Shown here: one piece after another, positions 1 to 41,913 of the stretch
Numbering within the stretch: the first letter of the stretch is position 1
How the letters are laid out: each line of letters starts with the position of its first letter
DNA from: a virus
IMG/VR virus record: IMGVR_UViG_3300023099_000012
Coordinates: 1-41,913 of that record
Length of the DNA: 41,913 bases
Strand: one strand, 5' to 3'
Made by a program: the position numbers and the translations under genes
The notes under the pieces: model-generated
The model's input: the letters and a program-made list of their open reading frames with translations, nothing else
The model's database searches: none
Told to the model about the DNA's origin: nothing

Positions 1-242
1 CAATCTTCTGTTATTGGAAGCGCCCTATAGAATTAGACGGAATAGAAGCCAACAACAATTGGATTTCTATACATTCAGAAGAGGATTTGCCTAAAGAAGA
101 TTGTGAATGTTTTCTTTATTTTAAAGATGGTAGTTGTTACACGGATAGATTTCTGTGTCAATACGGACAGTTTACAAAACATCATTGGATGCACATAACT
201 CATTATCAAAAAATTAATCTACCTTCAAAACCTATTTACTAA
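1..242 (+). CDS. DUF551-like protein, C-terminal part
   Basis: This is the end of an open frame already open at base 1, stopping at TAA 240-242, which overlaps the next ATG at 242. It is the second half of the gene that starts at 41609: bases 8-133 are repeated at the right end and the frame is continuous across the join, giving 137 residues. The pattern WISIHSEEDLP, then FLYFKDG, then HHWMHI resembles the DUF551 family of small phage proteins (WIS...LP...HWMPLP). Its function is unknown. Bases 1-7 differ from the matching right-end bases. Confidence 0.7.
   Translation, partial: IFCYWKRPIELDGIEANNNWISIHSEEDLPKEDCECFLYFKDGSCYTDRFLCQYGQFTKHHWMHITHYQKINLPSKPIY
8..133. repeat. Terminal direct repeat (left copy), circular-assembly overlap
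   Basis: These 126 bases are identical to 41788-41913. Since a single reading frame crosses the join, the repeat most simply reflects a circular or circularly permuted genome assembled with an overlap, not a biological terminal repeat. The unit length is then 41,780 bp. Confidence 0.9.
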
Positions 243-763
243 TGGAAAAACTTACACTTAAAGAAATAGCTGGTTACTTGCCTTATAATTTGAAAATATT
301 ATGTGATTCGAAAAATTATATATCAACAATGATTGGGTTACATTCAAACGGAATAGATGATGATTTTGGCAACAATTGGGATTTAGAAGTAAAACCAATA
401 CTTTACCCTTTAGAAATGCTAACCAAAACAATAGTTCATAATGGAGTTGAGATAATTCCGATTGTTGAAATTGCAAAAATTAGCAATTCAGTAAATGAAA
501 TATTAAGAATTGGAGATAAAAAAGTTATATGTGGATTTGATTTTATTGATGGATCTGGAGAAAAAATGAGATTCTGTTATCACAAAATAACCAACCACTT
601 TCAATTGACTTATGTAGATGAAGATTTTCGTAATGATTGTGTATTAAACCAACTTCAAATGTTTGAAAGGCTACACGAATTTCATATGGATATTCATAAT
701 TTGATTGGCAGAGGATTAGCCGTATCAAAAGCAATAGACAAATCAACACTAAACAGTAAATAA
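242..763 (+). CDS. Conserved phage hypothetical protein (LTLKEIAGYLPY type)
   Basis: A 173-residue soluble protein with no signal peptide or membrane segment. The N-terminal LTLKEIAGYLPYNLKI and the C-terminal HEFHMDIHNLIGRGLAV match, from memory, a family often found in Bacteroidota phages and prophages with no assigned role. The start overlaps the preceding stop by one base (TAATG) and the next gene starts 2 bases after the stop, so it lies within a tightly packed operon. I infer no function. Confidence 0.8.
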   Translation: MEKLTLKEIAGYLPYNLKILCDSKNYISTMIGLHSNGIDDDFGNNWDLEVKPILYPLEMLTKTIVHNGVEIIPIVEIAKISNSVNEILRIGDKKVICGFDFIDGSGEKMRFCYHKITNHFQLTYVDEDFRNDCVLNQLQMFERLHEFHMDIHNLIGRGLAVSKAIDKSTLNSK

Positions 764-764
764 G

Positions 765-1166
765 ATGGAAAATACGATTGAAAATAAAAAAAAATTCTTT
801 GCTCAATATTTTGATGTGCCTTGCATTGAGAATCAAGATTGGATATGGAGAAATAATAGTAGGTTAAGCGAATTGCCTTATGGTTCTGATTTAACCAATG
901 CTTATATGTTTCTAAAGCCTATTTCAGAAACTAGTAAAGAAGATTTAATATTTATTTCTAAAATAAACGGATATGAGAATGACCAATTATATTACGGTAA
1001 AAAAATAATTTCAGGTTATGCTAATTTATTGATAGAAACAAATATAGGATATATGCATACTGTTGATTTTTTACGTTCAAAAGGATATGCTTTGCCTTGG
1101 ATGGGGCTGAGCGTCGACAAACAATTTGAATATGGATGGATAAAATTAAACAGTAAAACAAATTAA
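765..1166 (+). CDS. Conserved phage hypothetical protein (133 aa)
   Basis: The C-terminal half carries VDFLRSKGYALPWMG followed by GWIKL, a signature I recall from small Bacteroidota phage proteins of unknown role that often sit beside the family encoded at 242-763. The N-terminus (KKFFAQYFDVPC) fits the same family. It is soluble, with no recognisable catalytic motif. It follows the previous stop by 1 base. Confidence 0.78.
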   Translation: MENTIENKKKFFAQYFDVPCIENQDWIWRNNSRLSELPYGSDLTNAYMFLKPISETSKEDLIFISKINGYENDQLYYGKKIISGYANLLIETNIGYMHTVDFLRSKGYALPWMGLSVDKQFEYGWIKLNSKTN

Positions 1167-1177
1167 ACATTGGGATT

Positions 1178-1390
1178 ATGGAAAAACCAGAAGACTTTGT
1201 GAAAAACTTAATAAAGGAATTTCAGTCGATTGAAACTAACTTTTCTTCAGATGGCGGATATACGTTTTATAGTATTGATGAAGAAGCTTATATATGCGCC
1301 GAAATAACTTTAAATAAAATAATTAAATTTAATTCAAATAAATATTTTGAAATATGTTTAGAATTCCTAAAAAATAATTACAATGTATGA
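1178..1390 (+). CDS. Hypothetical protein, 70 aa
   Basis: A short acidic protein starting MEKPEDFVKNLIKEF, probably mostly helical at both ends. I do not recognise a family. It sits 11 bases after the previous gene in the same-direction string of small genes, which supports a real reading frame. Confidence 0.6.
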   Translation: MEKPEDFVKNLIKEFQSIETNFSSDGGYTFYSIDEEAYICAEITLNKIIKFNSNKYFEICLEFLKNNYNV

Positions 1391-1466
1391 TTTAAAAAGA
1401 TTTTTTGAAGAACTTTCTGAATTACTAAAAAAAATGATTGAAGATGAAAAACTTAATAGACCTTAG
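1383..1466 (+). CDS. Possible micro-ORF, 27 aa
   Basis: ATG at 1383 opens 27 codons, ending at TAG 1464-1466. The product (MYDLKRFFEELSELL...) would be one charged amphipathic helix. It overlaps the end of the gene at 1178 and the start of the gene at 1444 and bridges the 53-base gap between them, as translationally coupled phage micro-genes often do. Chance occurrence cannot be excluded. Confidence 0.3.
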   Translation: MYDLKRFFEELSELLKKMIEDEKLNRP

Positions 1467-1911
1467 AACTTATGTGCTGGAGCAAAAAACACCGCATAAG
1501 CTAGATAAAATTGAAGCTTTTGACAATATAAAAAACTACGCCAAATTCCTTTCAATGCCTTTGGAACTTAAAATGTTCTTGCCGGTTGATGATGAAGGCA
1601 ACTTTTTGGAAGAACCTGTAGAAAATGATTTTAAAGATTCTACAGGATTTATAAGTAACGTTTTTTTTATAGAAATGACAGAATATAAAAAAGCATTATC
1701 AGAAGTGATATTTGAGGGTTTTGAGGTAAAATCAAAAACTGCGTTCAACAACGGTTATGAATTTGTAGTAGACAAAAACGAAATATTTTATCCATATTGG
1801 AAAAATCCAGTATTAGGTTGGGAATTATCAAAAGGTTTGCGGAACATCGAAGACCTAATAAAATTCAACCTAACACTAACAGACAACGCAATAGCCAAAC
1901 ATAAATTATGA
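1444..1911 (+). CDS. Hypothetical protein, 155 aa
   Basis: I chose ATG at 1444 (MKNLIDLRTYVLEQ) over an upstream in-frame TTG. It is a soluble protein with aromatic-rich stretches (EIFYPYWKNPVLGWELSKGL) and no family I can name. Its stop overlaps the next gene's ATGA by 4 bases, indicating translational coupling. Confidence 0.65.
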   Translation: MKNLIDLRTYVLEQKTPHKLDKIEAFDNIKNYAKFLSMPLELKMFLPVDDEGNFLEEPVENDFKDSTGFISNVFFIEMTEYKKALSEVIFEGFEVKSKTAFNNGYEFVVDKNEIFYPYWKNPVLGWELSKGLRNIEDLIKFNLTLTDNAIAKHKL

Positions 1912-2177
1912 AAAAAAATATAAAAGGATGGGAAAAAAGTCAATTGGAATGGTGCCAATATTTCAATACTGGCGATGAAATCGATGAAGAAACATTTTTG
2001 TACATTGGAGAAACAGTTTCTTGTGAGTATTCAGATGAAATATTTATTCAATGCGGAGAATGTTCCTTTACAAAAGAAAACCAAGACAATGCAATAATAT
2101 ACTATCATTCAACAGCTATGTCAGTTGGTAAAAAATATTATTACTTAGGCGATATGCCTTCTTTAAATAATGAATAA
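1908..2177 (+). CDS. Hypothetical protein, 89 aa
   Basis: A small acidic protein beginning MKKNIKGWEKSQLEWCQYF, with cysteines in CEYSDEIF and CGECSF. It overlaps the previous gene by 4 bases (ATGA). It is the last of the small left-end genes before a 62-base gap and the terminase genes. No family recognised. Confidence 0.6.
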   Translation: MKKNIKGWEKSQLEWCQYFNTGDEIDEETFLYIGETVSCEYSDEIFIQCGECSFTKENQDNAIIYYHSTAMSVGKKYYYLGDMPSLNNE

Positions 2178-2239
2178 AATATGCAGATTAGCAAAACATA
2201 AATTTTGATTTGTCGGTTTAATTTAATAATTTTGGAGGT

Positions 2240-2659
2240 ATGGGAGCAGGAAGACCAAGCGAATATAATTTAGAATTATGCAAAAAAATATGCGATGATG
2301 TCGCAAATGGATTTAGCATAAAAACAGTTCTATCTTCAGAAGATAAATATCCTACTTTCCAGACTTGGTGCAATTGGAAAAGAGCTCATAGAGAATTGTT
2401 TGACCTGTATGTAAACGCTTTGCAAGATAAAGCCGAGCATTATGTTGAGGAAATGGATCAAGTTTATTCAATGTTAAAGAGTGGAGAAATAGAACCATCA
2501 GTTGCCAATGTGCTGCTTCAGCAAAACAAATGGTATACGGCAAAGTTTTACCCTAAAATGTTTGGGGATAAAGTACAGCAAGAAATAAGCGGAGAACTCA
2601 AGACCACTCCAACTGAAATAAAAGTAACAATCAGAAAACCCGACGAGGAAGAAGATTAA
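2240..2659 (+). CDS. terS: Terminase small subunit
   Basis: The N-terminus MGAGRPSEYNLELCKKICDD is the typical start of phage small terminase subunits of the GRPxKY..E.a..IC type, followed by a helix-turn-helix-like segment (PTFQTWCNWKRAHRELFDLY). The length of 139 residues suits the family. It ends directly against the large-subunit ATG (2660), the usual order. The role is to bind the packaging site and regulate the large subunit. GGAGG lies just before the ATG, but the spacing (1 base) is too short for a normal ribosome site. Confidence 0.9.
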   Translation: MGAGRPSEYNLELCKKICDDVANGFSIKTVLSSEDKYPTFQTWCNWKRAHRELFDLYVNALQDKAEHYVEEMDQVYSMLKSGEIEPSVANVLLQQNKWYTAKFYPKMFGDKVQQEISGELKTTPTEIKVTIRKPDEEED

Positions 2660-4036
2660 ATGGAATTCGAGGCAACTATTGTTTATGAAAAGAACTGGAA
2701 CGGTATTCACGAGCTTAATGAAAAAGGAGAACGTAAATACCGTTACATAATTAATATAGGCAGTTCAAGGAGTTCCAAAACAGTTTCGCTAATTGACGTT
2801 TACGATACCTACGCAAGAAGCGAAATGAACAAGCGTATGACCGTTTGGCGTGACACCAAGACTGATTGCAAGAAAACAGTTCTTAACGATACCCTTAAAA
2901 GGTTAAAGAAAACAAACCGCTACAAGGTAGGACAAAACTTCAACAAAACCGAAAGCATTTTTACGTACGACACCGATTCAACTTTCGAGATTCACGGAAC
3001 GGATGACGAAGAAACGGTACACGGTTTAACACAGGACGTGGCTTGGTTTAATGAGCCTTACAAGATTTCTAAAGATACATTTGACCAAATTGACCAAAGG
3101 ACTTCTGATTTCGTTCTATTGGATTTGAACCCCAAAAAAGACCATTGGAGCGACGATTTGATGAAAGACCCTCGAACCCTTGTGATACGTTCTACATTCA
3201 AGGACAATCCTTTTTGCCCTGAAGAGCAGAAGCAAAAGATTTTGTCATATCAGCCAGTAAAATTATGCTTTTTGGTAACAAGCAAAAACTTAACCGAAGA
3301 ACAGGCTAAGTTTTATGACATCGAAGCTAACCCGCTTAATTTTTCTTTAAACAAACTAAAAGAACTATCAAGGTGTAAGCTTAACGAAACGATTAATTCC
3401 GCATCGGAATACAAATGGCAGGTTTACGGTCTTGGGGAAAAAGCAGAACGTCCAAACAGAATTTTCCATTGGAATGAGATTCCAAATGACGCGTTCAATG
3501 CAATCAAAGCTCCAGAACTTTATGCGGTGGATTGGGGCGCAGTTGACCCTATGGGAGTTTTGCATATGAAGTATTACGATGGTGGACTATATCTTCACGA
3601 ATTGAACTACGACAGCGAAAACAAGATAAGGGAAAAACTGACAGCAACTGAACTGGCACAGATTGACAACACCGAAGAGGGATTGGTTATGTGGAAGTTC
3701 AGAAAGATGAACATAAACCCCGAAAAGATAATTGTTTGCGACAGCAACAGGCCATTGAAGATTCTTGCTTTGAGAAGGGCAGGATTTGAGTATTCGATAG
3801 CAGCCGTAAAAGGAGCAGGATCTATAATAGATGGAATTGACTTGCTCAACTCACTGAAGGTATATTATACTGCAACCAGCAGCAACTTGAAATACGAGCA
3901 GGAAAATTACTCAAGGAAAGTTGACAGATACGGAATCGTTTTGGAAGAACCGGAAGACACGGATAACCACTTGATCGATCCGGCTCGTTACGGGGCAGAA
4001 TATTGGAGAAAAGAAGGATTGATTAAAAATATATAA
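2660..4036 (+). CDS. terL: Terminase large subunit (packaging ATPase and nuclease)
   Basis: A 458-residue motor. The ATPase part shows a deviant Walker A, GSSRSSKT, at residues 34-41 and a Walker B-like VAWFNEP at 127-133, where acidic E132 would be catalytic. The RNase H-like nuclease part has AVDWGAVDP (D291), IIVCDSN (D361) and HLIDPARYG (D440), the three expected metal-binding acids. The length and motif order fit the Terminase_3/PBSX-like class. It starts immediately after terS. Packaging type (cos or headful) cannot be told from this. Confidence 0.95.
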   Translation: MEFEATIVYEKNWNGIHELNEKGERKYRYIINIGSSRSSKTVSLIDVYDTYARSEMNKRMTVWRDTKTDCKKTVLNDTLKRLKKTNRYKVGQNFNKTESIFTYDTDSTFEIHGTDDEETVHGLTQDVAWFNEPYKISKDTFDQIDQRTSDFVLLDLNPKKDHWSDDLMKDPRTLVIRSTFKDNPFCPEEQKQKILSYQPVKLCFLVTSKNLTEEQAKFYDIEANPLNFSLNKLKELSRCKLNETINSASEYKWQVYGLGEKAERPNRIFHWNEIPNDAFNAIKAPELYAVDWGAVDPMGVLHMKYYDGGLYLHELNYDSENKIREKLTATELAQIDNTEEGLVMWKFRKMNINPEKIIVCDSNRPLKILALRRAGFEYSIAAVKGAGSIIDGIDLLNSLKVYYTATSSNLKYEQENYSRKVDRYGIVLEEPEDTDNHLIDPARYGAEYWRKEGLIKNI

Positions 4037-4037
4037 C

Positions 4038-4134
4038 TATATTTGTTTTAGGTAAGTAAGGCAACCTTGAAAATTTATTATCCCGTTCATTGGCTAGCCT
4101 TACAGCCTTTGGATGGGAATTTTAATTTACACAT
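4038..4134 (+). promoter_or_regulatory. Promoter plus pseudoknotted leader RNA, copy A
   Basis: The promoter box TATATTTG is at 4038-4045, with a possible upstream TTG at 4019. The leader contains S1a GTAAGGC (4056-4062) pairing with S1b GCCTTAC (4097-4103); S2a TCCC (4081-4084) with S2b GGGA (4115-4118); and S3a GGCT (4092-4095) with S3b AGCC (4104-4107). S3b directly follows S1b, so S1b is the loop of the S3 hairpin and pairs back to the RNA's 5' end. S2b is followed by a T-rich stretch. The layout matches copies C, D and E. Function unknown. Confidence 0.65.
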
Positions 4135-4365
4135 ATGGATAATAGAACAAAAATATCTTGGGAATCTTTAGTTTCTGAGGGTTTTAAGCCTGATTTGACA
4201 CACCCGTTCCCTTATTTTATACATAAAAACAATAAAGTAGTTAGTGTTCATAAGGGAGGTATTTTTGAAGGTTATGGAGTTTATGAAAACACAGCGGATG
4301 GAACTATATTAGGATTGTTGAAAAAAGTAGAATATATTGACGAGTTAATTGAGTTTTATAAATAA
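4135..4365 (+). CDS. Hypothetical protein, 76 aa
   Basis: First gene downstream of leader copy A. It is a small soluble protein (MDNRTKISWESLVSEGF...) ending in VEYIDELIEFYK. I recognise no family. With the next two genes it forms a short accessory unit inserted between terminase and portal, with its own promoter, so it may be expressed separately from the structural genes. Confidence 0.6.
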   Translation: MDNRTKISWESLVSEGFKPDLTHPFPYFIHKNNKVVSVHKGGIFEGYGVYENTADGTILGLLKKVEYIDELIEFYK

Positions 4366-4371
4366 AATATT

Positions 4372-4575
4372 ATGAAAAAACTATTATTTATCGCTGCGTT
4401 AGCATTAACGTTATCTTGCAGCAAAGAAGAGGAATGCAATTGCAATGCTCAATTCGTTACGGAAACGGGAGGATTTTACACCGTTCCGAACCTACCGGTG
4501 GATTGCGAAACAAAAACACCAATCGAAGATAATTCGAATACTGGAGGCGGTTATTTTGTCGGGTGTAAAAATTAA
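4372..4575 (+). CDS. Small lipoprotein
   Basis: MKKLLFIAALALTLSC is a type II signal peptide with lipobox LTLS-C, lipidated at C16. The mature part is about 52 residues and cysteine-rich (EECNCN, VDCET, GCKN). It is predicted to be anchored in the host cell envelope. Phage-encoded small lipoproteins can block superinfection by masking receptors, as Llp of T5 does, and the position in a separately promoted insert between terminase and portal fits an accessory gene. That role is inference. Confidence 0.75.
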   Translation: MKKLLFIAALALTLSCSKEEECNCNAQFVTETGGFYTVPNLPVDCETKTPIEDNSNTGGGYFVGCKN

Positions 4576-4579
4576 TATT

Positions 4580-4834
4580 ATGAAAAATAAAAAAATATTT
4601 GTAAAAAAATTAAGTACTTACATAAAATGGGATAACTCAGAGGTAACTGAGGATTTGGTCAATAATTGGAAAAACCTTTGTCTTTTAGAATTTAAAAGCA
4701 TTACCAATAAAGATATATCTATTGATGATATATTTTTTGACAATTTTTCAGATGGTCAAGATTTTATTAAAGACAAAGTAACTTATAGAGCTTTTTTATA
4801 TGTAGACCAAAATGGAATTATAGTTCGTAAATAA
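4580..4834 (+). CDS. Hypothetical protein, 84 aa
   Basis: The frame is open from 4445, but that part overlaps the lipoprotein gene. ATG at 4580, 4 bases after the lipoprotein stop, is the likely start (MKNKKIFVKKLSTYIKW). It is soluble, with no family recognised. It is the last gene before the portal promoter. Confidence 0.6.
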   Translation: MKNKKIFVKKLSTYIKWDNSEVTEDLVNNWKNLCLLEFKSITNKDISIDDIFFDNFSDGQDFIKDKVTYRAFLYVDQNGIIVRK

Positions 4835-4854
4835 TTTACAATTTAATTAAATAA

Positions 4855-4977
4855 TTGCCATACAATGAAATAAATTACTATATTTGCCTAAACCTATATG
4901 AAGATGTATAGAACCTCTACTTATAACTTAATCCCTTCTTACTTGATTGTAGGCAGGGATTTTTTACGTTTTAATTA
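4855..4977 (+). promoter_or_regulatory. Promoter plus structured leader of the structural operon, copy B (degenerate)
   Basis: Possible -33 TTG at 4855-4857 and -7 box TATATTTG at 4879-4886, with a 21-base spacer. The leader has a clear S2 pair, AATCCC (4930-4935) with GGGATT (4956-4961), running into a T tract. A CTAC/GTAG pair (4917-4920 / 4949-4952) crosses S2, and there is a local hairpin CTATA/TATAG at 4894-4909. The S3 stem seen at other copies is not evident, so membership in the leader family is less certain here. It drives the portal gene. Confidence 0.5.
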
Positions 4978-6270
4978 ATGAGTTGGATAAAAGATAAGCT
5001 ACGTTCTTGGCTGACTTTAGACGAATTTCTGTTAAACAGCAATACTCTAAATACCGTAAGCCTACACGGAGCAACTCCGATGTTTAACAATTATGGGGAT
5101 GATGTAAAAAAACTTCAGGTAGTATTAAGCAATCCGGCATTATTGAAAGTAATAAGCCTTCAGTGTGATTTATTTTCGTTGGGACAGATTTATGTTTACC
5201 AAGACGGAAAGGAAGTGGAAAATGATCCGTTCATTGAAATGATAAAAAGACCCAACCCATATCAAAGGGGTTCTCAGTTTCTTTGGGATTTTATGTTTTG
5301 GAATATGCTTGGAAACGACTACATATACATTGACAGCAAGGTTGTATCAGACAAGAACAAGATGTATCTTTTAGAGCATAGCAAGATGGATTTTCCAAAT
5401 GATATGAAAAAAAGATCAGACAAGCTAATTTTGTCAAATTCAGAAGCCGAAAAGGATTTTGCAATAACCTACAAGTATGATGACGGAACGTCAACTCCAT
5501 TGCTATGGTCAAGGATAATTCACATTCCAGACCTGACTAACGGGACTGGGAACTGGTACAAGGGCAACAGCCGTATTGATGCGCTAACAAAGATTTTAAG
5601 CAATTCAGAAGCGTCTTTGGATGCAAAAAACATAAATATCAGGTATTCTGAAAAGTTTATGGTAGCTGGGCAATCAGACCCAGACAACGTCACTGAATTG
5701 CCTTTGTCGGAAACTGAAAAGAATGATATTGAAAGCAAGATGAACGGAAGGAAAAACGTTCACGCCGTAAAATCGATGATTGACATAAAAAGATTCGTTT
5801 CAGATATTGGGGCATTGAAACTTGATGAAAGTTATTTAGCAGATTATTTCTTGATAGGATCGATGTATGGAATTCCTAAAGATGTTCTTGAAGCTTTTAA
5901 CTCTGGAACTTATGAAAATCAAGAAAAGGCAAGAGGGGCGCAAGTAAGTTACTGCCTTCAGCCAAAAGGAAATATTCTTTGCGAGAGCCTTAAGGATTAT
6001 TTCGGTTACCAAAAAGACATATTTATAGACTGGGAACATTTGCCATTTATGCAGGTTTTCGCAAAAGACAGGGCAGAAACAAGAAGGGCATATTCATTCA
6101 CATTATTGAATTTACAAAAAGCAGGTCTTAGCCTTGAAGATATAAACCAATTCCTTGACACCAATTTCTCGGAATTAAACCCAATCCAAAATGAACAAGC
6201 AGGAGGAATTAACAGCCTTGAAAACGACAATGGAGAAGGAAACCAATCCACAAATCAAGGAGGCAATTAG
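4978..6270 (+). CDS. Portal protein (HK97-like)
   Basis: A 430-residue protein fitting the phage portal family: N-terminal MSWIKDKLRSW, central NPYQRGSQFLWDFMFWNMLGNDYIYI and later WSRIIHIPDLTN, a typical order of helices and beta strands. It forms the dodecameric ring for DNA entry and tail attachment. It lies between the terminase block and the prohead protease, as expected. The C-terminal 30 residues are Asn/Gln/Gly-rich and overlap a second frame (6191-6316). Confidence 0.9.
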   Translation: MSWIKDKLRSWLTLDEFLLNSNTLNTVSLHGATPMFNNYGDDVKKLQVVLSNPALLKVISLQCDLFSLGQIYVYQDGKEVENDPFIEMIKRPNPYQRGSQFLWDFMFWNMLGNDYIYIDSKVVSDKNKMYLLEHSKMDFPNDMKKRSDKLILSNSEAEKDFAITYKYDDGTSTPLLWSRIIHIPDLTNGTGNWYKGNSRIDALTKILSNSEASLDAKNINIRYSEKFMVAGQSDPDNVTELPLSETEKNDIESKMNGRKNVHAVKSMIDIKRFVSDIGALKLDESYLADYFLIGSMYGIPKDVLEAFNSGTYENQEKARGAQVSYCLQPKGNILCESLKDYFGYQKDIFIDWEHLPFMQVFAKDRAETRRAYSFTLLNLQKAGLSLEDINQFLDTNFSELNPIQNEQAGGINSLENDNGEGNQSTNQGGN

Positions 6271-6316
6271 AAAGAGATTAGAGTTGTTGGAAAAGGACAA
6301 ATCAGTAAAGAAATGA
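6191..6316 (+). CDS. Small helical protein overlapping portal and protease genes, 41 aa
   Basis: ATG 6191 opens 41 codons within and past the end of the portal gene. Its stop TGA (6314-6316) overlaps the protease start as ATGA. The product begins MNKQEELTALKTTMEKE and ends in a Lys/Glu-rich helix. Without it there would be a 42-base gap after the portal stop, so translational coupling into the protease is plausible. It may be an assembly factor, but that is a guess. Confidence 0.6.
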   Translation: MNKQEELTALKTTMEKETNPQIKEAIRKRLELLEKDKSVKK

Positions 6317-7134
6317 AAATATTTTGCAAGGAACTAAATAAGGAATTCGAGGACAAGGAACAGATGTTTGCTGAGTTATCATTGAATGCTTCCAAGATTA
6401 TCGAGCTGAAGAAAGCCTCAATAAAAGAAAGTGATTCGGTTAGCTTACTGTTTGTTGAAAAGCAATCCGGAACAGCAAAGGTATTGGATTTTGTAAAGGA
6501 AGGGTTTGTTTATCCTGTCATTAACACGACTAACTTCTTGGATAGTCACGGAGACGTTCATTTTCCTAACATTTGGAACAAGTCTTTGAAAGACAAGGCA
6601 AACAAAATATTTTATGTTCTGGAACACAAATTGTCAATAGATACCGTTATTGCTTTTCCAAACGACGTTAACGCATTCGTGAAAAACATAGCTTGGAAGG
6701 ACTTGGGTTATGATTATGAAGGCGAAACCCAGGCATTGATTTATGAGATTGCAAAAGACAAAATAAAAATACCTCAAATAAAGTTATTGTTTGAGGAAAA
6801 GACAGCTTTTGAGAACTCGGTAAGAATGCGATACATTAATATGGAATTGGCAATTGACACTAAAAATGCTGATTTAGCCAAAAACAAGGCAATATTTGAC
6901 AATTACATTGATCAGATAGCCAACAAGGAATTGGCTCAAAAGGAAGGTTATTTTTGGGCGGTCACGGAAGCAAGCATTGAAAAAGAAGGAAGCTTGTGTT
7001 TGTTTGGTTCAAACAGTGCAACTCCGGTAATATATAATACTGAAGCCGTTACCGACACTTCAGATAAAAACGAGCCGTCTGAAGACACTCAAAAGGACTT
7101 TGAAACATTTTATAATAAATTAAATCTAAACTAA
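6313..7134 (+). CDS. Prohead maturation protease-like protein
   Basis: A 273-residue protein between portal and capsid, the normal protease position. VINTTNFLDSHGDVHFPNIW followed by FYVLEHKL corresponds to the HK97 protease pattern (xVDxxGDVxxPGAF then eH), supplying a candidate catalytic His. EGSLCLFGSNSATPV resembles the EVSLVxxPANPxA segment with the catalytic Ser. The acidic C-terminal tail (residues 245-273) could act in scaffolding. Its role would be to cleave scaffold and capsid delta domain during head maturation. Identification rests on motif pattern and position. Confidence 0.7.
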   Translation: MKIFCKELNKEFEDKEQMFAELSLNASKIIELKKASIKESDSVSLLFVEKQSGTAKVLDFVKEGFVYPVINTTNFLDSHGDVHFPNIWNKSLKDKANKIFYVLEHKLSIDTVIAFPNDVNAFVKNIAWKDLGYDYEGETQALIYEIAKDKIKIPQIKLLFEEKTAFENSVRMRYINMELAIDTKNADLAKNKAIFDNYIDQIANKELAQKEGYFWAVTEASIEKEGSLCLFGSNSATPVIYNTEAVTDTSDKNEPSEDTQKDFETFYNKLNLN

Positions 7135-8402
7135 TGGCAAAGACACCAGAAGAAATGGCTTTAGAAATCAATCAAAAAATTGACGGATTCAAGGCTGAGT
7201 TAGACAAGGCTTCCACTAAAGAGGAATTTGATTCTTTGGAGGCTAAAATCAAGGAATTGGAAGAAAAAGATAATTCGGAAGAACTAAAAAATGTTCAAAC
7301 TGAATTAAAAGAACTTAAGGAAAACATCGCATTATTGAAAGATAATAACGGGGGTGTTGAAATCTCTGAAAACCTTATGGCGAGCATTGAGAAATCATTG
7401 ACTGATGCGTTACCTACGCTTAAATTAATGAAATCAGGAGCGCAAGCAAAAGGCTTTGAATTGGAAATTGAGGTAAAAGCTCCAGTAAATATGACAACTG
7501 GCGCAATTACTAATGCAACAGCAACTCCTGTTAGTTTCGTATATCAGCAAGTTACAGAATATGCTGAAGACGTAAGACCTGAAGAATACATTATCAATTA
7601 TCTTGACAATGGATCTACAAACAAGGCTTCACTTCCGTATATGGACAAGTTGCCAACTGAAGGGACAATGGCTATCACGGCAGAGGGTGCGTTGAAACCG
7701 CTTATATCTATCAGTTTTGTTTTAAGATACTCACAAGCTGTTAAGATTGCAGGACGTACAAAAGTTTCAGAAGAGGCTTTGGATGATATTCCTAACTTAA
7801 TGGCTATCATCAGAAACGAATTGATGTATGAGCACAGGATTGCAGAACAAGCGGCTATTTTTACCGCTGTAAATGCTTTTGCCCCTGCTTTCGTGGCTGG
7901 TGGTATGGCAGGTTCTACAAACTTCCCTTCTAACTGGGATGCTTTAAGGGCTGCAATTTACGCTATCAAGATTCAGTCAAACGGAAGATACATTCCTAAC
8001 GCTGCATTGGTTCCAAGTGCCGATGTTTACAATATGGGCGCAACAAAAGACACCTTGGGGCAATATGTTATCCCAACATTCGTTTTGCCTGATGGAACTC
8101 GTGTAAGTGGCGTGAGAATTATCGAGGTTAATGATGATTCGGTTACTGAAGGTTCGTTTATCGTAGGAGACTGGAGAAAATTCAAAAGACGTGTTTACAA
8201 ATCTTTCACGGTTCGAATTGGTCAGGGTATTGTTGGTTCTGCAACGGCGGCTAACATCCAATCTGATTTTGAAATGAATATGTACACAATGATCGGAGAA
8301 TCAAGAGTTCATTTCTGGATTTACGAAAACGAAAAAGTAGCTTTCATTAAGTCAACTTTCGCTGCGGTAAAAACAGCAATCGAAGCTCCATCAGAAGAAT
8401 AA
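7134..8402 (+). CDS. Major capsid protein (HK97 fold)
   Basis: A 422-residue protein. Residues 1-75 are a charged coiled coil (EEFDSLEAKIKELEEK...) like the cleavable delta/scaffold domain of HK97-type capsids. The rest (SLPYMDKLPTEGTMAITAEG, RTKVSEEALDDIPNL, then ALVPSADVYNMG and later VHFWIYENEKVAFIK) follows the Bacteroidota phage HK97-fold capsid pattern. The start overlaps the protease stop by one base. Confidence 0.92.
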   Translation: MAKTPEEMALEINQKIDGFKAELDKASTKEEFDSLEAKIKELEEKDNSEELKNVQTELKELKENIALLKDNNGGVEISENLMASIEKSLTDALPTLKLMKSGAQAKGFELEIEVKAPVNMTTGAITNATATPVSFVYQQVTEYAEDVRPEEYIINYLDNGSTNKASLPYMDKLPTEGTMAITAEGALKPLISISFVLRYSQAVKIAGRTKVSEEALDDIPNLMAIIRNELMYEHRIAEQAAIFTAVNAFAPAFVAGGMAGSTNFPSNWDALRAAIYAIKIQSNGRYIPNAALVPSADVYNMGATKDTLGQYVIPTFVLPDGTRVSGVRIIEVNDDSVTEGSFIVGDWRKFKRRVYKSFTVRIGQGIVGSATAANIQSDFEMNMYTMIGESRVHFWIYENEKVAFIKSTFAAVKTAIEAPSEE

Positions 8403-8426
8403 AAATAACCTTTAAACAAAAGCATT

Positions 8427-8624
8427 ATGGCTGATAAAGAAGAAGTAAAAGCGGTTACAAAGGATTCAATCGTGATGGCTCAAACGTCATACAAGGGGAA
8501 TTCACAATCAGAATTGGTTGAGGTTGAAATCATTAAAGACGGTTCTTTTTACAAAAAAGGACAAAAAGACAATGTTCATCCGACTGTTGCCGCTATCCTT
8601 AAGGAAAAAGGACTAATTAAATAA
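8427..8624 (+). CDS. Small structural-region protein, 65 aa
   Basis: Begins MADKEEVKAVTKDSIVMAQ and ends VHPTVAAILKEKGLIK. It lies just after the capsid gene, where small head-decoration or connector-associated proteins are common. I recognise no domain, so a head-associated role is inferred from position only. Confidence 0.65.
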   Translation: MADKEEVKAVTKDSIVMAQTSYKGNSQSELVEVEIIKDGSFYKKGQKDNVHPTVAAILKEKGLIK

Positions 8625-8633
8625 TAAAGACAA

Positions 8634-9242
8634 ATGCCAACAATATTAACATCGGACTATTTCAAATCAGGAGAACTGTTTATTCCAAACAGCGTGGAAG
8701 TTCCAAGCATTCAAGCGGGGAACAATACAGCTATTTCGGAAATAAACATCTTCATTGAAAAATACGAGAAAATATTGTTGGTAGATGTTTTGGGAATCGT
8801 TCAGTACAACCTGCTAAAAGAAAATCAGGAGCAGACAAGCGGTGTGTGGTTTGACCTTATCAATGGGAAAGATTATGGCAACAAGGTATGGGCAGGACTG
8901 AAACCAGTCATTGCATCTTACATTTTTTGCAAGTACCTTGACAATGACAAGACTTACTATACGACATTGGGAATCGAGCGCTCAAGGGCAGAAAATTCCA
9001 CGTCTGTTAACCCGACTGAAAAGCTGGTTGAGATATGGAACAGTTTCGTGGAGATTTACCAAGGCTCATTCAATTGCGACTGGAGATACCTTCAGCCTAT
9101 ATTTTATTTCGAGGGATGGGATTTGGGAAATTACCGTAACAGCACATATGCCTCATTGCTTGAGTACCTGAAAGCTTTTCCTGAAATTTATTCTACTGAT
9201 TATTTTACCCGATATGAATTCAAAAACAGATTCGGGTTATGA
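8634..9242 (+). CDS. Head-tail connector / head completion protein
   Basis: A 202-residue protein with helical stretches and aromatic-rich segments (LIIASYIFCKYLDNDKTYYT-like core). It resembles the DUF6712-type proteins that follow the capsid gene in Bacteroidota siphophages and are thought to be neck adaptors. The order capsid, small protein, this protein, tail-completion protein, tube supports the call. It overlaps the next gene by 4 bases. Confidence 0.65.
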   Translation: MPTILTSDYFKSGELFIPNSVEVPSIQAGNNTAISEINIFIEKYEKILLVDVLGIVQYNLLKENQEQTSGVWFDLINGKDYGNKVWAGLKPVIASYIFCKYLDNDKTYYTTLGIERSRAENSTSVNPTEKLVEIWNSFVEIYQGSFNCDWRYLQPIFYFEGWDLGNYRNSTYASLLEYLKAFPEIYSTDYFTRYEFKNRFGL

Positions 9243-9730
9243 TAATCGTAGAAAAGCAACTGACAAAGGCATTCGGTAATTTGCCAGAGATTCAAGGATT
9301 CAAACCAGTTTACAAATGGGGAAACAAGGATCACTTGATCAAGCAACTGAAATTGTTTGGGGCAGAAGCAAAATCGCCATATCCTTTGATTTATCAAACG
9401 TCCAATTCCGACAATGACAGCGGGCAGAAAAATTACACGGAAACGGAATTGATTTTGGTTTTAGCAACAAGGGTTACGCAGACTGAGCTATTGAACGAGA
9501 ACAGGTGGGCGATGAGTTACGAAAATATCTTATGGCCACTCGCTCAGAACATAGAAACACTTTTCAAGAAGTCACAGATGTTTGTTTGGGATAACGATTT
9601 CACAAAAACCACTTACCCTAATTACGGGGATGCGGAGGAAAACTTCACAACCGACATATGGGACGCATTGGAATTAAGATTTAACGGATTAAAAATAACA
9701 ACGAATTGCCTTGGCAATTTCAAATACTAA
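9239..9730 (+). CDS. Putative tail completion / tail terminator protein
   Basis: A 163-residue protein (MIIVEKQLTKAFGNLPEIQG...) placed between the neck adaptor and the tube protein. The alpha/beta pattern with NRWAMSYENILWPLAQNIE and a strand-rich C-terminus fits tail-terminator-like proteins in size and position. I see no diagnostic motif, so the function is positional. Confidence 0.55.
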   Translation: MIIVEKQLTKAFGNLPEIQGFKPVYKWGNKDHLIKQLKLFGAEAKSPYPLIYQTSNSDNDSGQKNYTETELILVLATRVTQTELLNENRWAMSYENILWPLAQNIETLFKKSQMFVWDNDFTKTTYPNYGDAEENFTTDIWDALELRFNGLKITTNCLGNFKY

Positions 9731-9735
9731 AAAAT

Positions 9736-10677
9736 ATGGCATTAATAAACGCTTTAAATTGCGACAAGGAAAACCTTGGATTGGGAGTTGTGGAATGCGA
9801 GGCAAGGTTGAAGGATTTCAAGTCTTTTATCCTAACGCCTAAAAGCTGGAGAATCACCCTTACGGAATTGGAAACTTTGACGCTTCCAGAACTTGTGGGA
9901 TTCGTTCAAAACGAAACTTGGCAGCCTTTTCTGAATTCAGTAGAATTCGTTAACAACACTCCAGAACCAACGACAAAAGAATACACGGGAGGCGTTATGT
10001 CGGTTATCCGTAACGGAAAACCACAATACTCTTTCGAGTTTGACAACGGAATTGGATTCCACAAGGCAGCCTATTCCAAAAACTCATTCAACAACTACAA
10101 TGTTATCTTGGTTGATTCCGCAGGTACATTGGTAGGTGCAGTTACTGCTGACGGATTGAGTTTCACTGGACTTACTGCATCCATGGTAAACACAAGAACG
10201 TACGTTCCGCAAGTAGGGGATGAAACGGCAAAAACTATTGTTGAATTCCAATTGTCAAATGAGGATCAGTTCAACAAAAGAATGGCAATTATCACAACCG
10301 ACCAATCGGGAGTTGATGTCAATTCTGAATTGATGGGAATTATTGGAGTTAACGTTTCAGGAACTGCATCAGTAGCAAACGGATTTACTGTTAATGTTAC
10401 AGCCGTAAACAACACAATTTTTGGAATAGAAGGATTGGGGGTTGACAACTTCAGAATCAGAAACACGGCAAATAATGCGGTATTGGCAATTGACACGGTT
10501 GCGGCCGGAACTACGGAAGGAAGTTACGTTATCGACACGACAACACCTCCGACTTTGGCGGCAAGTTACATTGTCGAGATGTACGATGCAACGGCAACAC
10601 CTCCAGTTAACACGGCATTGGTTGGAGACAATCAATTGTACAGGGGCGCATCAAAACCGATTATTGCAGCAGCTTAA
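9736..10677 (+). CDS. Major tail tube protein with C-terminal Ig-like domain
   Basis: I use ATG 9736 (MALINALNCDKENLGLGVVEC), with upstream bases belonging to the preceding gene. It has 313 residues. The N-terminal two thirds, up to about residue 205, would form the tube. Residues from about 210 are Thr/Val/Ala-rich beta sequence (VNVSGTASVANGFTVNVTAV...), typical of an Ig-like decoration domain. A strong terminator follows directly, which fits a highly expressed structural gene. Confidence 0.75.
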   Translation: MALINALNCDKENLGLGVVECEARLKDFKSFILTPKSWRITLTELETLTLPELVGFVQNETWQPFLNSVEFVNNTPEPTTKEYTGGVMSVIRNGKPQYSFEFDNGIGFHKAAYSKNSFNNYNVILVDSAGTLVGAVTADGLSFTGLTASMVNTRTYVPQVGDETAKTIVEFQLSNEDQFNKRMAIITTDQSGVDVNSELMGIIGVNVSGTASVANGFTVNVTAVNNTIFGIEGLGVDNFRIRNTANNAVLAIDTVAAGTTEGSYVIDTTTPPTLAASYIVEMYDATATPPVNTALVGDNQLYRGASKPIIAAA

Positions 10678-10699
10678 TACCACAGACATTTTTAACCTT

Positions 10700-10730
10700 A
10701 AAGGGTGGGTTTATCGCCTACCCTTTTTTT
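10700..10730 (+). terminator. Rho-independent terminator after tail tube gene
   Basis: Stem AAAGGGT...ACCCTTT (inner G-G pairs with C-C, one G.U) around a short loop, followed by a run of seven T. It separates the abundant head/tube genes from the lower-abundance tape-measure region. Confidence 0.85.
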
Positions 10731-10742
10731 ATACCAAACATT

Positions 10743-11012
10743 ATGAAATTTGATACAGTATCATTTACAAAAGAGGGTTATGAAAAATTTACCCAATTGA
10801 CAAAAGAAAAACAGATTGAAAAACTTTCAAATCTGTTAAATCCGAAAGACGATAAAAGAGCGGAAAAACTTCTAAAACACATTCCAAATGGGGATATCAT
10901 TCAAGGAGATGGGCAGGAGACTGAACAGCATAACGAAACAGGAACTGCAGAAGGAAGTTCAGAATTTAGTGGAAACGGACAAAAATCGAGACCTAAGAAA
11001 AGCAAAGATTAA
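10743..11012 (+). CDS. Hypothetical protein, 89 aa (tail chaperone position)
   Basis: Begins MKFDTVSFTKEGYEKFTQL. The second half is low-complexity and polar (Gln/Glu/Gly/Ser), ending in a basic KKSKD tail. It occupies the place of a tail assembly chaperone between tube and tape measure but shows no recognisable family. It overlaps the next frame by 125 bases. No classic slippery heptamer stands out. Confidence 0.6.
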   Translation: MKFDTVSFTKEGYEKFTQLTKEKQIEKLSNLLNPKDDKRAEKLLKHIPNGDIIQGDGQETEQHNETGTAEGSSEFSGNGQKSRPKKSKD

Positions 11013-11340
11013 TGAACTTGAGTTTGGATTAAGACCGGATTATACCAAAATCGGATCTTATCGAAGCGATTCCTACGCAAGCAATAAAAACAATATGAAT
11101 GGGTTGGCTGGATTTGGAAATGTCGATTTGATTTTAACAGGAGCTTGGTCTAACTCACTATTTCCAATCAAAAAAGGAGACGGATTCTTTTTTGACAGTT
11201 CCAACGACAAGAATTCAGAGCTTATTTCCAAATACGGATTGGATATTCTCGGATTGAACCAAAAGACATTCAACAAGATTCAGAAGGAAGTTTACGCACG
11301 TCAGATAGTTTTGTTCATTAAAAAAAGAATAGGTCAATGA
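10888..11340 (+). CDS. Phage structural-region protein, 150 aa
   Basis: The conserved-looking part starts near residue 34: RDLRKAKINELEFGLRPDYT, then MNGLAGFGNVDLILTGAW and FFFDSSNDKNSELISKYGLDI. I recall this pattern from Bacteroidota phage tail-region proteins without assigned function. The start is uncertain: ATG 10888 gives a 125-base overlap, with internal ATG 10909 and GTG 10972 as alternatives. The stop overlaps the next ATG (ATGA). Confidence 0.65.
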   Translation: MGISFKEMGRRLNSITKQELQKEVQNLVETDKNRDLRKAKINELEFGLRPDYTKIGSYRSDSYASNKNNMNGLAGFGNVDLILTGAWSNSLFPIKKGDGFFFDSSNDKNSELISKYGLDILGLNQKTFNKIQKEVYARQIVLFIKKRIGQ

Positions 11341-11924
11341 TCCAATACAATAATTTAGAAATACCGGCTAAAATGTTTTTCAAGATAATAGACACAAGCG
11401 ACTTGTCTTTATTGGGAGAAGACAGCGCAGAAAATCAGCAGAAATCTTGGAACAATATCTTTGACGAGTATTTCGAATTGTCAGGAAACAAGAAAATAAA
11501 GTCAGCTATGGACAAGAATTTCAAGCTGGCTTTTCTTGAGTTAAAAATACGCAAAATAAAAGATTGCATTCACGCACTTATGTATATCATACCTTACGAG
11601 TGCATCCAAGAAAAACAAACCATTCAAGGAGCTTTGAAATCGTTGTCAGTAAAATACGATCCGTCAAAAAACACGATAGACGAATGCAGCAGGATATTGA
11701 AATCCGATATTGGTATGCTCAAGAATCAGATAAACATAATTTTGTCGGGAATACCAAAATCAAAAGAATCTATAAAACGGACTTTCGAGGATGATATGTC
11801 CTCAATAATGCGTGTGTTGGGTTTTTCTGTACCAATAGATATAAGTATGTATCTTTATTTGTCACACTTGAAAACAGTAAAAAGCATTTCAGAATCCTCT
11901 AATAAAAAACAAAAAAATGGCTAA
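11337..11924 (+). CDS. Hypothetical protein, 195 aa, upstream of tape measure
   Basis: A mostly helical, Lys/Ile-rich protein with short helices (KNFKLAFLELKIRKIKDCIH). It is coupled to both neighbours: ATGA overlap at the start and 8-base overlap with the tape measure. The position just before the tape measure is where tail assembly chaperones lie, but I see no supporting motif. Confidence 0.65.
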   Translation: MIQYNNLEIPAKMFFKIIDTSDLSLLGEDSAENQQKSWNNIFDEYFELSGNKKIKSAMDKNFKLAFLELKIRKIKDCIHALMYIIPYECIQEKQTIQGALKSLSVKYDPSKNTIDECSRILKSDIGMLKNQINIILSGIPKSKESIKRTFEDDMSSIMRVLGFSVPIDISMYLYLSHLKTVKSISESSNKKQKNG

Positions 11925-14900
11925 CGGGGAATTTATAGAAGGATTATCTGATTCGGCACTCGCATCGATAAAGGAATTCGTGAAGGAAGTTGACAAAGGC
12001 GCAAAGTCGGTAGAAAAAATAAATGAACTTTTCGGAAAGACGAAACTGCCAAGCGGGGCAAAACCAGTTTTCGACGGAATCAATGACGAGTTGGGGAAAT
12101 CCAACAAGCTAATGACCGAATCCGAAAGGCTAACGACAAAATTGGCAAACGCCAGGACTGCCGAAGCGTTGGAGGTTGCTAAATTAAAGATTGAACTAGC
12201 CAATCTTACGGCCGAAAACAAGAAAGCCGCAATTGAGGCTTTGGGACAGCTTAATTCTTATCAGAAATTATCCGCTCAACTGAATACCTTAAGAACGGAG
12301 GTAAAGGCAACAGCTACCGATATGTACCTTCTTGAGCAGTCGGGAAAAAAGAACTCAGTTGAATACAAAAAACTTTCGTCAACATATGATGAAAATATTA
12401 AAAAAGTAACGCAACTTGATGCCGTTTTAAAGAAAATAGACGCTTCTGCAGGGCAACACCAGAGAAGCGTGGGTAACTATGCTTCAGGATTTAATGGACT
12501 TAACACATCTATTCAGCAGATATTAAGGGAAGCACCAGCGGCTGCGGTTTCGTTAAACACTTTCTTTTTAGGTATATCAAATAACTTACCTATGTTTTTT
12601 GACGAGATAACCAAGGTTAATCAAGGTCTAAAAGAACTCAAGGATTTAGCGTCAATTGCTAATTCAGAACTTTCTTCACAAACGGCATTGCAAAAAGCTA
12701 GTGCGGAGGCTTCTGCCAGTGCTTCTGAAGCACTTGAAAGCCAGGTAGGAAACCTGATAAGCAGCGTAGAGGCTTCTTCTGCACAGGTTGCCGCAATAAA
12801 AGAACAGATTACAGCTCACGTTGGAGAAATAGCAGCAACAGGGGAAGCTTCTATTGCAACAGTTGCAAATACAGAGGCAACATTGATTAACGCTGGTGCT
12901 ACCGTGGAACAGGTGGCAGCACTGCAGTCTGAAATTGTGGCCACAGGAAGCGCTACCCGTGTTTCGGCAGAACACACATTGGCGCTTAATGCTCAAACAG
13001 CGGCAACATTGGAAGCAAATACAGCGGTGGCATCTTCGCCTTCTCTAATGGCTCGACTTGGCTCGTCATTGTTTTCAATAAACACGTTATTGACAGTAGG
13101 GGTGTTGGCTTTGACGTTGTACGGTGGAAAATTGATTGAGGTAATAAGCAAGTGGCTTGAAGGAGCAACTGCAGCCGACGCAATGAAACAGGCAATGGAG
13201 GATTTGGACACGATAAGGATTTCTTCCATAAAATCGGTCGTAAAAGAGGGTATTGAACTGAACCAAAACCTAAAGATTGCCAAGAACGTAAAAATAAGCC
13301 TGCAGGAAAGGGAAATTGCGGCAAAAAAAGTATTAGACCAATATCCTTTTTGGTTTGAGAATTTAGGCAAAGAAGCCATATTGAATGGAAATGTTCAAAA
13401 AGCGGTTGAAGGCGTGAATGCCGCATTGCTGTCACGAGCAAAAAGCAACGCAGCCGTTACCAAGATTACGGAAAACCAGTCTAAGATTATAGACCTTGAA
13501 GAAGAAAGGCTTACAGTTATAGAGAGAATTACTGCGGCTGAATCTACATTGAGGTCGGTTCAATTGAGGTCAAACGCCGCAAGTGCATCAGAGACGGCAT
13601 ACCAGACAGAAGTAAATGCCTTGAAAACAGTCAATGACCAGAAAGAAAACAGGGCAGACCTCGATAAAGAAATAGCAAATCTTACATCCATAAACAACAG
13701 GCTTCTTGGATATGCCAACGAGGAATCTGAAAAAGCAATTGGATTGGATTACAAGGCGACCAAGGAAAAAAAAGCAAAGAATCTGGCTCAAAAAGAAGAA
13801 ATAGACTACTTGGCTACAGCCTACGCATTAAGGAAGAAAAACAATGAAATACTTATTGCATCCGAAGAAAGCGCAATGAACGATGAGGAAAAAAACTTCA
13901 GCAAGCGACTTGAGGCAATGGAAAACTATTACTTCCAAAGACAGGTAGGCGCAAGAATGGCTTTTGACGAGGAAACACGCCTAAACGAGCAAGTATTCAG
14001 GAATCAGAAAAAACAATACGAGAAAGCAATATCCGAGGGCAAGGCGGTTCAGGAAACATTGAACCAGCTTGAATATCAATATCAAATAAACAGGCAGCTT
14101 ATCAGGACTAATTTCGAAGACCAATCCAATCAAGTAACTATTGAAAAAGCCAAGGCGTTGAGGGGTGTTTTGGAATCGATAACCGATCAAGACCAAAAAA
14201 ACCTTATATCCGAAAAGAGCATTGAGGACGCAAGGCAGATAGGATTGTTATTGTCAAACATAGGGGGAGAAACTACCATTGCAGGATTCAAGAAACTTGA
14301 CCAGCAACTAAAAAAACTATCTGATAGCGAAAAAGAAAGGAATCTCCAGGCGATAAGGATTGACCTTGCAAGAACTTTGGCAGAACAAGACCGTATAAAA
14401 GCTTCTTTGCTGCCAAATGAGGTGTTGTCACAAAATCAGGCTTTTATAGACCAGAAAAACAAGGAACTGGAATTGACAAAACAGTTGACCGCAGCAGAAA
14501 ATGAAGCAGCAACTGAAACAGCGGCAAATTTAAGGGTAAAAGCCGAAGCAATGGCGGCTTATATCAAGAGTTTTACGGAGGGTTTTTTCGGACAGGCCGG
14601 ACTGCCTACGCTTTTCAAGGCGCTCAATAAAGAGATTGAGGGTTTCGGGCAAGATTTTGCGACCACTTTCGTAACGGTTGCAGAAATAGCTCAAGAGGCT
14701 TTGGCTTTTATGAACCAAAACCAACAGGCTTATTTCGATGCTCAGTATTCAAGATTAGAAAAAGAAAAAGACATTGCCATAATGTTTGCCGGAGAATCCG
14801 CTTCCGCAAAAGAGGAAATCGAAAAGCAATTTGAAAACAGAAGCCGTGCAATAAGACAGCGAGAGGCAGAGGCACAGAAACAACAGGCAATTTTCAATGC

Positions 14901-15429
14901 GGTAATAAACACGGCTCAGGCGGTTGTGGGTGCATTGGCCAAACTTCCAGACCCTACGGCAGTTCCGTTGTCTATTGCCGTGGGAATTATAGGTGCGGCA
15001 CAGATTGCCCTTATCGCAGGACAGCAAGTGCCTCAATATGCCTTGGGTACGGACAATCACCCTGGAGGAATGGCTATTGTCGGGGATGGTGGAAAGCAAG
15101 AACTTGTCTATCAGCCGTCTTCGGGATTCTCGGTAACGCCAAAGACAGATACTTTGGTGGATTTGGAAAAAGGATCTAAAGTTTTCCCAGATTTCAACAA
15201 GATATTGAAAAATAGCGGTGCAATGTTGGGTGGAGTTCCCAATATTTTATTGGAAAGTTCGGGCGCATCGGCTTCAGAAATAGATGGAATTATGGGCAAG
15301 TATTTTGCGAATATTCAAACAAATAATACTACTTTTGATGAGCGAGGATTCAGGTTGTCTGTAACTAAAAACGGTAACAACACTGTATTCGCCAACAAGC
15401 GTGGAAGTTCCACAGGCTTAATCACTTAA
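11917..15429 (+). CDS. Tape measure protein
   Basis: A 1170-residue protein, the largest in the window, with long Ala/Glu/Lys-rich coiled coils (residues 60-170, 250-360, 500-880). A hydrophobic segment SSLFSINTLLTVGVLALTLY lies near residue 385. The C-terminal region contains TAQAVVGALAKLPDPTAVPL then AQIALIAGQQVP and PGGMAIVGDGGKQELVY, typical of tape measures. It sets tail length and may take part in DNA delivery through the envelope. No peptidase domain is evident. Confidence 0.92.
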   Translation: MANGEFIEGLSDSALASIKEFVKEVDKGAKSVEKINELFGKTKLPSGAKPVFDGINDELGKSNKLMTESERLTTKLANARTAEALEVAKLKIELANLTAENKKAAIEALGQLNSYQKLSAQLNTLRTEVKATATDMYLLEQSGKKNSVEYKKLSSTYDENIKKVTQLDAVLKKIDASAGQHQRSVGNYASGFNGLNTSIQQILREAPAAAVSLNTFFLGISNNLPMFFDEITKVNQGLKELKDLASIANSELSSQTALQKASAEASASASEALESQVGNLISSVEASSAQVAAIKEQITAHVGEIAATGEASIATVANTEATLINAGATVEQVAALQSEIVATGSATRVSAEHTLALNAQTAATLEANTAVASSPSLMARLGSSLFSINTLLTVGVLALTLYGGKLIEVISKWLEGATAADAMKQAMEDLDTIRISSIKSVVKEGIELNQNLKIAKNVKISLQEREIAAKKVLDQYPFWFENLGKEAILNGNVQKAVEGVNAALLSRAKSNAAVTKITENQSKIIDLEEERLTVIERITAAESTLRSVQLRSNAASASETAYQTEVNALKTVNDQKENRADLDKEIANLTSINNRLLGYANEESEKAIGLDYKATKEKKAKNLAQKEEIDYLATAYALRKKNNEILIASEESAMNDEEKNFSKRLEAMENYYFQRQVGARMAFDEETRLNEQVFRNQKKQYEKAISEGKAVQETLNQLEYQYQINRQLIRTNFEDQSNQVTIEKAKALRGVLESITDQDQKNLISEKSIEDARQIGLLLSNIGGETTIAGFKKLDQQLKKLSDSEKERNLQAIRIDLARTLAEQDRIKASLLPNEVLSQNQAFIDQKNKELELTKQLTAAENEAATETAANLRVKAEAMAAYIKSFTEGFFGQAGLPTLFKALNKEIEGFGQDFATTFVTVAEIAQEALAFMNQNQQAYFDAQYSRLEKEKDIAIMFAGESASAKEEIEKQFENRSRAIRQREAEAQKQQAIFNAVINTAQAVVGALAKLPDPTAVPLSIAVGIIGAAQIALIAGQQVPQYALGTDNHPGGMAIVGDGGKQELVYQPSSGFSVTPKTDTLVDLEKGSKVFPDFNKILKNSGAMLGGVPNILLESSGASASEIDGIMGKYFANIQTNNTTFDERGFRLSVTKNGNNTVFANKRGSSTGLIT

Positions 15430-15432
15430 ACA

Positions 15433-18030
15433 ATGGGAGAGAAATTTTACATACGCTTCGAATCAGAACTACCAGTACAGCAGTTTGACATTGACGAGCC
15501 GTTCGGATATTCCGATGCTTCTTTTGTGATAAAGCAGGAGGACAAGCGTTTTGCCCGTGACCTTTCTTTTTCCGATGGAGAAATCAAGATGGAATTCACG
15601 GACTTGAGAAATCACTACCTTAAAAAGATACTTTATTTCAATGACCGATATGGGTTTGAATCCAAGATAGTACTTGGTATTGTTTCAGGACTGGAAACGA
15701 TTGAGTTTGATTTCGATATGGTATCCGCAGAAACAGACGGATTGAAATTTTTCCGATGCAACGTTATTCAGGACAACAAGCAACAGATTCTGAAAAGAAA
15801 CAAAGAGGTCAAGGTAAATGTTTTTAGTGACAAGGACTTGTTCGGAAATCCAATCGAGCCACTTGTGACCGAAAAAATACTGATGAAAGCATTGCCGTCT
15901 TCAGAATACAGCGAGTGGGAACAGAAAAAACAGGCTCAGTTCAATGGCTCTAATTCGGGACAGACACTTTCTCCTAATATGTTTTTCGCCTTCAATTACA
16001 CCAATGCCGTGATCACTTCGGGGGTAAAAAACACCGTTTCCTATATTCAGGGAGAAAAAGTAATTTTAGGCAACAATACAGCCCAGACAAATTCCATAAA
16101 AGACTTCAAGTACATAATTGCGCAGGACAACATAAGCAAATTGAAATTTACCATAAAAGACGACAAGTTTACTTTTTCAAAGAGCAGCAACTTGCTGAAT
16201 TATACGGTAAGGACATTCTACCTGATATCTACAGACGAAAACTTTACCTACAACAACAAGGTACTTATAAAATCTCAGGTTTCGCCCTTGAATTACACGG
16301 TAAACTTCGAGGTTGAATTGTCGCTTTTGAGGGGACAGACATTATACTATTGGCACGAGGTAAAGCTTAACAGGATAAATATAGATGCAAACATAACCGT
16401 CACTAGCCTGGTTGGAGGCAAGGTAACCGCAGAAGGGATATCAACCTCTTACAATTCCGTAACTCCTGCATTGAGATTGTCGGACGTGATCAGGTATTGC
16501 ATAAAATCAATATCAAAACTGAACACGGTTATGCCTCGATTTGACTTCGGTGGCGAATACTACGATCAATATATTTTCAACGGAAATTTGCTAAGGAATA
16601 TCGAAAACGAGCCTTTCTACATCACGCTTAAGGACATCGAGGACATCTTGAACGAGCCAAAGGCAGATTATCAGATACAGCCTGACGATTCCGTTAGTGT
16701 AGGAATGTATGACGATTATTATAAAGATGTAGAGATAGCAAGATTCGACAATACCGAGTTTGACCAGTTCGTGAAAGGTTATAATCCAAGATTCACATTG
16801 AACACTGCAGAATTTGCTTTTTCTTCCTACCAGTCGGAAAAGGAAATTGACGAGCGAAACACAAAGAATACGGTACACGGAGAATTGCAGTTGAATTTCA
16901 AGAACGAGAATGCGGACAACAAGCACGAGGTTAAATTTGGATGGATTCGTGACGCCTATCTTATAGATTCGACACGCAGGAAAGCACTTGAAATTTCAGA
17001 CGATACGGCAACCCAAGACGACGACAAGTTCTTTGGCTTGGACGTTTTGCCAACAGGTAATTTTTCTGCGCCATTCAAGTTTACTGAAACCGCTTTTCTG
17101 CAGCACAGCTACAATCCCGAAAATCAAAGGCTGACTATCAGGAATGATGGAAGTTTCAATTTCGTTCAGCTGGGAATATTGCAGAACAGTTTCGTTTCGA
17201 TACTGCAACCCGACCCGAACTGGGGATTTTACTCGGTTGTGGAAGTTGCACCGAATTACCTTGTCTTGCTTGGTGGCGGGGAAAATCCAAGAACCGCAAA
17301 CGATGGCGAAAGGTACACGACATTTCAATACTCTATCGCATTGAGTTCAATTTATGGCACGAACCGAACCAACGAGGGATTTTCTCAGATTGACAACATA
17401 GCAAACGGGCAGTCTTATTCGAACTTGAGATTCACGACAAAAAGGACAATAAACAAATACCATTCACGTTATTTGGCAACGGCAAACCTTTATCGAAAGG
17501 AACAGCCGATAGACGTGACATTTTACAAGAACAATCCCGAAGCGACAACAACATACGAGGGAATCACGATAAAGGAAGGAGAGGAATTTGTCCCGATTAA
17601 CCCGATACTTTCTCCTATATTGTTCCAGAACGCCATATTTATTGAGCCTTTGGAAACTTTCATAAGGCTGAAGAATAACATACGAACATTAAGGGGTTTC
17701 GTGAGGGCAATCGACAACAACGGTCACGTTATCAAGTTTTATCCAAAAGTGGTAGAATATCTGCCTTTGGGGGAGAAACTGAACATCCGGGAGGGAGAAG
17801 AAAAATACGAGCCTTCAATAATAAACATTGTCACGCAGAATAATGGAATCATAACCCTAAACGAATACACGTTATACGCCTTGAATTATGAAATAAACGA
17901 CCAAGAGGTAAGTTTCAAGGACAACGAGGGATATTTGCTTTACAACCCGATAATGTGGCACAGGGTATCGTTTAACGGCACATTGCCGACATCACTAAAT
18001 CAACTGAAAGAATGGCTATTAACTTTATAA
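15433..18030 (+). CDS. Tail-tip / distal tail protein, 865 aa
   Basis: Follows the tape measure by 3 bases. The N-terminus (MGEKFYIRFESELPVQQFDI...) and the many beta-rich stretches fit the large baseplate/tail-tip proteins that follow the tape measure in Bacteroidota siphophages. No enzymatic motif is visible. Its likely role is in the baseplate hub or as part of the tail tip contacting the spike, inferred from order. It overlaps the next gene by 19 bases. Confidence 0.7.
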   Translation: MGEKFYIRFESELPVQQFDIDEPFGYSDASFVIKQEDKRFARDLSFSDGEIKMEFTDLRNHYLKKILYFNDRYGFESKIVLGIVSGLETIEFDFDMVSAETDGLKFFRCNVIQDNKQQILKRNKEVKVNVFSDKDLFGNPIEPLVTEKILMKALPSSEYSEWEQKKQAQFNGSNSGQTLSPNMFFAFNYTNAVITSGVKNTVSYIQGEKVILGNNTAQTNSIKDFKYIIAQDNISKLKFTIKDDKFTFSKSSNLLNYTVRTFYLISTDENFTYNNKVLIKSQVSPLNYTVNFEVELSLLRGQTLYYWHEVKLNRINIDANITVTSLVGGKVTAEGISTSYNSVTPALRLSDVIRYCIKSISKLNTVMPRFDFGGEYYDQYIFNGNLLRNIENEPFYITLKDIEDILNEPKADYQIQPDDSVSVGMYDDYYKDVEIARFDNTEFDQFVKGYNPRFTLNTAEFAFSSYQSEKEIDERNTKNTVHGELQLNFKNENADNKHEVKFGWIRDAYLIDSTRRKALEISDDTATQDDDKFFGLDVLPTGNFSAPFKFTETAFLQHSYNPENQRLTIRNDGSFNFVQLGILQNSFVSILQPDPNWGFYSVVEVAPNYLVLLGGGENPRTANDGERYTTFQYSIALSSIYGTNRTNEGFSQIDNIANGQSYSNLRFTTKRTINKYHSRYLATANLYRKEQPIDVTFYKNNPEATTTYEGITIKEGEEFVPINPILSPILFQNAIFIEPLETFIRLKNNIRTLRGFVRAIDNNGHVIKFYPKVVEYLPLGEKLNIREGEEKYEPSIINIVTQNNGIITLNEYTLYALNYEINDQEVSFKDNEGYLLYNPIMWHRVSFNGTLPTSLNQLKEWLLTL

Positions 18031-19160
18031 GGATTGAATCCACGCTGGAAAAGGCGAACTACGAAAAGGAAAGTCCGATCGAGACATTCTTTTACGGAAA
18101 TGGTGTGCAACTGATTCCGAACACGGGAATGATAAGACAGACAACCGATTCCCCTGATGGTGTGGAATTGGAAGACTGGACTGTTGTCGTTTGCAGATGC
18201 GGGGAGGAACTGCAGGATATTACGGATTATTTCGATGTGGACAGGGTGTTTCAGGACAATATGGCACGACCGCAGATTGACTGGAGCATATCAAACTTGC
18301 CGTTTGATTTCGGTATGCAACCCGTTTACCTCAAGATATCGCAGGTGGGTGGGGAAGATTTCTACACTACGGCATTTTTCATAACGGCAGACGAGAGCCA
18401 ATTCGTGAGCCGATTTGATTACAAGCTAAAGGATAGCGATTTTATGCAGACCGTTCAGCTAATTACCTATTTTAGGCAATATATAAATGCGGACACGTTG
18501 GAAGTCTACTACCAGTCATCAAACAACATAAGCGTTACCAAATCGATACAGCAGGTCACTTTGGAAAAATGGGTCTTGCCTGTAACGTCAAACGATTTTC
18601 ACTTGAGATTCCGAAATATGATGAACTGCAAGTTTGTATATGTGAATCTTCAACGAACAGGACTTTACAAGGCACTGGAAATACCAGAATTGGAAGCATC
18701 GGAAAACTTCGGGGAAATAATCTACCAATTGTCATTTCAGGAAGAATATTACGACCCTAATTATGTCGCACCGATTCCCGATCCAGATCCCGTTGACTAT
18801 AAAGCCTATGTAAGAGGTTATACCGACCAATTCACTTATCAGGCTTTCGTCAGGATTCCCGCTTTCGGTGGTTTCACGACATTGGTAAGCAATTTCAGCT
18901 ATATAGGCTACAATGGCGGGATATTCCCTTTTATAGACAGCGTGGCCACATCGGACAACATAAACCTGACAGCTGAGCAGACTATGTTTTTCATCGTTGC
19001 CCAGCAGATGCACGTGGGAGGTTTCGAGGTAACATTGTCCGACGGCTTGAATCAGGCAAAAGTCAATTTCAACTCAAACGGAAACCCTTTGGTATTTACG
19101 TATTCCGAATTAAAAAATGGAATCGAAAAAGAAGTAGAAGTAACAATAACATATTTATAA
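18012..19160 (+). CDS. Tail-tip protein, 382 aa
   Basis: A beta-rich protein (GQ-type strands, WTVVVCRCGEELQDITDYFD, YLKISQVGGEDFYTTAFFI) with a Pro/Asp linker PIPDPDPVDYKAYV near residue 260, before a compact C-terminal domain. The two-part structure suits a tail adaptor carrying a receptor-contact domain. It lies between a tail-tip protein and the spike. No family named. Confidence 0.65.
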   Translation: MAINFIRIESTLEKANYEKESPIETFFYGNGVQLIPNTGMIRQTTDSPDGVELEDWTVVVCRCGEELQDITDYFDVDRVFQDNMARPQIDWSISNLPFDFGMQPVYLKISQVGGEDFYTTAFFITADESQFVSRFDYKLKDSDFMQTVQLITYFRQYINADTLEVYYQSSNNISVTKSIQQVTLEKWVLPVTSNDFHLRFRNMMNCKFVYVNLQRTGLYKALEIPELEASENFGEIIYQLSFQEEYYDPNYVAPIPDPDPVDYKAYVRGYTDQFTYQAFVRIPAFGGFTTLVSNFSYIGYNGGIFPFIDSVATSDNINLTAEQTMFFIVAQQMHVGGFEVTLSDGLNQAKVNFNSNGNPLVFTYSELKNGIEKEVEVTITYL

Positions 19161-19162
19161 AA

Positions 19163-22100
19163 ATGGTAAAGATAACACAGGAAACTGCAGGTTATTTCAC
19201 TTTCGAGCTAGACGGTGTGGTAATCGCAAAAAACATAAGAAACGACCTTTTCATTAGAAACGATGGTGGCATATTTCGTTGCGATTTCAAGACCGCAACG
19301 GGCGCAAACATATTATCCAAACAGCGAATAATGCTTTCAGATGTGACGGTTGTGACGGATACGGGTGTTGAATATCCACCTTTCGCCACTCCAAACGCCT
19401 TGTTTTTGGCTTTGATAGAGGTGGGTTATTTCGACTGGATGGGTACTTTTAGTGGAGGTGGTGGTTCTGTCGGAGTAGTAAGATTCAAAGATTTACTTGA
19501 CGCTTTTAATTATCCGGGAAATGACGGAAAAGTTCCGGTAGTTAACGAAGCGCAGAATAGGCTTGACCCACAGGTATTATTTAACATAAAAAACTTTTCA
19601 GAGCTTTACGATGTTTCGTCGATAGCAATTGACGCATCTTTGCAGAACAAGACTTTGACCGTGTTGCCGATAACCAACGGCACGGAAACAATATACAAGA
19701 TTGCTTGGGTTGATTTTCCGACACCAAACAACATACCTCAGGATGGATTTATAACGCTCGGAACTCAGTCTTTGGTGGATGGGGAATTTACTGCAAGCGT
19801 GGGTTATACTTGGAGAATATCAGGCGGTTTGTTTGGTAATTCGGAAGAGTATAGTGAAACTATTGAACCCGAAGAGCCGGGTAGCTATCGAAAAGACAAG
19901 ATAGTGGTAACACAGGATGGGGAAAACCCATTCCAATATATACCAGGAATACCAAGCGGGGACGAGAATTCCGCACTAGAACCACAAACGCCTCCAGGTA
20001 CGCTGCAACTCACTACCATTGATATTTTTGGAGATGTTATAACAAACGGTGGGGAAAACCCTATCATAGGGACTGATTACATAACAAAACTATCTCAGTC
20101 GGATGTATTAATCAACACTTCATCTTCTGCCATAACTCTTAATTTAGACCAAAACGGGAAGAACAGATACAGGATTCAATCTACCGGGGCAAACGCTCAC
20201 ATCTTGGGTATCTCAAAAATAGATGCTGGAATAGTTATCCCGAATCAGGATTACCCATACAACGGAAAAGAGATATTGATTTGCAATGAAAAGGTAACTG
20301 ATTTAATTGTTGATGCAGGTACACCGACATCTTCATTATACGCATTTGAAAAATCATTGACAATTCCACCTGATGGAATCGCTACTTTTAAAATGTACGA
20401 ATCGGAAGGATTGTGTAAATTGAAAAGCACTAATTTTTCTATTGTTGGGGAGTTTATCCCATTGTCAGGAACAGAAGAGGGAAGACCTATTACTGGAAAT
20501 TTGGAGTTTTCAGATACTGATAATATTGGAATATCTAACGCTGCTGGAAACTTATACCATAATTTTTTTACTGATGATGGTTTTAACGAAATAGGAGGTG
20601 CATTGAATTTACTAACTCCTAATGGGTTATTTACTTTTGGAACAGGGGAAAAGGGTATAGTTGGTTCAGAAGAATTCGACAAGCAAGCAGACAGAAATGC
20701 ATTTGCGCAGTTAAGCGATGTTGCTTTTGTAAGCGTAAAATGGTTTGGGGCAAAAGGGGACGGAATCACTGATGACACGGAATCTATTCAAGATGCAATT
20801 GACAGTATAAACAATCAAGGAGCAACTCTATATTTTCCTGCTGGTAAATACTTAGCTACACAACTTAATGTTAATGAGCAAATAATATTTAGAGGTGATG
20901 GTGTTCCGAGTTTAGGGTTAAATATAGACACTCCAACAGGATCTGAGTTTGAGCCTATCGGAAGCGTAATAATTTCGAATAGTAGCACACAAGATTTATT
21001 GGTTTCCAATTCTTATGGAGTTTCATTCAAGGACATTGCATTTTGGAACAATAGCGTAAACGAACCCACAGCAGGTGTTGGAGTAAGATTATTAAATGCA
21101 GGTTCTTTTGTTGCAGACAATCTTCAGGTTAAAGGATTTTATACTAATCTTGAAATATATCAAGGTACAAGATGGGCAATATCAAATAGTAATTTTTTCT
21201 ACCCGAAAAACACAGGAATATACATCCACAATGATACTGATGTACCAGGATTTACAGACACGGGAGATACATCTATTACGGGTTGTAATATAATCACAGA
21301 TAAAGATGGAGTTACAGGTATAAGGTATGAAAGTTCTGGTGGTCTGAAAATCAGCAATACCAAAATAAATCCTTCTAATTTAACAAGGGTAGGAATTCCT
21401 ATTGATGTGTTTATAACTGGTTCTACATCTATTTTATTATTAGCAAATAACTCTTTTGAAGGATTCAATCAATATGGTGTTAGAATTAGACACGATGTTG
21501 ACAAGGCATTCGGACAAGTCGTAATAACAGGAAATCAATTCTTTCCGGTTGCCAACAGTATTACAGGAAATTGCATTTATGCGGAGGATTTAGATATAAT
21601 GACAATTGTAGGCAACTCATTCAATAATAGAGGTTATACTAATTCTAATCCAGCCGTTAGGCTTGTCAATTGTTCCAACTTGACTGTCGACCCAAACACT
21701 TACGCTTATTGGGAAACTGGTATTTCTTTGGAAGATTGCACGGGTTACAACAGGCCGCTGCTTGAGAATGGCAACCAGACAAAAAATGGAAGTCTTGTCA
21801 TAAAGAGTGATGCAGATTTTTTTCCTTTTGCTGTCGGTGGAGCAGGAGGAACGGATTATTTCGCAATAGGAAATATATACGGTAAGCCATCTATTCAGGG
21901 TGTTGATATATTAGGAAATGCAGTAGATATATGTTTTCAAGAAATTGGAGGAAATGGGATATTTGGAGGGGCAGTTCAATTGGCAAACGCAACCGCATCA
22001 AACCAAGCTGCAGCATTAGGGCAGATTGTAGCCAACGTAAATTCATTGGCAGCAACGTTAAATCTAGCCACAACCGCAAGGACAAACTATTACCAGCACA

Positions 22101-22309
22101 CGGGAACAGGCGCAACTTGGCAACTCCCTGACGCAACCACAAACGTAATGAACAGGATAGTCTGCACTCACAAGGGTAGCGGTGTCTTGACCATATCCTC
22201 AACCGGCAGTCAGATTTGGGAAAGTGGTAGTGCATCACCTACTTATGTCGCTTCAGTCGGGGAATCTGTAAACCTTTATTCGGATGGGGTGAACTGGATC
22301 GTTTTGTAA
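19163..22309 (+). CDS. Tail spike with pectate-lyase-like beta-helix
   Basis: A 1048-residue protein. Residues 1-180 form an attachment domain, and about 180-510 are beta-rich. From residue 525, VKWFGAKGDGITDDTESIQD is the classic start of a Pectate_lyase_3 / parallel beta-helix depolymerase domain, continuing with Asn/Gly-rich coils to about residue 870. The C-terminal about 90 residues (YYQHTGTGATWQLPD...) form a separate beta domain seen at spike ends. It probably binds or degrades host surface glycan. The catalytic residues cannot be assigned by eye. Confidence 0.85.
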   Translation: MVKITQETAGYFTFELDGVVIAKNIRNDLFIRNDGGIFRCDFKTATGANILSKQRIMLSDVTVVTDTGVEYPPFATPNALFLALIEVGYFDWMGTFSGGGGSVGVVRFKDLLDAFNYPGNDGKVPVVNEAQNRLDPQVLFNIKNFSELYDVSSIAIDASLQNKTLTVLPITNGTETIYKIAWVDFPTPNNIPQDGFITLGTQSLVDGEFTASVGYTWRISGGLFGNSEEYSETIEPEEPGSYRKDKIVVTQDGENPFQYIPGIPSGDENSALEPQTPPGTLQLTTIDIFGDVITNGGENPIIGTDYITKLSQSDVLINTSSSAITLNLDQNGKNRYRIQSTGANAHILGISKIDAGIVIPNQDYPYNGKEILICNEKVTDLIVDAGTPTSSLYAFEKSLTIPPDGIATFKMYESEGLCKLKSTNFSIVGEFIPLSGTEEGRPITGNLEFSDTDNIGISNAAGNLYHNFFTDDGFNEIGGALNLLTPNGLFTFGTGEKGIVGSEEFDKQADRNAFAQLSDVAFVSVKWFGAKGDGITDDTESIQDAIDSINNQGATLYFPAGKYLATQLNVNEQIIFRGDGVPSLGLNIDTPTGSEFEPIGSVIISNSSTQDLLVSNSYGVSFKDIAFWNNSVNEPTAGVGVRLLNAGSFVADNLQVKGFYTNLEIYQGTRWAISNSNFFYPKNTGIYIHNDTDVPGFTDTGDTSITGCNIITDKDGVTGIRYESSGGLKISNTKINPSNLTRVGIPIDVFITGSTSILLLANNSFEGFNQYGVRIRHDVDKAFGQVVITGNQFFPVANSITGNCIYAEDLDIMTIVGNSFNNRGYTNSNPAVRLVNCSNLTVDPNTYAYWETGISLEDCTGYNRPLLENGNQTKNGSLVIKSDADFFPFAVGGAGGTDYFAIGNIYGKPSIQGVDILGNAVDICFQEIGGNGIFGGAVQLANATASNQAAALGQIVANVNSLAATLNLATTARTNYYQHTGTGATWQLPDATTNVMNRIVCTHKGSGVLTISSTGSQIWESGSASPTYVASVGESVNLYSDGVNWIVL

Positions 22310-22326
22310 ATTTAAAACCAAACATA

Positions 22327-23229
22327 ATGAAAAACAAATTATTTATTTTTTTGATATTGACTTCCTTCAATATTCAGGCTCAGGTTTCTAACAGATTATT
22401 GCCAGTTCAGAACGTGCATTTGAGCGTTTCTCCAAACAATTTCGTTTACACAGTCCCACCGACGGATAATCGGTTTTACGTTGCCTCTATGGACGCTTTG
22501 AGATTGAAAACCTTTAACGTTTCAGGATTAAATGACACGGTAAAGTCTATAGGGGATTTAAGATACAAGCCAACTGCATACGTCCCGACTTGGACAGAAA
22601 TAACCTCAAAACCTGATCTAAGGACAAAGGCAGAAAACGACACGTATTACAAACCAATAAGCTATGTGCCTACAAAAACAGATGTCGGATTGTCAAACGT
22701 TGACAACACCAGCGATTTAAACAAGCCTATTTCAACTGCAACGCAAACGGCACTAAATGGAAAGTTAAGCGCAGAAATCGACGGAAGCACAACCAACGAG
22801 ATACAGTCGTTGTCACTGGTAGGTAGCACATTGAGTTTAAGCTTGTCAAATAGCGTGGTATTGCCATTAAACACCGTTACGATAACTGCACCTACTCGAA
22901 CATTGAACACCAATTTCACAATTTCAACCACCAAAAATGCAGATGTTTTCTATACCGTGACTTGCTCTGCTACCAATCCGTTATTAGTGGGTTCAAGTTC
23001 CGCAATGGCATTTCTTGAATATTCTACGAATGCAGGAAGCACTTGGAATATTGTTTCGCAAAATGGGAATACCAACTCGGTTGCATTGGCGGTTTCGGTT
23101 CAGCTCACAAATGCACAGACAGGTGTTTTAAGCGGTTCTGTTCCTGCAAACGCATTGGTTAGGATAAGAAGTGCTATTAGCGGAACTGCAAGCGTTGTAT
23201 TGAACGCCTCGCAGGAAAAAACATATTGA
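22327..23229 (+). CDS. Fibre-like protein with apparent signal peptide
   Basis: MKNKLFIFLILTSFNIQAQV reads as a Sec type I signal peptide with cleavage after QA. It is followed by fibre-type repeats: YVPTWTEITSKPDL and YVPTKTDVGLSNVDNTSDLN, the latter close to the DVGLGNVDNTSDxxKPVS repeat of phage tail fibres. The C-terminal 150 residues are Ser/Thr-rich beta sequence. A tail fibre with a signal peptide is odd. It may be exported, or the hydrophobic N-terminus may be used for assembly. Confidence 0.7.
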   Translation: MKNKLFIFLILTSFNIQAQVSNRLLPVQNVHLSVSPNNFVYTVPPTDNRFYVASMDALRLKTFNVSGLNDTVKSIGDLRYKPTAYVPTWTEITSKPDLRTKAENDTYYKPISYVPTKTDVGLSNVDNTSDLNKPISTATQTALNGKLSAEIDGSTTNEIQSLSLVGSTLSLSLSNSVVLPLNTVTITAPTRTLNTNFTISTTKNADVFYTVTCSATNPLLVGSSSAMAFLEYSTNAGSTWNIVSQNGNTNSVALAVSVQLTNAQTGVLSGSVPANALVRIRSAISGTASVVLNASQEKTY

Positions 23230-23230
23230 T

Positions 23231-23440
23231 ATGAGATTTCTGAATCAATTCAAGATACAGAATGTTATAGCTGTTATAGTCATAGCAGGGGGATATGTAA
23301 TCATTTCCTTTGTCGAAGTATCAGAAAGCGAATCACAGCAGATAAACAATCTTATGTTGATAGTGGTGGGTTATCTCTTCGGGAGTTCCAAATCCTCCAA
23401 TACGAAAGACGAGACCATTTCCGACCTAAGCAAGAAATAA
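23231..23440 (+). CDS. Small membrane protein, possible holin
   Basis: A 69-residue protein with two hydrophobic segments (NVIAVIVIAGGYVIISFVEV and NLMLIVVGYLFGSS) and a charged C-terminal tail (DETISDLSKK). The size and topology suit a class II holin. It ends the late tail operon, just before a terminator. The endolysin is 3.3 kb away with other membrane genes beside it, so the holin call is tentative. Confidence 0.6.
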   Translation: MRFLNQFKIQNVIAVIVIAGGYVIISFVEVSESESQQINNLMLIVVGYLFGSSKSSNTKDETISDLSKK

Positions 23441-23443
23441 TCT

Positions 23444-23470
23444 AAACCTCCTTTAATCGGGAGGTTTTTT
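23444..23470 (+). terminator. Rho-independent terminator after late operon
   Basis: Perfect stem AAACCTCC / GGAGGTTT with a short loop, followed by a T run. Ends the 10.7-23.4 kb tail operon. Confidence 0.92.
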
Positions 23471-23523
23471 GTTTTAATATGTTAAAGTTTATATTTAAGT
23501 TGTATTTAATTAATTAAGTTGCA

Positions 23524-23567
23524 TATATTTGTACTCAGATAGTAACACAACATTAAAACACAATATT
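23524..23567 (+). promoter_or_regulatory. Promoter and short leader, duplicated at 30050
   Basis: Box TATATTTG at 23524-23531. The following 5' UTR (GTAC.CAGATA...ACATTAAAACACAATATT) up to the ATG is nearly identical to 30057-30090, with one substitution and a 3-base difference near the start. The shared leader implies co-regulation of the operons at 23.5 and 30.1 kb. Confidence 0.75.
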
Positions 23568-23777
23568 ATGAAACTTTCAAAATCAAGACTTCAAAATTTA
23601 ATTTCTGAAAACAATAGAGAAATATTACTTTATACAAGATTGATTTCTGAAAAAACGGCTATTAAAAACGAATACGGTTATGAAGAAAAAGGCGAAGAAA
23701 TTTCGAGATATGAAAACCTTTTAAAATTAGCTAACGAAACTAAATCGGATATTGAAAATGGAAAATATTATTGCTAA
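23568..23777 (+). CDS. Hypothetical protein, 69 aa
   Basis: ATG 23568 lies at the end of the shared leader. An upstream in-frame extension would run back through the promoter and is rejected. It is a charged helical protein (MKLSKSRLQNLISENNREIL), first gene of a string of small genes. No family recognised. Confidence 0.65.
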   Translation: MKLSKSRLQNLISENNREILLYTRLISEKTAIKNEYGYEEKGEEISRYENLLKLANETKSDIENGKYYC

Positions 23778-23979
23778 AGACTTAAGAGTTTTAAACTCTT
23801 TAAAATCAAAGCTTTTTAATAACGGTGTAGTTATTGAAAATTATACTAAAGAAAAAGCAATTGAAGTTATAAACAGATGTTGCGGTGTTTCGGTTCTTGC
23901 TTATATTTTTGACAAATACGAAAGTGAGATCGTAAAAGATTTAAAAACGCAAAAAGATTATTTGGCTTGGATTCAATAA
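23758..23979 (+). CDS. Hypothetical protein, 73 aa
   Basis: Starts at ATG 23758, overlapping the previous gene by 20 bases. It is helical (MENIIAKDLRVLNSLKSKLF) with adjacent cysteines in INRCCGVSV. No family recognised. Confidence 0.6.
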   Translation: MENIIAKDLRVLNSLKSKLFNNGVVIENYTKEKAIEVINRCCGVSVLAYIFDKYESEIVKDLKTQKDYLAWIQ

Positions 23980-23981
23980 AA

Positions 23982-24007
23982 CGGTAACAACCCGACCGAA
24001 ACGGGGC
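23982..24007 (+). promoter_or_regulatory. H-type pseudoknot, copy 1
   Basis: CGGT (23982-23985) pairs with ACCG (23995-23998), and CCCG (23991-23994) with CGGG (24002-24005), crossing. It shares the frame ACGGTAA...ACCGA.AACGG.GGCA with copies at 30471 and 30569. It lies between a stop codon and the gene at 24025, so it is probably a cis-acting mRNA element. Confidence 0.6.
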
Positions 24008-24024
24008 ATAAGTAAAAAAAAACT

Positions 24025-24174
24025 ATGGCGAACGAAAATAAAGCAGGCAGACCATTAAAATACGGTCAAAAAACAGTCAGAATTGTGAAATTTGTTCCTG
24101 CATCGAAATTGGAAGAGATCGAAAACAAGATCGACACAATTATAAAGGAATACGAAACACCTAAAATAAAATAG
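24025..24174 (+). CDS. Small basic protein, 49 aa, possible DNA-binding
   Basis: Starts MANENKAGRPLKYGQKTVRI; the GRPLKYG segment resembles an AT-hook-like or ribbon-helix-helix N-terminus, followed by a strand (TVRIVKFVPA) and a helix (SKLEEIENKIDTIIKEY). It is similar in layout to the protein at 39713. It is preceded by pseudoknot copy 1. A regulatory role is plausible but unproven. Confidence 0.65.
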   Translation: MANENKAGRPLKYGQKTVRIVKFVPASKLEEIENKIDTIIKEYETPKIK

Positions 24175-24176
24175 TT

Positions 24177-24389
24177 ATGGAAGAAAAACACAACGAAAAA
24201 AAAATAAGAAAATCAGAAATGACATTAAGAGATTATTTCGCTAATTCTGCAATGCAAGCTTCTTTAACAAGTCCTGAATTAATGGAAATTGTAACCATTA
24301 AAGATATACAGGACAGTAGCTGTTTTGATGCCTTAGCGAGATCGAGTTATAAAGTTGCAGACGCAATGCTTAAACAACGTGAGTTATGA
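24177..24389 (+). CDS. Small conserved phage protein, 70 aa
   Basis: The pattern DYFANSAMQASL...ALARSSYKVADAMLKQREL matches a small protein family common among phages and prophages (DYFAAxAMQ...YxxADAMLxxRE), of unknown role. It overlaps the next start by 4 bases. Confidence 0.75.
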   Translation: MEEKHNEKKIRKSEMTLRDYFANSAMQASLTSPELMEIVTIKDIQDSSCFDALARSSYKVADAMLKQREL

Positions 24390-24649
24390 GTTATTTCAAA
24401 GGGACACAGGGAGTTTGGTTGTTAAACGAAAAACACAACACCATAGTAGATTGCAATGAGTACGGAATTGCTCAAGAACACGGAGTTCTAAATGGGGAAC
24501 AATGGATTTATAATGCCTTGTTAATTTCAAAAGCACCGGAATTATTGGATTTATTGTTTGAAATAGAACAATGCCTATCTTCTGAAAGTGAAATAGAATT
24601 TTATAAAGAAAAAATAAGAAAACTAATGAAAGAAGCAACCCAACTATGA
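24386..24649 (+). CDS. Hypothetical protein, 87 aa
   Basis: MSYFKGTQGVWLLNEK... then ALLISKAPELLDLLFEIEQ, the latter typical of small phage proteins with NAxLIxxAPELLExL. Unknown role. Coupled by ATGA overlaps on both sides. Confidence 0.7.
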   Translation: MSYFKGTQGVWLLNEKHNTIVDCNEYGIAQEHGVLNGEQWIYNALLISKAPELLDLLFEIEQCLSSESEIEFYKEKIRKLMKEATQL

Positions 24650-24756
24650 ACGACAAACTAAAGAAATACGCACGTTGTCAGCTATTCAAGGACTTGATAA
24701 TAATTATTTCAGTTGTGTTTTTTGTTTGGTTTATTTATGTTCAATTAAAAAATTAA
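24646..24756 (+). CDS. Small single-pass membrane protein, 36 aa
   Basis: ATG 24646 overlaps the previous stop (ATGA). The product is a basic N-terminus (MNDKLKKYARCQLFKD) followed by one membrane segment (LIIIISVVFFVWFIYVQL). The tight coupling supports it as real. Function unknown. Confidence 0.6.
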   Translation: MNDKLKKYARCQLFKDLIIIISVVFFVWFIYVQLKN

Positions 24757-24761
24757 GTGTT

Positions 24762-25136
24762 ATGAGAGAAATTAAATTTAGGGCAAAGAATACAATTAAC
24801 GGAAATTGGGTTTACGGATATTATTTTGTTGAAGAAGGAATTCACAAAATACATTCAGGACACACAATATATCCTATACACCCTAAAACAGTTGGAGAGT
24901 TTACGGGATTGAAAGACAAAAATGAAGTAGAAATTTACGAGAATGATATTTTAAAAAGTAAGGTGGAAATGAAAGGTGGTGTATCTGATAAAAGAATAAT
25001 AACATTTGGTGATGCTGGTTTCGATATGTTTCCTGTAGGAGGTTCTGAGGAAGATAAAATATACCTTAAAAACTACTATAATCATTCTCTTACTGTTATC
25101 GGAAACATTCACGAAAACCCCGAATTATTATGCTAA
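24762..25136 (+). CDS. YopX family protein
   Basis: Start at ATG 24762 (MREIKFRAKN). The upstream open frame covers the preceding gene and is rejected. MREIKFRA.....WVYGYYF, VGEFTGLKDKNEVEIYENDIL and VIGNIHENPELL are the hallmarks of the YopX family of phage proteins, 124 residues being a usual length. Its molecular role is unknown. It overlaps the next gene by 7 bases. Confidence 0.9.
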   Translation: MREIKFRAKNTINGNWVYGYYFVEEGIHKIHSGHTIYPIHPKTVGEFTGLKDKNEVEIYENDILKSKVEMKGGVSDKRIITFGDAGFDMFPVGGSEEDKIYLKNYYNHSLTVIGNIHENPELLC

Positions 25137-25240
25137 ACAAGGAACTTGACAAGCTAGCGGAATCTACAATGAAACGCTTGGGAATCGCAATAGCGGTTAT
25201 TGGAATATTAATCTTAACTTATGTGTTTTATGGAAAATAA
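25130..25240 (+). CDS. Small single-pass membrane protein, 36 aa
   Basis: MLNKELDKLAESTMKRLGIA then hydrophobic IAVIGILILTYVFYG: one membrane segment at the C-terminus. It overlaps YopX by 7 bases and the next gene by 11. Function unknown. Confidence 0.6.
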   Translation: MLNKELDKLAESTMKRLGIAIAVIGILILTYVFYGK

Positions 25241-25397
25241 TGAGAAATTAAAAAAAGCAATTAAAAGAATAGAAGAAATGAATAAAAGGTCTTTTGAATT
25301 ATCTAAGAATTATCCAGATAAAACTAAAAGAAAAATGTTTTTGCATTATTGTTCTGCTTATACATCAGCTATAATGGAATTGGAAGATATGTTATAA
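25230..25397 (+). CDS. Hypothetical protein, 55 aa
   Basis: ATG 25230. A charged helical protein (MENNEKLKKAIKRIEEMNKR) with an HYCSAYTSAIMELEDML end. Last gene of this operon, directly before a terminator. Confidence 0.6.
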   Translation: MENNEKLKKAIKRIEEMNKRSFELSKNYPDKTKRKMFLHYCSAYTSAIMELEDML

Positions 25398-25407
25398 ATT
25401 TAAACAC

Positions 25408-25433
25408 AAACCATCCTAACCGATGGTTTTTTT
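25408..25433 (+). terminator. Rho-independent terminator
   Basis: Perfect stem AAACCATC / GATGGTTT with a 6-base loop, then a run of T. Ends the 23.5-25.4 kb operon. Confidence 0.9.
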
Positions 25434-25437
25434 ATTT

Positions 25438-25445
25438 TATATTTG
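25438..25445 (+). promoter_or_regulatory. Promoter of the lysis operon
   Basis: TATATTTG box directly after the terminator, 22 bases before the first ATG. There is no clear -33 element and no structured leader, unlike the pseudoknot-led units. Confidence 0.6.
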
Positions 25446-25467
25446 CATTTAACTTAAATCAATTATT

Positions 25468-25635
25468 ATGGCTGGTAAGATTGCAGAAATCAGATTGAAC
25501 GAAACACCCGATGCTTCAGATTACACATTACTAAATGACATTGCTGTCAAATTAGAAGATAATGATTATGAAGTTTTTATGGAAGTAGATGGTAAGCCGG
25601 ATTCAGGATTGCCAAGACCTAAAAGACCAGTATAA
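25468..25635 (+). CDS. Hypothetical protein, 55 aa
   Basis: Begins MAGKIAEIRLNETPDASDYT and has a Pro-rich basic tail (GLPRPKRPV). First gene of the lysis operon; its stop overlaps the next ATG (TAATG). No family recognised. Confidence 0.65.
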   Translation: MAGKIAEIRLNETPDASDYTLLNDIAVKLEDNDYEVFMEVDGKPDSGLPRPKRPV

Positions 25636-26057
25636 TGAAACAATTCGACAACATACCAAGAAAAGAGCTTATCATAGCCTTACTGCCTGTTTTTTATATT
25701 TTAGGATGGACGTTGTCGTTTCAGGAGTTATTTTATTACAGGGTTTCCGAAGTGTTATTTTCTTTGGAAGCCTTTTTTTTTGTTTTATACGTTTATCAGG
25801 ACGTTAAAAAATTCAGCATATATCCAAAAATATGCTATGCAACGATATTGTCTGCTTGCATCCTGGACGTATTTTCTGCATTCAGGATTTGCTCCATAAA
25901 ATTCAGCAACCCAAAGAAGACGGCTTACGACATTGATGTGATTCTTGCAAACGATTATACGAATTATATAACACAATATTCAAAGCCTTTTATAATATTT
26001 ACAGTCATAATTTTGGTTATCTTGGTTCTTAAATTTAAAAGACCTAAAGATGAATGA
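25635..26057 (+). CDS. Polytopic membrane protein, possible holin
   Basis: A 140-residue protein with about four hydrophobic segments: LIIALLPVFYILGWTLSF, VLFSLEAFFFVLYVYQ, YATILSACILDVFSAF and PFIIFTVIILVILVLKF, ending in a charged tail. The position in a cassette with spanin-like and endolysin genes suggests a holin or antiholin. The sequence gives no family match. Confidence 0.65.
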   Translation: MKQFDNIPRKELIIALLPVFYILGWTLSFQELFYYRVSEVLFSLEAFFFVLYVYQDVKKFSIYPKICYATILSACILDVFSAFRICSIKFSNPKKTAYDIDVILANDYTNYITQYSKPFIIFTVIILVILVLKFKRPKDE

Positions 26058-26232
26058 GATTTTATTTAGTTGGCAAAGCATTTTCTGGACAATCACAACT
26101 TTTGTATTTATTTTCTACGATGTGATTTTGAGTGTCAGGGCGATTAATTGGCTCAGGAAAAAATGCAAAAACACAAGGGACTGCTTAACTAAATTAAAAA
26201 AATGGATATCCTCAAGTACGCAAATGTATTAA
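26050..26232 (+). CDS. Small membrane protein, 60 aa
   Basis: One membrane segment near the N-terminus (IFWTITTFVFIFYDVILSV) and a basic cytoplasmic-type tail (RKKCKNTRDCLTKLKKW). It overlaps both neighbours. A role in lysis control (holin partner) is inferred from the cassette. Confidence 0.6.
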   Translation: MNEILFSWQSIFWTITTFVFIFYDVILSVRAINWLRKKCKNTRDCLTKLKKWISSSTQMY

Positions 26233-26570
26233 AAAGCACTTTAAGCGAATGGCTGAGGTTTGACAGATGGTGGAGTAGAAAAACAGAATTGGAAAAATCC
26301 AACTTAAGAAAAAACTTTTTTATATTTTCATTGGTCGGATTGCTGATTTATCAGTACGTAAATTATAGGGTAGAAAGCAAGATAGTTGCCAATGACTTTA
26401 AGAATGAAATGAGCAACTGCAACAAGGAATTGAACACGATTAAATCAGAAGAAACGGAGAGAATGAGAATACAGATATCTAAATATGAAATTAAGGATTC
26501 GGACAGAATAAATGCGGAACGACAAAGGGACAGCGCATTAATCGTTATCTCAATGATGAAAAATAAATAA
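26202..26570 (+). CDS. Spanin-like inner-membrane coiled-coil protein
   Basis: A 122-residue protein with a basic N-terminal region, one membrane segment (FFIFSLVGLLIYQYVNY, near residues 39-56) and then a long charged helix with Glu/Lys repeats to the end. This topology matches i-spanin (Rz)-type proteins that span the periplasm. It lies 3 bases upstream of a small exported protein and close to the endolysin. Confidence 0.6.
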   Translation: MDILKYANVLKSTLSEWLRFDRWWSRKTELEKSNLRKNFFIFSLVGLLIYQYVNYRVESKIVANDFKNEMSNCNKELNTIKSEETERMRIQISKYEIKDSDRINAERQRDSALIVISMMKNK

Positions 26571-26572
26571 TT

Positions 26573-26764
26573 ATGAAAAACCTTAGCTGGATATTAGGAA
26601 CTATATTTTTGGGAAGCCTGGTCACGGGATCTACTCCTGACATAAAGATAATCGATGAAGTGAAAAAAGATAAAGTGATTGAAGCGGATTATCGATTGAC
26701 AAAAAACAAATTCAATGTCACTTTTGGAGTTAGCAAAGACACTATAAAAAATAAAAACAGATAA
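26573..26764 (+). CDS. Small exported protein, 63 aa
   Basis: The N-terminus MKNLSWILGTIFLGSLVTGS is a signal peptide or anchor; there is no lipobox Cys. The mature part is a short basic domain. As partner of the upstream coiled-coil protein it could be an o-spanin analogue, but the missing lipid anchor argues against a classical one. Confidence 0.55.
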   Translation: MKNLSWILGTIFLGSLVTGSTPDIKIIDEVKKDKVIEADYRLTKNKFNVTFGVSKDTIKNKNR

Positions 26765-26766
26765 TT

Positions 26767-27210
26767 ATGGGAAAGTTTTCGCAAAGAAGTTTAGACACTT
26801 TGAAAGGTGTTCATCCTAATATGGTAAAATTAATGACTGAAGCAATAAAAGACACGCCAATTGACTTTACTGTTGTTCAAGGAGTAAGAACCACAGAATA
26901 TCAAAAGGAACTTTACAGTTATGGAAGAACAAAGGTAAATCCAAATACTGGAAAAATGACAAGGGTTACTAAAGCTGATGGAGTAAATACAAAATCAAAT
27001 CATCAATTAAAATCAGATGGATACGGACACGCTGTTGACATATTTCCTTTTTACAATGGCAAAGTTCAGACACAAGGAAATGAACCTGTTGAAAAGCTTA
27101 AAATACTTCAAGTTCATATAAAAGCGGTTGCAAAATGCTTAGGAATTCAGATAACTTGGGGAGGGGATTTTAAAAGCCTTTTTGACCCGGCACATTTCGA
27201 ATTAAAATAA
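26767..27210 (+). CDS. Endolysin, M15 family peptidase
   Basis: A 147-residue protein with the M15 zinc-peptidase pattern: QGVRTTEYQKELYSYGRT, then SNHQLKSDGYGHAVDIFP with metal ligands H79 and D91, and DPAHFELK with the third ligand H143. This is the layout of phage L-alanyl-D-glutamate or D-Ala-D-Ala peptidases. It would cleave the peptide stems of the host wall. No signal peptide, so release depends on a holin. Last gene of the lysis operon, followed by a terminator. Confidence 0.92.
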   Translation: MGKFSQRSLDTLKGVHPNMVKLMTEAIKDTPIDFTVVQGVRTTEYQKELYSYGRTKVNPNTGKMTRVTKADGVNTKSNHQLKSDGYGHAVDIFPFYNGKVQTQGNEPVEKLKILQVHIKAVAKCLGIQITWGGDFKSLFDPAHFELK

Positions 27211-27248
27211 CTATCTTTGACCAATCCAATATAATAAGTTTAGTTTTA

Positions 27249-27286
27249 AAACCGATTCCCTGTAAAAAGGAGAAATCGGTTTTTTT
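27249..27286 (+). terminator. Rho-independent terminator after endolysin
   Basis: Stem AAACCGATT / AATCGGTTT with a 16-base loop and a T run. Ends the lysis operon. Confidence 0.88.
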
Positions 27287-27302
27287 ATTTGGAATGTTTT
27301 TG

Positions 27303-27310
27303 TATATTCG
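27303..27310 (+). promoter_or_regulatory. Promoter of tRNA-like RNA
   Basis: TATATTCG, one base off the TAnnTTTG box, lies 5 bases before the 27316 end of the tRNA-like structure, which puts the expected start site at its first base. Confidence 0.5.
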
Positions 27311-27315
27311 CATAA

Positions 27316-27408
27316 GTTTATTTTGGCTGAGTGGTGATGGCGTCTGCATTCCGAAAGAGTTCGGCTCTTGTGCAGAAGGAGTTTAGGTTCAAATCCTAAT
27401 TTATAAAC
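27316..27408 (+). ncRNA. tRNA-like small RNA
   Basis: About 93 nt with tRNA features but no normal anticodon arm. Ends GTTTAT (27316-27321) and ATAAAC (27403-27408) pair. The D-arm reads GCT...GGC (27326-27341, with GAGTGGT). The T-arm is TTAGG-TTCAAAT-CCTAA (27383-27399). In place of a 17-nt anticodon arm is a long arm, TCTGCA (27343) / TGCAGA (27371), enclosing AAGAG / CTCTT. No CCA is encoded. It has its own promoter and terminator. It could be a decayed or unusual tRNA, or a tRNA mimic. Confidence 0.55.
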
Positions 27409-27417
27409 AAACAAAAG

Positions 27418-27448
27418 AAGCCTTGCATTGATTTGTCAAGGCTTTTTT
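27418..27448 (+). terminator. Rho-independent terminator after tRNA-like RNA
   Basis: Perfect stem AAGCCTTG / CAAGGCTT and six T. With the promoter at 27303 it defines a stand-alone unit of about 130 nt. Confidence 0.9.
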
Positions 27449-27471
27449 ATTACCTTTTTAATTAATATTTT

Positions 27472-28002
27472 ATGACTGCAAGAAGCTTACAAAAAGAATT
27501 AGATTATAAAGAATGGCGTAATTTTGAGGGAGTTATTAAAAGAGCGTTAAACTTTATAAACAACGGATTTAATTCTGGGAGAATAATCAAAACCTTAAAA
27601 ACTGTCAAAATAGGTTCTAAATCTGAAAGAAAAATAATAGATTATTATTTAGATTCCGAATCGGAAATATTAATACGTGAATTATGCTCTAATTTTAAAA
27701 TAAATAAATCATTTCATATTAGAAATGAAATAACAACATTATCACTTATTAAAAAATACTATGATAATAAAGGTGTTGATTTTGTTTTTCAGAAAAGATT
27801 TTCAGATTTTGTTTACGATGCTTTCATAGGAGAAAAAATATTATTTGAATATAATGAACCGCATCACTCAATATCAAGTAAACAAATCAAAATAGACAAA
27901 AATAAAAAAGAATTAGCTGTTAAATTGGGTTATAATTTAATAACGGTTACTTTAGAAATGGATATTATAGATTGTTTAATATTAATTAACAAAGAACTTT
28001 AA
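27472..28002 (+). CDS. DinD-like N-terminus fused to a nuclease-like domain
   Basis: Residues 1-75 (TARSLQKELDYKEWRNFEGV, then KTVKIGSKSERKIIDYYL) match the start of DinD/BRO-type proteins (SARDLxKxLxYxxWxNFxxV...GSGAERxIxDYxLS). Residues 100-165 instead show DFVYDAFIGEKILFEYNEPHH, then DKNKKELAVKLGYNLITVT, the layout of a PD-(D/E)XK or DUF559-like endonuclease: D, then E in a strand, then Lys-rich helix. The role might be antirepression, DNA-damage response or DNA cleavage. The fusion is an inference from sequence patterns. Confidence 0.65.
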   Translation: MTARSLQKELDYKEWRNFEGVIKRALNFINNGFNSGRIIKTLKTVKIGSKSERKIIDYYLDSESEILIRELCSNFKINKSFHIRNEITTLSLIKKYYDNKGVDFVFQKRFSDFVYDAFIGEKILFEYNEPHHSISSKQIKIDKNKKELAVKLGYNLITVTLEMDIIDCLILINKEL

Positions 28003-28005
28003 AAT

Positions 28006-28040
28006 GGTAATATTCAACCGTACGGAAATACCGAACGGTT
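28006..28040 (+). other. Hairpin / possible pseudoknot after DinD-like gene
   Basis: AACCGT (28016-28021) pairs with ACGGTT (28035-28040), with inner CGG/CCG. Alternatively GGTA (28006-28009) pairs with TACC (28029-28032), crossing the first stem. The second fold resembles the ACGGTAA/TACCGA pseudoknots at 23982, 30471 and 30569. Confidence 0.45.
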
Positions 28041-28121
28041 CATTATTTAAGAAAACACCAAAAAACTTAAATAAGAAGATTATAATTTAAGTATATTTTA
28101 TAAACTTTTAAACTTAAGATT

Positions 28122-28247
28122 ATGAATACAATAATTTTTTTATCAGGATGCTTACTTGGATTTCAATTTAAGGACTTTATAATTGCGGTTATTGAGGTGT
28201 CAAAGAAAATAATTACTAATGCTAAAAATAATATGAATGAAAAGTAA
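28122..28247 (+). CDS. Small membrane protein, 41 aa
   Basis: ATG 28122; MNTIIFLSGCLLGFQFKDFI, then a basic Asn/Lys tail. One membrane segment. It stands alone between two structured regions. Function unknown. Confidence 0.5.
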   Translation: MNTIIFLSGCLLGFQFKDFIIAVIEVSKKIITNAKNNMNEK

Positions 28248-28266
28248 CTTCTACCTGCAAGAAAAC

Positions 28267-28293
28267 ACGCCTTTTAACAGATCCGAAAGGCGT
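28267..28293. other. Hairpin without T run
   Basis: Perfect 8-bp stem ACGCCTTT / AAAGGCGT with an 11-base loop. No U tract follows on either strand, so it is not a standard terminator. It lies between a small gene and the promoter of leader copy C. Confidence 0.6.
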
Positions 28294-28329
28294 AAATTAA
28301 AGTTTAACAAAAATACCTTTAAAAATAAA

Positions 28330-28464
28330 TTTGGATTGACCCGTAATTTGTATTAGATTTGCTTTACGGAGTGGTAGCCGAAACAAAATTAATGAGAACT
28401 CTCAATGCTATGCGACTACCACCGCTGGTATTGGGAGTTTTTCGATTTAAACAATAACTTAGAT
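28330..28464 (+). promoter_or_regulatory. Promoter plus pseudoknotted leader RNA, copy C
   Basis: Promoter: TTTG 28330-28333, 20-base spacer, TAGATTTG 28354-28361. Leader: S1a GTGGTAG (28371-28377) with S1b CTACCAC (28416-28422); S2a AACTCTC (28397-28403) with S2b GGGAGTT (28433-28439, one U.G); S3a GCG (28412-28414) with S3b CGC (28423-28425). S3b directly abuts S1b, and S2b runs into five T. A 21-codon ORF (28392-28457) overlaps it and is probably incidental. Confidence 0.75.
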
Positions 28465-28602
28465 ATGGTAGATATTATTTTAAAAATTTTTATGGGTTTG
28501 TGTGTGCTTTTTTATTTTTATATGCTTTATCTTTTAAAAGATACTACAAGCAGAAGAGTACCTAATTTTAATAAAAAAATTAAAGATGGAATTAAAAAAT
28601 AA
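28465..28602 (+). CDS. Small membrane protein, 45 aa
   Basis: ATG 28465 lies at the end of leader C; the upstream open frame crosses the structured leader and is rejected. One membrane segment (ILKIFMGLCVLFYFYMLYLL), then a basic tail. It overlaps the next gene by 17 bases. Confidence 0.6.
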   Translation: MVDIILKIFMGLCVLFYFYMLYLLKDTTSRRVPNFNKKIKDGIKK

Positions 28603-28876
28603 AATTGATGCCGTTAACTTAAAGTTTGGGTACAAACTACTTGTGCTTATGTTGGATCATTTTGAGTACAAAGAAGAATATGAGATATGTCAGGAAATAA
28701 ACAATAAACTTGACAATATTGAAAAATATTTTGGCATTGAAATAGAAAGATTTATAGATAAAGGTTTTATTGAAGATTATGTTGCAGAATTTTGGAAGTT
28801 TGGTTTGTCAGGAGATACTGCGTTAAGTAATTTGCCTTTTTATATTAAAGAGTCTATTGAAATAATAAGCCAATGA
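28586..28876 (+). CDS. Hypothetical protein, 96 aa
   Basis: A soluble, mostly helical, acidic protein (MELKNKIDAVNLKFGYKLLV...). No family recognised. It overlaps the SLOG gene start by 4 bases. Confidence 0.65.
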   Translation: MELKNKIDAVNLKFGYKLLVLMLDHFEYKEEYEICQEINNKLDNIEKYFGIEIERFIDKGFIEDYVAEFWKFGLSGDTALSNLPFYIKESIEIISQ

Positions 28877-29250
28877 AAATAGCAATAGTAGGAAGTAGAA
28901 GGTTTGTAAATTATGCTATGTTTTCGTCAAAAGTAGATGAGATATTAAAAGATACAGACAAGAGTAACTTGATTATCGTTAGCGGTGGTGCTTTAGGAGT
29001 TGATTCAATGGCTAAAGATTATGCCAAATATAATAAGCTGGGTTATTTAGAATTTCTTCCTGATTATCAAAAATATGAAGGCAAAATAGCTCCTTTGAAA
29101 AGAAATGAATTGATAGCCAATGAATGCGATAAAATGATTGCATTCCAGCTTAATAATTCTAACGGAACTAATCACGTAGTGGCATTGGCTAAAAAACTTG
29201 GAAAAAAGGTTAAGCTAATAAAATTAACTACTAATACTTGGAACGAATGA
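28873..29250 (+). CDS. SLOG-domain (YspA/DUF2493-like) protein
   Basis: A 125-residue Rossmann-like protein: MKIAIVGSRRF, IIVSGGALGVDSMAKDYAKY, FLPDYQKYEGKIAPLKRNEL and SNGTNHVVALAKKLGKKV follow the YspA-type SLOG pattern (nucleotide-binding GSR and SGGA.GVD loops, K/RN element, GT loop). SLOG proteins bind nucleotides or nucleotide-derived signals and are linked to conflict and defence systems. The phage role is unknown. It overlaps neighbours by 4 bases each side. Confidence 0.85.
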   Translation: MKIAIVGSRRFVNYAMFSSKVDEILKDTDKSNLIIVSGGALGVDSMAKDYAKYNKLGYLEFLPDYQKYEGKIAPLKRNELIANECDKMIAFQLNNSNGTNHVVALAKKLGKKVKLIKLTTNTWNE

Positions 29251-29624
29251 AAAAGAAATTCACATTTTCAATAGACACTTCAAAACCTTATTTTTGGGTT
29301 TGGTTAGCGATGTCAATTTACATATTGTTTTTGACTTTCGGAAGTTCAGATTCAAAAGAAAATTCAAAACTAAAATCAGAAAACGAAATACTGCTTTCTA
29401 ACGAACGAAAATACGATCAGTCAATAATAGTATTGAAAGATTCAATAAATCGCCTTAAAACTAATAATACAGCCTTACAATCTAAACTATCAAACCAAAA
29501 AACAGAATACAAAACCATAACAATAGAAAAAGATGCTAAAAAGAACACTATTGACAGCTATGATTATGCTTCCGTACTTGATGCATTCGCAAAAAGATAC
29601 CACCAAGATAGAACTTCCAATTGA
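29247..29624 (+). CDS. Membrane-anchored coiled-coil protein (spanin-like)
   Basis: I chose ATG 29247 (overlapping the SLOG stop, ATGA) over an upstream TTG. The 125 residues have an N-terminal membrane segment (YFWVWLAMSIYILFLTFG), then a long heptad-rich polar helix (SKLKSENEILLSNERKYD...). This is i-spanin-like topology. The last 92 bases overlap the next gene in another frame, as Rz/Rz1-type genes often do. Confidence 0.65.
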   Translation: MKKKFTFSIDTSKPYFWVWLAMSIYILFLTFGSSDSKENSKLKSENEILLSNERKYDQSIIVLKDSINRLKTNNTALQSKLSNQKTEYKTITIEKDAKKNTIDSYDYASVLDAFAKRYHQDRTSN

Positions 29625-29934
29625 AACGGCAAGGCTTGTCTTGAAAGATTTGGTCGAAAAGGACTACCTCGAAAAGCAAGTCGTTAATTTGGAACTTCAG
29701 CTTAACACCCAATCCGAAATAATACAAAATAAGGAACTTGAAACCGAAAACCTCAACGGACAGATTGAAACCTACGAATCATTGGTAAAATCAAAGGATT
29801 TAAGGCTTTCAAACTCGGACAAGATTATAAGCAACCTTGAAGACGATTTGAGCCGTAAAAAGGCAGGAAATACGTTTTGGAAGATAACAACCGCATTGGC
29901 TTTGATTTTCGGTATTGTAGTTTCAGTTAAATAG
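29533..29934 (+). CDS. Exported coiled-coil protein with C-terminal membrane segment
   Basis: Starts inside the previous gene. MLKRTLLTAMIMLPYLMHSQ is a signal peptide; then KDTTKIELPIETARLVLKDL and a long coiled coil (LEKQVVNLELQLNTQSEI...). The C-terminus FWKITTALALIFGIVVSVK is a membrane segment. I recall this build from many Bacteroidota phages. Spanning the periplasm with a C-terminal anchor suggests a spanin-like role, though no lipobox is present. Confidence 0.7.
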   Translation: MLKRTLLTAMIMLPYLMHSQKDTTKIELPIETARLVLKDLVEKDYLEKQVVNLELQLNTQSEIIQNKELETENLNGQIETYESLVKSKDLRLSNSDKIISNLEDDLSRKKAGNTFWKITTALALIFGIVVSVK

Positions 29935-29974
29935 CTTAACTTTAGTCTTTCATAATATTTTTTTGGTTGAATTG

Positions 29975-30006
29975 AACCCATTCGAGAGAGTGGGGTTTTT
30001 ATTTTT
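29975..30006 (+). terminator. Rho-independent terminator
   Basis: Stem AACCCATTC / GAGTGGGGTT (one bulged G, one U.G) closed by a GAGA tetraloop, followed by T-rich sequence. Confidence 0.85.
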
Positions 30007-30028
30007 AAAACTTTAACATATTTATGTA

Positions 30029-30090
30029 TTGTACTATTCAAATATATTATATATTTGTACACAGATAACAAAACATTAAAACACAATATT
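30029..30090 (+). promoter_or_regulatory. Promoter and leader, second copy
   Basis: TTG 30029-30031, 18-base spacer, TATATTTG 30050-30057, then a 5' UTR nearly identical to that at 23532-23567, ending ACATTAAAACACAATATT before ATG 30091. Confidence 0.78.
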
Positions 30091-30468
30091 ATGGAATTTA
30101 AAATAAGAGTGTCTGAACTAAATGAGGAAACTTTAAATTCTTTACGAAACAAAAGTTTAAAAAAACTTAGAGATTCTATTAAGTTGAATATTCCTAAAGA
30201 AAAAATAAAATTATCCACAGAGTTCTTGAGTATTAATTTTGACAAAGAAATTATTGTATATAGTTTATACGAAAGAATGTTTTATAAATACTATAACGGC
30301 AATAATGCTATTTTTAACAATTGGAAATGGATTAGTTCTAGAGGATTGCCTAACAATGGTGTAAAGGAAAAAATAAGACAATTAGTTGATGAAGGTAAAA
30401 AAATAAAAACCGGTTACACTTGTACCAAAATAAAAGGATTGCACGATTATATTATATTTTACAAATAA
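30091..30468 (+). CDS. Hypothetical protein, 125 aa
   Basis: ATG 30091 ends the duplicated leader. It is a basic protein (MEFKIRVSELNEETLNSLRN...; later WKWISSRGLPNNGVKEKIRQ). No family recognised. Its operon position mirrors the gene at 23568, but the sequences are not alike. Confidence 0.65.
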   Translation: MEFKIRVSELNEETLNSLRNKSLKKLRDSIKLNIPKEKIKLSTEFLSINFDKEIIVYSLYERMFYKYYNGNNAIFNNWKWISSRGLPNNGVKEKIRQLVDEGKKIKTGYTCTKIKGLHDYIIFYK

Positions 30469-30470
30469 AA

Positions 30471-30512
30471 CGGTAAAGCCTCCTACCGATAACGGAGGCA
30501 AAAAACTCCGTT
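30471..30512 (+). promoter_or_regulatory. H-type pseudoknot, copy 2, with alternative hairpin
   Basis: CGGTA (30471-30475) pairs with TACCG (30484-30488), and GCCTCC (30478-30483) with GGAGGC (30494-30499), crossing. Alternatively AACGGAG (30491-30497) pairs with CTCCGTT (30506-30512), which would break the second stem. The two folds are mutually exclusive, as in a switch. Bases 30513-30568 hold no gene. Confidence 0.65.
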
Positions 30513-30568
30513 CGCTTCAGGCCTGGCTATTCGATGATTAAAAAAAATAAAAACATAAATGAGTAAAA

Positions 30569-30594
30569 CGGTAACTCCCCTACCGAAACGGGGC
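30569..30594 (+). promoter_or_regulatory. H-type pseudoknot, copy 3
   Basis: CGGTA (30569-30573) with TACCG (30581-30585); CCCC (30577-30580) with GGGG (30590-30593), crossing. It lies 15 bases before ATG 30610, the same arrangement as copy 1 before ATG 24025. Confidence 0.65.
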
Positions 30595-30609
30595 AAATAA
30601 TTAAAAACT

Positions 30610-30843
30610 ATGGCAGAACAAAAAACAACATTTCAGAACTGGATTGATTCTAAATACAAGACACAATCTAATTTCGCAAAAGAGGTAAAAGAATCTCAAG
30701 GTAACATCAGCAAGGAGTACAATTCCCCAAACGGATTGAGAAAAATAAGCAAGTATGCAAAAAGGCTCGGTATAGAATCAGTCGATTTGCAAGGCTGGGA
30801 ATACGGAATGTATATTGAATTGAAAAACGTAAAAATAGTATAG
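30610..30843 (+). CDS. Small HTH-like protein, 77 aa
   Basis: MAEQKTTFQNWIDSKYKTQS, then NFAKEVKESQGNISKEYNSP: the middle reads like a Cro/C1-type helix-turn-helix (QSNFAKEV...GNISKEYN). It is preceded by pseudoknot copy 3 and could be the phage's regulator of early genes. No dimerisation domain is visible at this length. Confidence 0.6.
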   Translation: MAEQKTTFQNWIDSKYKTQSNFAKEVKESQGNISKEYNSPNGLRKISKYAKRLGIESVDLQGWEYGMYIELKNVKIV

Positions 30844-30845
30844 TT

Positions 30846-31088
30846 ATGAAAAAATTTGAAAATAAGGTGGTGTTCATCAACGATGAAGAAACAAAGAAAG
30901 AAGTAATAAACATTTGCAATAAATATAGATTTAAACTAGGCAATTTTGTTTTTAATTTAAGTCTTCCTTTTTATTTATACAGTCACAAATCTCTTAAAAG
31001 ATTTAATGGGATTAAAGAAAATTATTGTTCATACGAAGAAATAACACTCGAAGAATTTAAAGAATTACTAAAACAAACTAAATTATGA
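30846..31088 (+). CDS. Hypothetical protein, 80 aa
   Basis: Contains the end motif YEEITLEEFKELL, also seen in the protein at 39925 (YTEITFDQFKKWVL), so the two share a small domain common in Bacteroidota phages. Function unknown. It overlaps the next gene by 4 bases. Confidence 0.65.
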   Translation: MKKFENKVVFINDEETKKEVINICNKYRFKLGNFVFNLSLPFYLYSHKSLKRFNGIKENYCSYEEITLEEFKELLKQTKL

Positions 31089-31234
31089 AACCAACAGACA
31101 ACGAATTTTATTTAATATGCCGTGTAGAGGCATTGGAAAAGGAAAACGCAAGGCTTAAGAAATCTTTGGAAAGCAGAAGACCGTACGACCAAGCTTTCGA
31201 CAAGCCATTGTCTAACCTTAATAAAGAATATTGA
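31085..31234 (+). CDS. Hypothetical protein, 49 aa
   Basis: ATG 31085 overlaps the previous stop (ATGA). The product has a short leucine-zipper-like helix (VEALEKENARLKKSLES). The next ATG follows after 2 bases. Confidence 0.6.
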   Translation: MKPTDNEFYLICRVEALEKENARLKKSLESRRPYDQAFDKPLSNLNKEY

Positions 31235-31236
31235 TT

Positions 31237-31395
31237 ATGAAAAGATATTATATATATGTTATTATAATCTGTTTGTTTACTTTTTTTATAGAAAAAACAC
31301 AAAATCAAGAGTCTAAAACAATGTTTGCTGCGTTGCTTATTACTTTGTTTTTTATTTTAAAAGAGTTAATAAAATTAAATGATAAAAAATTATGA
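31237..31395 (+). CDS. Small membrane protein, 52 aa
   Basis: Two hydrophobic segments (YYIYVIIICLFTFFI and MFAALLITLFFILKELI) joined by a short polar loop, a hairpin topology. It overlaps the next gene by 4 bases. Confidence 0.6.
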   Translation: MKRYYIYVIIICLFTFFIEKTQNQESKTMFAALLITLFFILKELIKLNDKKL

Positions 31396-31688
31396 ACGGA
31401 TACGACGATCAAACAACAGGAATCGAAAACCCATTGCACCCTGCAAACCAAATCGAGGTTTACGACGAAAAGGAACTGACACCCGAAGAGCTTAAGATTC
31501 AGTCATTGGAATCTCAAATCAAGGAATTTAAAAAACAACACGATGCAATCAAGTGGATTCTAAAAGAAATGCAAATAAGAGAAGCAAAGGAGGGCATTTG
31601 GTCTACAGGCGTTGGTATGAAAGAAGATCAGGAAAATGAATATTTGCATTTAAAACATTGTTTGGCAACTAAAATAAATAGATTGTAA
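31392..31688 (+). CDS. Hypothetical protein, 98 aa
   Basis: An acidic N-terminus, then a helix (LKIQSLESQIKEFKKQHDAI). It shares one base with the annealing-protein gene that follows. It may be a small partner of the recombination genes, by position only. Confidence 0.65.
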   Translation: MNGYDDQTTGIENPLHPANQIEVYDEKELTPEELKIQSLESQIKEFKKQHDAIKWILKEMQIREAKEGIWSTGVGMKEDQENEYLHLKHCLATKINRL

Positions 31689-32326
31689 TGGAAGATAATT
31701 TAAAGTTATGGAAACTGGTGGAAAAAACCAATCCATCATATACGAAACCAGCGAATGTGGGTGGAAATAAAATAACATCAATTTCTCCTCAATATCAGAT
31801 AATGAATGTTACTGAAAAGTTCGGTTCTTATGGTAAAACCTGGGGATTTAAAAATATAGAACTTGATTATTCATTAGTAGAAAGACTAGATTTGGTTGTT
31901 TTTAAAGCAACATTCTTTTATCCAGAAGGGGAATTTCCAATCATAAACTCTATAAAATTGTTTATGGACAACGCAAAAACAAAAGTTGACGATAATTTTG
32001 CTAAGAAAATAGAAACTGATGCTCTCACAAAAGCCATTTCAAAGCTTGGGTTCAATGCGGATATTTTTATGGGCAAATTCGATGATGTAAGATACGTTGA
32101 GGAAATGAAAGAGGAATTTAAGGATCCTGAGATTAAGAAAAAAGAATTGGAAGAATCTAAAAAGGCTGAAGAGGAAAGCTTCAGAAGATTGGAAATTCAG
32201 TCGAGACTTGATAATTCAAAAACAGTTGAGGAATTGGGAGAAAATTACAAGTCACTTGAAAAATCAGACCAAGTACTTTACAAAAATTACGTAACGGAAT
32301 TAAAAAATAAACTAACAAAAAATTAA
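31688..32326 (+). CDS. Single-strand annealing protein (Rad52/Sak3-like)
   Basis: A 212-residue protein. LWKLVEKTNPSYTKPAN, then ITSISPQYQIMNVTEKFGSY, WGFKNIELDY, and DALTKAISKLGFNADIFMGKF with FDDVRYV form the pattern I know from phage Sak3/Rad52-like annealing proteins (TD.LTKALS.LGF.ADVF.G.FDD). The C-terminal 60 residues are charged and helical. It would anneal complementary single strands during phage recombination. The next gene is the usual coiled-coil companion. Confidence 0.78.
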   Translation: MEDNLKLWKLVEKTNPSYTKPANVGGNKITSISPQYQIMNVTEKFGSYGKTWGFKNIELDYSLVERLDLVVFKATFFYPEGEFPIINSIKLFMDNAKTKVDDNFAKKIETDALTKAISKLGFNADIFMGKFDDVRYVEEMKEEFKDPEIKKKELEESKKAEEESFRRLEIQSRLDNSKTVEELGENYKSLEKSDQVLYKNYVTELKNKLTKN

Positions 32327-32337
32327 TTAAAATTATT

Positions 32338-33471
32338 ATGGGAGCAACTAAAAATCTAGCATTAGAACAAGTAGAATGGGATTCACACGAAAAGCCACAG
32401 GATTTTACACCAATCGAATTTACAGAAGAAATAAAACCAGACTTGTTTGGTTTGGAAGTGGAAAAAGCAAAAGAAATGACTAGCGGTTTGTCGACAACTT
32501 TATCGGAAAGAGAAGTATTAAAAGACGCTTATGCCGATGTTATAGGTTTAGACATAACAACCGAAACATTGCCAATATTCAAAGAGCTTCGTTTGAAAAT
32601 CGTAAAAAACAGAACTCAAGGAATTGAAAAATGGCATAAAAACAACAAGGCTTTTTATCTTGCTGGAGGTCGTTTTGTCGATGCGGTTAAAAACAAAGAG
32701 ATCTTGGTAAATGAGGAAATGGAATCTAAACTTCTGGAAGCAGAAAAGTTCTTTGAAAACCAAGAAAAAGAAAAAGCAAGATTGCTTAATTTTTCAAGAA
32801 TTGAAAAAATAAAATCATTTGTTGAGGATGCAGAAAATATGGATTTTTCGGCAATGACAGACGAAGACTTTGACGATTATGTTTTAGGTAAAAAAACACG
32901 TTTTGAAAATGAACAAAAAGAGCTTGAAGCCGAAAACTTACGAATAGAAAATGAAAGACTGGCTGAAATCGAAAGACAAAAAGCAATTGAAGCAGAAAAC
33001 TTAAAACTAAAAGCTGAAGCTGAAGCAAGGGAAAAAGAATTGGCTGAGGAAAGAAAATTGCAAGCTGAAAAAGAAGCAAAACTTCGTGAAGAACAGGCAA
33101 AAAAAGAAGCTGAATTAAAAGCAATCGCCGACGAAAAAGAACGCCAAAGACAAAGAGAAATTGCTGAAGAAAAGATAAAGGCAGAAGCTCTTGAAGCCGA
33201 AAACCAAAGAAAACTAAAACACGAACGTGAAGCAAGGGAAAAAGCCGAAAATGAAATCAGACTTCAAAAAGAATCTAAACAAAAAGCTGAATTTTTAGCA
33301 AAAAAAGAAGCTGAAAAACTAGCCAAAGCACCAATCAAAAAACAATTAAATGTTTGGGTAGAATCTTTTGCAATTCCAAATACGGATGTGAATAATGAAA
33401 CTTCTAAACTTATATTAGAAAAGTTTGAAGCTTTCAAGAAATGGAGCAAATCAGAAATAGACAAGCTTTAA
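32338..33471 (+). CDS. Coiled-coil recombination-associated protein, 377 aa
   Basis: Residues 1-150 form a mixed domain (ETLPIFKELRLKIVKNRTQG, then EKWHKNNKAFYLAGGRFVDA). Residues 190-330 are an uninterrupted Glu/Lys/Ala coiled coil, followed by a short C-terminal domain. Proteins of this build sit beside annealing proteins in many Bacteroidota phages. Exact role unknown. Its stop abuts the next ATG (TAATG). Confidence 0.72.
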   Translation: MGATKNLALEQVEWDSHEKPQDFTPIEFTEEIKPDLFGLEVEKAKEMTSGLSTTLSEREVLKDAYADVIGLDITTETLPIFKELRLKIVKNRTQGIEKWHKNNKAFYLAGGRFVDAVKNKEILVNEEMESKLLEAEKFFENQEKEKARLLNFSRIEKIKSFVEDAENMDFSAMTDEDFDDYVLGKKTRFENEQKELEAENLRIENERLAEIERQKAIEAENLKLKAEAEAREKELAEERKLQAEKEAKLREEQAKKEAELKAIADEKERQRQREIAEEKIKAEALEAENQRKLKHEREAREKAENEIRLQKESKQKAEFLAKKEAEKLAKAPIKKQLNVWVESFAIPNTDVNNETSKLILEKFEAFKKWSKSEIDKL

Positions 33472-33884
33472 TGGAAATTACGCTAATTAAGCAACTTAAC
33501 GGCTCGTTTAAACCCGCATATGATAGTGACTATGAAAATGCGAAAAAGATAACTTTAAACGAGCCTTTTGTTTTTAAGTATTCCAAACCAAGAAATTATA
33601 AATTTCATAAAAAGTTTTTTGCATTGGTGAATATGCTTTACCAAAATCAGGAGCAATATAACAACATTGAATATTTACGAAAGGACTTGATTATAGAATC
33701 AGGATTTTACGATTTAAGATACGGAATCCACGGGGAGGAAATCAAGGAAGCGAAAAGCATTTCGTTTGCTAATATGGACGAAACAGAGTTTTCAGAACTA
33801 TACAATCGTGTAATTGATAGTATTGTCAGATGCTTTAATTTTGATCGTGAGGATATTATCGAAAATGTAAACCAATATTTTTAA
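33471..33884 (+). CDS. DUF1367 family protein
   Basis: ATG 33471 is chosen over an earlier in-frame start inside the previous gene. SFKPAYDSDYENAKKI, PRNYKFHKKFFALVNMLYQNQEQ and AKSISFANMDETEFSELYNRVID are characteristic of DUF1367, a phage family found near recombination genes (lambda nin-region type). 137 residues. Confidence 0.85.
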   Translation: MEITLIKQLNGSFKPAYDSDYENAKKITLNEPFVFKYSKPRNYKFHKKFFALVNMLYQNQEQYNNIEYLRKDLIIESGFYDLRYGIHGEEIKEAKSISFANMDETEFSELYNRVIDSIVRCFNFDREDIIENVNQYF

Positions 33885-33886
33885 TT

Positions 33887-34156
33887 ATGAAACAGAACAA
33901 AATTTTTACGGTAAGCTCCGAAACAATAGCCAACGACCTGCAGATAACAAGATCTTATGTAAACATAATAGCAAAAAAATTAGGAATACAGACGTCAAGT
34001 GGTAGCTTTAACTCAAGCCTTTACACATTGGAGGATGCCAACAGGATTAGGATGGAAAGGATTAGGCTAATGAAGACAAAGAAAAGCCTTTACACGGTAA
34101 TTTACGTAACCGAAACCTTCCACATCTACGAAAGCAAAATAAATTATATGCTTTAG
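33887..34156 (+). CDS. HTH DNA-binding protein, 89 aa
   Basis: SSETIANDLQITRSYVNIIA then KKLGIQ...LYTLEDANRIRM reads as a MerR/excisionase-like winged helix (TIANxLxITxSYVxxIAKKLG). The C-terminus is basic. It lies just before the promoter of leader D and could regulate replication genes; that is inference. Confidence 0.7.
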   Translation: MKQNKIFTVSSETIANDLQITRSYVNIIAKKLGIQTSSGSFNSSLYTLEDANRIRMERIRLMKTKKSLYTVIYVTETFHIYESKINYML

Positions 34157-34330
34157 TTGTTATTTAGGAATATTATCGTAAATTTGTTTAATGCTTACTT
34201 CTCACAAAATACTAAGCAACAGTATAGCATAAGTGCTACAATGATAAAGACCGTGAGAAGCTTTTGACTTGTAGCACTTCTTTTTTTAAACTTATTATTT
34301 TGTTTGTTTTAAAATAAACATTCACAAATT
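34157..34330 (+). promoter_or_regulatory. Promoter plus pseudoknotted leader RNA with terminator, copy D
   Basis: TTG 34157-34159, 19-base spacer, TAAATTTG 34179-34186. Leader: S1a CTTCTCAC (34198-34205) with S1b GTGAGAAG (34253-34260); S2a AGTGCTACA (34232-34240) with S2b TGTAGCACT (34270-34278); S3a AAAG (34246-34249) with S3b CTTT (34261-34264). A local hairpin ATACT/AGTAT lies between S1a and S2a. S2 is followed by TC and seven T, so S2 alone is a terminator (attenuator) before the replication genes. Confidence 0.78.
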
Positions 34331-34564
34331 ATGGCAGATGTCAGCATTATTTTTAAAGGTTCTGTTAATACTTCAACAGAAGAAAATCAGTTAGAGGTTT
34401 TTGCCAATATGCAAAATAAAGTATCAATAACTATTTTTGATCCAAATTTTAACCAAAATGGTTATCCTAATGTAATTCAATTAAACAGAGAAACAGCTAT
34501 TAAGTTTCACAGAGAATTGAAAAAACAAATATCTTTTTTAGAAAGTGGGGTGCAAGATGTCTAA
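34331..34564 (+). CDS. Hypothetical protein, 77 aa
   Basis: First gene after leader D. MADVSIIFKGSVNTSTEENQ...; a small beta-rich protein with a helical end (AIKFHRELKKQISFLE). No family recognised. It overlaps the replication-initiator gene. Confidence 0.65.
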   Translation: MADVSIIFKGSVNTSTEENQLEVFANMQNKVSITIFDPNFNQNGYPNVIQLNRETAIKFHRELKKQISFLESGVQDV

Positions 34565-35261
34565 GCTTGGATACACTTGGTATCCAAAAGACTGGGGTAA
34601 TTCTGAAAGCGTTTTTGAGCTTAATTTGTCAGAACGTGGATTATACCGTGAATTGATAGATTTAGCTATGCTTAACGACAATAAGACTGAAATTAAGTTA
34701 GATGTTTGGAGCAGAAAATTTGCCGTAAGCATAGATGATTTAAAATCAATTTTAGGAAAATTGTCAATTCTTGGATTGACCGAAATTAAAGGCGAATTAT
34801 TGTTTATTCCAAGTTGCGAAAGTAGGTTAAATTTAGTTCGAGGCGGAGCAAAAGGAGGGGTAAAAAGTAAGCCTCCAAAGAAGCCTATAGTGAAGCCTAT
34901 TGAAAGCCTTTTTGAAAATAATGATAAGCCTATAGTGAACCAAATAGAAAAGAAAGGAAATATAAAAGAAAAAGAAACTAAAACAGAAATAGAAAATAAA
35001 CCAACTAAAAATGATTTAATTTATTTTGAACTTTCAATTTCTGAACAATGGATAGAAAGTACAGCTATGCAGTCTTTGAAAAAACTAAACGTTGAAATGG
35101 TTAAAAATTTTCTAAAATCATATAACGATATGCTGAATGTTCAGTTTGATTTTAAAAACAATAAAACTGAATATTGCACTCATTTTATAAATTGGCTAAA
35201 CAAACAAGATAAGCCGATTAAAAAAAATAGTCATCCGGCAAAAAGAGATATTTTACAATGA
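34557..35261 (+). CDS. Replication initiator / helicase-loader-like protein
   Basis: ATG 34557 preferred over GTG 34545. Residues 1-95 (YTWYPKDWGNSESVFELNLS, then ERGLYRELIDLAM) are the winged-helix start of DUF1376-type phage replication proteins. A Lys/Pro-rich linker follows, then a C-terminal domain of about 75 residues (SEQWIESTAMQSLKKL...FLKSYNDML) like the DnaD/DUF7833 tail. It is immediately upstream of the primase-helicase (4-base overlap), so it probably loads or recruits it. Confidence 0.72.
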   Translation: MSKLGYTWYPKDWGNSESVFELNLSERGLYRELIDLAMLNDNKTEIKLDVWSRKFAVSIDDLKSILGKLSILGLTEIKGELLFIPSCESRLNLVRGGAKGGVKSKPPKKPIVKPIESLFENNDKPIVNQIEKKGNIKEKETKTEIENKPTKNDLIYFELSISEQWIESTAMQSLKKLNVEMVKNFLKSYNDMLNVQFDFKNNKTEYCTHFINWLNKQDKPIKKNSHPAKRDILQ

Positions 35262-37060
35262 AAAATATACACGATTGGAATTTAATTCAAACGAATAAGG
35301 TTTCGGGAACTGCAAAAGTAAAATGTCCAATTTGTACCGATGAAAGAAAAAACAAAACAGACAAATCACTTTACATAAATTTTAATTCAGGTGTAGGAAA
35401 GTGTTTTCATTGCGAGGGATTGTTTTTTCGTGACAGCATTGAAAGGTCAATTGAAAAAACAGATTACACTTTGCCTGTTCAGACTTGGAAAAATTACACG
35501 AACATTTCGGATATTTTCGTGAAGGGATGCGAGGCAAGAAAAATAAGCCAAAGCACATTGATTAATTTGGGAATAACCCAAGAAACATTTTACCAGCCTA
35601 AATTAAATTCAGAAGTAGATAATTTGGTTTTCAACTATTTCGAGGGGGATACCGTTGTCAATAAAAAATACAGGGGCAAAGGAAAATCATTTACGCAGAG
35701 TAAAAATGCCAAGTCAATATTTTACAACATAAATTCAATAATCGGTCAAGATGAATGCTACATAGTCGAGGGAGAATTTGATGTTCTTGCATTTTACGAG
35801 ATTGGAATTAAAAATGTAATTTCAGTTCCGAACGGGGCAAACGACAATGACAATTACTGGCTGAATTCTGAAAAGTATATCAAAGACGTTAAGAGGTTTT
35901 ATGTGGCCACCGACAATGACGAAAAAGGAAATGAGGTTGCTGAAAAGATTGCGCAGCGACTAGGAAGGTACAGATGCGAAAGGGTATTGTTTGATGGAAA
36001 AGACGCAAACGATGACTTGATAAATGGTGTTCTTGAAAAAACCGCATACAAGACACAAAAATACCCAGTTTCCGGAACTTTCAAGGTATCTGACGTAATA
36101 GATGGGATAATAAACCTTTACGAAAACGGTATGCCGGAAACAATTTACCCGAAACATCATTGCTTCGGTAATCTTAAAAATGTGTTTTCGGTTATGAGGG
36201 GACATTTGGTTACCGGAACTGGAATACCATCACACGGGAAGTCAAATTTCACGGAGTGGTATGTCTTGAACCTGATAAAAGATTACAATATGAAAGCATC
36301 TTTTTTCAGTCCGGAACATCATCCTTTCGAGTTGCACCACACCACATTCATTGAAAAGGTTTTTGCAAAGAATTTCTTTTACGATAATCCAGGATGTCCC
36401 AGAATTTCCAAAGAGGATATTTCACGTTACCAAGAATGGGCTGAAGAAAAAATATATCTAACGGGCACGGAAAACGGGGAATTTCCAACTTGGGATTGGC
36501 TATTTGAAAAATTCAAGGAGCAGATGTTTAATTACGGGATTGATATCTTTGTTATTGACGCATTCAATAAATTGGGATTCGACAAAAAAGGAAACAAGCT
36601 TGACCAGATAAACGAGGTTCTGACAAAATTAACGATGTTTAGCCAAATGCACAATGTCATAATTTTCTTGGTTGCACACCCTACAAAAATGCAAAAGGGT
36701 TCTGATGGTTTTTATAACTCCCCAACCCTTTACGATGTTTCTGGAAGTTCTGATTTCAGAAACCAGACGCACGATGGGTTTAGCGTTTACCGTTATTTCG
36801 GGAATGAGGAAAGCGACGCAAAGACAGTTTTCGAAAACCTAAAGACAAAAATGAAATTTCAAGGAGAAATAGGGGGTTCTCAGGAATTCGAATACCACTT
36901 GCCAAGCGGACGTTATTATGAATTAGGCACTCAACCGCCAACCCATTGCCTTATAGATGAATTTATAGAACCTCAGCAGGAATTAAAAGAATTGCCAAAG
37001 ATTGATGCAAAAGATGCATTTGGAGAACCTTATGAAGAAGATGAAAATATTCCATTTTAA
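35258..37060 (+). CDS. Primase-helicase (T7 gp4/Twinkle-like)
   Basis: 600 residues. Zinc-binding domain: C23, C26, C49, C52 (CPIC...CFHC). TOPRIM domain: YIVEGEFDVLAF (E171) and ATDNDEKG (D219, D221). RecA-like helicase: Walker A GIPSHGKS at 322-329, Walker B FVIDAF (D434), then IIFLVAHPTK and SGSSDFRNQTHDGFSVYR, the DnaB-type arginine/glutamine loop region. It combines primer synthesis and unwinding. No DNA polymerase gene is seen, so the host enzyme must be used. Confidence 0.92.
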   Translation: MKNIHDWNLIQTNKVSGTAKVKCPICTDERKNKTDKSLYINFNSGVGKCFHCEGLFFRDSIERSIEKTDYTLPVQTWKNYTNISDIFVKGCEARKISQSTLINLGITQETFYQPKLNSEVDNLVFNYFEGDTVVNKKYRGKGKSFTQSKNAKSIFYNINSIIGQDECYIVEGEFDVLAFYEIGIKNVISVPNGANDNDNYWLNSEKYIKDVKRFYVATDNDEKGNEVAEKIAQRLGRYRCERVLFDGKDANDDLINGVLEKTAYKTQKYPVSGTFKVSDVIDGIINLYENGMPETIYPKHHCFGNLKNVFSVMRGHLVTGTGIPSHGKSNFTEWYVLNLIKDYNMKASFFSPEHHPFELHHTTFIEKVFAKNFFYDNPGCPRISKEDISRYQEWAEEKIYLTGTENGEFPTWDWLFEKFKEQMFNYGIDIFVIDAFNKLGFDKKGNKLDQINEVLTKLTMFSQMHNVIIFLVAHPTKMQKGSDGFYNSPTLYDVSGSSDFRNQTHDGFSVYRYFGNEESDAKTVFENLKTKMKFQGEIGGSQEFEYHLPSGRYYELGTQPPTHCLIDEFIEPQQELKELPKIDAKDAFGEPYEEDENIPF

Positions 37061-37071
37061 AACAAAAAATT

Positions 37072-37236
37072 ATGACAGAAGAAGAAAGATTGCTTAATTT
37101 TATAAGAACAGAATTGCACGTTTCGGAATGGGCAAGAAAACACATCAGGGGACAGGTAAATAAACCCTCAAACAATGTTTTGGCAATATCGAGCGTAATA
37201 TTCAGAAGACAAAACAATGGCAAAAAAACAACCTGA
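37072..37236 (+). CDS. Hypothetical protein, 54 aa
   Basis: ATG 37072. MTEEERLLNFIRTELHVSEW, then a basic tail (FRRQNNGKKTT). It overlaps the next gene by 20 bases. No family recognised. Confidence 0.6.
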   Translation: MTEEERLLNFIRTELHVSEWARKHIRGQVNKPSNNVLAISSVIFRRQNNGKKTT

Positions 37237-37375
37237 CACCCTATCCGAACTAAAGACAAGATTAAACGCCCTCAAGGTAAAAAGATGCATTGACAAAACA
37301 GAAGATTACGACAAAGAAATACTAACACTTTCCGATAAGATAGACTATATCGAATTCGGCATTTTAAAAAGATGA
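37217..37375 (+). CDS. Hypothetical protein, 52 aa
   Basis: ATG 37217. A helical, charged protein: MAKKQPDTLSELKTRLNALK, then DYDKEILTLSDKIDYIEFG. Part of the replication operon by position; ends 4 bases before the methylase ATG. Confidence 0.6.
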   Translation: MAKKQPDTLSELKTRLNALKVKRCIDKTEDYDKEILTLSDKIDYIEFGILKR

Positions 37376-37379
37376 AAAA

Positions 37380-37892
37380 ATGAATGATATACTAAAATTA
37401 TTTGAAGCAAATATTTTAGATGGAGACGTGGTTTATACGCCAAGAAACATAAGTCAAGGCATTATTAAAAACCTAAATCCCTATGGTATTTGCTTAGATC
37501 CATGCAGAGGGGATGGAGCTTTTTATGACTATCTTCCTGAAGATAAATTGTATTGCGAACTTAAAGAAGGAAGTGATTTTTTACATTTTGAAAAAAAAGT
37601 AGATTGGATTATTGGAAACCCTCCTTATTCTATATTTTTAGAATTTTTAGAGCACAGTTTTAAATATTCAGATAATGTTAGTTTTTTAGTCCCAACAAAT
37701 AAAGTCTTTCAAAGGCAAGTTATTATGGATATGATAAACGACTATGGAGGAATTAAGTCTGTAATAATTTATGGAAGTGGTAATTTAATAGGTTTTCCAT
37801 TTGGTTTTAGTGTGGGTAATTTTCATTTTGAAAAAGGATACAAAGGAGAAACAAAAATAATAATGGGAATGAAAGAAGTATATAAATTATGA
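37380..37892 (+). CDS. N6-adenine DNA methyltransferase-like protein
   Basis: A 170-residue protein with the SAM-binding motif ICLDPCRGDGAF (residues 38-49) and the catalytic NPPY in DWIIGNPPYSIF (near residue 80). The motif order is that of an N6-adenine or small N4/N6 methylase. It is short and lacks an obvious target-recognition domain, so it may be a minimal enzyme acting with a partner. It overlaps ninG by 4 bases. Confidence 0.8.
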   Translation: MNDILKLFEANILDGDVVYTPRNISQGIIKNLNPYGICLDPCRGDGAFYDYLPEDKLYCELKEGSDFLHFEKKVDWIIGNPPYSIFLEFLEHSFKYSDNVSFLVPTNKVFQRQVIMDMINDYGGIKSVIIYGSGNLIGFPFGFSVGNFHFEKGYKGETKIIMGMKEVYKL

Positions 37893-38536
37893 TTTACAAT
37901 TGCAAAAAATGCCGAACCAAATTTACAGCAAAGATTTTCAACTACCGCTATTGCGAATCCAATCCAGAATGTCGGGAAGCAGGAAATGAATCGAAAAACC
38001 TTCTGATTAAAAAAGCAATGGACAAAGTGAAAGTTTGCAAGCAAAAGAAATCGAGGGAAGAAACGAAAGTTTTGCGTGAGAAGTTGAAAACGCTTTCGGA
38101 TTGGAAAAATGACTTGCAAAAAGAAATTAACGCTATTGTCAGAGAAATTGACAAAGGTCATCCCTGCATAGCGACAGGTACAATGGAAGGCAAAAGGAAC
38201 GCAGGGCATTACATATCGGTTGGAGCAAATCAAACATTAAGATTCCACCTTGAAAATATATGGAATCAATCAGAACATTCCAATATGTGGAAATCAGGCG
38301 ATACGATAAGGTATCAGGAAGGAATTATTAAATTGTATGGTAAAGTATATTTAGAATATTTGAACTCGTTAAAAAGCCTTAAATCGATTAATATAAATAT
38401 TCACGAAATTAAAATAGCAATATCGAAATCAAGAGGCATATTGAAATATTTAAAATTACAAGATAGAATTTTTACTACCGAAGAAAGAGTTGAGTTTCGT
38501 AAAAAATTCAACCTTGAAATCGGTATTTATAAATAA
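37889..38536 (+). CDS. ninG: NinG-like recombination protein
   Basis: An N-terminal zinc-finger-like segment (CKKCRTKF...YRYCESNPEC) is followed by a coiled helix, then GHPCIATGTMEGKRNAGHYI, VGANQTLRFHLENIWNQSEH, and SGDTIRYQEGIIKLYG, the conserved core of the lambda NinG (Rap) family. NinG proteins cut branched recombination intermediates. 215 residues, near family length. It follows the methylase and ends 6 bases before the next promoter. Confidence 0.88.
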   Translation: MIYNCKKCRTKFTAKIFNYRYCESNPECREAGNESKNLLIKKAMDKVKVCKQKKSREETKVLREKLKTLSDWKNDLQKEINAIVREIDKGHPCIATGTMEGKRNAGHYISVGANQTLRFHLENIWNQSEHSNMWKSGDTIRYQEGIIKLYGKVYLEYLNSLKSLKSININIHEIKIAISKSRGILKYLKLQDRIFTTEERVEFRKKFNLEIGIYK

Positions 38537-38542
38537 AATTAT

Positions 38543-38641
38543 TATATTTACAACACAAAAATCCGCCAAGATTTAAAAATTTAAACTAATCCCTATTGGG
38601 TCTTTTACTTGGCGGTAAGACTTGATGGGGATTTTTATATT
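38543..38641 (+). promoter_or_regulatory. Promoter plus pseudoknotted leader RNA, copy E
   Basis: Box TATATTTA 38543-38550. S1a CCGCCAAG (38563-38570) with S1b CTTGGCGG (38608-38615), 8 bp perfect; S2a AATCCC (38588-38593) with S2b GGGATT (38628-38633); S3a GTCTT (38600-38604) with S3b AAGAC (38617-38621). S2b leads into a T-rich stretch and the ATG at 38642. A 6-codon ORF starting at 38624 overlaps S2b. Confidence 0.78.
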
Positions 38642-39316
38642 ATGAAAAAACTTAAAATATTAGTTGGTTGCGAAGAAAGTCAGACTGTGTGTTTGGAATT
38701 CAGAAAACTTGGAATTGAAGCTTACAGTAGTGATGTTCAAGAGTGCTCAGGAGGTCATCCTGAGTGGCATATAGTAGGTGATATTTTAGACGTGAAAACT
38801 GCTGGGGCATTTAACACTCAAAATGGAGACTACGTATTTATTGATAAATGGGATTTAGCTATATTCCACCCTCCTTGTACGTATCTGTCAAATGCTGGAG
38901 CAAGATTTTTATATCCAAAAGGAATTCTGAATCAAGATCGTTATCAAAAAGGTTTAAAAGGAAAAGAACTTTTTATGCAACTTTTAGATTCACCTATAGA
39001 ATTTATTTGTGTAGAGAATCCGGTTTCAAGTAAAATATTTGATTTACCAAAACATTCGCAGCAAATACAACCCTACCATTTTGGACATCCTTTTACAAAA
39101 AAAACCAGACTTTGGTTAAAAGGCTTGCCAGACTTAAAATTTACAGATATAATTGAAAATGTAGATACTTCGTATTTACCATCAAATACGGGTGGGTCAA
39201 AAAGAGGTCAGAAGTTTCAAATTAAGACAGTTAAGCCTGAAAACACTAAACTTGCAGGTAATTGGTTTAATAAAGGCGGAAAAGATCGCCAAAAAAATAG
39301 AAGTAAGACATTTTGA
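38642..39316 (+). CDS. Cytosine DNA methyltransferase-like protein, C-terminus out of frame
   Basis: ATG 38642 (MKKLKILVGCEESQTVCLEF). The earlier start in this frame lies within leader E and is rejected. HPPCTYLSNAG holds the PPC catalytic Cys of C5-cytosine methylases, with VENPVSS as an ENV-like motif and FGHPFTKKTRLWLKGLP after it. 224 residues to TGA 39314. The family usually ends ...KTF.GIA.AMAEQW; here EGIAKAMAEQW lies in the +1 frame (39315-39374), after a T4 run. A single extra T or a programmed +1 shift at TTT TGA would explain it. Confidence 0.78.
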   Translation: MKKLKILVGCEESQTVCLEFRKLGIEAYSSDVQECSGGHPEWHIVGDILDVKTAGAFNTQNGDYVFIDKWDLAIFHPPCTYLSNAGARFLYPKGILNQDRYQKGLKGKELFMQLLDSPIEFICVENPVSSKIFDLPKHSQQIQPYHFGHPFTKKTRLWLKGLPDLKFTDIIENVDTSYLPSNTGGSKRGQKFQIKTVKPENTKLAGNWFNKGGKDRQKNRSKTF

Positions 39317-39467
39317 AGGTATTGCAAAAGCAATGGCTGAACAATGGAGTGAATTTATTTTGAAAAACAAATAAAATATATGTCTATTTGCTGGCGTAAT
39401 TTCCACCACATATAAAAAGACTTGAAAATTTAACATATTAAAAAGGTGTACAATTAAATAAAAGGCG

Positions 39468-39475
39468 TATATTTG
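39468..39475 (+). promoter_or_regulatory. Promoter of right-end small-gene operon
   Basis: TATATTTG, 26 bases before ATG 39502. No structured leader is evident between them. Confidence 0.55.
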
Positions 39476-39501
39476 AATAATAATTAAAACACTTATTTAT
39501 T

Positions 39502-39672
39502 ATGATACAAGACGCACAAGATCAAATCGATTTAATTATGAAATTTAAAGACGTAAAAAATATTTACTTCTTGCAAAAAGGAATAATATCTGTAAAATTT
39601 CACAGCGAACCAAAAAGAATCCATTTCAAAACACTATTACAAGTTGTTGAGTTTGCAGAGGTAAAAGAGTAA
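39502..39672 (+). CDS. Hypothetical protein, 56 aa
   Basis: ATG 39502. MIQDAQDQIDLIMKFKDVKN..., a small alpha/beta protein with a basic core (SVKFHSEPKRIHFKTLLQVV). First gene of the right-end unit. No family recognised. Confidence 0.6.
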   Translation: MIQDAQDQIDLIMKFKDVKNIYFLQKGIISVKFHSEPKRIHFKTLLQVVEFAEVKE

Positions 39673-39681
39673 ATTATAAAC

Positions 39682-39699
39682 GCCCTCTGAAAAGGGGGC
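39682..39699. other. Hairpin before small DNA-binding-type gene
   Basis: GCCCTC (39682-39687) pairs with GGGGGC (39694-39699), one U.G, six-base loop. It lies 13 bases before ATG 39713. Without a T run it is not a terminator; possibly translational. Confidence 0.5.
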
Positions 39700-39712
39700 A
39701 AAATTAAATAAT

Positions 39713-39922
39713 ATGTCAAGAAGGAAATTATTCCCGGAAGGTAAAAAAGAAAGATACCACGTAAACGTAAATGCAGACTTCAAGGAGCAGACTATTAGCG
39801 AGATAAAGCCAATCCTTGAAAAGTACCATTTGAAAGATGGAGAAACGGAATCCGAGCTTATAAAAAGAATCCAGGATATGAATTTATCCAAATGCGAAAA
39901 CGAATCATTAAAAAATAAATAA
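39713..39922 (+). CDS. Small basic protein, 69 aa, possible ribbon-helix-helix
   Basis: MSRRKLFPEGKKERYHVNVN then DFKEQTISEIKPILEKYHLK: basic N-terminus, one strand, then helices, in the style of ribbon-helix-helix proteins. Its layout resembles the protein at 24025. It may bind DNA; no target visible. Confidence 0.6.
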   Translation: MSRRKLFPEGKKERYHVNVNADFKEQTISEIKPILEKYHLKDGETESELIKRIQDMNLSKCENESLKNK

Positions 39923-39924
39923 TT

Positions 39925-40947
39925 ATGGGAAAGTATAAAAAACTACTCAATCGAGTAGAAAAGATAGAAAAGCATATTTCTGAAAATACGGAAGTAGTTG
40001 TTGAATTGACTGAACTTCCTGAAAAGTGGAGTATAGCTGTTACTGAAGAAAATAAAGAATATTTAAAAAAATACCTTCACAATGATGAATGTATATTTTA
40101 TAATATGTTTTATAAAGTAACAATTGGTAGTTACTTCGGTTTTATGTCAGGAAACAATTGTGGTCACAGTCAAAAATATAATACAGAAGAATACACCGAA
40201 ATAACTTTCGATCAATTTAAGAAATGGGTATTGAAAGAGGATGCACCGATTCAGGGCAACCCTGAAGAAGTCGGTAAATCTGCTAAAATTGAATATAGAC
40301 CAAGCGGAACATTTGAAAGTATTGAAGATTTTTGCCTTGACCAACTCAAAGATAAATATTCAATAACTTTAAAAAAACCTGATATCGGCAATACCGATAA
40401 CAGCTCATCGATAAGAAATATTCAGGTAAAAGTAACATCACAGGAAAAAGCTAATGAATGCATTTTTATAGCTAAGTCTTATGGAGAAGAAATCTCAGAT
40501 ATAGGAACCTATGCTTATGGATTATATTTTGGACACAATGGTTCAAGACACGATGGTAAATTTGGTTTTTATTATTATGATAAAAATCAAGAAGAAATAT
40601 CAATGGATGAGTTTAGACATCGTTTCGCAAACAAAAAAATAAAACCTGTCGAATTCGACACCTTTCAAAAACCTGCCCTAAGTACTACTGAGGATAGCCA
40701 ATCGGAATCTAAAGCAGTCGAATCTGACCACTTAAAAGAAATAGACTGGAGCAAGCAGGGGCAGTTGGTTGAAACTTCAGCTGGAACTATTTACAGAACC
40801 AATGGAAATCATAAAGATGATAAGTTTTCAGCTGTATTTATACAATCTAAAATTGATACAGGATTTAGTTTTGGAGAACGCAGAGACAATTTAAGTAAAA
40901 TTTGTTTCAAACTATGCACCGAACCAATAACACTTAAAAACGAATAA
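39925..40947 (+). CDS. Multi-repeat hypothetical protein, 340 aa
   Basis: It appears built from two related domains: residues 26-107 (LPEKWSIAVTEENKEYLKKY ... YTEITFDQFKKWVL) and residues 160-240 (IQVKVTSQEKANECIFIA ... ISMDEFRHRFA). A third, weaker part lies near the C-terminus. The end motif also occurs in the protein at 30846. This domain is common in Bacteroidota phages; its function is not known to me. Confidence 0.7.
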   Translation: MGKYKKLLNRVEKIEKHISENTEVVVELTELPEKWSIAVTEENKEYLKKYLHNDECIFYNMFYKVTIGSYFGFMSGNNCGHSQKYNTEEYTEITFDQFKKWVLKEDAPIQGNPEEVGKSAKIEYRPSGTFESIEDFCLDQLKDKYSITLKKPDIGNTDNSSSIRNIQVKVTSQEKANECIFIAKSYGEEISDIGTYAYGLYFGHNGSRHDGKFGFYYYDKNQEEISMDEFRHRFANKKIKPVEFDTFQKPALSTTEDSQSESKAVESDHLKEIDWSKQGQLVETSAGTIYRTNGNHKDDKFSAVFIQSKIDTGFSFGERRDNLSKICFKLCTEPITLKNE

Positions 40948-40949
40948 GA

Positions 40950-41210
40950 ATGGAAGAGAATAAAAATAATTTTTATGACAGTCTTTTGGATGTGTTTATT
41001 CTTATTGAAGAAAATAATAATACATCGACACAATAAGCGATTATTAAATTCCAAAAACTCTGGAAGAAAGAAACAAAAGAAGACATTGGAAAAGTAAAAG
41101 CTAATGAAGAAATGAGGAAATCATATAATTCATTTTATAATAGACAAACTATGACCACACTAATAGAAAACAAAGAAAATGTAAAACTAATTATATTGGA
41201 GAAATTATGA
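40950..41210 (+). pseudogene. Small gene interrupted by an in-frame stop
   Basis: ATG 40950 opens 28 codons to TAA 41034-41036; the same frame then continues without a stop for 57 codons to TGA 41208-41210, which overlaps the next start (ATGA). The downstream part reads AIIKFQKLWKKETKEDIGKV and ends LIENKENVKLIILEKL. It looks like one gene of about 86 codons with a nonsense change, or two micro-genes (internal ATG near 41113). Confidence 0.5.
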
Positions 41211-41446
41211 AATTAGAAGAACAAGTAAAAATAGTTTTTAAAAATGATGAAGGGAAAACCATAGAAATGGAGATAACTGTTAAACAATTATTAGAAAACA
41301 CATCTGATGATTTCTATGAGTGGTTAGATGATTCAGAAAATTGTACATCTTCAAGCTGTAATAACGAAAGTCAAAACTTTTGTGATTGCGGTTCTCAATT
41401 TGAAGATTATAAAGTATTTGAGGTTTTATTCAACAATAAGGATTAG
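41207..41446 (+). CDS. Cysteine-rich acidic protein, 79 aa
   Basis: MKLEEQVKIVFKNDEGKTIE then a Cys cluster (CTSSSCNNESQNFCDC) after an acidic helix. The four cysteines could bind a metal. No family recognised. Confidence 0.6.
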   Translation: MKLEEQVKIVFKNDEGKTIEMEITVKQLLENTSDDFYEWLDDSENCTSSSCNNESQNFCDCGSQFEDYKVFEVLFNNKD

Positions 41447-41473
41447 AGAGGTACATCAAAAAAATTAACGATT

Positions 41474-41572
41474 ATGGAACCAATAAAAATATGCGTTGTA
41501 TTTGTGGGTACTTTAAATGAGCCTCACGAGAAATGCAAAGAATGCGGGAAAGAAGAATGGCAACACGACTAA
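41474..41572 (+). CDS. Short zinc-ribbon-like ORF, 32 aa, possibly frameshifted
   Basis: The open frame reads MEPIKICVVFVGTLNEPHEK, then CKECGKEEWQHD. The +1 frame over its first half reads MRCICGYFK, which would supply the first CxC half of a zinc ribbon (CxC...CxxC). A single-base change at TTTAAATGA (41510-41520) would join the two halves. Confidence 0.45.
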   Translation: MEPIKICVVFVGTLNEPHEKCKECGKEEWQHD

Positions 41573-41608
41573 ACAAAACTTGACAAAAAATTAATAATTA
41601 GCAAGAAA

Positions 41609-41913
41609 ATGGAAAACGCAAAACAAAAAGCTATTGAAGAGGCTTATGGAGAACACTGGGAAAAAGTAAAAAATTTCGTTGACGAAAACGGGTGGGTTGA
41701 TTTCAAATTGTTATTTGGAGAAACAGGAAACTCAAGAGGAATATCAGGACTAAAACTTCACACTTTAGATAATTATTCCCCTAAGTACTGTTATTGGAAG
41801 CGCCCTATAGAATTAGACGGAATAGAAGCCAACAACAATTGGATTTCTATACATTCAGAAGAGGATTTGCCTAAAGAAGATTGTGAATGTTTTCTTTATT
41901 TTAAAGATGGTAG
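41609..41913 (+). CDS. DUF551-like protein, N-terminal part
   Basis: ATG 41609; MENAKQKAIEEAYGEHWEKV... runs open to the window end and continues in frame at base 134 through 242. The joined product is 137 residues, a DUF551-like protein. Function unknown. Confidence 0.72.
   Translation, partial: MENAKQKAIEEAYGEHWEKVKNFVDENGWVDFKLLFGETGNSRGISGLKLHTLDNYSPKYCYWKRPIELDGIEANNNWISIHSEEDLPKEDCECFLYFKDG
41788..41913. repeat. Terminal direct repeat (right copy)
   Basis: 126 bases identical to 8-133. The seven bases before it (41781-41787) differ from bases 1-7 at four positions. Confidence 0.9.

Follow-up and report, generated by a model that had tools for sequence, protein, structure and literature searches.

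Leader D and related elements in the window

The whole stretch of viral DNA analysed here, referred to as the window, is 41,913 nt long. At 34157-34330, a promoter is followed by a folded leader, designated leader D, and then by the replication genes. The features of this locus are as follows.

34157..34186, plus strand: promoter, with TTG at 34157-34159, a 19-nt spacer and TAAATTTG at 34179-34186; the transcriptional start (+1) is expected near 34191
34192..34218, plus strand: hairpin P1, TGCTTA (34192-34197) paired with TAAGCA (34213-34218); first pair at about +2, S1a in the loop
34198..34205, plus strand: S1a, CTTCTCAC, in the P1 loop; one half of the kissing helix
34231..34279, plus strand: terminator hairpin, with stem S2 of 11 bp (34231-34241/34269-34279)
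34246-34249/34261-34264, plus strand: S3, AAAG/CTTT, inside the terminator hairpin
Between S2 and S3, plus strand: internal loop TGAT/TGAC of the terminator hairpin
34253..34260, plus strand: S1b, GTGAGAAG, in the loop at the tip of the terminator hairpin; complementary to S1a at 8/8 positions
34280..34291, plus strand: U-tract, CTTTTTTTAAAC, adjoining S2
34331..34564, plus strand: first gene, 77 aa, no family match
Next gene, plus strand: DUF7833-like, a weak assignment
35258-37060, plus strand: primase-helicase gene, behind the 77-aa and DUF7833-like genes

All pairings that a first-pass annotation had named for leader D were present in the sequence, including the complete S1a-S1b pairing and the short AAAG/CTTT stem between its halves. 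The 9-bp main stem of that annotation was also found, contained in the longer S2 listed above, and CTTTTTTT follows this 11-bp stem directly on the 3' side. Hairpin P1 had been overlooked: S1a does not lie on an unpaired 5' strand but forms the loop of this hairpin. The proposed arrangement of a terminator stem with a pseudoknot-type pairing, right after a promoter and before replication genes, was supported in leader D.

Four further leaders were located in the window.

4038..4128, plus strand: leader A; box 4038-4045, P1 4050-4053/4064-4067, S1a 4056-4062 (GTAAGGC), S2 4081-4089/4110-4118, S3 4092-4095/4104-4107, S1b 4097-4103 and U-tract 4119-4128
4879..4972, plus strand: leader B, a weak member; box 4879-4886, S1 of about 6 bp (CCTATA 4893-4898/TGTAGG 4948-4953), S2 4930-4936/4955-4961, U-tract from 4962; before a gene at 4978
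28354..28450, plus strand: leader C; box TAGATTTG 28354-28361, P1 CGG/CCG 28367-28369/28378-28380, S1a 28371-28377, S2 28397-28410/28426-28439, S3 28412-28414/28423-28425, S1b 28416-28422 and U-tract from 28440
38543..38640, plus strand: leader E; box TATATTTA, P1 38559-38562/38571-38574, S1a 38563-38570 (CCGCCAAG), S2 38588-38603/38618-38633, S1b 38608-38615 and U-tract from 38634

The recurrence of the layout had been anticipated, and it held for leaders A and E; leader C was also recovered, with its box at 28354 and not near 28330. The possible fifth copy, expected near 4855, corresponds to leader B; the relative of leader B at L054:9407 has an S1 of 7 bp. In leaders A to E, each S1a fits its own S1b only. 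A DNA methyltransferase gene (ATG at 38642) lies directly behind leader E. The operon behind leader C contains a gene for a SLOG/DprA-like protein (DNA_processg_A, YspA-type) at 28873-29250.

Promoters at 23524, 25438 and 30050 of the same phage have no such element; therefore, the element is not needed for expression as such. The promoters at 23524 and 30050 share a common start region, TATATTTGTAC.CAGATA..AA...ACATTAAAACA, and each is preceded by a strong ordinary terminator. They possibly represent an earlier promoter class.

Two other observations were made in the window. An identical 124-base stretch is present at both contig ends (10-133 and 41790-41913), and the genome is therefore either circular or has terminal redundancy. 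Between two terminators, at 27317-27407, lies a tRNA-like sequence whose anticodon arm is enlarged; it matched the Rfam tRNA family weakly (24.6 bits against a cut-off of 29) and was not called by ARAGORN.

Common fold and covariation of the leaders

Elements in the order S1a, S2a, S1b, S2b and U-run were searched for using dinucleotide shuffles as the control and energy cut-offs chosen in this analysis. The window contained five layouts at or below −28 kcal/mol, whereas 300 shuffles gave a mean of 0.23 and a maximum of 3. Four of the five are leaders A, C, D and E, and the fifth (19363) is intragenic and without a promoter. A further layout match at 1-110 was rejected as an artefact of the overlapping contig ends. 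We also performed a promoter-anchored scan, which starts from TAnnTTTG boxes and does not require a U-run. At or below −30 kcal/mol, it detected 40 layouts in 108 sequences compared with one in shuffles. In 202 sequences it detected 63 compared with one on the sense strand, and four compared with two on the other strand; leaders of common ancestry in these counts are not independent events. For independent loci, which were fetched by other means and with the fetching patterns left out, the numbers were 27 and 1.

The same fold was found in at least 67 distinct leaders from Bacteroidota phage contigs and from cultured Flavobacterium and Cellulophaga phages. When the 67 leaders were lined up, the order of parts was the box, the P1 5' arm, S1a, the P1 3' arm, an A-rich linker (median 27 nt from S1a to S2a) and the terminator hairpin. 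The hairpin consists of S2a, a purine-rich internal loop, S3a, S1b, S3b, a second internal loop and S2b, and is followed by the U-tract. By eye, tandem G-A or AGUA/GAA can often be read in the internal loop that separates S2 from S3. P1 was as stable as −5 kcal/mol or better in 79% of the 67 leaders compared with 11% of shuffles. With the box set at −12 to −5, the position of the sigma-A box in flavobacteria (PMC9723704), the median position of the first P1 base pair is +2 and the last G-C pair of S2 lies at about +87.

The nucleotide sequence is nearly free across the leaders while all four helices covary. When 12 related leaders were aligned by sequence alone, pairing was 100% for S1 (four doubly changed pairs), 98.6% for P1 (two doubly changed), 97.7% for S2 and 97.9% for S3, with double changes in every helix. 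The covariation score of this alignment was 0.474 compared with 0.179 after shuffling, and all slid controls failed; among the relatives of the leader D site, the score was 0.545 compared with 0.181. RNAalifold recovered S2 and S3 de novo from the alignment. Homologous pairing in related phages, whose absence would have counted against the first-pass reading, is found, and it shows compensatory changes.

Because the aligned leaders had been found by their pairing, an independent test was made with a covariance model, R1, built without any S1 pair information. All 31 examined matches outside its training set had complementary loops of 6-11 bp, with a mean energy of −14.6 kcal/mol compared with −7.3 kcal/mol when the loops were swapped. 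The leaders therefore contain two hairpins with complementary, covarying loops, as in an intramolecular kissing loop: S1a sits in the P1 loop and S1b in the terminator loop, so the pairing is loop to loop. The pseudoknot-type geometry that had been described for leader D is retained, and the relatives replace a linear 5' end pairing to a loop by a kissing complex of two hairpins. We consider the predicted four-helix kissing-hairpin structure of the leaders nearly certain.

Kissing-loop RNAs include plasmid countertranscripts and the loops of purine riboswitches, with loop-loop helices of 6-8 bp. The leaders resemble them in having a helix of this kind. Unlike kissing-loop RNAs in general, they kiss intramolecularly, from a 5'-terminal hairpin to a terminator hairpin, and their sequence is free.

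Distribution and downstream genes

The element occurs in close relatives in IMG/VR. Leaders were also found in the following cultured phages.

lillamy9-5: 14098
mumin9-1: 11666 and 12701
snusmum6-1: 9708, 13649 and 14684
elemoA: about 9700, minus strand
phi19:1: 10353

A genome carries several mutually non-matching copies. The genes behind the leaders include replication, structural and methyltransferase genes, and also HNH and GIY-YIG homing endonuclease genes. In 42 of 86 loci, a leader lay upstream of the primase gene at a distance of no more than 2.2 kb, compared with 13 of 228 control windows. Placement upstream of replication genes, as claimed for leader D, is correct for that leader, but the element is not specific to such genes.

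IMG/VR was searched with DNA patterns for two leader types, GTCGTCG and CCGCCAAG. Of these, the GTCGTCG type was found in 51 contigs, with a promoter box in 51/51 and an ORF within 90 nt in 49/51; the start codon is mostly 5-12 nt past the U-tract. The CCGCCAAG type was found in 25 contigs, about 22 of which have the promoter. Of ten downstream proteins examined, four were homing endonucleases of the HNH or GIY-YIG type (NUMOD4, NUMOD3) and one was a DNA methyltransferase; another had a weak PD-(D/E)XK assignment and four had none. Nearly the same promoter and leader of the GTCGTCG type (L206-L255) stand before HNH/NUMOD4 and GIY-YIG/NUMOD3 families. Judged from these sequences, the GTCGTCG promoter and leader are a mobile expression module of unrelated homing endonuclease families.

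This travelling of two leader types with homing endonuclease genes would also suit a DNA-level element, in which single-strand hairpins act in recombination or in the mobility of homing genes. We regard such a role as very improbable, as the leaders keep a fixed distance to the promoter, lie on one strand in the orientation of the genes, contain G-U pairs in S2 and also precede fixed replication genes.

RNA hairpins are known upstream of the T4 homing endonuclease genes I-TevI, segB and mobE (PMC2988022). There, as here, a phage homing endonuclease gene that has its own promoter is under the control of a structured leader. The T4 hairpins cover the ribosome binding site when the transcript comes from upstream, whereas the leaders described here leave the start site unmasked and carry a terminator tail.

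Rfam gave no match in the whole window at the gathering cut-off, no match in eight leader-bearing loci at E≤1 and only chance matches for leader D. The D region, searched at the nucleotide level against phage records, gave no match either, as expected because the leader sequence is free. The RNA family is previously uncatalogued and belongs to marine and freshwater Flavobacterium-type phages. Chromosomal members were not accepted: a shallow search, in which few candidates were scored per genome, gave three matches in 199 genomes of one family, and these were his-operon leaders. The flavobacterial his-operon leader was seen in L203, L204 and L205 at about 1440-1640, with a His-rich leader peptide and a terminator, as off-target matches.

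Terminator character and possible mode of action

In the leaders, a U-tract directly adjoins a stable stem, which is the sequence signature of an intrinsic (Rho-independent) terminator. At least four U in the seven bases after the stem were counted in 66 of 67 layouts with P1, although a U-run had not been asked for in their selection. Over its first four to six bases, the U content of the tract matches that of 91 strict ordinary terminators from these phages. Farther on, at a fixed distance of 9-11 nt past the outermost G-C pair of S2b, lies another U block (UUU, then A); two or more U were present there in 94% of the leaders and 55% of the ordinary terminators of the same phages. This strictness exceeds that of ordinary terminators, and a simple terminator would not require it. 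Any termination would be expected to yield a short, stable RNA some 93 nt long.

The elements were not explained as terminators of the upstream operon. Among 221 promoters, their presence had no link with the absence of an upstream terminator (13/49 compared with 41/172), and in lillamy and mumin the element comes after a terminator of its own upstream.

The obligatory terminator tail, placed just after the promoter and before the genes, fits a transcription gate. We put at about even the chance that the leaders act as conditional intrinsic terminators, each close to its promoter and braced by a kissing loop within the same RNA; the leader RNA family probably decides whether the downstream genes are read. 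In this mechanism, RNA polymerase would start at the sigma-A type TAnnTTTG promoter, and the first 30 or so nucleotides would fold at once into P1 with S1a as its loop. When the second hairpin emerges, its S1b loop would kiss the P1 loop (6-11 bp). Since the kissing helix would form before S2b is made, it could change how S2 closes. Closure of S3 and then S2 on the U-tract would complete a compact intrinsic terminator, pseudoknotted, at about +93. Some polymerases would release the short stable RNA and others would read through into the operon, and the balance would set downstream expression. Termination cannot be complete, as replication genes lie downstream. The kissing contact would tune this balance and offer a natural control point for a phage factor, a host factor or a modified polymerase. 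We infer termination in cells, a kissing contact that may either favour or hinder it, and a factor that may relieve it. We give somewhat less than even odds to a more specific form in which the contact of the 5'-terminal hairpin with the terminator loop sets termination efficiency or recruits a phage factor, so that the leader would be a free-sequence phage switch and an interchangeable module of operons and unrelated homing endonucleases.

The first-pass annotation had also considered an attenuator. The leader-peptide and riboswitch attenuators, such as the flavobacterial his leader, share the order of promoter, leader, intrinsic terminator and gene, and the covariance search matched his leaders of three genomes. 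The leaders described here differ in having no competing antiterminator helix, leader peptide or conserved ligand core. A classic attenuator was not supported, as no competing helix rose above the shuffled level: the pairing of S2a or S2b with other parts of the leader does not exceed that in shuffled sequences, and pairing of the U-tract with the linker is at chance level.

The main rival to a conditional terminator is an mRNA-protecting 5' structure, which we consider unlikely. P1 and the kissing complex would shield the mRNA from 5'-end dependent decay and leave the start region free, the U-tract being only part of an AU-rich start region. P1 beginning at about +2 is consistent with such a cap, as are the start codon, mostly 10-56 nt past the stem, and the carriage of promoter and leader as a unit by homing endonuclease genes. 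The 45 nt that follow downstream pair no better than chance with S2b, S1a, S1b or the P1 arm, and the absence of a helix masking the start site also fits. However, the U-tract abuts the stem in nearly every leader and does not shift with the start codon, and element-less start regions are A-rich, not U-rich, at the corresponding place.

Next comes a put-like self-acting antiterminator, rated as more unlikely still, in which the folded nascent RNA would bind the elongating polymerase and pass its own and later terminators. HK022 putL and putR are described (PMC9378689) as a leader RNA of about 70 nt with two hairpins right after phage promoters, in more than one operon; its sequence is conserved and it binds the beta' zinc-binding domain of RNA polymerase. 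The leaders likewise form two hairpins directly after transcription starts, before several operons of one phage, and a put-like action needs no alternative antiterminator helix. In contrast, put lacks a terminator U-tract at its base, loop-loop pairing is not reported for it in that description, and its conserved sequence has no likeness to the leaders. The free choice of loop sequences is also unlike a conserved polymerase-binding RNA.

We find it improbable that the terminated RNA of about 93 nt is itself the product, as a family of stable small RNAs with incidental read-through. Hairpins at both ends, the kissing and the terminator tail would suit such RNAs. On the other hand, the leaders always lie close upstream of a start codon, mobile genes included, and, in a single genome, the loops vary in sequence from leader to leader and each fits only its own partner.

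Taken as a conditional terminator, the leaders suggest that Bacteroidota phages control transcription through termination in the leader, of which no account was found in the literature searched. Lillamy, mumin, snusmum, elemo and phi19:1 are cultured phages that carry the leader, and it is therefore directly testable. The leaders constitute an RNA family present in several copies per genome in widespread environmental phages, in which the architecture is conserved and the sequence is almost free, and they provide a regulatory RNA module common to unrelated homing endonuclease genes.
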